Assembly (NCBI GenBank): GCA_034440575.1 | Contig: JAOTOL010001648.1 | Coordinates: 991,501 to 1,055,500, forward strand | Length of the DNA stretch: 64,000 nucleotides | DNA from: Imbricaverruca yamaguchii | Lineage: Eukaryota; Arthropoda; Thecostraca; Neoverrucidae | Direction: 5' to 3' | In this document: one piece after another, positions 1-64,000 of the stretch | How positions within the stretch are numbered: position 1 is the stretch's first letter | Layout: each line of letters starts with the position of its first letter | Translations under genes and position numbers: made by a program | Notes under the pieces: generated by a model | What the model saw: the letters and a program-made list of their open reading frames with translations, nothing else | Databases searched by the model: none | Told to the model about the DNA's origin: nothing

Positions 1-905
1 AGGCCATCCTCGCGGCGCGACGCGCCCAAATCCGCAGAGTTTCAAACTGAGATGATTATTGAATCTGTCGCCACCGAATCGGTGATAATCAAGTTTCTGG
101 TTCCTTTGATGAACTCCTACCCCTGGGTGTCAGAGCGATCTCCAACCTGGCTTATCATCTGCACGTGATGCATCAACTCGTCTGAACATTGGTCCGCTTC
201 CAGCACGTCCGTTCACAGTTGGCTTCTTTCCCATATGATTTTGGTGAGATTGTAAGCGTACTAACTTCTGTTGGCTCCCCCACAGCTGGCTCCCCCATTC
301 CGAGGGGCCAGTCATTGGGATTTCTTTCCGAATGAGGTATGCAATGTCCAGAATGATCCTCCGTCGCTGCGGAACAATTTGTTTGCGTGCCACCGTGCAG
401 CTTGGAGATGCATTCAATGAAGCGGAAACATGGTGAACTTTAGTGGAAGCTTTAGGTCATGGCTTCGGCATGGATAATCAATGTTTCCGTACGCACTTTA
501 ACCGCAATGGATACATACCGGGAAACAGCAAGGCAGCACGAAACCGACAACTGGCCTTCCCTATTCTACGCTGCTGCATACGTCGTATGCACCCCGGTCC
601 TAAGCTGGCTGAGATACGACACTCCTGGCTGGCCTGAAAATTAAATTGGGTGCGCAGATACACTTAAGACATCTATTCATGCACTCCCCCTAACCATGTC
701 TTAGATCGGCTACCTATTGATAACTGGGTACCCAAGTACACCTAAGGCGTCCATATATACCTGACGCATCTAATCATGTCTCAATTCAGCTATCCATTGG
801 GAACTGCTTGATCCAATTAGTCAGAGCTAAGCTGACCTCCCAAGCGAATCTGACCTACCCAATCCAAGTAGACCTACTTAGCCATGCTTGAGACTGACCA
901 CATAA
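1..905. other. No recognisable gene or element
   Basis: Unique-looking DNA of mixed composition. The 661-900 stretch has vaguely repeated phrases (aCATGTCT.A near 696 and 774, with CTA.CCATTG-like text after each), possibly a decayed tandem repeat with a unit near 80-100 bp, but too diverged to delimit. No frame resembles a known protein. Confidence 0.5.
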
Positions 906-908
906 ACT

Positions 909-1115
909 ACACCTGACACACACAACCTCACCGGGCATACTCAACTGCACCTGACACACAAAACCTCACCGAACCTACTCAGTTGCACCTGACACACACA
1001 CAGCCTCACCGGGCCTACTCAACTGCGCATGACAAACACAACCTCACCGGAATTACTCGACTACACCTGGCACAACCCCATCGGACACACCCAAGTGCAC
1101 CCGATGCACGCAACA
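909..1115. repeat. 38-bp degenerate minisatellite
   Basis: About five imperfect copies of a unit reading CACCTGACACACACAACCTC followed by ACCGGGC.TACTCAACTG. The first three copies are close to each other and the last two (from about 1030) are increasingly diverged. The strand is A/C-rich. No coding meaning is inferred. Confidence 0.75.
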
Positions 1116-1901
1116 TCGCTAGGCCTATTCTCAGCCGCGCCGGATATACGCAGCGACCTCCGCTGATCACACCTGACCCACTCCGGACCACTTGACCCAT
1201 GCCTGATCACCTGACCCGTTTGTCGGCGGCTGACCCGCTCCCGAGTGCAGCAATGTCCACCCGGCCCGCCGTACTGCCGAGCGCTGCGGTACAGCCTAGC
1301 TGCAATACGGGCCGGGCACCGTTTTTTATTGACCACAATCTCCGCAACCATTCATTCCTGAATCACCGGTGCGTGTCTGTACATTGTTCCGGGCGTGCAC
1401 ACGTCAGGCGTCACGAAGTAACACAGAGCACTGCATTGCAGCGTGGTGTGCACTGATTACTCTTGCTGCTGTCGACTTAGATTGTTGACTTAAACTACCT
1501 GGCCTTGCACTGCATTTGAAAACTTGGTGCAATGTATTAAATTTAACGGCAAGATGGTTTCATCAGGTCAGAGGTCATCTCCTTAGAAGTAACGCGTGCA
1601 GTGTAGTCGGTTCGATGTGGTTCCATGATATTGCTGTGCAACGCGAGGTAAGGCTGTTCACCAAGCGGCTTACTCGTGGCTTAAGGTCAGTGTATAGGTC
1701 AGGTAACCCGCCGTCAGATGTCAGGCCAGGTGTCAGATGTCAGAGCGCATGGCCAACAGCGCATTTCACTCGAGCGATTAAAACGTTGTCGCTTACTGGA
1801 CTGTAGCAGGAGGCCTTGCCCATATGGTTGGAACGCTGCACATTTCCAACCCAAATTATACATTAAGCTATGCATGAGTGACGCAAGAGCAATACCACAG
1901 C
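1116..1901. other. No recognisable gene or element
   Basis: Unique-looking sequence, moderately GC-rich between 1120 and 1330. Nothing identifiable on either strand. Confidence 0.5.
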
Positions 1902-2779
1902 CAGTGTTGGGTCCGCTGGGTACATACACTCAGCCAGTGTTGGGTCCACTCGGTCCAAACACAGAGTCAGTGTTGGGTCCACTCGGTCCACATACTGAGC
2001 CAGTGTTGGGTCCACTCGGTCCATACACTGAGCCAGTGTTGGGTCCACTCGGTCCACATACTGAGCCAGTGTTGGGTCCACTCGGTCCATACACTGAGCC
2101 AGTGTTGGGTCCACTCGGTCCACATACTGAGCCAGTGTTGGGTCCTCGGTCCTCTGGCCAGTGTTGGGTCCACTCGGTCCCAACTGAGCCAGTGTTGGGT
2201 CCCTCGGTCCTGCTGGCCGTGTTGGGTCTGGTCCATACACTGGCCAGTGTTGGGTCCCTCGGTCCATCTGAGCCAGTGTTGGGTCCCTCGGTCCACTGGC
2301 CGTGTTGGGTCCCTCGGTCCACACTGGCCGTGTTGGGTCACTCGGTCCACAACTGAGCCAGTGTTGGGTCCTCGGTCCACATACTGGCCAGTGTTGGGTT
2401 CGGTCCAAACTGAGCCAGTGTTGGGTCCTCGGTCAAACTGAGCGTGTTGGGTCCACTCGGTCCACATACTGAGCCAGTGTTGGGTACCTCGGTCCATACA
2501 CTGGCCAGTGTTGGGTCCTCGGTCCCACTGGCCGTGTTGGGTCCTCGGTCCATACTGAGCCAGTGTTGGGTCCACTCGGTCCCTCTGCGTGTGGGTCGGC
2601 AACTGGCCAGTGTTGGGTCCACTCGGTCCACATACTGAGCCAGTGTTGGGTCCACTCGGTCCATACACTGAGCCAGTGTTGGGTCCACTCGGTCCACATA
2701 CTGAGCCAGTGTTGGGTCCACTCGGTCCATACACTGAGCCAGTGTTGGGTCCACTCGGTCCATACACTGAGCCAGTGTG
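1902..2779. repeat. 33-bp minisatellite with 66-bp higher-order unit
   Basis: Unit CAGTGTTGGGTCCACTCGGT plus CCACATACTGAGC or CCATACACTGAGC, 33 bp, about 26 copies. The two forms alternate, giving a 66-bp dimeric higher-order repeat at both ends (about 1935-2140 and 2620-2779). From about 2141 to 2600 units are shortened by many small deletions and lose the alternation. Because 33 is divisible by three, long frames stay open on both strands; these translations are periodic artefacts, not proteins. Flanks are unrelated unique DNA. Confidence 0.95.
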
Positions 2780-3775
2780 ATCACCGTTACAGGATACACA
2801 ACTCTGAGCTGGATAGCTATCAGGCATACCTGCCAGAATATAAGTTGTGGAAGAAAGGTGTGACTTCATGTCGGGAGAGCCGAGTAGCAGATAAAAACCT
2901 AGACTGATGTACATTGAGGTGTACGCATAAATGTGGTGTGCTTGGTGCTGGCCAAAAGCGCCGTGGTTCCACTTCTGCATCGACGTCCGAAACATTTACA
3001 TGAGAAGAATGCGATGAATCCATGGCAAAGCAATGGAGCCCCTTGTTCACTCGTATGTGGTAGCGAGGGAGCCGGAAGAGAGGGTGCGGGTAGAGGGGTG
3101 AACTCTAGATCAGCTTCTAGAACCTGCATCTCTGCATGCACGGATTCATGCACATCAACTGTGATACGTCAAGTTAATTGCACCCTTCTTCGAATTATGC
3201 TATTTTGTAATTGTGGCTCCTAAGTAGAATGTGAACTTAGTAAATAGCTCGCAAGAAGTACAAAGCAACAAGACCCTGAAGCGTTGTGATAAGCAACCTG
3301 CATCACTTATTTTGTGACAAAGCAAGTGCCGGATAATTTTTCCAAAAGCTGGGGAGGGTGAAGGGCGTTAGAGACGTGACCAACGTGTCCTCATTGCGTT
3401 GTAATTTTGCTGCCACCTGAGTATATAACTGATGGACAGGAAGCTAGTCTGCTCCCGTACTTTTTAGCGTGTGCATGTAGGGACAGGAAGGAGAGGTATG
3501 CTCTCACATTTAGGAACTGAACTTCGTGTTCATGGTGAATCATGGAAAGATTTGACATGAAAAGGTGACCTCGTCATTTTGTGGATGTTCGTGTACCACC
3601 GCAGCAATTTAAAACATGACCCATAAAATAGTATCTGGAAATGAACTTCACACACATATCCTGCATCGCAATCATTCTGTAATGACCCAACGTTGGGCGA
3701 TTGTGGGTTAATGAATAAATATAGAACGTAGTATATTTGTTTGACGATTACTCTGGTTCTCCCCTGAGTCTTCAT
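2780..3775. other. No recognisable gene or element
   Basis: Unique-looking, slightly AT-rich from 3170 to 3780. No protein similarity recognised in any frame, and no RNA gene structure seen. Confidence 0.5.
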
Positions 3776-4235
3776 ATTCTGATATCACTACTCGGTTCCG
3801 CATGCCATCTTGTGAGAACCATTTGGCTTCTTAGCCCGTCTTTTGATAACCACTCGGCTTCTTGACCCGTCTTCTGAGAACCACTCAGCTTCTTAACCTG
3901 CCTTTGTGATAACCACTTGGCTCATTAACCCGTCATCCCAGGGCCACTTGACTTCATAATCCGTCTTCTGAGAACCACTCGGCTTCTTAACCCGGATGTT
4001 GAGAATCACTCGGCTTCTTAACTCGCCTTCTGAAAACCACCCGGGATATTCCCTTCCTGTCTTTCCGTCTTCTGAGAACCATTCGGCTTCCTAGCCCGTC
4101 TTCCGAAAAATACCTGACTCCTTAACCAGTCTTCTGACAACCACCCGGCTGTTCTCTTCCCGTCTTCCTATCCTCTGAGAACCACTCGGCTTCTTAACCC
4201 GCCTCTCGAGATAACTACTCTGCTTCTCCGACTAT
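3776..4235. repeat. Degenerate ~32-bp minisatellite
   Basis: About 13 diverged copies of a unit like CTTCTGAGAACCACTCGGCT followed by TCTTAACCCGT. Copies differ by substitutions and short insertions, for example the longer unit near 4045. Divergence is spread evenly along the array, as expected for an old decaying repeat and unlike the centre-damaged arrays elsewhere in this window. Confidence 0.8.
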
Positions 4236-4429
4236 TGTCGAAGCATTACTCCGCATCTGGATACCATTCGATGGAACTCAGTGAGTCACCCTCAGTCCCT
4301 TATGTCACAAGCACGTGACTCGATATTAAGCGAGGGCTAACGCTCATCGCCCACACGCCCCTCTGAGCGCGGTTCGCACCGCAGAATTAATGGCCTCAGA
4401 CAGGGTTGAGTCAGAACATTGGAGCCCCC

Positions 4430-4855
4430 GCAGCGTCAACCGTGGACAGTACCGTTCGGCCGACACGTCTGCAATGACTCAGCACCGGCTTCCCCGGGGC
4501 GCAGCCGAGTGGCGCGCGCACCGGTAGCGCACCTGACCCGCCCCAAAGTCACGGTCAATGCGACGGCCGCGACGGTATTCCCCGTTTCGATTTCGGCGGC
4601 GGCGATCGTCTCGCCGGTCGTGACGTCACGGACCGTGCCGGCCGGCCGACCCAACCGGTTGGGTCAGCCGGGCGGCGAGATGCGCGGCAGTTGGCCGACG
4701 TCCAACGCGACCGCGGCGCGGCCGGCGCGGCAGGCAGCTTCGCACGGCGCCGCGACCAGCCGCGGCAGCTTCGCGCGGCCGCCGCGGCCGGCCGGCCGGT
4801 CGCAGCTCGCCGCCGCGCACCGCGCGCCCGGCAAATAGCCGCCGTTTTACTACTG
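4430..4855. other. GC-rich, CpG-rich patch
   Basis: About 400 bp dominated by CGGCC, GCCGGC and CGCGGC words, sharply more GC-rich than both flanks. Open frames here are a by-product of few A/T-rich stop codons. It could be part of a GC-rich dispersed repeat, since similar patches occur near 20160, 28560, 29470, 36540 and 44470, or a regulatory CpG-rich region. The sequence does not decide. Confidence 0.5.
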
Positions 4856-5980
4856 ATGGCCGGCCGTGTAATACATGGGGCTCACGCGATGCGCCGACAG
4901 CCGGCAGAGGCTGAGCCGCGGCTGAAGGACGGCGTCCGCCGAGTGCTGTGATTGGACTGAACTTCGATCAGTCGCAAGCTGCGGGTCGATGCGTGGTTCG
5001 GACGGATAATGCCGGTCGTCTGCCTCCGTGGTGGAGGTGCCCCAGTCAAGGTTGCAGTGGATCGAACCAACAGGTGATGATGAAAAAGAATGTGAAGCAG
5101 GCTCAAAGCCAAGAACCAACTGAGGAAGAGTTGGGTCGGCACTCGTACATATAATACAGCGGCAAAATATTAGCAGGGCTCAGACGCTCGCAAAGATACA
5201 TAAAAACCTGCTCAGATCGGATGGAGGTCAATGGAGACAAAGTATTCCAGACTCGTCATCAGGGGTTCGTCTGTCAAGTGGTGGTGGTGGCGGACTGGTG
5301 GCCTCAATCATTTCTTTGGCGCGGCCCGCTTCGTTGGCGAATGAAGCGGGGCCTCGCCAAATATGGCGCCACCCAAGAAATCCTGACTCTGCTCCCACTC
5401 CACTCTCAACAATGCTAAGCCAATGGCTAATGATCACTGACTGGGGCCGGGAACGACCAGGACTATGGGCGGATTCAGGAATTTATATGGGGAGGGGCAC
5501 CACTGCGAAAGTTCCATGTGAGGACGCGCTCGGCTGAAAATTCGTTGAGCGGAGGAGGTGCACTTGAGGGCATTGGATTATCTATCCAGTACTCAGGTAT
5601 GCAGCCAGAACAACCAGCTGATCCAGGGAGAACTGGAAACATGTGCCCTCCTCCCCAACGGAGATGCGGCGCCTCTCCAACTGGAAAAGGGCGCCCCTCC
5701 ACAACGCTTGAGTACGATTATCTCCTCCAGCTCAACGAGCTTCTTTTCAGCCAATTGTACCTGTCAGAGTAGAGAAGACCAAAATCAGTGGGGAATATGC
5801 GGAGAAATGACGTCCCAAGTGCCTCAGTCAAATCTAAATTCTTGGATCCTTCCTGACCAGACCATAATCTGTGAAAAAGAACATCGTATATCGTCAGTCA
5901 ACATCCAGGCACTCAACCAACCAACAGGCAGATAATACACGGCTGCCCAGCTGATCATACATACAACAGCGTGGGTGTCG
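4856..5980. other. No recognisable gene; contains one hairpin
   Basis: Unique-looking DNA, apart from the inverted repeat at 5315-5361. Frames up to about 125 codons near 5558-5935 show no recognisable domain. Confidence 0.5.
5315..5361. repeat. Imperfect inverted repeat (hairpin)
   Basis: Arms of 21-22 nt, TTTGGCGCGGCCCGCTTCGTT and the complement of AATGAAGCGGGGCCTCGCCA.., separated by a 4-5 nt loop (GGCG). There are two substitutions and a one-base gap. No T-tract follows, so there is no terminator call. It may be the remnant of a palindromic DNA element. Confidence 0.7.
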
Positions 5981-6104
<124 letters not shown>

Positions 6105-7470
6105 GAGAAGGACTTTGCTGCACCCCAATGTTGACACGGGTCCCCGATAATTCCATTTTAGCGGAGGCTCTCTGGGCGGTCCCATCTATTTCGGCCCTGA
6201 CATCGCTTCAATGTATTGGGTGTCCAATTATTTAAAGAAATTGGCACCCCTGAGAAGCAGGACCTTGCATTTATATTCAGGACACCAAGGACAGCTATGC
6301 CAACTGGACAGATGTATTGATATGTTGCATTTAGATATTGTACGATTATGGGTAAGTTTTCATATTGGGTGACATAATGTTCTTTAGGCAAAATCAACAT
6401 CAAGGGAGGCAGTTTAGTACCTGATAGCCTATCTGCAAGTTCAGGTCAGTCTTATCACCAATCGTCATCGAATCTCCGCCAACTTCCATGACAATTTAGT
6501 CGTTTGTATGCTGGCTTTCTTTTATCTTTTGGCACAATAATCAGACCCCAATCCCAGATAAAAGCTCAGGTTGCCCACCAGACATCAACAAGCCACACAT
6601 CATTACCATCCTGCTGACACGGGCGATCAAGGTAACCAGCCATCAAGGTCGATAGTTGCAAGTTTTTCGAACTAAATTCTCGAAAGAGAGCTCCGTAAAG
6701 CCACACGATTCGAACATCGTTTTGAAAGTACATGCAATCTGCCTGTGGTCTTGGTATTGATTTGCCAGTGTATTTTGATATTAATGGATTTATTTTTTTA
6801 ATTTGACGATTCATAAAGGTGTGGTCTACCGTGTAGAAACAGCGTTCACGATCACGGAGTTATTCCTATGACGTCTTTCGAGCATGCGTATTTTTGGCTT
6901 CAAGGCAATGGCACCCGTGCCACGGATACAGATTAGCACCCACCACCTGCATTGATGTACTTCCAATATACCAGCAAAGTACACGGGTTTTCATGTCCAT
7001 CGTTGAAAATGTGTCTAAAATAGCATTTGTGCCGTCCCCCACATTTTAAAGACCTTGCGCCATGACGACATTCAATCCTGAAGGATGTCCACATTCGCCA
7101 AACGGAAAGCAGATTTTCAGAATATTAAGCACTCGAAATTACAACGTGCCTATTGCACCATGCAATATGCTACTGGTCTTCCTCGGCTTCTCTACATACC
7201 ATTCATTGGATGTTGGTCAGCTTAAGTGTATTTTCAAAGAGCTGCCAATCAATTGGCAACATCCATATTTTTATCTCTGCCACGGAGACACGGATGGGCG
7301 TTGCCGCCTGATTTAGCGGATGGTTCATCCTTTGTCCATCTTACAATATAAAGAATCTGAAGATGTCATCATGTCAGACCACTCAGCTGTCATAACAGGT
7401 AAAATTCGAAACACTTTTCGCGAAATCGCCAGTTATCAACAGATCTCACGCATTTCTCCCAATGGCCAAT
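6105..7470. other. No recognisable gene or element
   Basis: AT-balanced unique DNA between the TA tract and the 3' end of the LINE. Minus-strand frames at 6158-6403 and 6566-6814 and a plus frame at 7062-7316 are open for 80-odd codons, but I recognise no family in them. Confidence 0.45.
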
Positions 7471-7791
7471 GCTGAATTTATTTATTTATCTTATTTTTTA
7501 TTTCACGATACTTGCCCTCCATGTGCAGTGGCTGTTATGGACAGTCTGGGTACAACTCACAAATATTTACAAAGAAAGGATATATTTGTGGTCAATAGTG
7601 GGAACAGATGTGCAACAAACATTCGTACACCAACATAATACAATACCCATATCACTATCTGCACTACACACACCGTGCTTGCAACACGAACTATAAACGA
7701 GCAGTTTATAGCTAGGAAGTGATAGGAAAGCGATGGCCTAAAGGTGAGTTCATAGTGTACACACATCCCTTGTGTAGTTTTTTTTGTGTGA

Positions 7792-9378
7792 CTAGTGTTG
7801 TTCGTGGAGATAAGCTAGTGCATGTTTCTTGAAGTTAGACAGCCTAGATGTTTTTTTTTCAGTAGGAAGTTTGTTATAGTGGAAGACAAACGAGTAGAGA
7901 AATCTCCTGCGGCCAGCCTCTCTGTGTATGTCTGACAGGTGCAGATGGTCGTCTGCACGTGTGTGACGGTTTCGCAGGATTGAGTTTGCAGTGATTTGAC
8001 CGGCAATGTGCGTTGGCTCACCCGTCATAGTGATCTTGTGGAGCAAAGCAATGCTGTGAAATAGATGTAGACTAGCTGCGGTGAGGAAACCCAACTCGTT
8101 ACGAGCATCAGAAATATGATCAAATTTCCGTAGACCTGACACGACTCTAGTGGCGAAGTTAATGATCTTGTCTAGTCTGTGGATGTTTGCTGCCGACCCG
8201 TTCCCGAAAACAGATATGTAGTAGCGAATATTGGATATAACTAAGTTATTGCCTATAGTGAAGAGGGTACTGGTCGGCAGATGGTGACGCACATGGCTCA
8301 GGGCCAGAAGGAATCCAGTGCACTTGCGGACCACAACAGCCACATGGGAATCCCTCGACATGTAGCGATCAAATGTCACCCCAAGGTTCTTACACGAATC
8401 GCTCTCATCTATCACGGCGTCCCTAAAGCACACTCGTATCGAGGTAATATTACGAAGATTTTGACGCGATGCGAACGTAAGAAGCTGAGCTTTGGTCGGG
8501 TTCACCTTCAAACCGTTGTCCAGAAAGTAGTCGTAGAATTGGTTCAGACATGTCTCCATCTGACTTATAAGATTTGGAAGATCAGATTTGTGACCGGAGA
8601 TGAGGACCTCTGCGAACTGAGTGACGTGTGCTACCGGAACGCCCAAACAGAGGTCGTTCGAAAAGATTCAATAGAGGAGTGAACCTAATGATGAGCCTTT
8701 AAAGACACCAATGTTGTTTGGGAGAAAGGAGGAGAGATGCCTGTTTCCTCGTTGATCTGAGATGCTGACAGCCTACGTGTGACTTCCCAGATATGCTCTA
8801 AACCAGTCGGTATCGATTCCATGGAGTTCGAGTTTAGTGAACAGTTTGGTGTGGTCTATTACGTCGAAACATTTACTGAGGTCCAGAATGCAAAGGAGAG
8901 CTACTTCCGAACGATTCATTGCTGCTAGTGTTTTGTCCGTAACTGAGATAAGAGCGGTTTCCGTAGAGTAGCGTGGTCTGAAGCCCAGCAAACGGTTCAG
9001 GCATGTTTGCCTGGCGTTTGACCTCTGCTGATACTTTTGGTCCGACACTAACAAAATATTGATTTAGCTGCTCATGTAGGACCTGAGGTTGAACTCTGTG
9101 AGAGCCTTTTTGGTATCGATAATGGGCTTGATAGCACGCCACGCAGCCGATGGGCCTTTCTGAGCTATCTTTCCGTTAATATCTTCTCTACAGTCAGCTC
9201 TAATAGCTGATCGAACTTGTCGGTTAAGTACTTTGTATGTGTTTCTATCTTGCAAGTGCAAGGCTGCATTTCGCCGATACTTGAGCTGTTTGGTAGCTTC
9301 GCTAACATGTGGTGCTGTTGGGTTCCGAAATTTGATGTTTCCGAGTGGCAGATGCTCGTCGAGAATAGGTGTCAGCAA
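7792..9378 (-). pseudogene. Reverse transcriptase region of LINE (broken)
   Basis: The linker (9064-9378) runs into a phrase LNQYFVSVG in another frame. The sequence then jumps near 9000 directly to GFRPRYSTETALI and LDLSKCFDVIDH; members of this family normally have roughly a hundred residues between, so fingers motifs are deleted. In-frame TAG (8773-8775) and TGA (8668-8670) flank a GVFKGSSLGSLLY motif. The catalytic Y/F-A-D-D site reads FAEVLISG (8605-8616), without both aspartates, best explained by a 9-nt in-frame deletion. The 284-codon frame 7792-8646 holds the thumb and C-terminal part (TRVVSGLRKFDHISDARNEL) and is otherwise intact. Known role: target-primed reverse transcription. This copy is dead. 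Confidence 0.88.
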
Positions 9379-9399
9379 TCTCAGCGGGATGATCCATTC

Positions 9400-10351
9400 G
9401 TCAGTTACTGAGATGCGACCAGTGACCTGGGCCCAGTCAATCTCACCAAGGTCAAGGGTCAGTTCCGATGTATCCAGTCGTTCGAAAGAACGTGACTTTC
9501 ACGGTGTTAGCTGAGGCAGGCCTGTTTACTTTATCAACATATGATACATTTGTGGGGACTGTAGTGGCAGAAACTCACTCTGGTTCTGCCGACAGACATG
9601 GGCGAATTTGCTATGATGGCATCCAATGAAGAGCCTGTGACGAATGTAGGGAGCTTCACTGTCACGGTAAGTGAATAGTTGCTTATGAACTCAAGCAGGT
9701 GTGTTTTGCTGGGGCTATGAGCTGTGTCAAAAAGGTTGCTATTTAGATCACCCGCGAGGTAGAAAGTGCCGGTAAAGTTCAGTGTCGCCAATTGAACCTG
9801 TCTTTCGAGCTCAGCGAAGTCATCATTTAAGGCAGGAAGAGTGCTACGAGGATGCCGATAGATTGCCGCCAGCATGAAATACTTTCCGCTTTTCCCTTTT
9901 ACTTTGGCCCAGAGTGATTCCAGTTTGAAGCTCGAGTTTGGAGGCGTATAAATTTTCAAAACGGTAATAGTTAGCGCTGATTTAGCGATATAATCGCCAC
10001 CCTACCGTAACCACTAGAGTCGGGTCGATCCGCGCGTTTTACTTGGAAATCAGGGAAGCTAATGAGACGCGTTAGGGTGCTAGGTCGCAGCCAGGTCTCA
10101 ATTACCACAGCTAGGTCTAGAGAGTAAGAACGAAGGTCGTGGTGTAGCTCAAGTAGTTTAGGTTTGATAGATTGGGCATTGATGAACCCCAGGTGAAGCT
10201 GCCCTTTGCGTTTCTGAGCTGTCGCATTGCCTGTTCCGCCCCGCGATCCGCGTCGTCTGCCACCCCTGGCGCCGCCCCTGCCCCGACGTGTTTTCTTCGG
10301 CACTGTTTTGGTAGGATGATGTAGAAATGAGTTAATTTGCTTACCAGTCAT
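9400..10351 (-). pseudogene. APE-type endonuclease region of LINE (broken)
   Basis: Starts at an ATG on the minus strand (10351) with about 45 residues rich in Arg and Gly, which could bind RNA. The apurinic-endonuclease-like fold follows: a FINAQS motif (catalytic Asn), an ETWL motif (catalytic Glu), then AAIYRHP and AGDLNSN in the next frame. A frameshift near 9985 separates these two halves. The final catalytic SDH motif reads SPH near 9555, where another frameshift follows. A further frameshift near 9495 leads into the linker. Family role: nicking target DNA to prime reverse transcription. The substitutions and frameshifts make it inactive. Confidence 0.85.
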
Positions 10352-10370
10352 GGTTTTGTCGAAGGTTGTT

Positions 10371-10395
10371 CGAGGTCATTAACATAATGACCTCG
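10371..10395. repeat. Perfect 10-bp inverted repeat upstream of LINE
   Basis: CGAGGTCATT, spacer AACAT, AATGACCTCG. It lies 20 bp upstream (minus-strand sense) of the LINE start codon. It may belong to the element's 5' UTR or to the insertion site; neither can be shown. Confidence 0.7.
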
Positions 10396-11600
<1,205 letters not shown>

Positions 11601-12534
11601 CGCTACACTTTCTCCTGCGCGGTCCTCTGGTTATCGTTAGCCTCCTATTCGCAACGTGATTAACAGCCTCTTCATCCCGTATGCCTTTTTTGTTTACAAC
11701 GACGACACTCCTTCGGCCCATCCAACTGTTGAAGCTTATGCAAAGATAGATGCGCAGCAGGAAGCGTGCTCTATTTATTGCGAGGTCATGATTGTACGTA
11801 GCGAGCGGGTAGCAGGGTTTTAACACATTTTGCGAGGACTCCGTAAGGAACCCGCGGTTCTCACACGGTCATGGACAATGATCAATATGGTGGACACCCA
11901 GACTGGTCATGTGAGTACGCCCCATGCCATTCCTAGCATGCCAGCTTTTTCAGGCTGACATGGGCATTCTAGCTCTCGGCGGGCCACACCACACGCCCAC
12001 ATGCCCCACATTCCCAATCCCAATCAATCCCCCGATCTCAATGACGCGTCCCACGTTCCATTTTGGAATTGTTGAACATCGTCGTCAACGACCAGGACGA
12101 TGCATGGCTCTCAGCGTTCTGCTGCACGCGAGTCAACTTGTCTTGCTGCTACTCGCAAGGAGAAACTCCCTCCCTATCGCTTGACCTTAGATCGGCGTCC
12201 CTCGATATGAAACGGCCCGAAGTAACCGACTGCACTATGCCTAAGTGGTTCGGCTTGCTCTAATATATCCATCGGCACACCGGCAATACAGCGGATCACG
12301 TCTCAACGATGAACGGACTTCGTCGAAGGTGATCCCTCGTCCTGAGTGGGTAGTCTGCTCCTGATTATGCCTTGTCACCGGGCCAGTCACGTGACTAGAC
12401 CGTGAAGATATGTCGGGATGTAACGTCTTTGATGGCAGTGATGCTCTTTTGATTCTACCTCAGGCGTACATCACTCTATCTTGGCGAACGAAGGGGTCCA
12501 ACTCGCATAATGTGCTGTTTCAGGACATCATTTA
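11601..12534. other. No recognisable gene or element
   Basis: Unique-looking DNA. Nothing identifiable. Confidence 0.5.
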
Positions 12535-13187
12535 TTTCTCTCCTCTCTCCTCTCTCCTCTCTCCTCTCTCCTCTCTATCCTCTCTCTCTATCTTTCTCTA
12601 TCTCTATCTCTATCTCTATCTCTATCTCTATCTCTATCTCTATCTCTATCTCTATCTCTATCTCTATCTCTATCTCTATCTCTATCTCTATCTCTATCTC
12701 TATCTCTATCTCTATCTCTATTCTCTATCTCTATCTCTATCTCTATCTCTATCTCTATCTCTATCTCTATCTCTATCTCTATCTCTATCTCTATCTCTAT
12801 CTCTATCTCTATCTCTATCTCTATCTCTATCTCTATCTCTATCTCTATCTCTATCTCTATCTCTATCTCTATCTCTATCTCTATCTCTATCTCTATCTCT
12901 ATCTCTATCTCTATCTCTATCTCTATCTCTATCTCTATCTCTATCTCTATCTCTATCTCTATCTCTATCTCTATCTCTATCTCTATCTCTATCTCTATCT
13001 CTATCTCTATCTCTATCTCTATCTCTATCTCTATCTCTATCTCTATCTCTATCTCTATCTCTATCTCTATCTCTATCTCTATCTCTATCTCTATCTCTAT
13101 CTCTATCTCTATCTCTATCTCTATCTCTATCTCTATCTCTATCTCTATCTCACTCTCTCTCTCTCTCTCGCGCTCTCTCTCTCTCTT
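12535..13187. repeat. Compound pyrimidine microsatellite: (CTCTCCT)n, (CTATCT)n, (CT)n
   Basis: Starts with about five CTCTCCT-type units, then about 555 bp of the hexamer CTATCT (12596-13151). The hexamer run is essentially perfect except for one phase shift at about 12720 (an extra T), which splits it into about 21 and about 72 copies. It ends in CT dinucleotides with a CGCG interruption (13169-13172). The strand has no G apart from that interruption and is almost entirely pyrimidine plus A. The long Leu-Tyr, Ile-Ser, Glu-Ile and Asp-Arg frames it creates are not genes. Confidence 0.98.
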
Positions 13188-13290
13188 CATCGAAGGGGGC
13201 CGATCATTCAATCATCGAAGGGGGCCGATATGATTGCAGGGCCTGGACCTCCTTTGGAAAGCACTGATGCTGTACTTCTCTAATGCTGAA

Positions 13291-14359
13291 TCATTCGGCT
13301 TCCACCATGTCTTTCACGCTTAAGCGCTTCCCAGTAGCAACTTCCCGACCAGTTGAGACATTCGACTGTGAGTCACAGCGGCTCTGAGTAGTACACTTGT
13401 GTCGCAAGCAGTTTGCGATCGCCCGCTTGGCACGATACCATGTCCGGACGTACGACACCATATATCGACCAGCGTCGGGGCCCACTGCACATGTAGCTGC
13501 TGCACAATTCGACGAAAAATTGCCGAACATGGACCCAGCGCCTGCACACATCTTCTTCGCCCGTCCCATCAGCTCGATGGCAATATATCTGTCCTTCACG
13601 AGCGTTAGGCTATCATCCACATGGAAGTCGTCCCTGACGAACACAGCGACCTCCTTTCCCAGGTCAGCTTCACGAGCGTCAGCAGTCCCCTCAGGGTATA
13701 TATCGCGCATTCTGGAGACGAAGTGGCTCCAAAAATTTACGTTATCATCTAGCACTCCGCAACTGGGCCATCAAGATCGCCTCCCTTCCGCCACACGAGC
13801 CTGATATTGTTCCTGTCGTGCCTAGTGACGTGAGCTTCATTGGATATTACCCCAATGTCGCAACACAGGCAACACGATCCCGGTAAAATCTGCATATAAT
13901 CCCTAACAGGTTGTTGGAGAGACTTGGTCCCCGTATAAGGTGCTCGTTCAGTGATTGTTCCGTGTATTCTACGCCGCAGTCGAACACGACGCGTAGCTTG
14001 TTCCGCCTGGGATGGCACACACCACGGTGCGGTAAATGTCATACTTTGCCGTTGTCGAGGATCAACTCAGCACTGGGCGCTGAAGCCTCCTCAGCATATC
14101 CATTGTGAATTGTACCTTCAGTGAACGAAACGCGGTCTTGCACATACTTCTCGTCCTTCTTAAATATATTCTCCAGGCGCTTGAAAGCTACCCACTTGCT
14201 ATTTGGCAGCTCGTCAGTGCCACCTCGCACAGGAAACTCGTAACGGGCGTCGGTCCTCACAGCTGCTCCTTCATCCAGCTTTCTTAGAAACGTCATGTCT
14301 TCCTTGCCTAGCGTGGACCGTGCCTTCTCCCTAGTCACGCTGAAGTATCTGTCGGACAC
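13291..14359 (-). pseudogene. BEL/Pao LTR-retrotransposon pol relic (reverse transcriptase)
   Basis: Reading the minus strand and allowing frame changes gives the characteristic BEL/Pao order. The block at 14039-14359 includes DMTFLRKLDEGAAV and LPNSKWVAFKRL. A TGA at 14039-14041 stands where the family has Trp before LPHRGV. Then come RVVFDCGVEY (about 13973-13993), RGPSLSNNLLG, and GGDLDGPVAEC in a shifted frame. FGATSSPEC lies at 13708-13734 in a third frame, and VRDDFHVDDSL contains the catalytic V-D-D (13612-13623). The two catalytic aspartates survive, but at least three frameshifts and a stop kill the copy. No LTR, protease, RNase H or integrase was recognised; the element is truncated by the microsatellite on its downstream side. 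The family copies LTR-retrotransposon RNA into DNA in animal genomes. Confidence 0.82.
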
Positions 14360-15045
14360 GCGAGTCGCCTAAACTGAATCGGTCTTATCCGACTGAATCG
14401 GACACATTATCTGCGAGCGCTATCAAATTATCTGTGTAGTTCGGTGGAAAATTGTATCGTTCACAACAGTGCTTCTTTTCGACAGCACCTTGAGCTAACA
14501 GATCAGCCTTCAGTCCCCAATACTTGGAGTTATTGTCTATTTTATCATGCTGCGATAACATGGTACTCCAAATCACGTGACAGGCAATCGCAATGCCGTA
14601 GCTATCCAGGAATCATCGAGACTCCACGTTTCCAAAGCCATTACCGGCTTGACGTTGCTACTCGCCATTTCGCCACTTCTGCCAGCACACACGGCACAAT
14701 ATCCCGAGCGGTGGTGGTGGTGGGGTGGGGGCATGGACCCACGGATGCACCGATAGATCACGTGCACGGATGACTTACTGGTGGTCAGTGCTCCAACAGC
14801 CCTGTGAATGTCAGACACACATCCGAACACACGGCCGTAGTTCGGGTATGTGTCTGACTGTCGCCCGACTGTTGCTCAACACATGTCGCCAGAGGGATAT
14901 CGACTCAGAAGCCTGATGCAAGCATACAGTCCACACAGTCTAACTCGACAACCAACATCCACAATTTCTCCCGATACGAAGTAAGCCGGCCGGGCTTGTC
15001 CGTCACGTGGGATGGCCGTCACAACAGCACCGATGTGCTTCAGCG
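14360..15045. other. No recognisable gene; possible upstream BEL remnant
   Basis: The minus-strand frame at 14385-14576 may be upstream pol sequence of the BEL relic, but I recognise no protease motif in it. The rest is unique-looking. Confidence 0.4.
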
Positions 15046-15136
15046 TTCCGACTTATCGCAACACATTGCAACGACGCTACTTATGGCCAGGCCATTATTG
15101 CAATGCATTGCAACGATGCTACTTCCGTCCAGGCCA
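15046..15136 (+). repeat. Dispersed repeat, tandem pair (copies 1 and 2)
   Basis: Two adjacent units of about 43-47 bp share ATTGCAACGA.GCTACTT and GGCCAGGCCAT or GTCCAGGCCAT. A third copy lies 1.65 kb away at 16784-16836 in the same orientation. The palindromic word TGCAATGCATTGCA marks the second unit. This is likely part of an unidentified interspersed element. Confidence 0.7.
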
Positions 15137-16783
15137 TGAGTGTAGCCACTGGAGCGGGGGGAGGCGGATGCCACCCAATTTCTGAAAAGTGGCGATTTGT
15201 CACCCTTTATTTTTGCGTGTGCCATTCCTCAGCTACCCGAGTGTGATCGCTACAAAATTATACTTAATCATTTATTTACGTGAAAACATATATCCAAGAA
15301 AATCACCAAAAATACTAGAAACCGATTTAGCCAATAAACGAGCTTCACAGGCTATCTATGGTCCCAATCTACAATCTCAATCTACAATCCCAATCTAATA
15401 GTAAATCAGCAAGCGTTATAACTTTCTGCTTCCAGACCATTCTTGAATAACATGAACCTTAACCATCTTGTGGTTTCGCTTGGGTGGAAAAATGTGCGTT
15501 ACGAAACAGTAAATTCGCATTATTGCAAAGCTGTATAGTCTTAGGTTGCATTCCCCTGCGCATGTATATCGATATGTCTTGAACAAACGCGAATCTGGGT
15601 GTCCTTAGGTGTTTTCAAGGCCATGGAGAGGAGACATGGACATCCTTATGCACGTGGTCAAGGTACCGTCGTATTCGTATTTGTATTCAGCGGCGTGTTC
15701 ACCAGACGTGTTCGACGTGCCGAAAGGAACTCTAGCCAACTGTTGAGGGAAATCACATTCATTTGCTAAGTTAATGGCGGAGCACATTTCTTCGGTCGCC
15801 CCGCTTATTTTTTTTCGTTTTCCCAAAATCTACCCATGTTTAGTATCAAGAGGTAGCCCGTGGGCAATCATCGAGCAACATTTCAGCCAGGTACATGTCA
15901 GGTCAAGCCTCAAGGTCAAGGGTTAGTTTTAGTTTTTTTTTTTTCAAAGTCCTGGCGTTTCGTCTCTCTGGCTTCAATTTGCATTATGTGGGCGTCATTC
16001 GACGAACGTTCCGTGCGGTACCAGAATGTTGAGGTATCGAAATAATTTCATAGGTGTCGAAAGCCTGGTGTGTGTGTGTGTGTGAAATAAATAAATGTAA
16101 TAGGAATAAGAGGATCAAGTGTGTTTTTGTTTGCAGCCGTTGAGATAGCAGGCGTTCATATCCTACATGACTAAGAGCTCCCCATGAAGTCCATCATAAC
16201 CTGCTTGGACGCCGCTCTCATCGTTGGTTTTTAATCTACACTACCACATTGCTGTCCCGGACAGATAATTTTATATTCTTCAAATTGTCCATTTTCCTAT
16301 TAATGGTTCAACGGGAGTTGTCAAATTTGGAAGATAAGCCACACGTGAGAGACGCCATCTTCCACGTCGGGGGCACGTGCCCTCAGTGCCACACCCTTCA
16401 TCCGCCATATTTACTACAATAAAACTATCGTCCAATACTTTGTGTTTTCCCTGCTATAAGGGGGCAACGTTTAACATAATTACAGCATGGCTCATGGTGA
16501 TTGTGAAATCTGGCTCGGCACGCACGACATATAGCTAGATGTTCATAGGCAGTGGGCAGGCAAGGCTAGTGGAACTTGCCAATTTTGGCGGAAGTTTTTG
16601 TCGGGACAAAATATCATTTTCAACAATGTCAAATCTGTACACCAGACATTGAAAAAGAAGCGGCTGAAATCCAAGGATGTTTTTTTCTTGGGGGGGGGGG
16701 AGGGGCAGCTACCACTATATCCTGCCCAAACTTACCGCGTCCCTGGATTGTCCCCCTAAAACAAATTGAACCCGTGGCTACAC
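15137..16783. other. No recognisable gene; poly-G tract near 16690
   Basis: Unique-looking. At 16688-16705 a G-rich run is followed by a GGGGCAGCTACCAC phrase and by CCCTGGATTG at 16741-16750. This resembles the wording at ends of hAT-like non-autonomous elements, but it has no partner end. A short TG run sits at 16069-16084. Confidence 0.45.
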
Positions 16784-16836
16784 CCATGGCTCAGGCCATC
16801 GCAATCCATTGCAACGACGTCACCTCCGTCCAGGAT
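16784..16836 (+). repeat. Dispersed repeat, third copy
   Basis: CATGGCTCAGGCCATCGCAA, then CCATTGCAACGACGTCACCT and CCGTCCAGGATG. It matches the 15046-15136 units with scattered substitutions in the same orientation. See that entry. Confidence 0.7.
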
Positions 16837-18566
16837 GTCACAATGCGTAAAAGTGATGTCAGCTATGACGTCATTTTCGCAACATGCGCTTCTGTGTACG
16901 CTCATCGGCACCTCGCAAATCGATGTTGACTTGACTGCCTCCACGAAGTAAATTAATATCAGTTACTGTGAGCACATTGATGGCATAAAACAAAGGTGAA
17001 CTAGACACTTACTTGCTTGCCAAATTTCATGCATTCTTACCGATGTCTCTTATCCGTAAGAGCTTCGGCTGCACAATTTACGTACATGTCATTTCAAATA
17101 TTGCAATCTCAGTTCATCATAAACCAGCTTCAACGCATGTCAGGACCAGACGAGCTAATCTTCCACAGACTAGGTGGGCTCCAAAATAGATCATCTAGGC
17201 AGCTAACGAGGATCCCAGCCAGGATTTACCGCTCCTGAAAAATCGCCAATGGAACTTGACTAGAACTCTTTAACAACAGGGTTGATCTATTGCGATTAGT
17301 TTTGCTTCATTTCTCGCTTTCCAACTTGAGCCACCCTGACTATATTCGCGCCGCTCTTCCGACAAGCGCTGCCAAGAAACAACTACGAAACCCGCCCAGC
17401 GTGACGAAGTCACGGGACCGCACCGATTACAATTACGATTCGTTGATCCTTTCGACAGTGTGACGTTGGAATCAACTCTCTCCGGATGGAAGAAACCAGA
17501 TCTAATGAAATTCTGCTGACAGGTAAAATCTTTACGTCTACAGGCAAAACCTTTGCCTGTTGAAAAAAAAATTACGTCCACAGCCAAAAAGATACATAGC
17601 GGAACATCTGATGTTAAGGGGAAACATAGGGCATTTATGGGTTCGATTCTTTCCAGCAAACGCTATTGGATCAAAGCTAAATTACTGGACATGGGGCGCC
17701 ACCTGTCCTGGCGCCGCTCCCCCGGTCCCTGGAGCGGGACCCGAGGTCCTGTGGGGTCCCGCCCCGCATATGACACCACACGAGGCGCCTCTTCTTCGTC
17801 CGGACCACCACTTGGCAAATCGCCACCGAGCGCTCCTACCTAGTATGCATGTGCAGGACGTGGCCATGCGGGTGGCGCCCGCGTGCGCCGTTTGCGATTC
17901 TGATCACGTGACTTGGAGGCCGGCCACGTGCCCCGCAGATCAGCCGGTCGGCGTCTGCCCTGCGCGTGCCTGCGGTGCGCGGTGTTCTTGAGCCGGGCAG
18001 CGCGCGCGCGCGCCTGCACTGTCCGTGCCCGCGCTGGCGGGTGATGGTAGACAGCAGTATGACAGTCGTAATGCCTTCCAGATAGGCTACGTTCCACATT
18101 ATGCATCATGTTTATGCGTTCGCATACGCGTAGGAGCTTGCATGGGTCCCGAGTAGGATCGGGAAGGCTCACTATGACGTCAACGTGTGGAAGTGCCGCT
18201 ATAGTTGAGCAACGTAAGTGATCCGATGTAAGCCTTACCGAGCGTCGAGGAAGCCAATATAACCTGAACCTGGTCCGTTGAGTTTGAGAAGCCGTTAAGC
18301 CTCATAATCTGTGTAATCATTGTCAAGAACCAGATGCGTCTTGGAACGTCCATGCAACTTTTATTTGCGCAGCTTCCTGCATTGTTTACCACATTTTGTA
18401 CGCGTGGAACATGGCAGCATCCCCGCGGCTACTGAACATAAACTAGTGCGCAGGAGCCTACGGCGTCCTTCCCACAAAAGTGTGATTTGCAAGTTGCATG
18501 TGATAGGTGGGAAATTTGAAAAATACGCCTATGAGCACGAGCAAATGCACGATTAAACAGGACACA
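16837..18566. other. No recognisable gene; GC-rich segment 17690-18050
   Basis: Unique DNA with a GC-rich block at about 17690-18050 ending in a CG dinucleotide run (18000-18012). The minus-strand frame 17270-17659 (129 codons) shows no domain I recognise. Confidence 0.45.
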
Positions 18567-18642
18567 CGCACACACATATATATATATATATGTGTGTGTG
18601 TATGTATATGTATGTGTATGTATATATGTATGTATGTATACG
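18567..18642. repeat. Compound microsatellite, partly self-complementary
   Basis: A CA run, then (TA)n, then a TG run. The centre (about 18571-18600) is a near-perfect palindrome of ACACACA, ATATAT repeats and TGTGTGT. TATG/TGTA repeats follow to 18642. Confidence 0.9.
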
Positions 18643-18867
18643 GTCCACGGGAGCCCATCCACTCCTCCAAGTTTCATTTTTCACCACGTGCCATTCCTTC
18701 ACCCGATCAGCCACCGTTTTAAATGGCCCCGGTAGTTCTTCAGCCGCGTGACCCGAGCTCCAGTCCGCCAGCGCCTTATCCCGTCACGTAATCATCGCTC
18801 CCGTCGACAGCGCTTCACTTCCTCTCCACCCAGCTCCATCAAGGGCTCGTCGGCTCTGCGCACCCCC

Positions 18868-19530
18868 GTGCAGAGTGTCGGCGGCGGTCCGCGCCACCCC
18901 CGTGCAGAGTGTCGGCGGCGGTCCGCGCCACCCCTGCAGAGTGTCGGCGGCGGTCCGCGCCACCCTGCAGATGTCCTCCGCGCCACCCTGCAAGTGTCGC
19001 GGCGTCCGCGCCACCCTGCAGAGTGTCCGGCGGTCCCGCCACCTCAAGTGTCGGCGGCGGTCCGCGCCACCCTGCAGAGTGTCGGCGGCGGTCCGCGCCA
19101 CCTCAAGTGTCGGCCGTCCGCGCCACCTGCAGAGTGTCGGCGGCGGTCGCGCCACCCCGTGCAGAGTGTCGGCGCGGTCCGCGCGTGAGAGTGTCGGCGG
19201 CGGTCCGCGCCACCTGTTCTTCCCCGCGCCTCCGGCGTCGCGCCACCCCGTGCAGAGTGTCTGGCGGTCCGCGCCACCCTGCAGAGTGTCGGCGGCGGTC
19301 CGCGCCACCCCTGGTGTCGCGCGGTCGCGCCACCTGCAGAGTGTCGGCGGCGGTCCGCGCCACCCCCGTGCAGAGTGTCGGCGGCGGTCCGCGCCACCCT
19401 GCAGAGTGTCGGCGGCGGTCCGCGCCACCCCCGTGCAGAGTGTCGGCGGCGGTCCGCGCCACCCCCGTGCAGAGTGTCGGCGGCGGTCCGCGCCACCCTG
19501 CAGAGTGTCGGCGGCGGTCCGCGCCACCCT
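18868..19530. repeat. 31/34-bp GC-rich minisatellite
   Basis: Unit TGCAGAGTGTCGGCGGCGGT plus CCGCGCCACCC, with or without an extra CCG, about 20 copies. The first three and the last six to seven units are clean. Units between about 18970 and 19325 are shortened or scrambled by small deletions. Open frames on both strands here (up to 247 codons) are repeat artefacts. Unique DNA flanks both sides. Confidence 0.95.
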
Positions 19531-19797
19531 GCAGGCTGCAGGCGACCCCGCTGTGGTGCGCTGTCCACTGTTCAGCGTTCAGTGTTCAGCGCATGTCACA
19601 CTACACACGACACATAGCGGCTGGCACGTGACGCGGCCACCACGGTGGAGGGGGGGGGGGGGCATACATCGCGTGCAGCAGGCTCGATGTAGGGGAGGGG
19701 CAGAGCGTGCAGTGCGGTATGTGTATGTGCATGTGGGTGTGCCTATGTGCGTATGTGTGTGCGTACGTTTGTATGTGTGCTTACATGTATGTATGTA

Positions 19798-20540
<743 letters not shown>

Positions 20541-21852
20541 CTTTTGGGCCGCTCACGCAGCCCTTTCCTAACCTGACCAGACTCTGAACGGCGTGAAAAT
20601 CAGGAGATTGAGTTCGAAGTCCGTCGGGATCGCTTGATCGGTGGGATTGTGTCGGGGAACTGGTGGCAATGAATTCTCACAAGTGGTTGGACGTTCCTCT
20701 CCTGCTTAACATTGACAATGTACCAGCACTTAAATCGCTTCTTAACTTCGGAGAGCTCCCTTCTTCAGAGAAAGAGGACATGGGCGTTGCAGGTCATCTT
20801 CTCCAGGCGCGTCTAATGTGACTTCCTTCATCCGGATGGGACCAGTAGTGATAACCGGGTCAGAGAGACTGCCGGTCGGCCGGACGTGCAGGTCAGCCTA
20901 GGCCACGCCCACACTGGGCCTTTCGCCGTCAGCGCACGTTGCCCATCGGTGCCAGTCACAGTCTGCTGCTGACTGCGTGACGAACATCGTCCAAAACCGG
21001 TCCCGGCCGGCGGTGGCAGTTACCGTCAATAATTGCCATCGTCGGCCAAAGCCGACTCCATTCGGCTCCCGGAGACCGGCGCCCCGGACTATCAGCGAGG
21101 AAGCGCTCATTTGTTTTTGCGAGATTGTGAGATGGCCAACTCGGGGAACAAAGCCAGATAAACCGCGCCGCACGGACCGGCGATACGGAGTCGAGCAGAA
21201 CGCCACGCAACGTCAAATCGCAGGCTCTGTTCTGCTGCGGTCTGAGCTTCGGCGTCAGAACCTGCCAGAAGCTGGTGCCCCTGAGATGCAGCATCAGCCC
21301 TTTCCCTCTACAATGGGACTCATCTACAATGGGTCGTTGCAGCGACACTGCATCCGGGGTTCGACTGCACGGCAGTGTTTTCCGGGTTTGCCAAATGTTG
21401 CAACGGATAATCTTTTGTATCCAGATTGGCGAGGGCAGTGGTTGGACTGGTCACTTTTGGTGACGGTGTAGCTGGTGGCTGTTGCGCTATCTTGTAGCTG
21501 GTGCTGGTAACAGTTTCAGCTAACTGGTACTGTTGACTGGTTACAGTTTCAGCTATTTGGTGCAGTACAGTTCACTGACACAATTTCATTTTGGGGCGCG
21601 TAGTCACCTGCTCCCTCGCTCAGCAGCGTTTCTAGCTGTCGGGTCATGTCCACCCGATAAGAACCTGCCCCACACTTCTTAAGGCGTTGCTACGGCTATG
21701 CTGAGGAAGTTAGGGGACAGCAAAGAGCAGCGAGAAAAAGGCAGATGAAAGGCACACAAGCTTCCTACAGTGTGGGCGAATAACATAGGAAATTACCTTG
21801 CAAAATACGTGAACTTCACAGTTTACATGGCGGGAAGAATAACCTTTGATAA
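20541..21852. other. No recognisable gene; weak short repeat 21478-21560
   Basis: Unique-looking. A loose repetition of CTGGT.ACAGTTTCAGCTA occurs at about 21500-21560. No recognisable protein. Confidence 0.45.
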
Positions 21853-22132
21853 CCCATGCACTACGCAGAACTTGCTATTTGGACCATGGCCACACAACAC
21901 AATCTGTGAATTCCAGTTCTACGACAGAATTCAAACCGAACCTCAACGTGCTGCCAATGCAACGCGACCGCCGCCCCACTATCTCATCCCCAAGTCACTG
22001 AGCTAGTCACCAGGTCGCCCTCCAGCTGGACACAGAACACGAGCGCGTGCAGTGAATCGAACCCACCCGCCTTGTCGGGACAGGAGTAACCGACTCAGGT
22101 CGGCGGTCTAACCAAATGGGCCATGCGAACGC
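21853..22132 (-). mobile_element. tRNA-derived SINE, copy A
   Basis: On the minus strand: a tRNA-like head with A box TGGCCCATTTGG (22112-22123) and B box GGGTTCGATTC (22054-22064). Next comes the family-specific CACTGCACGCGCTCG and a body that aligns collinearly with the copies at 24512 and 45592. The best-conserved 3' block has AATTCTG.CGT.GAACTG.ATTCA and then AAG.TC.GC..AG. Length is about 280 bp, equal to the other copies. A- and B-box elements of this kind are transcribed by RNA polymerase III and mobilised by a partner LINE. No clear target duplication or tail was seen. Confidence 0.85.
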
Positions 22133-23496
22133 GCCATATTGGGTAAGTTGTGGAGAAGAACGCTTGCGTGATACTCCCCAGTGGCGCAGGAGCGAATGCG
22201 ACGCACAGCGTATTATCGAGGTAAAAAGGGTGAAGAAAACCCGAACCACAACTGGTGCCATGGCAAAGGCAATTGCCATGACGTGGAACCGTCTCACATG
22301 GTCTTACACATATTTTGTTCTATTTTTTCCAGAAGAAAGAATCCCGAAGTTTACCAACTGTTACGGACCACCACACATTTATTGATCACTATGAACGGAT
22401 GATTAATGTGTGTTTTTAGTCTGCCAGTTATCATTAAAACGGCTCATCAGTGGCGCCGCGAACTTTGGACCTGGGTCACCATCGTTTTAGGGTCAATTCC
22501 TTCCATGCAACGCCCACGGGAGTAATCTTAGACTTCACGACGTTCGCGTCTCAGGCAGTTCCCCAGTCTCCAATTTTTGGTGCCGTCCATATTCATGTCC
22601 TTGCTTTCCCATCACTGAAGTCAAGTGATGAACAACTGGATCCTGATCACCGCGCAGCCCAGCGTTAGTTGGCTAGCACGGTGTTCAGCCGGCTGTTTCC
22701 CACGGTGTGATTCTGGCTGGCACCGAGACCACACTGCACGTTATGTGCATTTTTTTCAGGAGAGCCAAAACGTTCATTCGGCTCGAGCACCAGGGAAGCA
22801 AATCCAGTGACTCGCGCTAATGTATGATCACCGTCTGGTCCGAACAATCGTGCTGATCCAGCAACACCCAGCGATATACTGAGGTAAAAATTATAGGATT
22901 CACACGCGTTTTGGAGTCCGGTCAGTTCGAGATTGGCCGTAGGGTGGTGGTGGTTGTTGGCTTTACGACACGTCGGCCTCGTTAGGTCTCATAGCGTCAC
23001 CAATCTCTCGCGCAGATTGTTCGCGGGCGAAGCGGAGCGACAGACCCACAGCCTTTCAGTAGATAGTAGGGCACCTTATCCCATGGCAACCCCCCCGGAT
23101 GGCTATGTCAACAGCTGACAAGTCATCTAGAGCTCCCGACATTTGTCCACGGGATCCACTTCCTGTCGGGGAGGCTTGCTACTCCACTTTTCCCCTCAAC
23201 TGCACCGCTCAACAAGCGACGCGTCGTCACGCTTCCTGTCATAGTAAGACTCAGGTGTCAAGAATCATAAGGCGCTATTTTCTGTGTAGGGCGAGCGAGA
23301 CCAGGTAGGCCATATGGATCCCGTGCTGTAGGTGCGTGCTGCAGGTGCCGGTCAGGCATCATACCGTTACATGGATCTCATGCTGCAGGTCTCGGGACCG
23401 GACATCGTGCCGGTGTCGGCAGAGCACTTGCAATACGATCGGAACTGCTCTCTCCTGGTAAGCCGTGAGGTATAAACGCTGGGTCACTGTAAAGGG
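22133..23496. other. No recognisable gene or element
   Basis: Unique-looking DNA. Nothing identifiable. Confidence 0.5.
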
Positions 23497-23605
23497 CTAT
23501 GGATATGGGTCGGCGTCGCTATGGATATGGGTCGGCGTCGCTATGGAATATGGGTCGGCGTCGCTATGGATATGGGTCGACGTCGCTATGGATATGGGTC
23601 TTCTC
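23497..23605. repeat. 22-bp minisatellite, 5 copies
   Basis: Unit TATGGATATGGGTCGGCGTCGC, five copies, one with an extra base near 23546. It is flanked by AAAGGGCTATGG on the left and CCCTTTCCATAG on the right, which are near complements, so the array sits inside an inverted repeat. Confidence 0.9.
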
Positions 23606-24205
23606 AAGGGCGCGCCGCTACAGCCCTTTCCATAGTGAGGTATATATGTCCCATGAAGCATTGCGATGGAGGTTGGCAAAGTCAATTAAATTATGTGTGT
23701 AATATAATAGTATGCATAGTATAATAGTACATATAGCATAACATAGTATTCTGTAATACATTGTCATTCTGAGTTTAAAAAAATAACTGGTATACCCAGC
23801 AATGCGCAGTCAATTATGTCAATTATGTCTTAAAAGCGTGACTGGTCAGATCGAGTCGTGGTTACATGAATTCCAATGAGGTGAAGTCGGATCAGCACGG
23901 ATCAGGTCGGGTCAGGTTGCTCACGGGAGTTTATTTCCATTTATACACAACGGCAGACTCGCTCGAACGCGTCTGGCACGCTCAATGTCCAGTTGGTGTA
24001 TCGCACTGCCAGATCACACAGCCAAACTTTCCGCCCCCCCACATGATTTGTGGCACTTGCAGAGCCACTACCCAGACACAATGTGGTCCGTTCTTCCTGC
24101 TGGGCCGATATGTCTGACTATGACGGGGCCGTTGTCGTCAGACCGCCGTTCTTGAATTTTGGGTTTTGCTGACGAACCCAGCGAATCACAGCCGGACAAC
24201 CCACG
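23606..24205. other. No recognisable gene or element
   Basis: AT-rich unique DNA, with a short GTATAATAGTA-like repetition at about 23700-23735. Nothing identifiable. Confidence 0.5.
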
Positions 24206-24510
24206 GTGGACGGAAATTGGAAACGGAACAGAACAGAACTTTTCAAAATCCAACAAAACAGGACGGAGCAGAGTAGAGAACAGAACGCAACTAATTACAG
24301 GGAACAAAACAGAAAAACACAGAACAGAACACAGGCAAGTGCAAAGAAGCATAACGGAATTGAGCGAAACACAACGAAACTAAACGCAACAGAATGTAAC
24401 TGAACAGACTGAAACAGAACTAAGCCAACGCAAAAGAACAAGACACAACAGGGTACAACAGAAGAGGAACGGAACAGAGCAGAACAGAACACAACAGAAC
24501 ACAACAGTTT
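24206..24510. repeat. A-rich degenerate (AACAG)n tract
   Basis: About 300 bp built from AACAG, AACAC, AACGG and AACTA pentamer-like words, almost free of T on the plus strand. It ends exactly where the SINE at 24512 begins, so the SINE either landed in this simple repeat or the two are mechanistically linked. Confidence 0.85.
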
Positions 24511-24511
24511 G

Positions 24512-24783
24512 CCGCCTGGTTAGCTCAGCCAACAGAGCCATGGCCTGCAAACGTCTCCCCGTCTTGGCACAGCGGGTTCGAGTCTCTTCACGCGCTGGCT
24601 ATTACCGCCTCCGGTTGCGGTAGCCAGTTGGCAACAGGCCAGACAAGGTCGGCGGTGCAGACACCAGATGGCCGGACCCCATGTGCGGGTACGCTAAGCT
24701 CTCGGTCACAATTGCGCTATAGGACTGGAATTTTCCGATCTGGAGGTGAGTTCAGGGTCAGCGCAGCAACCTTGTACTGAGCA
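24512..24783 (+). mobile_element. tRNA-derived SINE, copy B
   Basis: The head has A box TAGCTCAGCCAA (24521-24532) and B box GGGTTCGAGTC (24574-24584), followed by TCTTCACGCGCT. The body phrase AGTTGGCAAC..GCC.GACAAGG, CTCTCGGT and the 3' block GGACTGGAATTTT match the copies at 21853 and 45592. CAGTTTG flanks both sides (24505-24511 and about 24809), a possible but weak 7-bp target duplication that would extend the element to about 24808. Confidence 0.85.
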
Positions 24784-24872
24784 GTGACTCTGAACGTCCA
24801 CCAACAAGCAGTTTGAACTAAAGTTACAAAAGAAAATCAGAAAACGGAAGAGAGCGGAGCAGAAAGAACGTC

Positions 24873-24885
24873 ACGATTCGGAATA
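24873..24885. repeat. Target site duplication, left copy
   Basis: ACGATTCGGAATA, identical to 24959-24971. The last A could belong to the insert, because the homologous copy also has A at this position, so the duplication is 12 or 13 bp. Confidence 0.88.
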
Positions 24886-24958
24886 GTGTGGGCGGCGCCA
24901 TTAGCCGTGAATGTGCATAAAGTGTGTCGTGAACCAACCAATAAACAAACAATAAACA
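24886..24958 (+). mobile_element. 5'-truncated retroposon tail with 13-bp target duplication
   Basis: A 73-bp insert starting GTGTGGGCGGCGCC and ending in an AATAAACAAACAATAAACA-type tail. It is flanked by perfect direct repeats ACGATTCGGAATA at 24873-24885 and 24959-24971. It matches the minus-strand insert at 51960-52060 at 66 of 67 positions. Short 5'-truncated inserts with variable-length duplications and a simple 3' tail are the signature of LINE-type target-primed reverse transcription. The parent element is not in the window. Confidence 0.9.
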
Positions 24959-24971
24959 ACGATTCGGAATA
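24959..24971. repeat. Target site duplication, right copy
   Basis: ACGATTCGGAATA, immediately after the AATAAACA tail. It is the partner of 24873-24885. Confidence 0.88.
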
Positions 24972-25989
24972 TGTTCGGCTGCACCCGGCACGACGTCGTA
25001 AGAACACGTCAGAGCCTGGCACCCTGTTGAGGTGTTGCAGCCTGCTCTCCAATGGTGGAAGCCACACCGAGACTACATCCCCAGACGAACAGCGAAGTGC
25101 ACCATAGGCGGCATTTTTTCCCGTCACATCAATGTGCCAATGCATCATCGTTTGATCATTTTACAACACGTTCATGATGCACATGCATGCTAAACTGAAC
25201 TGAAATGAAAACACCTTTGAAATGCACTAACGGACTCAGCCCAACATGAAACGCTCGACACCCAGTCGTTCCCCACGTCCCAAAAGTTGCGATGAAGCGG
25301 GAGGACAGCTGAATTAAATATTTCCATACAATTAAAACATCAGCCTGATGATAAGTACGAGAAAATGCCACGTTATCACCAACATATCTTCTGATCGCAC
25401 TAGCTTCCACGAAAAAAAAGCATAGGTGGAGAAGTTTGGAAGTTATTGGTCAGGCCCAATGCGTGAAGGCAATGGGTGCGGCCAATTTGGTTCTTAAACT
25501 CTGCCCCGTATAATTCCATGTCAGAGAACAAGAAATTGGTGGGGCCAATGCAAAGATGGTGGGGCCCATCACGCACCAAAAGCATATGAAACTCTGCCTC
25601 TGAGTTCTGCCGTTCAAGGCAGCCAGACAGGCAGTGAGGTAATCCGGCCACCATGCCAACCAAATCAACAGCACCGATCAGCGATCGTGATGAGTGAAAC
25701 CCAGCAAATGTTTCCCACGCGCAGACCAGATGAAACGGAAGTGGCCAAATGCGTCCGTCCATGACATGATCGTGACTCCCCTCCCCCGTCCACGTCGCAA
25801 AGCTGTTCCCGTGCTGCACTGGGCGCGCTGGGCCAAGAGAATACACCCTGGCGCGGCAAACAGCTCACACTGGCCTGTTGTGCCACGGGACAATGTCACC
25901 GGACAAGGCCACTCCGCTACCGGACAATGACAGAACCGATCCGGACAGCCATTATTGGCAACAATAGTATGCCAGGTCGCACTCAAAAG
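24972..25989. other. No recognisable gene or element
   Basis: Unique-looking. The 148-codon minus-strand frame at 25400-25846 has no recognisable domain, signal sequence or homology. Confidence 0.45.
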
Positions 25990-26245
25990 CGCACCTCTCC
26001 GCTGCCACCGTTGTTGCAGGCGCACCTCTCCGCTGCCACCGTTGTTGCAGGCGCACCTCTCCGCTGTCCACCGTTGTTGCAGGCGCACCTCTCCGCTGCC
26101 ACCGTTGTTGCAGGCGCACCTCTCCGCTGCCACCGTTGTTGCAGGCGCACCTCTCTGCCGTCCATCGTTGTTGCAGGCGCACCTCTCCGCTGTCCACCGT
26201 TGTTGCAGGCGCACCTCTCCGCTGCCACTGCTGTCACAGGCGCAC
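25990..26245. repeat. 31-bp minisatellite, ~8 copies
   Basis: Unit CGCACCTCTCCGCTGCCACC plus GTTGTTGCAGG. Two variants, GCTGCCACC and GCTGTCCACC (one base longer), alternate irregularly. The last unit (26221-26245) is diverged. Unique DNA follows. Confidence 0.95.
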
Positions 26246-26734
26246 CAGCCGATGAACAACTCAGTCCGCTCGAATCACCGATGTATCTATGGTTTCGTTA
26301 AGGGCGACGTGAAAGCATACGGGGGTGCCTTAGACAATCCAATTTTCTTTAAGCGGTGAGGGTGGGGGCACTCGATCTTCACGCAGGCACCTGTATGGGA
26401 GGAGATATTCCGCCTCCGTCGGGAGCGTCTTTCAGGGTGCTGGGGGGTGAAGGCAGTCACCCCTGGTCCCGTTCCTGGCTCCAGTTTGCGCGCGGCTACT
26501 CCACTGCAGTGCTGGAGGCGATGGGAGCCCGGCGCCACCACGCGGGCTGTTCATCTCTGATGATCTCTGAGGCCATTATCGTATACTTATTGCAAACGGT
26601 ATAGCCTCGAGTAGTGGCCTACCCGCGCCCAATTGGCCACGCCCAATTTCCGTTTCTCGTTGCCGATCGAGTTGTGGCCGGCCGGTTCCGCGGTGTCTCG
26701 GGTTGGCGACGGCGGTCAGGAAATTCACCGACCT
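26246..26734. other. No recognisable gene or element
   Basis: Unique-looking DNA with a slightly GC-rich middle. Nothing identifiable. Confidence 0.5.
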
Positions 26735-26948
26735 CGCCCTGTGAAATGTCACTATGTCCTGTGAAATATCACGATGCTTTGTGAAATGTCGAAAGTCCAC
26801 CAGTGATGAGTTCGGAAGTCCACCTATGAAATATCCTCATGTCCCACTGCGCGATATCCCAATGTCCACCTGAGAAATATCCCGATGTCCACCAGTGATA
26901 TGTCATCATGTTCACCTGGGAAATGTCCCGATGTCCACCAGTGATATG
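26735..26948. repeat. ~23-bp minisatellite, left part (interrupted)
   Basis: Units such as TGGGAAATGTCCCGATGTCCACC and AGTGATATGTCATCATGTTCACC, 20-23 bp, forming 46-bp pairs next to the insertion point. It continues at 27324 after the inserted element at 26949-27323. Confidence 0.88.
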
Positions 26949-27323
26949 CAGGCACGCACCCAGGATTTTTCCATGGGGGGCCCGGACCGAAAAGGGCACT
27001 TGGGCGGCTCCAAAAGGGCACTTTGCGGTCCGGGGCACACTGGAAGGTTTGTTGACCGGGGGGAGGGGGAAGAGCCTGAATTTTCCATGCCGCATAGGAC
27101 AGGAAAGGGCACAGGGAATGCCATTTTGAAGTCAAAAGGGCAGTTTTGGGCCCAAAGAGCACCTTTGGCACAAGTGGGGCACATACGGCAGATTATTTTT
27201 GGGCTAAATTTGGGACATTCCGGCCAAGAGGGCACTTCTCGGTCAAAACGGCACTTTTGGCCAAAATGGCACTTTGATCACATGGGGGGGGGGGGCCCTC
27301 TGCCCCCCTCCGGTGCACCACTG
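26949..27323. mobile_element. hAT-like non-autonomous DNA element (375 bp)
   Basis: Begins CAGGCACGCACC and ends GGTGCACCACTG; the termini are imperfect inverted repeats sharing CAG and GCACC. It is flanked by identical 8-bp repeats GTGATATG (26941-26948 and 27324-27331), the duplication size of the hAT superfamily. Removing the insert and one GTGATATG restores an uninterrupted 46-bp unit of the host array. Internally there are decayed repeats of an AAAAGGGCACTTTTGG-like word and G-tracts near both ends. There is no transposase, so it is a MITE-like element that depended on another copy's enzyme. Orientation is arbitrary. Confidence 0.85.
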
Positions 27324-27480
27324 GTGATATGTCATCATGTTCACCTGGGAAATGTCCCGATGCCCACCAGTGATATGTCCTGATGTCCATCTGTGAAATT
27401 ACTCCATGTCCACCTGTGAAATATCCTCATGTCCGGCTGTGCGATTTCCCAAGTTCACCTGCGAAATATACTCATGTCAG
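27324..27480. repeat. ~23-bp minisatellite, right part
   Basis: Continues the 26735-26948 array in register: TCATCATGTTCACCTGGGAA, ATGTCCCGATGCCCACC, then progressively diverged units (TGTGAAATTACTCCATGTCC, TGTGAAATATCCTCATGTCC) to about 27480. Confidence 0.88.
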
Positions 27481-27773
27481 ACATGGGTCCGGAAACTAAA
27501 AGTGCAGCATGGAAGCTTCCATGTCAATATCTTCAAATTTTAGCTTGGGTTCAATGAGCGTTAGCTGGGAAGAATGGCCTCAGGTACTTTTTCCATGGCG
27601 ATAATTTCCTGGTTCCTAATCCCATGGTCGCAGCAAAACCGGTCGAAGGTTGGAGGTGTTCCGCCTACGACGTGCGGGCGATATGTCAAACCTGTCTCGA
27701 ATGTACTACGCCAGCCATGACTGACCAACGCTCGCAGACTGGTCATGGATAAACGGCGGGTCGTTGACACTAG
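27481..27773. other. No recognisable gene or element
   Basis: Unique-looking. Its end (27715-27773) grades into diverged units of the following array (GCTCGCAGACTGGTCATGGA). Confidence 0.45.
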
Positions 27774-28130
27774 TCATGACCAAACAGCGCTCGCAGACGG
27801 TAGACATGACTAAACAGCGCTCGCAGACGGTAGACATGACCAAACAGCGCTCGCAGACGGTAGACATGACTAAACAGGCTCGCAGACGTACATGACTAAA
27901 CAGCGCTCGCAGACGGTAGACATGACTAAACAGCGCTCGCAGACGGTAGACATGACTAAACAGCGCTCGCAGACGGTAGACATGACCAAACAGCGCTCGC
28001 AGACGGTAGACATGACTAAACAGCGCTCGCAGACGGTAGACATGACCAAACAGCGCTCGCAGACGGTAGACATGACTAAACAGCGCTCGTAGACGCCAGC
28101 TATGACTAAATGGCGCTTGCTGACGCCAGC
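27774..28130. repeat. 30-bp minisatellite, ~11 copies
   Basis: Unit ACAGCGCTCGCAGACGGTAG plus ACATGACTAA or ACATGACCAA. The two forms alternate in places (27960-28080), hinting at a 60-bp higher-order unit. One unit near 27870-27895 carries several small deletions. The final units (28080-28130) are diverged. Because 30 is a multiple of three, periodic frames stay open on both strands. Confidence 0.95.
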
Positions 28131-28257
28131 CATAACTAATCAGCGCTCTCAGTTTTCCAGCAATTCCAATCGATGCCCACAATAATTTATCTTCAGACGG
28201 AGGGAACCGCTTCAGGCGCAGAACCCACTTCCAGGATTCGGTCGACAGTGATGAAGG

Positions 28258-28305
28258 TAGTTAGCTAGTTATTAGGGCTTTAGGTCGCATCGAATACACT
28301 GATGC
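28258..28305 (+). repeat. Dispersed repeat, copy 1
   Basis: TAGTTATTAGGGCTTTAGGT followed by CGCATCGAATACACTG. The complement of 47965-48012 reads the same with about three substitutions. A shorter look-alike (GGTGCTTTAGGGCGTGCCGACTAC) is at about 30610-30635. This is probably a fragment of an interspersed element of unknown class. Confidence 0.65.
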
Positions 28306-28559
28306 AGGAGCCCACCAGGCTTTCCAAGCAGAGTTTCAGTCCCACTGCCCCCCCCAAGTACGGCAGAAGACGTGCCAAGATGCTCACTCCCGAGTAAAGT
28401 TTGCCTCGAGATTGCTGCTACCACATATCACATATCACAGGAACGAGATTTTTCCCACGAGAATAGGTCGACCCGTGCCCGTGTCGTCAGTACATTGACC
28501 TGGCTCCACGTTTCAGGCTTCTCGATGTATCATTCAGACTCGTGTGCCTTGCGTCTGGT

Positions 28560-29330
28560 TTCTGGACTGGCGCCGTAGCGCTCAGCTCGGCTGCGGCCGA
28601 TCTGAACGGCCGACGCCGGGCCGCGAGACCGGGCTCGGTGTGGCCGTTCGGAGCCGCGAGACCGGATCTCGGGCGGACCGGGAGGCCCGCCCGAGATCAG
28701 GCCCGGCGGCGGGTCGCACGGCCGCCGGGACGGTGCGGCGGAGCGAGCGTTCGCCCGCGGCGCGGACCGGCTATCGCGGCTAGCCAAGCGTCGCGCCTGC
28801 AGGCGCATCCCCGCCTGCAGGCGCATCCCCGCCTGCAGGCTGCAGCGACGCGCCGGCCGCCGGCGGTCCGATTAATTATTTGGACGGCGGGAAACGTGAC
28901 GGGGCCGGGGCCAGGGCCGCGCGCGCGCCGCCACTTTCTAATCAGCTTCCTGCGCACGGCACGGCGACGACCCTGTCGCCGCCACCGCGCCGGCTCGCCC
29001 GAGAACTTGGCATCCACTCAACCTGTCGCAATGGCAGCGTGAGAAGCCGAAAAGTGGCCCGGCGTCGCCGCCGGCCAGATTTCGCCCCGGGCGTGCGGTC
29101 GAGCGGTGCTGCGTCGGGCCCGTGTGGCGGCCTCTCGCGGGGCGGTGCGGGCCGGCGGCGTGTGGCACAAAGGTGCCGGATGCTGTGGGCGGGCGGCGGA
29201 CTGGCGGGTCGACCCAACTCGCCACTGGCCAGCCGCGCAGCCGGCGCCGGCCGCTCTCTGGCCCGCCGCGCCGGCCGAGCCAGCCGGGCGGGCAGCCGGG
29301 TAATTCTCCACAATCAGGCGAGTCCACCTC
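28560..29330. other. GC- and CpG-rich block
   Basis: About 770 bp of GGCCG, CGCGG and CCGCC-rich DNA, the largest such block in the window. Overlapping open frames in five of six registers reflect composition, and none shows a recognisable domain. It could be an unmethylated regulatory region near an unseen gene or a GC-rich repeat. Confidence 0.45.
28791..28848. repeat. 18-bp tandem triplicate of a palindrome
   Basis: CGCCTGCAGGCGCATCCC occurs two and a half to three times. Each unit contains the self-complementary GCGCCTGCAGGCGC or CGCCTGCAGGCG core. It ends CTGCAGGCTGCAGCG. Confidence 0.85.
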
Positions 29331-29469
29331 GCGCCGGCCGGGGGGAGGCACTCATTCTCCGACGCCAAATGTTACCGGTACAGCCTCTGGCGCCGACGAC
29401 AACCGGCGGTTTTAAGTTGCGCTTCACAAAGCCAAACCACGTCGATTAAATTGCGAAACTCTTTCCGAA

Positions 29470-29830
29470 CCTTATTCAGTGTGCATTCCGCATGTGGCGT
29501 CGATCGGAGCGGCGCACGACGTCCGGTTTCGACCGGGCGGTTTCCGCCCTGTCAGAGAGTGTAGCCGGCCAGCTGGTCGACCGCAGCGCCGGCTGGGGTA
29601 ACGGCCGACCGGGACGCTGACGCGGCGCCGGTGACGGGGGCTGGCGCGGCCGCGGCGCCACCCCGCTCCGCACGGCGCAAACAACTCGCCGCCGTTCTCA
29701 CCTGCGGCGGAATACGGCGCGGGCGACCCCCGACGATCCCGGCCGATACGGTCGGCCGGCCGCGGCCGACATGCGGCTGCGGCAGCACCGCCGGCCGGCC
29801 GGCCCCAGGTCATCAGTGCCGACCTAACCT
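29470..29830. other. GC-rich block
   Basis: A second GC-rich patch separated from 28560-29330 by an AT-richer gap (29410-29470). It ends in CCGGCCGGCCGGCC (about 29790) and then CTAACCTGACCTGACC. No coding similarity recognised. Confidence 0.45.
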
Positions 29831-31927
29831 GACCTGACCGGTGCCGGGCGTGTTAGGGCGTTACCGCTGCTGCGCGACGCAGGGGCTGTGGCCCGGCAAT
29901 ATCGATTTGCACGCACGTTTTCGGCAGGGCCGCGCATGTGCTAGTACTGTACGCGCGTGATGCGTCGGGTTATATACCTTCTGGCATTCTGCGGAAAGCC
30001 TAAGTATGTAATGTCAGGAAATTGTGCAATTTCCAAGCGGCCACTCCAATAAACCATTGGACTAATGACCAGACACTACGAAGTGCCCGGCTATCATTCA
30101 AATCTCATAGGGTACTTAACATTGCATCACCTTTCCTGCCACATCGTCATGTTATATGCATTAAATGAAGTTATCGATGACATGAGGCATTTCTTTCAGA
30201 ATACCTGTCTCATAAAATCCCTTCTGCGATTAGCAATGGAGGATATATGCCCATTTAATGACGCATGCATTATCTGGTGAGGTGTGCACTGCTCTAAATA
30301 GTTAAGTTTGAAGCATACTCTGTCCAGTCTTCGTATTACTTGACATTTAAGTTGCCAGATGCTTTAATTTGATTAAATTCCTAGTTAGGCATGCAGTTTG
30401 CCCGCGCGTGTTGTGTGCTGCGTAGTTTTGCTCAGCCGCCTTCGCTGCTTCATGCTTATGGTCGGTGCCAGGTAAAGTGGCCGGTTTTCAATTGGCGGGG
30501 TTCGACGCAACCGGCTGCACAGTGTCCATCCAGGGTTTTCGGCTATAGCTGGAAACAAAGCACGTGGTACGCTGTTTGTCACAGATTATAGGTGGTGGTG
30601 ATGGGTTGGTGCTTTAGGGCGTGCCGACTACTTCGGCCATTTTGCGTCCATGATACCACCTGTCATCATCTTATGGTTTATAGAGAAGAATCTTAGCTCA
30701 TATCTGAGTGTAGGCGCTACTTGGCAGTCTACCAGGTTGACAACGGTGCAGTGAGGTTAATTGCGATTATATAAATTGATTGCTAACTGCCATACCGTTG
30801 GTCGGGCCACAACCAAATTTTGCATACAAATAGAATGGTGAGTGTGACACATTTTGACGCCAGAGAAAGTTTCAGCTCAGGCTAGGTCACATAGCTGTGA
30901 CGTCATAGCGAAAGGTCGATGCGACAGTTTGTGTGCTGTTGGTGCTTGCGTTTTGACGTCCGTCGAATGACGTCAGTTTCGACTAAAAAATCGCTACGAT
31001 GGTCAGATACCGCTGCCAAAAGCCGGGAATGTCATCAGGTCACCGGCCAAGTCATCTCAGGTCACTGAGGAACTGTTTGGCCTGACTTGACCCGACGTTG
31101 TTAGCGACGATTGACAGGCATATGAAGCGTTGTAATCAGCATCTAGCGTCTGCTATGAAATTGATGAATGTCCAAGAAGTCAAAAGATGTGACACATGAC
31201 TGACATGCAATACTCTACCACATACTCTACTCTACTACTTAGCTTCAGTCCGAGGTATAGATTCGCATGGTGTCAACGTATGACTGGATCCCGTCTAATG
31301 CACGCTTACGAAAGAGTCTGACGCTAATGCCGCTCCTACGGAAGTCACTCAATGAGAGGTCAAGGGTGACTGATCCGTTGCCATGGTAACGGGTCAAGGC
31401 CACCGTCTGGATGCGAAGCTGCGCTATATATCTCGGCTAAATTCTGCATTCGCAAAGCGAATTGGCAATGCGTAGATTGAAGGCCAGTGGTAATTGCCTA
31501 GTAGGCGGCCGTAATTTAGGTTGAGCTGAAAACACCCATAGTATGTCAGGTGTAGAATATTTTAGGCCGGCGTACAGGTGTACTTAGTTCCAGTATCTGA
31601 CGTCGAAGTGACAAAGGCGGCTGTCAGCCTCAACACGAACACTGTCGGTTGGCAAGCTTCAAAACGCAACTGTAGCAGCACTGGGAGAGTCGTCGTGAAC
31701 AGTGTCAAGCCTACGCTTAGTAGTATGTGAAGTTCCATCGCTGATAAAACACCGTTGTCAATTCGTAAACGAACACGACCATGATACAAAAATAATGCTA
31801 AAAACAATGTCTGCTCCGTATCAACGACGAGAGACGACTTCCAAAACCCGCAATCCTCTGGTGCAACTCTCTTTCAACCGTGGTTTGTGTTCTTTAGGAG
31901 TCCCCATCTGTATCCACTGAAATTTCA
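29831..31927. other. No recognisable gene or element
   Basis: About 2.1 kb of unique-looking, mildly AT-rich DNA. TGACGTCA-type words recur at 30896-30980. A fragment similar to the 28258 dispersed repeat is at about 30610-30635. The short frame at 30065-30280 has no recognisable family. Confidence 0.45.
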
Positions 31928-32000
31928 CTTATTTATTTTATTTATTTATTTCACTATGCATGCCCTCCACGTGCAGTTACTATTTTGGACAGTCTGGGTT
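31928..32000 (-). mobile_element. 5'-truncated 3' tail of the CR1/L2-like LINE family
   Basis: The first 51 non-tail bases (31950-32000, TTTCACTATGCATGCCCTCC onward through GGACAGTCTGGGT) match 43 of 51 positions of the 3' UTR of the LINE at 7501-7551. Both are preceded on the plus strand by the same TTTA/TTTATTT tract (31928-31949), the complement of an AAATAAAT tail. It is therefore a very short insert of the same family or a close relative, minus orientation. No clear target duplication was seen. Confidence 0.8.
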
Positions 32001-32554
32001 GACGGTCACTGACGGTTAAAAACATGAAGGCCGCTCAAAGATCTTAATGACCGAATCTGAATACTGCATAAGTCAGCAGAAGTGAACAGCTGCTGTCTTC
32101 TCGGAAGAGAAAAGGAAATATGTGGTGCGGAACAACTTTTCCCACTTCCCGACAGCCAGCTGGACATTCCTCTGCTCGCCGCGTACACTGCAACACCACA
32201 AGAAGTCATAATCTTGATTTCATTGATACCAATGATATAATTGATGGAAATCGCAAATATTACCACACTTGTGCAACACTGTCTCTTCCTTGTGCAACAC
32301 TGTCAGCGTGCAACAATTAGTCCCAAAAGTTTCCGGAGGAACTTTTCCATAACGTACACAAAACATAATTGCCGGGGTGAACTCAGCAGATCAGTGACGT
32401 CAGTAGCAATGACGTCAGACGCAGCAGAAACTCGGGTTGGTCGTCGACGACCAATCGCTGCGCACATCGTACAATCACATCGTACAATCACATCGTACAT
32501 TCATCGATCCGTATTGGCGGCTGAGAGTGTGCCAAAATATCGACACTTGGTTTT
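32001..32554. other. No recognisable gene or element
   Basis: Unique-looking. There is a short duplication of CTTGTGCAACACTGTC (32269-32305) and a CATCGTACAATCA triplication (32465-32500). Confidence 0.5.
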
Positions 32555-32990
32555 CCTCTGCTCTTCCTCTGTTTTTTCTCTGGTGTTCCCCTGGTATTCT
32601 TCTGGTGTCCCTCTGGTGTCCCTCTGGTATTCCTTTGGTTTTCTTCTGGTGTCCTTCTGGTCTTCCTTCGGTCTTTACTCGAGTGTTACTCTGGTTTTCT
32701 CTGATCTTCATCTGACCTTCTTGTGGTCTTTTTCTGGTATTCCTCTTGTCTTCCTCTGGTGTTTCTCTGGTATTCATTTCGTGTATCGCTGGTGTTCCTC
32801 TGGTGTTCCTATGGTGTTCCTTTGGTGTTTATCTGTTATTCCTCTGGTTCCTCTGGTTCCTCTGGTTTTCCTCTGGTTCGTCTTCCTCTGCTTTTCCTCT
32901 GTTCTTCCTCTAATCTTCATCTGGTCTTCCTCTGGTCTCTTCCTAGTTGGTCTTTACTGATCTTCTGTTCTTCTTCTGGTCTTCATGTAG
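32555..32990. repeat. 11-bp pyrimidine/G minisatellite
   Basis: About 39 imperfect copies of TTCCTCTGGTG with variants (CTCTGGTGTCC, TTCTGGTCTTC). The plus strand is T/C/G with very little A, strongly strand-asymmetric. An 11-bp unit keeps a period-11 residue frame open (32241-32960), which is an artefact. Confidence 0.92.
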
Positions 32991-35397
32991 TTGGTATTCG
33001 TCTCCACTTATTATTTCCCTGCACAGGAACACTCTTTCACTTAGCAAAAGCAAGGGAATTCAATAGCAAATGCATCGCGTGATTAAGTACGCCTATTCAA
33101 TCCTACCATCGCGCAAAATATCGCGAAGTTGACGCATGAGAGACTGACAACCTTCCTGTGACAGCTCTATGGTGGCTTTATCTGGACTCACAGAGTGGTG
33201 AAAATTCCCCACAATTATTTCCACCACAACAATGCCGTGCATCGCCTATTGCCTCTTCAAATTTTCTGAAGACGCATTTGTGTGTCTAATCTTTTGGTGA
33301 ATTTTGCTGCACTTTGTTGGTTGTAAACGCCTGAACACACTTGGGGAAGACTGGCTGTATTCCTCATTGCAGAAATCATTTTTGATATGCAGGGATGATC
33401 GCTAACAGGCATATGTTCATCTTCCGAATTCAGAATTACACCAAAAGAGGACAGGCTGATACTTTTTTCAGCTTGGTTGCCAGTGTCGGCAACATCTCAG
33501 GACGGTGATTTGGAGGCCGGCCAAGCCCAAGGTTCTGAAGTCACGAGCACGTGCGGAATTCCTCTTGGAACAAGACACTGGGATTGGACTATGCCAATCG
33601 TATTTTTCCCAGTGTGTATATACATATATATACATTGCATGCATCTTACATAATCTTACATAAACTGTGCAGTTATACGATGCTGAGATAATCATGTAAG
33701 GTGTCGCAAAAAAAAATGCAATATGGACCCAATAGTTATGCTTGAAATGCGGAAAGTATGGCGGCAAATTGGGCACGGTGTTTACGTCAGCATTGCAATT
33801 TGAGAATGGTAGGCATTTCATAGCAACTTATGAGAGCCTACGTATCATCTAGGCATCCTTTCCTCTGTCGATGAGTACAAGAAAGCCAAGTTAACTACTA
33901 CATTACCGTTTTCCATCCACTCAGCCCCCATTAATTCCTCACGTTCACATATCCGAAGGTTTTCCCAGTATCACAGCCTTTTTATGGGCTACACCGTTGA
34001 GACATAAAACGTTCTGTACACTTGCTTTTGCCGCTTCTTTCTTGCTTGTTGCTTTAATGTCCATGACAATAAGTGTTGCCTTACCCGCCTTGCGGCTTGA
34101 AGCTTGCCTTTTCCAATGATTGGGAAAGATTGGCCAATTAAGCAACTGTCAGTCAATGAACGTGAGCTCAGCAACCTTCGTGACTGTGTTTTAACATTTG
34201 AGGTACAAGTTGTATGTCCCAAGTTTTACCACTGCGTGCAGTCAACTGGCTTGTCTCGATTGCTAGCGGATGCAACAGTTGATGGTTACATCACGTCGAA
34301 TTCTTCACAGGATGACCATTCGTGAATCTGCATGGAAATTTGTACAAGGCTATTATTTGGACATGACAAAATATGTAGGCCAGTAATAAATTGGTGCTTT
34401 GGTTGGTTGCTTGTGATTTAGGGCGCACAGACCATGGTGATCATTTGACCGATAACCAGCAATAAGTGGCTTACAACAAATGTGGCATTTACTGCAAATA
34501 TGCGTCCGGTACATGGCACGTGCGAAGCCTAACTGGCATGGACTATATAATGTGGAAAACCCGTCGAAGTTGTAACTTTTCACACCTTTGGCAAAATGAA
34601 CAGACTTACTGACCATGTATGCTGTCCTCCGTACCTTGTTACTGTATGCAGACAGTGATAGCTTGTGGCCAACATAATTGTTTACACAACATTCAACATA
34701 TTGGATCAAGGGCGGACCCGGAGAAGTCGTGAAGTCACTGGCTCCTACATGACGCAACCGGCTGAGGTGTTTGACCAGTGGTAGGATGCTCAGGGCCAAG
34801 GCCTGGTTAACCAACCAAAAGGTTGGTGAGTCATGTATCGACTGCTGATGCCCTTCTCCCGTGACCAATTAGGGTGAGAGATTGCCACACACATGACCAA
34901 AGTTGTCGTTGCGGAAGCTGAAATCACCAGCCAACCGTCTGAGACTCGGGCCGAGTAGTCAAACCCGGACAAAAGCACGGCTATACTATTGCCTTCTCGC
35001 ACTGCTCAAATCCATTCGACAACAGTGGCATGTTTTTCCAAAGCTGGCGGTTTTGCTGATCAACCGGCAAGCTAGCCCGCCAGGCCGTCTGCAGTGAACA
35101 TGCTATGAGGGACTGCATGCTTGCATACATACCTGCACGTTCTACGGCTCAATCAGTAGAGATGCCATAGTTCTTTTTGCAAAATGATCAGATTACACCC
35201 AATCAGAAGAATGCCTCTCACTGGACATGTTATGCGCTACTTACATGCACCCACTCTTGCAGTATGTGCACAGAGAATAAGGTGTACTTCTCTTGCGATA
35301 AGTACACCTACCTACATGCAATACTTTTGTGGAAATAAAGAAAACAGCGAAGATCTTTTTTTTGTCGGCGGAATAATTGAGTCATGTTTCATACTCT
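32991..35397. other. No recognisable gene or element
   Basis: About 2.4 kb of unique-looking AT-balanced DNA. The longest frame is minus strand 34353-34868 (171 codons). It contains a CSKCHICC cysteine cluster, but no second zinc knuckle or known family was recognised, so it is not called. A CCAACC/GGTTGG inverted repeat lies at 34806-34826. Confidence 0.45.
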
Positions 35398-36537
35398 AGG
35401 GAGGGCTGTAGTCCTGTACACGGAGTGTGTGGCCTGTGTGTCGGTCCGGCTGTAGTCCTGTACACGGAGTGTGTGGCCTGTGTGTCGGCCCGGCTGTAGT
35501 CCTGTACACGGAGTGTGTGGCCTGTGTGCCGGCCCGGCTGTAGTCCTGTACACGGAGTGTGTGGCCTGTGTGTCGGTCCGGCTGTAGTCCTGTACACGGA
35601 GTGTGTGGCCTGTGTGTCGGTCCGGCTGTAGTCCTGTACACGGAGTGTGTGGCCTGTGTGCCGGCCCGGCTGTAGTCCTGTACACGGAGTGTGTCCTGTG
35701 TCGGTCCGGCTGTAGTCTTACACGGAGTGTGTGGCCTGTGTGTCGGTCCGGCTGTAGTCCTTACACGGAGTGTGTGGCCTGTGTGTCGGTTGGCTCCGAG
35801 TGTGGCCTGTGTGTCGGTCCGGCTGTAGTTCCTACACGGTGTTCCTGTCACGGAGTGTGTGGCCTGTGTGTCGGTCCGGCTGTAGTCCTGTACACGGAGT
35901 GTGTGGCCTGTGTGTCGGTCCGGCTGTAGTCCTGTACACGGAGTGTGTGGCCTGTGTGTCGGCCCGGCTGTAGTCCTGTACACGGAGTGTGCGGCCTGTG
36001 TGCCGGTCCGGCTGTAGTCCTGTACACGGAGTGTGTGGCCTGTGTGTCGGTCCGGCTGTAGTCTCCTACACGGAGTGTGTGGCCTGTGTGCCGGTCCGGC
36101 TGTAGTCCTGTACACGGGGTAGTCCTGTACGGAGTGTGTGGCCTGTGTGTGTCCTCCTGTACACGGAGTGTGTGGCCTGTGTGTCCGGCTGTAAGTCCTC
36201 GTACACGGAGTGTGTGGCCTGTGTGTCGGTCCGGCTGTGTAGTCCTGTACACGGAGTGTGTGGCCTGTGTGTCGGTCCGGCTGTAGTCCTGTACACGGAG
36301 TGTGTGGCCTGTGTGTCGGTCCGGCTGTAGTCCCCCACACGGGGTGTGCCTGTGTGTCGGCCCGGCTGTAGTCCTGTACACGGAGTGTGTGGCCTGTGTG
36401 TCGGTCCGGCTGTAGTCTCCTACACGGAGTGTGTGGCCTGTGTGTCGGTCCGGCTGTAGTCCTGTACACGGAGTGTGTGGCCTGTGTGTCGGTCCGGCTG
36501 TAGTCCTGTACACGGAGTGTGTGGCCTGTGTGCCGGC
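35398..36537. repeat. 44-bp minisatellite, ~26 copies
   Basis: Unit CTGTAGTCCTGTACACGGAG, TGTGTGGCCTGTGTGTCGGT, CCGG. Main variants are TGTGTC/TGTGCC and GTCCGG/CCCGG. Clean units lie at 35398-35690, 35868-36060 and 36360-36537; units at about 35690-35867 and 36110-36240 have scattered small deletions. The 477-codon minus-strand frame through it is an artefact. The array starts 10 bp after unique DNA and ends at a GC-rich patch. Confidence 0.96.
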
Positions 36538-36780
36538 CGCCGGTGCCGTCCCGGCCCGTCGGCCCCCGGCCCAGCCCCAGCAGCTGGCCGCCACCCCAGG
36601 CTCCCGTGGTCTGGCCGGCTGGACGAGCGGGGGGAGGGGAGGGGCCGGCACGTATCGGCCGGGCGTCACGTGACACCGGCGAGGCACGCCACCGATTGCG
36701 GAACTCCGGGAAGACGCGCGCGAGCCGTATCTGCTGCCTGGGCGATTCTGGCCGGCCGGCGCCCGTGCACGACGCCACTA
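36538..36780. other. GC-rich patch flanking array
   Basis: CCGGCC-rich DNA directly abutting the last 44-bp unit, with sharp composition change at about 36785. No coding similarity. Confidence 0.5.
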
Positions 36781-36940
36781 TCTGCATCGTTATCAAACGG
36801 AGACCACCGCACTTCCATCGGCCTAACATACCGCGTGCTGCTGATTAACATTCCTCACTCTGCTGTACGAAAAACGTCAGGCTTATAACTTATGTAGTGC
36901 TGTATACGTATGCATGGGCATATAAATGCATGCAGTTACA

Positions 36941-36941
<1 letters not shown>

Positions 36942-37007
<66 letters not shown>
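36942..37007. repeat. (TA)n microsatellite, ~65 bp
   Basis: Uninterrupted TA dinucleotides. Confidence 0.97.
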
Positions 37008-37011
<4 letters not shown>

Positions 37012-38871
37012 CCTTGACGTTGTTAGCCTAGGTACTTTTGCCGTATGAATTTTAATTAATTGATTTTCTTAAATCTTGCCATGGACTGCAAAAAGTTGCC
37101 TGCCTAACCTGACCCGTTAATTATGCACGTAGCGAAATCGTATTGGTGGGAATTGGTTCAACATCGGCTAGATGAAACGTCGATTGAGCCCTGATATATG
37201 CTACGCAACTCTATCTCGAACAAAGTCGGAGCTGCTCGGGACAGAGGCCCTCCCAGAGGCATCATTCTAGCGCTATCCTGCAATCATTTTCACCGATGTA
37301 TTGTGGCATGCAATCTTCTCTAGGCTACCGACTACCCTGACATGTGCAAAATCACCCGCCAGAGGATTTGGCTCATGGCAAACAATGTACTGCATATCTG
37401 TTTCGTCAATCTGATGCAAGTGCGACAGCGAAATATCGGGGTGGCAGATGGGAAGGCGTGCCTCTTATGGATGGGAAGGCTGGCCAGATTGCTCCATACA
37501 TGCACAGCCAGTTTCGCTGGAGCCTCTCGTGACACCAACAGCGCCACGTTGCATGGCCGTAAAACTCGGGATACTCCGCGAGCATAGTCAGCGGGCTCTG
37601 GTCGGATATCGTGGTCATTTGCGTATGCGAAGGTCAAGGAGAATAAGATGGTAGAAAGCTGCAACGTGTGGTGTAGTCCCATAAACAGCCTTTATAAATA
37701 TTCTGCACTAAATGTGCGACTCGCATTGTGGAAGACCTGGACGCTTCATCAATAAGGAGTGGCGATCAATTTTGTCCTCCCCTCTCCCCTTCGAACAAAA
37801 ATCCGTGGTGCCGCACTCAGTTGAAATTATTGAAATCTGGCATCAAAACAAGGAAGCCAATTTCGGCTCCTTGCCAGTACCGGACAGTAGCTTCGAACGA
37901 AAAGGCCGCAGGTTCGAAACACGCTGTTGATAGACTTGTCACCATCTGTGGTGTGCCGAGTGGGTGCCATCTGTTAATGTTTCGGGTGGTTAGTCACCTG
38001 CGATATGCCTGCGGTCATAATATTCCGGGGTGGTCGGTAGTCATCTCACATCTAGTAATGTGTCGGGTGGCCAGCACCGCTTGACCTTAGCCATATTCAC
38101 GTACGGCTGTTTTGGTCGGATTGTCGTGTGAGGTGGATTATTCTACCTATAAAGCTCGAAAGCGTACCTTTCGATTCCCTTACAAGATGGCGTAAGTGAA
38201 TCACCGCGATGTAAGTTCTTCGTCTGTGCCCTAAAAATTTAAGGGAATATCTACAACTGGGATGGACATAGGCACAAAAAGAGAAGCATTGAGCTATTTA
38301 TTTATCGTCACGAACCTCATTTTCCTTCACTCCAGTTAAGTAATTATGCATGGGTACTGTAATTCGTTGTGATCAACATAGGCTAATTTCTTTCTCATTG
38401 CATATCGCCTCCGGATCAAAATTTGCCATTGAAGTAATCAATATTGAGGGTTTTTGTCTGGCATTTTGCCATATTTTATGTCAGATGAACATCAAGTTAA
38501 CAATACTCGAACATAGGAATCACTATGACACAGTCGAAATTGCTTCTGGTAAAGTGACTTCCAGTCTGGCAAAAGGTCCCAGCAATGACTCATTTCGGTA
38601 TGTTTGGCTCTAACTCATCCAGCAGGTTGTTGCCAGATTTACTAACGTCGTAGGTCTATGATATCAGCAAATATACGTTAGAGAAAACCTTCAGCCTCGG
38701 CCCTCTCAATTCCTGTAGTTTTTGGGCGGAAGTGGGGGGGGGGGGGGGGCAGCTTCATCACCTCCCCTCCCGTGCCGCTTTGACCCGATAGTCGGACTAA
38801 GCTGGAACATGAAATTCGGAAAGTTGATTTGAATCGTTAGTACTCTCTCTTTTCATTTACATGATATGAAT
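37008..38871. other. No recognisable gene; minor repeats
   Basis: Unique-looking. Three loosely related 50-odd-bp phrases (TAATGTTTCGGGTGGTTAGT, TAATATTCCGGGGTGGTCGG, TAATGTGTCGGGTGGCCAGC) lie at 37974-38080. A 16-G run is at 38734-38749. The minus-strand frame 37332-37682 begins with a hydrophobic, signal-peptide-like stretch but is otherwise unrecognised. Confidence 0.45.
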
Positions 38872-39905
38872 TTGGGTGCGTTCACTGCGCCTGTCACTTC
38901 ACGCTCACGCTTGTCCTGCCCACCAAGCCCTATCGGTGTTCACTGCGCCTGTCACTTCACGCTCACGCCTGTCCTACCCACCAAGCCCTATCGGTGTTCA
39001 CTGCGCCTGTCACCACTCACGCTGTCCTGCCCACCAAGCCCTATCGGTGTTCACTGCGCCTGTCACTTCACGCTATCACTGCCTTTCGCCCACCAAGCCC
39101 TATCGGTGTTCACTGCGCCTGTACCACGCTCACGCTTGTCCTGCCCAAGCCCTATCGGTGTTCACTTCACTGCGCCTGTCACTCACGCTCACGCTGTCCT
39201 CCGCAACTATCGTTTCACTTCCCAACCAGCCTATCGGTGTTCACTGCGCCTGTCACACGCTCACGCTTGTCCTGCCCACCAAGCCCTTCGGTGTTCACTG
39301 TGCCTGTACACCACACTCACGCTTGTCCGCCCACCAAGCCCTATCGGTGTTCACTGCGCCTGTCACTTCACGCTCACGCCTGTCCTGCCCACCAACCCTA
39401 TCGCTCACGCCTGTCCTGCCCACCAAGCCCTATCGGTGTTCACGCGCCTGTCACTTCACGCTCAGTGTCCTGCCCACCAGCTTCGGTGTTCACTGCGCCT
39501 GTCACTTCACGCTCACGCTTGTCCTGCCCACCAAGCGCTCTCGGTGTTCACTGCGCCTGTCACTTCACGCTCACGCTTGTCCTGCCCACCAAGCCCTATC
39601 GGTGTTCACTGCGCCTGTCACCACCACGCTCACGCTTGTCCTGCCCACCAAGCGCTCTCGGTGTTCACTGCGCCTGTCACTTCACGCTCACGCTTGTCCT
39701 GCCCACCAAGCGCTATCGGTGTTCACTGCGCCTGTCACCTCACGCTCACGCTCGTCCTGCCTGTCCTGCCCACCAAGCCCTATCGGTGTTCACTGCGCCT
39801 GTCACTCACGTCACGCTTGTCCTGCCCACCAAGCCTATCGGTGTTCACTGCGCCTGTCACTTCATCACGCTTGTCCTGCCCACCCTTCAAGCGCTCTCGG
39901 TGTAC
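38872..39905. repeat. 58-bp minisatellite, ~18 copies
   Basis: Unit GCGCCTGTCACTTCACGCTC, ACGCTTGTCCTGCCCACCAA, GCCCTATCGGTGTTCACT. Variants include CGCCTGTCC for CGCTTGTCC and GCGCTCTCGG for GCCCTATCGG. The first two and several late units (39480-39760) are full length. Units from about 39000 to 39480 carry many short deletions and one 3' unit (about 39795-39830) is also damaged. It ends GCGCTCTCGGTGTACGG. Long frames up to 374 codons are artefacts. Confidence 0.96.
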
Positions 39906-41632
39906 GGCTGATATTTCAGCGTAGAATGCGTATGTGCGCCACAAGTCTAAACCAGCACCAAATCTATCGGTGTGTGCCAGCACCAAGTCTACGTTCATGA
40001 GCCTACCTGAGCGTGTGCGACGAAATGCAAAGGTAAACGTCTGAATATCATTTGTCCATTTGAAGAAAGGTTAAGGATGCACAGGTTAGTCTGACGGGAA
40101 GGATGAAAACTCGGGCTTCGTTAGGTTTCCCCATCTTCAGTGAATTACGGCCAAGCGACGAAGGCATTCACCGTTAGGTATCCGCCCTGGGTTGCAGAAG
40201 TAGGAAAAATGAAAATATAGAAGAAAGATAGTGGAAATGTCGCGGAATGGTAACACCGCGCTCGAACAAGTGGGACTAGTATGGTGACATAGTTTGAATC
40301 GGGATGACAGCACCACGGACTCGAGAGGGATGAACCAACGCAGCAGGTCTGAATTCAAACGATATATATATATATATATATAAATATGCATAACACCCGA
40401 TACCATTTTTAAGAACTCAACATGATGCTGCTGTGGAAGTGCACAGTGTCTGTATACTGAGATAACCCTTCATTCTCCTCACAGCATCCGCCAGCATTCG
40501 TCTCAGCCTTAATTCAAAACATCCAGAAGACGAGATCCAGTAAAACAGACTTGGACGATAATTGTATAACTATAATGCATTCCCATCTATTGGAATCTTT
40601 CTCGAGATCAGTTCCCTGTTGTGCCGTCTTTCAGAAGATGCATGTTTTCACCGTACATAATTGGGACAATGGGTACATTTTAAAACAAAAATATTAAATT
40701 GATCATTTTGTAAGCCAAAGTATGAATGCAAGTTGTAAATACCTGCTATCGAAAACATACTTCGATATCAGAAACCTGTCATGTATCATACAAATTGCAT
40801 GAAAGGCATTACTCGATATGAAACAAATTACAACGCTGTGTGATTTCGGGCGTATAGAGATGATGCGAAATGACCATTAGTCATTTTTTTACACCGCAAT
40901 CGTCAGCTGTGTTGTGCTGGGCGGCAGATGGAATGAACAACGGGTGCATGGCAAGTGAAGTAATAATCAACATTTGATCATGTTGGAGACGTAGGGATAG
41001 TGTTTCCATTTCATGTGCGACTTGACAGCAATAATTGAAATTTGCATTCTTGATTTGAGCTGATGGTTTAGCATTCGTTGGCATAGGTAGGTATCTACGA
41101 CGTGGCGTCTCAGTCTCATGATCTGCTAGCCGAATTGGGCAATGACATGAACTTTGCCAAACGTTACGTGAACCTGAACATTGCTACCCAGCAGCTTAAG
41201 CTCAAGTTTACTGATAATTATACCGAACAACCTAAACCAGAACCTACTGATAATTGAAACTGCAAAGTACCTGCCAACCTAACCAAGGGCATTCCAATGA
41301 TGAGTTCATTCCGTGGAAATTTCTAGCAACATCATTTTTCACAGACATTTTGAGTCGGTATTCGTTTCACACCGAGCACGTCTTGGTGCAGGAAACATTT
41401 TGTTCCCTCCAAATACGTTTCAATGTCCCTTTTGTACGGCGCCTGACGGTTTAATATTCGTCGCTGAAATTGGCGCCCGTCTGTAGAAATAGAGTCAGGC
41501 GAGCATTCTTCATATCTTTGCAAAGAAGATACAAAAAGTCCCTTCCAATTGTCGGTCTGCATTTCTACTTCCTCTCTGCGAAAAGGCACTTGAAAGTGCC
41601 ATGAATAATGCACATTTTAGCATCCATCGCCA
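39906..41632. other. No firm gene; possible upstream LINE remnant at the right end
   Basis: Unique-looking, AT-rich from 40380 to 41080, with a TA tract at 40361-40383. From about 41330 on the plus strand, fragments such as VPSNW could be the upstream part of the jockey-like relic at 41633, but they are too decayed to call. Confidence 0.4.
40361..40383. repeat. Short (TA)n microsatellite
   Basis: About 11 TA dinucleotides. Confidence 0.95.
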
Positions 41633-42150
41633 GTGCTGTGCCTGCAACTGCACGGATTTACTCTGCGCCGGCCGTGCGTAAGTAATCCAGTGATATATTT
41701 AAGTGCAGCGTGGAACGTCACGTCGGACGGCTGCTGGGCGGACGCAATATATACTGACTATTCGGCTGGCTTTCCCAGCGTTAATCATAAACTCATTATC
41801 CATAAACTACAAAATTCCCGTCATGTATGCGAATTAGCCCTGAAATGCTTCGCCTCATACCCTCATCTGATAAGCGTCAGAGTGTTATGAACGAGAGGTC
41901 ATCCGAATGGATTTCGGCTGTTTCTGGAGTACCGAGAAATCCTATGATGGATTCCCTTATATTTGTCGCATTGAGGAATGACCTCTTAGAAATTCAGTCC
42001 GCATGCCTTGTGTGCACAGCCGATGCCAGCACATTCCGCCAAAGTAGATCCCCAATTGACGGACTGCTCCTGCAGAGAGACCTCAATCGCTTGCACGTGT
42101 TGCTCGTTAGATGCGGTTTGAAACGAACGAAAAGCAGCGTTGTTCGTTAG
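41633..42150 (+). pseudogene. Jockey-like non-LTR reverse transcriptase relic
   Basis: Frame 1 (to about 41860) contains ADAIYTDYSAGFPSVNHKLI, matching the motif around the first catalytic aspartate (Y-T-D-[FY]-S). Frame 2 (from about 41860) continues SVMNERSSEWISAVSGVP, the region before the G-P-[LF]-L-F-motif (degraded to NPMMDSLIFVALRNDL), then TADAST where the catalytic Y-A-D-D stands (42013-42027), and SPIDGLLLQRDLNRLH. One frameshift near 41860 separates the frames. The second catalytic Asp is Ala, so the enzyme is dead. It is a different family from the LINE at 7.5-10.4 kb: opposite orientation and different motif wording. Neither end was recognised. Confidence 0.82.
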
Positions 42151-42777
42151 ATGCGGTCTACAACTTGCAAATCGTTCACAATGACGCTCACACGTGTACC
42201 CGTGCGTATAACGTACCACATACATCATGAAGAGCTGGAGACAGTACAGGAAGTTATATTTCCTGCACTGAAAATTTAATTTAGTTCAAACAAAATATAA
42301 TTTAACTTTAGTTGTAGCATTTGTATATCACGTGACAGACACTGTCAGTAGAGTCACCAGGGCGCTAAGAATACTCATTAGACAAGTTCAGGCAGGCTCA
42401 AAGAAGGATTTGCCTAGTCATAGTGCATTCCTAGCAGCCTATTTTACCGGCGTTCCATTCTAGAACGTGGCAGTGCTGTCTGGGCGGGTGCAGCCAAGTT
42501 CCACAGTGCACGGGTTGATTGTATGCAGCACAAGTTTCGTGCCTGGCTTCCCCATCATACCCCTGGGTCCATCCCACTCTTGTTGACATCCTCAGCCGTT
42601 GCTGCAAAATCACATCCCATCTTTCTCGTAGAACCCGACATGATCTCCTTTTCATACAAACAACAATATGATGATGAAAAATGGACTCAACAAGTCCACT
42701 AAATCAATTTTCCTTCCACGTGGGGGGAGGGGGGCGCTCACCTCGCGAAGCCAGTGTTTCTGGTGAGTGTCACACAT
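42151..42777. other. No recognisable gene or element
   Basis: Unique-looking. TTAGATGCGGT occurs twice (42107 and 42148), possibly a small duplication at the relic's end. G-rich stretch at 42721-42734. Confidence 0.45.
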
Positions 42778-43260
42778 ATGGGCAGAGACAGTTCGATCAC
42801 GTCCTCTGCGCCAGTACGGGCAGAGACAGTTCGATCACGTCCTCTGCGCCGGTACGGGCAGAGACAGTTCGATCACGTCCTCTGCGCCAGTACGGAGAGA
42901 GACAGTTCGATCACGTCCTCTGCGCCGGTACAGGCAGAGACAGTTCGATCACGTCCTCGGCGCCGGAACGGGCAGACAGTTCGATCACGTCCTCTACGCT
43001 GGTACAGGCAGAGACAGTTCGATCACGTCCTCGCGCCGGTACGGGCAGAGACAGTTCGATCTCTGCGCCGGTACGGCAGAGACAGTTCGATCACGTCCTC
43101 TGCGCCGGTACGGGCAGAGACAGTTCGATCACGTCCTCTGCGCCGGTACGGGCAGAGACAGTTCGATCACGTCCTCGGCGCCGGAACGGGCAGACAGTTC
43201 GATCACGTCCTCTACGCTGGTACAGGCAGAGACAGTTCGATCACGTCTTCTGCACCGGTT
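42778..43260. repeat. 38-bp minisatellite, ~12 copies
   Basis: Unit GCAGAGACAGTTCGATCACG, TCCTCTGCGCCGGTACGG. A multi-unit block with variant units (GGCGCCGGAACGGGCAGACAG, then CTACGCTGGTACAG) occurs at 42955-43015 and again at 43172-43235, so part of the array is a segmental duplication of another. Units near 43020-43080 have deletions. The unit core AGTTCGATCACGTC resembles a pol III B box and the SINE phrase AGACAGTTCGAGTCAC. Confidence 0.95.
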
Positions 43261-44139
43261 TCCGAAGACAGCAAACTCGTCTGTAGCATGTCGCGTGGCC
43301 ACTGACTGCTTCAGGCGCAGTACAGCCCTTTCAAAGTCACGTGTACTGACTGTGTTACGCCGTACTTTTTTAGTCCCGATATTCTGCACATCAAACTTTA
43401 ATCACATGACTTCTCCTTAGATATGTTGCGTGTTATTTCGCCATCCATCAGTACACATATCGAGGTGTTTTAAACATCGACTTCGCCTGTTAGTGGAGTC
43501 TTCCTCTGTTTGTGATCTGTGAAAATATATGTATACTGATATAGAAATGCTCAGAATCATGAGTGAAAGTAGCAGATGGCCGGCATAATTTTGTGTCGCT
43601 GTTGAAACGCAAGTAGGCTCATTTCATACAATATATTTTATACGATATGTACATGATAAAAAATACGTACATAACATTGTATTCACGGCATTTTGTACCG
43701 AGACAGTAGCGGGCGACTCGAAGAACCTTAAAAACGTCTTCCCAGAATAGAATCCACGGAAATAATGCCAAAAGCACATAGGGTTCTCGTGAAAGAAGGG
43801 AGAAGGTTTCAAAGAATATCACCACGTAACATGTCGGGTTTTTGTCCAGGCAGGGAATAGAACGTTTCTCACTATAATGGAATATACGAGAAGAAAGAAA
43901 AATATCAAGAACACGGAAAGAAATTAAGAATACTAAAATAAATGAAGAACATTGTGCTTTTTTGCAACAGGTCTTGTTTTTCTTGTACGAAGAAAAACAC
44001 TAGACGATATATGATATACTCAAAAGAATGCTAACATTTAAATATGGCCAGTGAGAACACAAAGGAGCTCAGTGTGTCTTACGTAGTTTTCAGTAAGGTT
44101 AGTTAAGTCCCAACCGCGTGAGCGAATTTACAGCTCTGG
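43261..44139. other. No recognisable gene or element
   Basis: AT-rich unique-looking DNA, most AT-rich from 43500 to 44090. Nothing identifiable. Confidence 0.5.
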
Positions 44140-44470
44140 ACGCCGCCGCAAGCTGAGCTGGTGCAACATTGTGCAGCTTCACATGGCGGCTCAGGCTGAG
44201 TTGGGCAACATTGTGCACCTCCAGCCTCAGGTGAGCTGATGCACCTCCAGCCGGCGCCTCAGGCTGAGCTTGTGCAGATTGTGCACCTCAGTGACCTCCT
44301 CAGCTAGGCAGCAATTGTGCACCTCCAGCCGGCGCCTCAGGCTGAGCTTGTGCAGCATTGTGCACCTCCAGATGACGCCTCCTCAGGCTGAGCCTCCACA
44401 GCAGCAAGTGTGCACCTCCAGCCGGCGCCTGAGGCTGATGCTGCGCAGGTGCACCATTGTGCAGCGGGCG
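44140..44470. repeat. Degenerate ~43-bp minisatellite
   Basis: About seven diverged copies of TTGTGCACCTCCAGCCGGCG followed by CCTCAGGCTGAGCTTGTGCA. Units vary in length. It is followed directly by a GC-rich patch (44470-44690). Confidence 0.85.
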
Positions 44471-44689
44471 TGCAGCGGGGTGTACCGGCGCGGAACTGCC
44501 GGATCTGTTTACCCCGACCGCCGCCGACCGGCGCCGGCGGCTGGTGCCGGCTCCGGTGACCTCCGCTGACATTACGGCCGCATACCGGCGGCCCCCGCCC
44601 GCACGGCCGGCAGGTCGCCCCCGTCTTGCGTCAGAGATCTGCGGCCAACGACAACAGCCGTGACGACGCTGCCGTGCCGCCTGGCGGGC
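44471..44689. other. GC-rich patch between two arrays
   Basis: CCGGCG- and CGGCC-rich DNA sandwiched between the ~43-bp and 25-bp arrays. No coding similarity. Confidence 0.5.
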
Positions 44690-45450
44690 CACCTCTGAAC
44701 ACAGCACAGCTGACCACCTCTGAACACAGATCAGCTAACCACCTCTGAACACAGAACAGCTGGTCACCTCTGAACACAGCACAGCTGACCACCTCTGAAC
44801 ACAGAACAGCTGACCACCTCTGAACACAGCACAGCTGACCACCTCTGAACACAGCACAGCTGACCACCTCTGAACACAGATCAGCTAACCACCTCTGAAC
44901 ACAGAACAGCTGGTCACCTCTGAACACAGCACAGCTGACCACCTCTGAACATAGAACATCTGACCACCTCTGAACACAGACCAGCTGGTCACCTCTGAAC
45001 ACAGACCAGCTGACCACCTCTGAACACAGACCAGCTGACCACCTCTGAACACAGAACAGCTGGCCACCTCTGAACACAGATCAGCTAACCACCTCTGAAC
45101 ACAGACCAGCTGGTCACCTCTGAACACAGACCAGCTGACCACCTCTGAACACAGACCAGCTGGTCACCTCTGAACACAGACCAGCTGACCACCTCTGAAC
45201 ACAGATTATCTGACCATCTCTGAACACAGTGCAGCTGATTACCATTGAACACAGCACAGCTAACCACCTCTGAACATAGAACAGCTGACCAACTCTGAAC
45301 ACAGAATTGGTGAACAAGGGATGGGTGACCACCTCTGAACAAGGAACATCTGACTAATTCTGAACACGGAACATCTGACTAATTCTGAACACGGAACATC
45401 TGACTAATCCTGAACACGGAACATCTGACCACTTCTGAACACAGAACATC
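44690..45450. repeat. 25-bp minisatellite, ~30 copies
   Basis: Unit CAGCTGACCACCTCTGAACACAGAA, with AGCACAG, AGATCAG and AGACCAG variants and an alternative GGTCACC for GACCACC. A block of about 175 bp (TCAGCTAACC through the next TCAGCTAACC) recurs at 44733 and 44881. Units from 45290 on are diverged (CATCTGACTAATTCTGAACACGGAA), giving a homogeneous left part and a decaying right edge, the normal pattern. Confidence 0.96.
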
Positions 45451-45591
45451 TAATCATCGCAGGCGTGTTCTTCGGAAGACGACTACTTTCCAAAGTTATT
45501 GGTATTGTTAAACCGATCTTTGAGTTCATCTTTTCCATGCACTACCATATATCTAATGCCAACCCTAGAAATTATTGGAATTGCACTGGCA

Positions 45592-45867
45592 AAGCCCCGG
45601 TAGCTCGGTTGGTTAGAACGCTGGCCTGCACTGGTCTCCCACGTCCTGGCAAGACAGTTCGAGTCACTTCACGCGCTTGCATTCAGCCCCGGGCTGGGAG
45701 GGTCAGTTGGCAACTAGCCCGACAAGGCCGGGGACAACCTACCTGGGCGGCCGTGTTGGTGCACTGACAACACGTTCAACTCTCGGTAAAAAATTCTGCC
45801 GTTGAACTGAATTCATGGCTTGGATGGTGGGACCAGGGTTCACGCAACAAGCTCCGCTTAGCCATAG
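45592..45867 (+). mobile_element. tRNA-derived SINE, copy C
   Basis: A box TAGCTCGGTTGG (45601-45612) and B box AGTTCGAGTCA (45656-45666) lie 55 bp apart as in a tRNA gene, then CTTCACGCGCTTGCATTC. Body and 3' block (AATTCTGCCGTTGAACTGAA onward) align collinearly with the copies at 21853 and 24512. It is not a functional tRNA: the acceptor stem does not close 3' of the B box and the sequence continues as SINE body. No clear target duplication. Confidence 0.88.
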
Positions 45868-46387
45868 AACCCGATAAAGTCACCCCAGCAAGAATTCGAA
45901 CTAAATTGCTTTGAACAAATACACGGAACGTACGCCAAGCTGCAGCCCTATATGCAAGAGATCGCCGGCTTGAGCCGGAAGGCATATCGCAACAGGTGCC
46001 GCCGGTCCAAATTTAGCCTCACGGGTGGCGAAAGCTGGGCGGGGATAATCCGACCTGGCGCCACCGGAACAGCTCCCGCAGCGCGTCACGAGCGGTTGGT
46101 TCTTGGCTTCAAGAAGGCAAGGCTCGACTGTGTTAGACCTAATGATAATTCGGTCATGAATGCAGGATATTTTTACTTTCCCTTCGGTTCGCTACAGTTC
46201 GTTTAACACTGCAATTCAAGTTTGATGTACGGGGTGTCACCTTTGCTTACATGTCTAGCAGGTTCAGCCGAATATCGAAGGGGAGGGGGAACAGGGGCGG
46301 ACAGCTGGTCAGCTGTTGCGAAACATCGAGAAGCTGCCAAGCAGCGTTTGATAGATAACGAGAAACAGCTCGTGTGATAAATGATTA
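45868..46387. other. No recognisable gene or element
   Basis: Unique-looking DNA after SINE copy C. Nothing identifiable. Confidence 0.5.
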
Positions 46388-47900
46388 CAGTGGCGTATCC
46401 AAGGGCAGGAGAAGGGTGGCAGCCCCCTCAGGGGTGTTCGAGGGGGCCCTCCAGGGGACCGCCTTGAGATCCATGCAAGGATTCCTCAAGGCATCTGTGC
46501 GTGGGGTCCACGCGGGCACCTGAGCCGACGTGAAGGGACACTGGATCGACGAAAGAGGTCGCTGGCTGACAGAAATGTCCCAGGACGATTAGGAGGGCCC
46601 CGAATGAACGGAGAAGTGTCATAAGAAGAAAAATGTAAAGGGCTGGGCCAACGTAAAGGGCTTTCAGATCGACGGAGGAGGGGGGGGGGGCGGATAGTTG
46701 GAAGGGCCCTGAGCTGACTGAGAGGGCCCGAGCCAGTGTGAAGGGCTTCACAGCTGATGGTGGGGACGAAGCCAAGGAAAGAGTCTCTGACCTTATGGAA
46801 ATGGCCCAAGCTTGTGAAAAGGGGGCCTGCCGAAAGCCTGCCGGAAAAGGTCATGGGTCGCCAAAGGAGGTCCCTGAGGCGACGGAGGGTCCCTAGTTTG
46901 AGGAGAACCTCGGGGCGCCAGAAAGGGCGAATGGGGTCCAAGGCGTACAAGGGCCTCTGGCCTGAAGGAGGGTCTAAGCTATTGAAAGAGGGCCGCTGGC
47001 CCGACATGAGGCCCTGGTTCGCTAAGGAGGGCCCCTGCGCCGACTAAGAGGACACCTAACCGCTGGAGGAACTTGAACCGTCGGAGAGGGCCCCTGCGCC
47101 GACTAAGAGGACACTTAGCTGCTGGAGGACCTTGAACCGTCGGAGTGGGCCCAGAAACCACATGAAGGCCCCTTAGGTCGACAGAGAAGGCCAAAGCTGC
47201 ACAGGGGTCCCTTGCGTGATCGTGAAGGCCCAAGCTGTTGAAAGAGGGCCTTCGACCGCACAAGGAGTGTTTGGAGCCGTGAAAGAAGTTCCCCAAGCCA
47301 ACCGAGGAGGTCCCGGGCCGAACGTGCAGGGCCACTGGATCGGCTTTAGCTCACGCTGACGGAGAGGGGCTCAGAGCTAACGGCATTCATCACTCTGATG
47401 AAGTGGGCCCCGAGCTACGGAGATGGTCCGGGCCAAAGCGATGGGCTCCAGGTGCTACGCAAAGGGCCTCTGAGGACATGGAGGGACACTGAGTTGAACA
47501 GAGAGACACAGGGTTGAACAGAGCCACCGAAGAGCTAAGGAGAGCTCCGAGAACTGGCGATACTTGCTGGAACTTGCGAGGCTTGTCTTGGAGTTGCAAG
47601 ATATCCCCGAAAGCTAAACATTTTCGTCGAGGACTGGCAATGGACCATGGGAGTTGGAGAGAGGTTCTGGGGGATGAATTGGCCCTCGGGAGCCAGCTGG
47701 AACGGTACTCGGATGCCCTTGAGATCGGATTTGGGATGGGCACCTGAGGGATCGGGACCCCCTGAAGGCTACGAGAGTCCGTGGAAACTGGAAATGTTTG
47801 CGAGGAATATTGATGGTCAGCTTCAGAACAAAGATGTCAGTAAAAGCCATGCATTCTACCGAGGACTGGGAAGGTCTCCTAAATGCTAGAGAGGGCCATA
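46388..47900. repeat. Degenerate G-rich tandem region with hAT-like left edge
   Basis: Starts CAGTGGCGTATCCAAGGGCA, which resembles termini of hAT-like elements. About 1.4 kb of old tandem repeats follows, with units near 33 bp built around GAGAGGGCCC, GAGCTGA and AAGGGC words. A clean 68-bp duplication (GGAGAGGGCCCCTGCGCCGA .. GAACCGTCGG) is at 47020-47155. No matching right terminus or 8-bp duplication was found, so only the repeat is certain and the element is a guess. Open frames here reflect the repeat. Confidence 0.6.
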
Positions 47901-47964
47901 CCAATGAAGAGGTCCAGAGTGCAGAGAGGTCTGCCTCCTGCATGTGGGAGAACCCTTATTGGGC

Positions 47965-48012
47965 GCTACATGACCAATGTAGTCGATGCGCCCTAAAGCC
48001 CTAATAACTAAC
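47965..48012 (-). repeat. Dispersed repeat, copy 2
   Basis: The complement reads TAGTTATTAGGGCTTTAGGG, CGCATCGACTACATTG, matching 28258-28305 in opposite orientation. Confidence 0.65.
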
Positions 48013-49553
48013 TGGGAGAACCCTTACGAAGTAGGAAAAATAGGCTAGGTTCACCCAAGCGCTCTCGCTTTTATGCACATCGATCATGAAGAACTGCCGC
48101 GTCTTGCTGCGGCACTAAAACGTGTCTTTATCTTCTGCTTCTTGAGGAAAAAAACATATCGTTACTAGGCGCCTTCCCGAATGTGCATGGCTGTCGCCAC
48201 GGTGGCGATGGCTGTCCCAATGGCTACGGCCGCTACAGCGACGAAGGCCACCTCATCGTCGATGGTGATTTCAGCCGCCACAGCCGTCTCGGCTGTGACG
48301 ACCGCCCAAGCGGCCGCAGCCGTCCCAGAGGCCTGACTACAGCTGCCACGACAGCTACGATTGCTACAGCGATGGCGAAAAAGACAGCTCAGCGATAGCT
48401 GTGATAAATGCGGTGGCGGTTGCTTAACTTCGGACCGATGTGATGCGGGTTAAGAAGAAAACACTAATTCGCAGAGTGTTGTGTGTTGGACATTGATGAT
48501 CAGGCCTGTTGCTATTTCTTCCCCTGTCGCCAAATCTTGTACCTATATTTCCCCACTGATAGTCACGCTCTGATTGTGGAAGTATGAAGGAATTGAAAAG
48601 GAGCAGCAAAGTGGAGGTCACCCTATCATGAACACTCTCACTATTAATCTTCTCTGAACGTAGGCGACAACAAAAAGAAACAATCTGCAATGGTGTCCAT
48701 GTAGATGAGTAATCGTAGTTTCACGCAAGCTAATGGTATCCATGGCTTCAATCGATATGTGTTAAATGCCCCTTTATTTTCCGTAGCATTTTCCGTATTT
48801 CCCCAGCTGTCGTCGGCAGCTAAGCGGACTGTTACTAAGCAGGTTACAGCCATCACTGCTGAAAATCTAATAGTTCCAAAATTTAGTTGAAATAGCTCAC
48901 ACTATTTCATGGAAAAATACCACTTCGAGTGGGGTCATATTTAATGTAGTTTTGATCGTTATTACATTATGCCGTAAATTCACGGAATTCTAGGAGATTA
49001 TGCAGAACACTTGGTAACTTTTCATCTTAGAGATCCTGAGGATGCTTATAATGATATATGTAGGCGGAATATTTGCTCCCCAATCATCATAATTGAATAG
49101 TACTTGAACCATGTGTGCAATGTTTTGCAATCGTTTTTAGGATACCTGGTTCCACCAGAGCCGTTCATGAGACTACCTTGGCCTACTGTCGACTCTTACT
49201 AGTACGGTGGTTGTACTTCATTGAACGTCGGAGTCCCCGACGCTTATGATGATGATTGCTGCTTAACTGGCTCCAGGTCGGGCCTCGGTCCATCCGACGC
49301 CCGGCTGGTGGCAGGGTTCCGCCCCTCCTCGAAAGGCAGCCTATAATGTGCTTCCAGATGTGGAAAGGTGCGTTTGGTTCAGTCGAAGTGCTGAGAGACC
49401 TACGCCTGATGTTACACGTTATTCGATTAAATACCGAGCATGCAGGTAAGGGCTAGACAGGCAAGCAAAGCATGCAGGGTAGACAAGGGATCGTTTTTTT
49501 CCCTGCCGCAGCTGGATTGTGCAAATAATTTTACTTCAAAACAGTGGGCGCAT
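48013..49553. other. No gene called; Ala-rich low-complexity stretch 48187-48398
   Basis: At 48187 a plus-strand ATG opens about 50 codons composed almost entirely of Ala, Thr, Val and Met (MAVATVAMAVPMATAATATK and on). After a TGA the same composition resumes in another frame to 48398. This is either a decayed GCN-type trinucleotide-like repeat or a broken low-complexity exon. The remaining 1.1 kb is unique-looking. Confidence 0.4.
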
Positions 49554-49574
49554 GCGTGAGTGAGTGGTGGGTGC

Positions 49575-49617
<43 letters not shown>

Positions 49618-49646
49618 GCACTCACCACTCACTCACTCACTCACGC
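49554..49646. repeat. (GA)n microsatellite inside an inverted repeat
   Basis: GCGTGAGTGAGTGGTGGGTG at 49554 is followed by about 19 GA dinucleotides (49578-49615). Then comes ACGCACTCACCACTCACTCA and on to GC at 49646, the complement of the left arm with eight extra bases. The GA tract would sit in the loop of a long hairpin. Confidence 0.9.
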
Positions 49647-50164
49647 GAGGGAGGGAGAGAGCCCCATTGCGTGACATCGCGAGTTACGGCACCACTCGCG
49701 AGTTATGGCCTTCTAAAACACCCCAGTTGAGAAGTAACACAGCCAATTTTTCCCATGCAACATCCATGCGGGCAACTGTTCAGACTCTCGAGAAGTTAGA
49801 AGTCGTGGCACGTCCCCTCCCCTCCTATCACCACGCTCATGAAGCGGGGGACGGTTCTCTTCATCAAAGCATGGCTGGCTCTGCCTGGGAGTTGGGAGCT
49901 CAACTGTGACAGATGTTCACACTGCCGTGCCGGCGATCAGGCCCGACTGATGACCGGTCACTTGGACCGCGGCACCACCTGGCGGCCGGTCCGGTCTGAC
50001 TGGCATCGACACCGTGTCTGCCGGGGCCGTGGGGGCCCAGGGGGGGGGGCAGTCTGTAGTCGGCTGCGGTCGCCGTGTCGACCGCTGACGACCAAAGTCG
50101 CCAAAGCTGGCCGTGACCGCTGACGGCCAGCTTTGGACAGCGGCGGCGCAGGCAGCTGGTACTC
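49647..50164. other. No recognisable gene; GC-rich after 49910
   Basis: Unique DNA becoming GC-rich (49910-50160), with an 11-G run near 50041 just upstream of the 87-bp array. Confidence 0.5.
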
Positions 50165-50850
50165 AGCTATGGTGACGGTGACCGTGTCGGACGGCTCGCA
50201 GGTCAGCTGGGCACCGGACGGAGGTGCGAGGTCGGCCAGCTGACGACACTGAGCCGTGTTACGACACTGAGCCCGTGTTGGACGGCTCGCAGGTCAGCTG
50301 GACACCGGACGTGCGAGGTCGGCCAGCTGACCACACTGAGCCGTGTGATGAACTGAGCCGGTGACGGTGACCGTGTTGGACGGCTCGCAGGTCAGCTGGG
50401 CACCGGACGTGCGAGGTCGGCCAGCTGACGACACTGAGCCTTGTGATGAACTGAGCCGTGAGACGGCGGCGAGGTCGGCCAGCTGACGACACTGAGCCGT
50501 GTTTATAGCCGGTGTTGGACGGCTCGCAGGTCAGCTGGGCACCGGACGTGCGAGGTCGGCCAGCTGACGACACTGGGCCGTGTTACGACACTGAGCTTGT
50601 GACGACACTGGCCTTGGCAGGTCAGCTGGGCACCGGACGTGCGAGGTCGGCCAGCTGACGACACTGGGCCGTGTTACGACACTGAGCCCGTGTTGGACGG
50701 CTCGCAGGTCAGCTGGGCACCGGACGTGCGAGGTCGGCCAGCTGACGACACTGAGCCGTGTTACGACACTGAGCCCGTGTCGGACGGCTCGCAGGTCAGC
50801 TGGGCACCGGACGTGCGAGGTCGGCCAGCTGACGACACTGAGCCGTGTGG
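50165..50850. repeat. ~87-bp minisatellite, ~8 copies
   Basis: The clean unit (50668-50755 and 50755-50842) has GTGTTACGACACTGAGCCC, GTGTTGGACGGCTCGCAGGT, CAGCTGGGCACCGGACGTGC, GAGGTCGGCCAGCTGACGAC, ACTGAGCC. Left units lack or rearrange the first 19 bp (TGATGAACTGAGCC variants) and 50455-50620 holds deleted forms. It ends at 50850. Confidence 0.93.
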
Positions 50851-51277
50851 GAAGCCGTCGGCGTGACAGGCTTCTGTTCTGCTCGTCCGACGCTGAACCG
50901 GGGTAGTTTAGTCGACGGTACGGCTATTTTGTTTAAAGCGAGATGGCTGCGTGCCGACATGCAAACTACCGCGATGTCGGCACTGAACGGGACGGAATTA
51001 AGTGCTGGATTGCCACTAATGTCTCACAGATGTTGCTTAATAGCCCGGGCCGTGTGAGCATTTTTGCGAATTTCCTTTGGAGCCAGTCGAATTATTGTTG
51101 ACTGTGTTCTTGCGATCACGGGAAGTTGTTTTATCTAGCCTGACCAAAATTTTACGTAGTCCCCAGCCGAATTTGCCCCATCCGATCGGCCAACACGCCC
51201 GGCGGCCGCTCGGCAATGGGCGTCCCGACAATGCGCCGCCAGCCAGCTGCCAGCCAGCTGCCTCGACCCACTTCTAG
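50851..51277. other. No recognisable gene or element
   Basis: Unique-looking DNA with a CCAGCTGCCAGCCAGCTGCC duplication at 51241-51263. Nothing else. Confidence 0.5.
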
Positions 51278-51377
51278 AGATAGCAATCTGAAGAAATTTT
51301 CGGGCTGAAGCCCAGCCCGAACCGGATCTCTGAAGTCCCAGACTCGGTACGAGCCCGATGTAAGTCCCAGACCCGGT
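51278..51377 (+). repeat. Dispersed repeat, inverted pair, arm 1
   Basis: AGATAGCAATCTGAAGAAAT through CGAACCGGATCT to CCCAGACCCGG. The complement of 51848-51946 aligns over about 100 bp at roughly 75-80 percent, including AGATAGCAATCTG, CGAACCGGA, GTCCCAGA and CGGTACGAG. It is probably the end of an unidentified interspersed element present twice in opposite orientation 470 bp apart. Confidence 0.75.
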
Positions 51378-51847
51378 CTAAGCTCAGCTATTGCGTGGAA
51401 TGCTATGGAGGAGCAGACGGCCAGGCCTGACACTGTCGGGTCCACTGGACGGTGCAGTGAGACTCCGGAACTAGACGGCAAAGTGAGACTGGCCTGGTCA
51501 TGTCAGTTTGGTCATGTCATGGTGCTTAATCATAGTCACATCAGCACGTAGTGATTGTAGCAAACCACCATTACTACTCACTTTCAGGCATTCAACAAAA
51601 AATATAATCCCGCTTGTTCAGCTGTGGTTTTCTTCGGCATGAATACAAAATTCCTGAATTAGTTTTCATATAATGATGGAGTTGGAGTGCTAAGACACTA
51701 TGGCATGTACAAATGAGGTAGTGGATAGAGGTGGCAAAGCTCAGGTCCGAGGGCCCGACCCCCGGGCCCGACGTAGACCCGAACGGACCCCTGTTGGCCA
51801 TGGACGTCCACTCCTCCACCACTCGTCCATGCACAGTTGGGATTGGG
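51378..51847. other. Spacer between inverted dispersed repeats
   Basis: Unique-looking, with a GC-rich part at 51740-51800 (GGGCCCGACCCCCGGGCCCG). It could be internal sequence of a larger inverted element or simply spacer. Confidence 0.4.
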
Positions 51848-51946
51848 GCAGGCCCGGGCATTACGTCGGCCTCGTACCGGATCTGGGACGTCACAGGTCC
51901 GGTTCGAGTCGGGCTTGGGCTCGATCATTTCTGCAGATTGCTATCT
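51848..51946 (-). repeat. Dispersed repeat, inverted pair, arm 2
   Basis: Partner of 51278-51377 on the opposite strand. A retroposon tail (51960-52060) has inserted only a few bases beyond its AGATAGC end. Confidence 0.75.
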
Positions 51947-51950
51947 TTAA

Positions 51951-51959
51951 CAGTGTGTC
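51951..51959. repeat. Target site duplication, left copy
   Basis: CAGTGTGTC, identical to 52061-52069, abutting the retroposon's simple tail. Confidence 0.8.
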
Positions 51960-52060
51960 TGTTTGTTTATTGGTTGGTTCACGACACACTTTATGCACAT
52001 TCGCGGCTAATGGCGCCGCCCACACTGTTTCGCCGGTGGGCCTCGGGATTGGGAATCTAG
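51960..52060 (-). mobile_element. 5'-truncated retroposon tail with 9-bp target duplication
   Basis: The minus strand reads from 52060 to 51960 and ends in CCAATAAACAAACA. Its last 67 bp match the 24886 insert (66 of 67, counting the boundary A). It extends about 30 bp further 5' than that copy. Direct repeats CAGTGTGTC flank it at 51951-51959 and 52061-52069. Different truncation points and different target sites show two independent insertions of one family. Confidence 0.87.
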
Positions 52061-52069
52061 CAGTGTGTC
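52061..52069. repeat. Target site duplication, right copy
   Basis: CAGTGTGTC, at the truncated 5' end of the retroposon. It is the partner of 51951-51959. Confidence 0.8.
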
Positions 52070-52704
52070 AAGGCAGCTGACAGCTGCCTGGCAACGCATC
52101 GTCGCGACGCCCGTTGCCGGCCGGCGGCTGGTCGGCGGGGACAAATTTTGTGCCCATGTGAAATTTTGGTCAGATTAGATTGTAAAAAGTAGCTTCGCGT
52201 GATCGCAAGAACATAATCAACACGAATTAAATTTGATCCAAAGCGAACTCGCAAAAAAGCATGTGTATGCGGCCCTGATTCCTGTTTAGAACACCAGTTA
52301 GCCAGATAACTCCATTCACTCTTGAAAGACTTGCAGTCTATTTAGTGGGTGGATAGGATGCATGCGAAGAGCATGACAGGTATTGGAAGTTAAATTAGGA
52401 TTGCAAGATGCCCCTGAAAATTTGGCGTTATGGTGTTCTGTCGTGAATCTTTGGCGAGTAAATAGTACAGTGCGCTTGCGAATACCATATTTTGAACTGT
52501 GACTGTGACTCTTCAAATCACAGCGCGTGGCGTCTGACACAGAACCTGTGATTAATGAGTGGATGAAATTGCAAGTTGCCGAAGTCGCAATGCAATTATA
52601 TCATGTGTAGGTCAGAGCCGTCGATGGATTGCCCACCAGGGCACGGTTCGATTCAGTGCTGACGCGTGCAGAATTATACCTGGTGCGGACAGAGTACGGT
52701 ATGG
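52070..52704. other. No gene; possible SINE head fragment 52605-52665
   Basis: Unique-looking. At 52605-52665 GTAGGTCAGAGCCGTCGATG and CGGTTCGATTCAGTGC are spaced like A and B boxes, and the latter resembles the SINE phrase GTTCGATTCACTGC. No body homology follows because the 21-bp array begins, so this is only suggestive. Confidence 0.35.
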
Positions 52705-53720
52705 TGCGGCATTATAGGCTCTGGTGCGGCATTATAGGCTCTGGGGCGAACAGAATAGGCTCCGGTGCAGACAGAGTAGGCTATGACGATGATAGAGTAG
52801 GTCCAGGTGTGGACAGTATAGGCTCTGGTCCAGACGGAGTAGGCTCTGGTCCAGACAGAGTAGGCTCTAGTGCGGACAGAGTAGGCTCTGTTGCAGACAG
52901 AGTAGGCTATGACGATGATAGAGTAGGTCCAGGAAAAGCTTGACAGAGCAGGCTCGGTGAGACAGAGTAGGCTCTATAAAGTGGTTGGGTGTGGACGAGT
53001 AAGCTCTGGTCGACAGATAGGCTTGAATTTGAGGACAGAGTAGGCTCTAGTGCGGACAGAGTAGGCTCTGTTGCAGACAAAGCAGGCTCTGGTGCGGACA
53101 GAGTAAGCTCTGGTCGACAGATTAGGCTCTGGTGTGGACAGAGCAGGCTCTGGTGAGGACAGAGTAGGCTCTAGTGCGGACAGAGTAGGCTCTGTTGCAG
53201 ACAAAGCAGGCTCTGGTGCGGACAGAGTATGCTCTGGTGCAGACAGAGTAGGCTATGACGATGATAGAGTAGGTCCAGGTGTGGACAGAATAGGCTCTGG
53301 TGCAGACAGAGTAGGCTATGACGATGATAGAGTAGGCCAAGGTGTGGACAGTGTAGGCTCTGGTCCAGACAGAGTAGGCTCTAGTGCGGACAGAGTAGGC
53401 TCTGTTGCAGACAAAGCAGGCTCTGGTGCGGACAGAGTAAGCTCTGGCCCAGACAGAGTAGGCTCTGGTGTGGACAGAGCAGGCTCTGGTGAGGACAGAG
53501 TAGGCTCTGATATTGGGAGAAGTAGGACCTGGTACGGACAGAGTAGACTCTGGTGTGGACAGAGTAGGTCGTGGTATGGACAGAATAAGCTCTGATATGG
53601 ACATAATAGACTATGATATGGACAATGAGGCTCCGATGTGGCCAGAGCAGGCCCTGATATGGACAAAGTAGGTTATAGTTCGGATATAGCACGCTCTGCT
53701 TGTGACGGCGTAGGATCTGA
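52705..53720. repeat. 21-bp minisatellite with higher-order structure, ~47 copies
   Basis: Unit GACAGAGTAGGCTCTGGTGCG, 21 bp. Variants TATGACGATGATAGAGTAGG and CTCTGTTGCAGACAAAGCAGG recur in the same order several times (for example 53035-53100, 53155-53220 and 53375-53440), showing multi-unit duplication. Units near 52935-53035 are truncated. It reads as a repeating heptapeptide on both strands, an effect of the unit being seven codons long. Copies decay beyond about 53600. Confidence 0.95.
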
Positions 53721-54510
53721 TAGAGACAGGTATGCTCTGGTGCGAACAGGCCCGGCGGATTATTCATGACTATTTTTTAAGTGTGATAAAGTACCGCTCT
53801 TCTCAGACTCAGAAACAATCCGGATGGAAATACTGAGGTTGCTTTTGCTCTGACCGAGCTAGCAGTGTGTGAATTGCAGAATTGTGTCTAATTCTATGAT
53901 CCTGCATAGCCGAATCTTAATACGTATCGTTGGTGCATATTAAAGCATTAACACATCCCACTAATATTTCCCATACCACCAGCCGCCGTCCTGCATTTAT
54001 AATTGTGCTGGGTATGGCAAGTGGATAGTTGCTACAAAATATTTTTGATAGGAACTTCCCGGTGCTCGGTTTTCTTACGCACGCTAAATAACGGGATATC
54101 TCCACTCGATCTAGGAATTCCATTTAAGGGACGGATTTCAAACAGAGATTCTAGCGTGTGTCCGGTGTTCCACCGCAGCGGCGGTGTTGCCAGTGTGCGG
54201 TGGTGACTCTGGGTACGCAAGCTGGCAAACCACAACTTAGCATGCCATACCATAGCACACATTGCACACAAAGCAGTCGGTCTCGAATGTTTCCAGAACT
54301 GGACCACTTTCAGCTAAGCGTCAAACCATAGAGCAAAGGGTTTGGACACCAATGTTGATGAAGTGTATAATGTTTATAGTGCAACTAAAATGATTGACAT
54401 ATAAATAATTAACACGGAGTGAGTCTGATGGTCGCCTTTTTCTCGCTGACATTTCCACAAGAAACGCAGCGGCACCTTAAGCTTCTATAAGGACCATAAG
54501 CATTTCTGCA
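53721..54510. other. No recognisable gene or element
   Basis: Unique-looking AT-balanced DNA. Nothing identifiable. Confidence 0.5.
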
Positions 54511-54700
54511 GGAGCTAATGCCTCCTAGGTGGGTCACTGCTTTTCGAGAGGAGCCAAGGCCCCCAGATGGGTCACTCCAGTTCGGGAGGGGCCAAAGCCC
54601 CCTAGGTGCGTCACTGCATTTCGGGACGATCTAGGGTCCCCTAGGCTCGTCACACCATTTCGGGGAGGAACCAAGATCCCCAAGGTGTACTACTGCATTG
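54511..54700. repeat. 39-bp minisatellite, 5 diverged copies
   Basis: Units begin GGAGCTAATGCCTCCTAGGT, GGAGCCAAGGCCCCCAGATG, GGGCCAAAGCCCCCTAGGTG, GATCTAGGGTCCCCTAGGCT and GGAACCAAGATCCCCAAGGT. Each is followed by G.GTCACTGCATTTCGGGA-like text. The unit length is exactly 39 bp throughout despite about 25 percent divergence, the mark of an old array evolving by substitution only. Confidence 0.9.
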
Positions 54701-54934
54701 AATGATATCCTCTGCGATGTGGAAATTACGCGTAAGTATTTACTGTAAGCAGTCGTGGTGTAAGTGCACCCTTCGTGGTTGGTGCCCTGCACATGCCACG
54801 CACCGTACATACTCGCCACGTCTTGCACTCACCTTCGTTCTTGCATCATTCTGTCACTATCGATGAGCTAAGATGAGGCGCCGTACGTGCACCAGCACTG
54901 GATGATTCACTACCATGAAGACTCTGCCACATCT

Positions 54935-55135
54935 TCGCACTACTCTGGTGACATCCTTCCCCATGTGGAATCAACACCCGCTACAGCTTTGTGCTATTCC
55001 GGTGACATCCTTCCCAATGTCTTCAACATCCTCAACGTCCTCAACAATCTGCTACACTTTTGTAGCACCCTGGTGACATCCTTCCTCATGTGAGATCAAC
55101 TCTCGGGTACACTTTTGTACTACTCTGGTAACATG
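54935..55135. repeat. Degenerate ~60-70-bp repeat, ~4 copies
   Basis: Recurring CTACTCTGGTGACATCCTTC, C..ATGTG..ATCAAC and CGCTACACTTTTGTACT phrases. There is also an internal CATCCTCAACGTCCTCAACA expansion near 55025. Confidence 0.75.
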
Positions 55136-58074
55136 CCTACCCCGCAGCAGCTCTGTTTACACCATTACGCAGATAATTTTGGTGCACTAACTTTGTATTA
55201 GGTAATAAGTGTGGCGCATAATGTACCTGGGTGTATTAGCGGTCGCTGACTTGACTCGTATCAGACCAGGTCGAATTGAGCTCCGGCGGTGTTAAGTTGG
55301 ATTTAATGCCCTTTGGAACTAGACTAGTTTGAGTTTGATTGAGGCTGATGTTGTGCGTCAGTTCCCGTTGGATTCCGGACTCCATAAAATTCAGCACGTA
55401 AAAATAAATAAAATACATAAATAATAAATATAGGATATCTATATATTGACCCACCATAAACTCCATGGTTCCGTCCTGAATTTCGGTCGCAACAGACTAG
55501 AGCTGGAGCCCGTGTCGTATTATTACCATATATCTTGATTATTTGGACTCATTAGAGTTGCCGCTAACCTCGCGTCTCAGCTTCCCTGCCACGTTATTAC
55601 GTCGGGATGATGTATGTACAACAGGCCACGCTGTAAGTCGTCTCAGTACGCGGCTTGCAAGCGGCGTGGGTCCGTGAGACCGTGAGAGCGCCGGTGCCCA
55701 TCGAACAGCAGATGCCTAACAGTGTTCGTTTAGGCAGACCACAAAATACCCAATGATCCTGGTCAACAACACAAAAGCCCATTCAGGCAGTGCAGAACTT
55801 TCTTCCTTCGATTATTGTTTTGCTTCCGATCTGTGCTCAGTTTCTACGTGGTCCGCCCTTTGACGGTACTCCATTGGGTGATGACCGAATACAAGTTTGT
55901 TTCAAGAGCTTGTATGACATGAACCTCTCCTCCCTATTTCGCTACACCCTTTGCAACCGAGCTCCTTCCAGGCTTTTCAGCCCATTCTGCGTTGCTGGGT
56001 CCGAAAACCTATTGATCATTTGCTTTTTGTCGACAGGAGCCCAGTCGAAGCCTGCTCACTGAACTACCAATGTGTTTATCCGGTGGAAGTAGGCAAGACA
56101 GGAACAGCATAGACCAGTGTCTCTCCCTTCATGGATACAAGAAAAATGGTCACGTGACGACCGCAAACGCGGATCACTGTGCTTGGACACTGGTCCTTGG
56201 CCAATCTGGTAGACTCGCGTAACGCCCTAACTGTGAAGCGCTGCAGTTTTTCATGCCAATAATTGCTGTGATGCGACATAGCCTACGCTCCTAGCGGCCA
56301 ATCATGGTGAAGGTATAGCGGAACATAATCCGACAACCGATTGCAATGACTGTCCACAGGTGTTCAAGGTGTATGTCTGTGCTTTGTACATGGTCTGTTT
56401 ATGCTCCATCGAATGGCTACGCTTAGAGTGCATGCGCAAATACAACATATGGGGCCGACAACGTGATCATACCTACTACATGGTCGAATTGAAACATGTG
56501 CATAAATGAAAAATAAAAATAAATAATGAAGTATATAATATGAATATATTTGGCTGTGTTTCTCGTTAATTCTACAACAATGCACCGGAATTAGGTTGAA
56601 TATTAATATAATAATTATATATAAATTTTATAAATATTAAATAGCAATATTAGATTAAATTCACCCCTAGTTCAACATCCATCGAAATTCATCTAGTATT
56701 TCAGCATCGGTTGCAATATTTAGTTCGACCTACCGTTTCACGTCCATCTCTTCCTTGACCGTGAGCTTTTTGGTCTTTCTCGAAGGATGACTGGCTGAAT
56801 TTGCCTTTGCTGGTGTAGTTGATGTTAGGGGCGATTTATATGCACGTGTACGTGCGTCGTGCTAGGACGTGTATAAAATTGATGCAATTCCGGACTGAGT
56901 CATTGGATGTGCAATGGAAGGATTATAGAGCCATACACATTCAGATGCTTTAACTGATGCATGAAGCATGATGCAGCACAAATGACGCTTCACGCCCGAT
57001 GTACTGCATTCTCACCATGAGTTGTAGAAATCTCTAGTCGGGTAATCGGACACTCGCACTAGCCAGGGCTTTCTGGCGAGCTGACCTCATTGCTTGCCAA
57101 TCCCTTGAGGTATCAGTCGGGCTCAGGATTGAAGATTCTGAAAACACCACAGCATAAAGCAGACGCCTTAAGATACACTTGCGAAGTGGAGCATCATACA
57201 CACACCATAGTGATCACCTGAACAGTAATGTGCTGACAACGAACACCAGGATCTCGGCAAAAAGTAAAAAAGCAAAAAAAAATAGGAGGCTGCGAGCGCT
57301 TCCTGCTTCGAGTGAAGGATCCTTCATTAGCCGTCAGGTCAACGCGCGTATCTCCGTGCTCTTATATGATGGACCTGTGGGGCCGCAGCGAAATATAAGC
57401 CAGGCCGCCCTGACGCAGGCTACTCTTAATGATTTATCGCTCCGTTATGTCAAATGTTAATCATATATGCACGTTCCTGGACAATTATCAATGAACTGCT
57501 TTCTGTCCTGTGATCACATTCTTAAAGCAGAGCCTGTAGCAAAAATGAATAACTTCAATGACCGATAATGTAGAAACGTGATGCCGGATATAACGATCGG
57601 CATTGCTTCACCGAAAGGGTGAAACTGACAGAGCATGGATCTCCAAGCTCTCCTGGAATCTGCCTTACGGTAATGCTCAGTTTTCTAAGGCTAGCTGCGA
57701 CGAAGCTACCAAAAAGGGCAGTTCGAAGCAACCATCATCTTTCAGAGTTTCAACGCAAACGGTTCAGAAATCGCACGCGAAAATAACACATTCGTCGCGG
57801 CTGGTGGCATGCGGCACGCGCCACCTGGTGATGGATCGCATGCAAATGTAGCGCATCGCCCGACAGCCGTGACAATTGCTGATGTGTGAAGAGCTGGGCG
57901 GCGCTGAGGTGTGCCGGCACGCTGACCTTTGATCCCTACCCGCCCACGGCGACGAGGCTCGGTTTCGCCGTGCAGCGACGCCGCGGGCCGACACCGGAAA
58001 CAGACGGCCGGCCTGACCTCGATTGATGCAGTGTAAATACGGCCGGCCGCCGAGGTCGGCTGACGCCACCCTGA
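55136..58074. other. No recognisable gene or element
   Basis: About 2.9 kb, mostly AT-rich (strongly so at 56500-56660), becoming GC-rich after 57900. Frames at 55790-56062 (hydrophobic start) and 57179-57460 match nothing I know. Nothing repetitive was noticed. Confidence 0.45.
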
Positions 58075-58740
58075 CCAGTCGGTCGGCGTCCTGCCCAGAC
58101 GGTCGGCGTCCTACCCAGACAGCTGGCGTCCTTCCCAGCCGGCCGGCGTCCTGCCCAGACGACCAGCGTCCTGCCCAGACAGCTGGCGTCCTGCCCAGAC
58201 GGCCGGCGTCCTGCCCAGACGGCTGGCGTCCTGCCCAGACGGCCGGCGTCCTGCCCAGACGGCTGGCGTCCTGCCCAGACGGCCGGCGTCCTGCCCAGAC
58301 GGCCGGCGTCCTGCCCAGACGGCTGGCGTCCTGCCCAGACGGCCGGCGTCCTGCCCAGACGGCCGGCGTCCTGCCCAGACGGCCAGGGTCCTACCCAGAC
58401 GGCCGGCGTCATGCCCAGACGGCTGGCGTCCTGCCCAGACGGCTTGCGTCCTGCCCAGACGGCTGGCGTCCTGCCCTGTCAGCCTGAGTCCTGACCGGAC
58501 GGCCGGCGTCATGCCTATTCGAGCGGCGTCTTGATCAGACGGCCGGCGTTCTGCCCAGACGGTTTGCGCTCTGTCGGTTGCCCAATGTCCTGCCTAGTTG
58601 GCCTGCCCAGACAGCCGGCGTCCTGCCCAGACGTCCGGCGTCCTGACCAGACAGCCGGCGTTCTGACCAAACAGCTGCCATCCTGACCAGCCGGGCGGCG
58701 TCCTGTCCAGACGGCTTGTGTCCTGCCCAGACGCCGGTGG
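58075..58740. repeat. 20-bp GC-rich minisatellite, ~33 copies
   Basis: Unit CGGCCGGCGTCCTGCCCAGA, with GGCTGGCGTCC as the main variant. It is clean from about 58140 to 58470. Copies right of 58480 diverge (GACCGGACGG, TTGATCAGAC) and part of a unit is lost near 58570-58610. A three-unit (60-bp) register keeps a 154-codon frame open, an artefact. Confidence 0.96.
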
Positions 58741-59454
58741 CACCGACATCCGGCTGGCGCAGATTGTACCAGCCGCTGGCCCGCGCGCCAGGCGGCAGCG
58801 GGGCGCGGTCGGCTGCCTGTTGCCCTAATCCGCCGCCAGATGTCTCACGTTTCAGTCCGCGGCACGCGATGACGTCATCCTCCGTGGAGAGCGACCGCCT
58901 GGCGTGCCAGAGAACGCAACCCGCACTACACGATGGCCGTGCGGGATGGGCTACCACGTGCCTTGGTTTGTATGCACCAAACATCCCCCCATTCGGTTTA
59001 TATTCGGCGATAGTCATCCGTACCAATCGTTCAATGTTTTTCATTTACACAGCCTCAGTCCGCCGCCAAGAGGGCCGCCCTCCTCCCAGGCACTCGGACT
59101 CCAAATGCATCTGGCGCGCGCTTCTTTGTTTCGCTTGACCGGGCGTTGTACGGTCACGCGAGCGCTTCGGCACTGCAACCCCGACCGACGAGCATGGCAA
59201 TCTCCACACAAACCAGAAACGGTAATGAGACTCTAATCTTGATTAGGAATGCGCATACCCAGTAGCGCGGCCAGGACTATTTTCATTGGGCGGGGAACGG
59301 CGCCGGCGGTGTGGTCGCTAGAGGCGACGGTGAAATATCCTCGTATGGCCCCTTCTTTCCATCGTTGTGTCCCCTTGTCCAGGTATCTATGATTCTTCTA
59401 CTTATCATAATTTTCAAGGGAAGGTCCTACATAACGACTGGAGTACCCCATCCC
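58741..59454. other. No recognisable gene or element
   Basis: Unique-looking, GC-rich at its left end next to the array. Nothing identifiable. Confidence 0.5.
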
Positions 59455-59715
59455 CCATCTTAGCAGACTTCACCGGAGTCTCTACAACTGCTGGGGTACC
59501 CCTCTGCGCACTGCAGGGGGCCCCTACAACGGCTGGGATAGTCCTCTGTAATTCACAGGGGTGTCCCTTACAACGGTTGGGGCGCCCCAATGCAGACTAC
59601 AGTGATACTCCTACAACGGATGCGGATCATACAAATCGGGCTGCAGAGCTCCAACGTAGTGGGAAGAGGTTTTGCGCCCCGTGACCCTCACCCCTCCCTG
59701 GCTACGCCACCGCAC
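59455..59715 (-). repeat. Degenerate ~45-50-bp repeat ending in an element-like terminus
   Basis: Four diverged units around CTACAACGGCTGGGATAGTC and CTCTGCA.T.CACAGGGG.CCC (59470-59620). On the minus strand the right end reads GGTGGCGTAGCCAGGGAGGG (59692-59711), wording typical of the ends of some hAT-like non-autonomous elements. The other end and a target duplication were not found. Confidence 0.5.
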
Positions 59716-59849
59716 ATTGCACACATGGATGGACATTGGTATCGCCACCGCTGGAGCCGGTGGGTGCTCGTCGTCAATAATCCCCATGGCTTTAGGGTAG
59801 TCGGCACCTCTCGGATTGTCTCCTGACTACAAATTATTTAAAATCTTAT

Positions 59850-61083
59850 AGGCCTGTTTACACGAGGCAGAATTCCTGCAAAATCCGGCCCAGCGTCCAC
59901 GGCAGAAATTGGCGGGCAGTGGCAGAAATTGGCGGGCAGCGACAGAATGTAGCAGGCGGCGGCGGCTGACGGCAGAGTCTGACGTCATGCTTCATTCTGC
60001 CATCATCATTCTAGCAGGATGACGTCATCTACCCAATGGCATGAAGCATCTCGGTGTCTTGTTCATTGGCATAAATGATCCACTGTGGTACTAATTGGTT
60101 AAAGCAATACCACTTCGAGTAATACCTGGATAGCATAATTCCTAGGTATTTGGTACTACACATGACAGAACGTCTCTTGCACGTTAACGGTAGTTGCGTT
60201 TTATTGGGGGCGTGGTAGTGAGGTACATAGGGAATCAGAGGAAAAGCTCTTACTGTTATAGAGCTAAAAGGAGTGGAGTGTCGGAAACTGTTCGTCCCAC
60301 TGGATGAGAGACGGGCAACAACGGAGGGGGGGGGCTGGGGGTTGGGGGGAGGATTAGAGGGAGCAGCGACTCCAACTTTGAACAAGTTGATGTTAACCGT
60401 ATAGGTGTTGCATAGGAAGTATCGTTTTCACAAAATGAATTGTGCTGCGAAGCCAAATTTCTAGTTGAATCATTATATGCATCAACATAGGCCCAATGTT
60501 GCATTTCACAATGGGCGCTGTATTGGAAACACAAAAGTACACAAAGTTCCATGACTGAAGCGGACCCAATTTAGCGTTCGATTTAGTAGTCAATTTACTT
60601 AGTCAATTAGTTAATTTAGCAGTCAATTCAAGCTTGCAAAAAAGCACGTGATGTCACTTGTAACGATGACATTCGTTGCATTTGTTTGGTTTGTAGTTTG
60701 GGGTATATTGCAAAGGTCAACGGAAAGTATAATTTACTCACCAATATCTCCATCCATGACACCAACAGTATTTTTTTAATGTAATAGCCACCCAAAGGTT
60801 AAACAGCAACCACATAGACATCGAGAGAAACCGTCTAACGCTTGCGTCCGGCGACAGACGCGGCGAACAACTTTAAATATTTAGATGTGCCTGCTGCGAA
60901 CGTTGCCGACGTCGAACAGAGCTACCATATCATATTATCTATAGCCATTGCATTGTGTGACGCGAGAGGTTGCTGACATTGCCGACGTCTGCTTTGCTCG
61001 ATTCTGTCAGGTTCTGTTCAGTCCTTCCGACGCCAGGATTCCGCCGGCAGTCTGCCGGCTCTCTGCGACGTGTAAACGGGCCT
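59850..61083. mobile_element. Candidate DNA transposon with terminal inverted repeats
   Basis: The left end AGGCCTGTTTACACGAGGCA (59850) and the complement of the right end, AGGCCCGTTTACACGTCGCA (to 61083), match at 17 of 20 positions. Both subterminal regions are rich in CGGCAG, GCCGGC and TCTGCC words. A 21-bp direct duplication GGCAGAAATTGGCGGGCAG lies at 59902-59940. No transposase was recognised in the 1.23 kb and no target duplication is evident, so class is unknown. It may be non-autonomous. Confidence 0.55.
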
Positions 61084-61217
61084 CAGTAGAACACCACACG
61101 AGCCAGCTCCTCCAGTGTTTGTTGGAATCTGCAATTTAACCGTCGCTGCTGTGAATTTTGTTTTTAATATTTCAAGTATTGTCATACCGTCCCGTCCGCT
61201 AGAAACGGAGCTACCAG

Positions 61218-61704
61218 CCGTCCCCGGTGGGAATGAGACACGTCTGCCAAACAGCAGGTCAGACGGCCGTCTCCGGTGGGAGTGAGACACGTCTGCCAAA
61301 CAGCAGGCCAGACGGCCTCCCCGGTGGGAGTGAGACACGTATGATGAGCAGCAGACCAGACGGCCGTCTCCGTGGGGTGAGACACGTGCGGGCCACGGCC
61401 GTCCCCGGTGGGGTGACACGTTATGCAGCGACCGACGACCGTCTCCGATGGAGTAGACACGTCTGCCTACAGCGGCCAGACGCGCCTCCGGTGGGAATGA
61501 GACACGTCTGCTGACCAGCAGGCCGGACGACCGTCTCCGTGGAGTGAGACACGTCTGCCAACAGCAGGCCAGACGGCCGCCTCCTGGGAGTGAGACACGT
61601 ATGATGAGCAGCAGACCAGACGGCCGTCCCCGGTGGGAATGAGACACGTCTGCCAAACAGCAGGTCAGACGGCCGTCTCCGGTGGGAGTGAGACACGTCT
61701 GTTG
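61218..61704. repeat. 49-bp minisatellite, ~10 copies
   Basis: Unit CCGTCCCCGGTGGGAATGAG, ACACGTCTGCCAAACAGCAG, GTCAGACGG. The first two and the last two units are the same variants in the same order. The variant GTATGATGAGCAGCAGACC appears at 61328 and 61598. Units between about 61366 and 61580 are shortened by small deletions. Confidence 0.93.
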
Positions 61705-62444
61705 AACGCCAGACCGGCGCCGTTTTGTGGCGGCATCACGTGCCGGCGCAGCAGCCTCTCCCTCAATTTCCTGGAATCCCAAACGATACGTGGCAAACGG
61801 CATCTATCAGGAAATTGTTTTTGGTTCCTACAGACGACAGACAACTTCCTGAATTGATTTTCACCAAACTTCACCACACACAACTGCAGTGACTGTTACT
61901 GTTTCATCATATGGGATTCCTGGCATCTGTACCATCGGAATAGTGCCAGCAGATGCGGTGCTCATCTGCAAATATTATCCTCTGTTCGCATTTTCCACCA
62001 CATTGCCAAATTATTCGTGACGTCATCGTGGGTTTTGACTCCTTTGCCTGCTACCCTCCACACCGCACAAAGCGAACTCCACGTCACCACCGGAGCTGCC
62101 GAGCACGCCGAGAGATGGCGCAGCCGTCGTGGGCACGCCCGTCGCTGGCTATCCCGACGCGACAGGGCACCACCGGCGACGACGGCCACATCGAGTGCCT
62201 CTGGCCGCTCGCTGGCAGCGTTAGCGGGCGGCGCGTGCCATCTACCGGCCGCGCGGAACAACAGTTCCCAGGCAACCGGCCGCCACCCGCTCACAACCGG
62301 AAGCCGTTCTCATCGCAGCCAAGCCGGCACGTGCTTTCGGCGACGGTCAATAGATGCATTCAATTGTTGTTTGTTCGCAGCTAGCATTTTACAATATGTT
62401 TTAGTGGTGTTAGTTTCAACCGACTGTCTGTGCATTTCCTCCTG
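61705..62444. other. No recognisable gene or element
   Basis: Unique-looking, GC-rich at 62080-62300. The 143-codon frame at 61953-62384 has no recognisable family. Confidence 0.45.
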
Positions 62445-62735
62445 ACTAGTAACGTGTGCTCTGTCGTAACTACTGCACCCAATCGTGTTCTGATCGTAGG
62501 TAGTTCCCCAATCGTGTTCTGATCGTAGGTAGTGCCTCAACCGTGTTCTGATCGTAGCTAGTGCCCTAATCGCGTTCCGATTGCAACTAGTGCCTCCGAT
62601 CGTATTCTGATCGTAACTAGTGTCTCCAATCGTATTATGATCGTAACTAGTGTCCCCGATCGTGCTCTGATCGTAATTAGTGTTTCCAATCGTGTTCTGG
62701 TCGCAACTAGAGCCCCCAATCGTGATTAGTGTTCT
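62445..62735. repeat. 29-bp minisatellite, ~10 copies
   Basis: Unit AATCGTGTTCTGATCGTAAC plus TAGTGCCCC. Variation is spread evenly among copies (GTAGGTAGT, GCAACTAGT), with no central damage. Confidence 0.93.
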
Positions 62736-64000
62736 CGTGTGCTGTCAGCCACAGTTTCAGGATATCGGCTTCGTGTTCTGCGTGCATCTCCCCCGGGTTG
62801 GATGGAGGGGGCCTAATTATCACCCCCTACCATAGCATATCGGACTTGGGCCGGGGAGTGGGTGGACTTGGATGCTTTCGTCGTGTATGTTTGTATCCGA
62901 TTTACAACCTCTCGCCAATGCAGAGTTTGTTGAGGTGAGTGGGTGTTTATATTCTTTAAAAGCAGCGTACTTCATATGCAATGCGGTCTATATATAGCCC
63001 AGCTGAAATTACACCTCATCACAGCATTACACAATGTACATCACTCATTTCACCCAGGACTATCCCATTCCACCCAGGACCATTCCGTTCCACTTAGGAC
63101 AGTCCTACCGACTAAATTTCAGCTTCAAAGTGTCAGGAATTCCACGTATTCAACAGAGAACTTCGAGAATGTCAAGACAAGTATCTTAAACACTGCACTC
63201 AAGGTGAGAAAAAATAAGTATTTTATTTTGGCCATGGACAAGTAAATTTGATAATGCAAGTAAAGTGCATAGATAACCAAGTCAGTGTAACTTTCTTGTG
63301 CGGTGCCTTCACCTTGGAAAAATTACAACACAAAATGCGAGAAATATCATGCCTCTAACTCATGCTAATTTCTGGTAAAGTAGTACCTACCTTTACTCGG
63401 TGCCTTCGTTCACCACGTTTGCTCATTGACTTTTTGTTGCGTCACATTTGCACCTGTGTCATTCGCGAATATTGCAAAAACATTTGTGGCGAGATAGAAA
63501 ATGGACACTTTTTCAATTAAAAGTTATGAACGTCAGTGAAAGTTGAAAAGTAATGAATGTAGAAAGTTAACGGAAGTTCACAGTTGGATGAATGCATTCA
63601 CTTGAAGAGTGTTGTGGTGGATAGTCTCACGGGGAAGATGAGAAGCCATCGACCATTATGGGGAAGGCGAGGCCGGCAATTTCCCCATATGACCCACGTG
63701 GGAGTGCTGCTGGACATTGGTCTATTTGTATGGAGTAGGGCAGATGTGCATCATGTACCTTTGCGGCTGCTGTGTCCCTCAATGTCGACTTGTTCCTCAG
63801 GTTTCGCTGGCTTACTGTGGGATTTATGATATCGAGTAATATCGAAGGCACCTATGCTAATTATCATACGCATTTGCAATAAATACCTGTGGTAGATCCT
63901 GCCCACGGCTTCGCTGGCATATTTTACGACGGAATAGGACCAGCCCAGACGAAAAGGTACACAATGACATCCACTATATAACTGCATGAGGTTGCTGAAC
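62736..64000. other. No recognisable gene; small repeat 63048-63102
   Basis: Unique-looking. Three to four copies of a ~20-bp unit, TTCCACCCAGGACCATTCCG-like, lie at 63048-63102. The remaining sequence is AT-balanced with nothing identifiable to the window end. Confidence 0.45.

What the first reader, a model, noticed from the sequence alone, without database searches (positions are those of the whole stretch)
24873..24971. Young retroposon tail delimited by a 13-bp target duplication
A 73-bp insert ending in an AATAAACA-type tail is bracketed by perfect ACGATTCGGAATA repeats. It is 66/67 identical (counting the boundary A) to a second, independently truncated insert at 51960-52060. Such high identity suggests a recently or currently active non-LTR family whose full-length copy is outside this window, whereas the LINEs inside the window are badly decayed and have a different tail. 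The A at the 5' junction is ambiguous, so the duplication is 12 or 13 bp.
Basis: partly seen in the sequence, partly recalled or inferred. Interest (0 to 1): 0.8.

Follow-up and report, generated by a model that had tools for sequence, protein, structure and literature searches.

The report
Two truncated copies of a SINE
The short insert is the clipped end of a roughly 187-base tRNA-headed 'jumping' element (a SINE) that has spread to thousands of places in this large genome; it is real and fairly recent, but an ordinary kind of mobile DNA.

Summary
In detail: a 73-bp insert (24886-24958) lies between perfect 13-bp repeats (12 if the boundary A is the element's), and 66/67 bases match a second, reverse-strand insert. 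The second is better read as 51960-52055 (96 bp) with a 14-bp, 12/14-matching duplication: the window also holds a ~75% inverted copy of that region without the insert. The 767-Mb genome holds 2,419 exact copies of a 47-base piece, reversed control 0. Sampled sites have unrelated flanks except two pairs, and 65 of 69 have their own target duplication (1-2 of 69 with swapped flanks). So it is a retroposon. But it is not the tail of a LINE. Of the 40 scored matches, 29 begin at one common 5' point about 167 bases above the tail, with a tRNA-like stretch and A and B boxes. It is a tRNA-headed SINE, and both window inserts are 5'-truncated copies. The partner LINE was not found: that genome search did not complete. 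New family of a known kind as far as I could check; fairly recent spread likely, present activity not shown.

The parts
24873..24885 (.). Left copy of the target-site duplication ACGATTCGGAATA (12 or 13 bp; last A ambiguous)
24886..24958 (+). Insert 1: 5'-truncated SINE copy, element positions 114-186, 73/73 identical to full-length copy L012, tail AATAAACAAACAATAAACA
24959..24971 (.). Right copy of the target-site duplication of insert 1
51946..51959 (.). Target-site duplication of insert 2 on the 3' side of the element (TTTAACAGTGTGTC on + strand)
   Evidence: 12/14 match to 52056-52069, 9 bp perfect
51960..52055 (-). Insert 2: 5'-truncated SINE copy, element positions 84-179, 94/96 identical, tail AATAAACAAACA
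52056..52069 (.). Target-site duplication of insert 2 on the 5' side of the element (TCTAGCAGTGTGTC on + strand)
51265..51278 (-). Paralogous empty (pre-insertion) site of insert 2, in the inverted sister arm 51058-51432

Best explanation
Both inserts are 5'-truncated copies of one tRNA-headed SINE family about 187 bp long. Inferred mechanism: RNA polymerase III transcribes full-length copies from the internal A and B boxes; a LINE-encoded protein recognises the 3' end of the RNA (CGTGAACCAACC + AATAAAC-type tail), nicks the target and copies the RNA in place (target-primed reverse transcription), leaving target duplications of mostly 12-14 bp; where copying stops early, a 5'-truncated copy such as the two here results. 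Shown: common 3' end and tail, common 5' start of full-length copies, A/B boxes, target duplications, an empty site, dispersed high copy number. Inferred: Pol III transcription, the LINE partner, the copying steps.
For: 2,419 exact 47-mer copies, reversed control 0. Of the 40 scored matches, 29 begin at position 1-3 of the reference and 11 further in (two of the 11 are the window insert and its second locus copy; L046 is unclear). Of the first 30 loci listed for the 47-mer, 23 begin at 1-3 and 7 further in. TSD of at least 10 bp with at most 1 mismatch at 65 of 69 distinct sites, commonest 14 (23) and 13 (17) bp, against 1, 1, 1, 1 and 2 of 69 with flanks swapped. A box TGGCCGAGTGG at 11, B box GTTCGACTC at 57 (consensus patterns recalled). 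The head's 19-mer GATGGCCGAGTGGTTAAGG is positions 6-24 of a tRNA called by ARAGORN in a viral contig. Paralogous empty site of insert 2. Only two pairs of sampled loci share 3' flanks: the window locus with C573, and L050 with L062.
Against: The head is not recognised as a tRNA by Rfam (one copy, E up to 1, 15 loci, E up to 10, three chance microRNA hits only) nor by ARAGORN (19 loci, five tRNA genes, none on a SINE copy), so it is a diverged tRNA relative and its isotype is open. L041, L047, L049 and L074 show no TSD at the setting. No transcript was seen. No partner LINE turned up in the 212 kb and 304 kb scanned, and the genome-wide search for it did not complete.
Confidence: 0.93

Rival explanations
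1. The inserts are 5'-truncated tails of an autonomous LINE whose full-length copy carries a reverse transcriptase.
For: Truncation at different points, shared 3' tail, target duplications. A LINE that shares the last bases may still exist.
Against: 29 of 40 and 23 of 30 copies stop at one common 5' start, with the target duplication directly before it. In one search the 3'-anchored matches between copies end at most 179 bases up, and no other match over 200 bp joins two different stretches.
Confidence: 0.03
2. The pair is a segmental duplication, or the family is a satellite or DNA-transposon derivative, not a retroposon.
For: Insert 1 has a second locus copy with the same flanks (C573), and L050/L062 are a second such pair.
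Against: No other pair of sampled loci shares 3' flanks; the duplications differ from site to site and vanish when flanks are swapped; no terminal inverted repeats by eye.
Confidence: 0.01
3. Variant of the best explanation, not exclusive of it: the SINE is mobilised without any LINE that shares its 3' sequence, through its A-rich tail alone.
For: The tail is A-rich and variable; no LINE with the same end in the sequence held; the base after the nick is A at 33 of 65 sites, though overlap with the tail's own A may cause part of this.
Against: The tail is not poly-A and the bases before it are constant in the copies seen, which suggests specific recognition; the partner search was unanswered.
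Confidence: 0.2

Closest known systems
HaSE1, tRNA-derived SINE of Helicoverpa armigera (PMC3272025; passages read)
   Same: tRNA-related head with A and B boxes; a short-repeat 3' end instead of poly-A; TSDs of 5-18 bp; both full-length copies and 5'-truncated copies (75-356 bp, TSDs 5-17 bp)
   Different: HaSE1 ends in TGA repeats and its 3' tail is similar to that of an RTE LINE; here the tail is AATAAAC-type, the element is ~187 bp and no LINE partner is known. Sequence homology was not tested.
Older tRNA-like repeat pair in the same window (24541-24652 and 45622-45731)
   Same: tRNA-like motifs by eye, two dispersed copies
   Different: 77% identical to each other, so older; no match to the AATAAAC family in the scan
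LINE remnant at 7504-10351 (minus strand)
   Same: Non-LTR machinery, the kind that mobilises SINEs (recalled)
   Different: Decayed; its end reads GTATCGTGAAATAAAAAATAAGATAAATAAATAAA and gave no match to the SINE tail

Membership tests
tRNA-derived SINE | Short element with a defined 5' and 3' end | tested here: met
   ~187 bp; common 5' start in 29 of 40 and 23 of 30 copies
tRNA-derived SINE | Pol III A and B boxes in a tRNA-related head | tested here: met
   A box at 11, B box at 57; 19-mer of the head lies in a tRNA called by ARAGORN
tRNA-derived SINE | Recognisable tRNA fold or isotype | tested here: inconclusive
   No tRNA called on the copies scanned
tRNA-derived SINE | Target-site duplications that differ from site to site | tested here: met
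   65 of 69 sites; 1-2 of 69 with swapped flanks in five trials
tRNA-derived SINE | Dispersed, high copy number | tested here: met
   2,419 exact copies of a 47-mer
tRNA-derived SINE | 3' end shared with, or recognised by, a partner LINE | tested here: inconclusive
   None in the sequence held; genome-wide pattern search unanswered (first try, last)
tRNA-derived SINE | Transcription by RNA polymerase III | not testable with these tools
   no RNA data
LINE (autonomous non-LTR element) | Longer copies with a reverse transcriptase sharing this 3' end | tested here: not met
   Nothing shared above the common 5' start in 19 stretches of 7 kb; only those stretches were examined

The most novel reading that the evidence does not exclude
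A fairly recently spread tRNA-headed SINE with a non-poly-A, AATAAAC-type tail that is carried by a LINE type not yet known to carry SINEs, or by tail recognition alone. (Frequent 5' truncation is no longer part of this claim: HaSE1 shows it too.)
Probability: 0.15. Interest if true: 0.45.

Novelty: new member of a known kind. Interest (0 to 1): 0.27.

Why it matters
It turns a guessed LINE into a defined, abundant SINE family that can serve as an insertion marker in this genome, and it gives a clean example, with a paralogous empty site some 700 bases away, of a truncated SINE insertion. It changes no general picture of how SINEs work.

Tried and rejected
Exact scans of block pieces in viral contigs and genome contigs gave 0 hits; a scan of viral contigs with the window's LINE protein confirmed none; a distant blastn of insert 2 against plasmids gave no match. 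Those collections are viral, bacterial and archaeal, so this says little. LINE partner: blastn with element parts over 212 kb gave, outside SINE copies, one 22-bp hit (L033, E 0.022); a motif scan over 304 kb gave one TGAACTACCC hit without the tail. That motif scan skipped places with SINE-like words in front, so a LINE sharing those words could have been missed. Rfam on the window gave nothing at gathering scores. Paper searches (listings only, apart from passages of the two papers named) showed no description of this family; words cannot search for a sequence, so this is weak, and no SINE library was held.

Sampling limits. The 40 matches are the scored part of 931 candidates, so identity figures are biased upward. 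The 30 loci are the first listed by contig number (short contigs) of 2,419. Left out of the 69-site TSD count: L009 and L062 (second copies of two loci) and six further copies met by chance in the fetched stretches. L001-L008 repeat later loci or the window and L048 is a viral contig; none entered the counts. Start positions quoted use a reference that lacks the first G and so run one lower than those; the local alignment of insert 1 starts at 106 there because it runs into the target duplication.

Against my reading of youth: the 29 full-length copies differ from each other by 3.6% on average, close to the 4.3% between the two locus copies of insert 1.

Full report
What is in the window. A 73-bp insert at 24886-24958 stands between perfect copies of ACGATTCGGAATA, which occurs nowhere else in the window. 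Its 67-bp block recurs once, on the minus strand, at 66/67. In 30 mononucleotide-shuffled windows the mean number of 12-mer pairs at 60-120 bp spacing was 0.13; the real window has 28 clusters of such pairs, most of them tandem arrays and a few isolated, so the repeat alone is good but not final evidence.

The second insert and its empty site. Self-comparison showed that 51058-51432 is an inverted, roughly 75%-identical copy of 51792-52260. The left arm lacks the insert. With the insert and one copy of the duplication left out, the arms align without a gap over 30 bases through the join, GATTGCTATCTTTAACAGTGTGTCAAGGCA against GATTGCTATCTCTAGAAGTGGGTCGAGGCA; a 4-base gap follows further on. The sister arm's TCTAG shows that the duplication is 14 bp (12/14 matching) and the insert 96 bp, 51960-52055. 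The family element agrees: these 96 bases align to it at 94/96 and the five beyond match none of its bases.

The family. G000 has 767,457,503 bases in 1,430 contigs and the window is C1415:991501-1055500. The 99-bp query gave 931 candidates; 40 were scored and all 40 matched. A 47-base piece occurs exactly 2,419 times (1,221 + 1,198), the reversed control 0 times. Six further, partly older copies lay by chance in 133 kb of stretches around 19 of the matches; if those stretches were typical, the family with its old copies would number some tens of thousands (a rough extrapolation from six).

It is a SINE. Lined up on their 3' ends, most of the sampled copies share a start 167 bases above the tail, GGGGCGGGGATGGCCGAGTGGTTAAGG..., with the target duplication directly in front. 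Of the 40 scored matches, 29 start at positions 1-3 of the reference and 11 further in (14 to 112; among them the window insert, its second locus copy C573, and L046, which is unclear). Of the first 30 loci of the 47-mer, 23 start at 1-3 and 7 further in; L050 and L062 are one site. An A box and a B box sit at 11 and 57. A 19-base piece of the head equals positions 6-24 of a tRNA gene that ARAGORN finds in a viral contig, the one exact match in that collection. The copies scanned are not called as tRNAs by ARAGORN or Rfam, which is common in SINEs (recalled).

Retroposition. At 69 distinct sites, both window inserts included, 65 have a direct repeat of at least 10 bp with at most one mismatch, commonest 14 bp (23) and 13 bp (17), range 10-19; the four without are L041, L047, L049 and L074. 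With flanks swapped between sites 1, 1, 1, 1 and 2 of 69 do. Tails vary in number and order of AATAAACA, AACA and ACAATAAA blocks. Only two pairs of the sampled loci share 3' flanks: the window locus with C573, and L050 with L062.

Age. The 29 full-length copies differ from their majority by 2.0% and from each other by 3.6% on average; three (L012, L014, L035) equal the majority; 50 of 80 variable columns are singletons, a star-like pattern. The first columns include some flanking bases and the sample is the best-scoring part of the family, so these figures are approximate. Insert 1 equals copy L012 at 73/73, insert 2 at 94/96; the duplication of insert 2 has 2 mismatches in 14. The second copy of the insert-1 locus, C573, differs from the window by 75 mismatches in 1,757 aligned bases, and by 61 in 1,034 in the next piece, and carries the same insert and duplication. 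So the spread is fairly recent, of the order of the divergence between these locus copies; this particular insertion is older than their split; current activity is not shown. L050 and L062 differ by 6 mismatches and 8 gap positions in about 3 kb and also share their insert. A search for the insert could not have found locus copies that lack it.

What I could not settle. The partner LINE: nothing in the 212 kb and 304 kb scanned, and the genome-wide search did not complete in any try. Whether the family is already in a repeat library is unknown; the paper searches named in Tried and rejected showed nothing. The closest described case I saw is HaSE1 of Helicoverpa armigera, a tRNA-derived SINE with full-length and 5'-truncated copies, TSDs of 5-18 bp and a 3' end like that of an RTE LINE (PMC3272025, passages read).

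Noticed in passing
51058-51432 and 51792-52260: A ~1.2-kb inverted duplication, arms about 75% identical (320 of 422 aligned columns, ends included); origin unknown.
   Followed up: partly
47945-47958, 48013-48026: Perfect 14-bp direct repeat TGGGAGAACCCTTA around a 54-bp insert ending CCCTAATAACTAAC; related stretches at 28263-28301 and 30611-30650 (minus strand). Looks like the tail of another retroposon family.
   Followed up: partly
24541-24652 and 45622-45731: Two 77%-identical repeats with tRNA-like motifs by eye: perhaps an older SINE family, one copy just upstream of insert 1.
   Followed up: partly
7504-10351 (minus strand): LINE remnant: a weak endonuclease match below Pfam's cut-off and a 284-aa piece with 102 relatives, many bearing the reverse-transcriptase domain PF00078, the best (P0001) 86% identical on a 1,497-bp ENA contig. 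Its 3' end recurs at 31952-31999 at 83%.
   Followed up: partly
window, many places: Very dense tandem repeats, many of them minisatellites: 94 TRF rows; 13,128 bases masked in a TRF run with a lower score limit.
   Followed up: no
L025 (G000:C1350) 1491-3443: Four tRNA-Asp(GTC) genes in a row at about 600-bp spacing.
   Followed up: no
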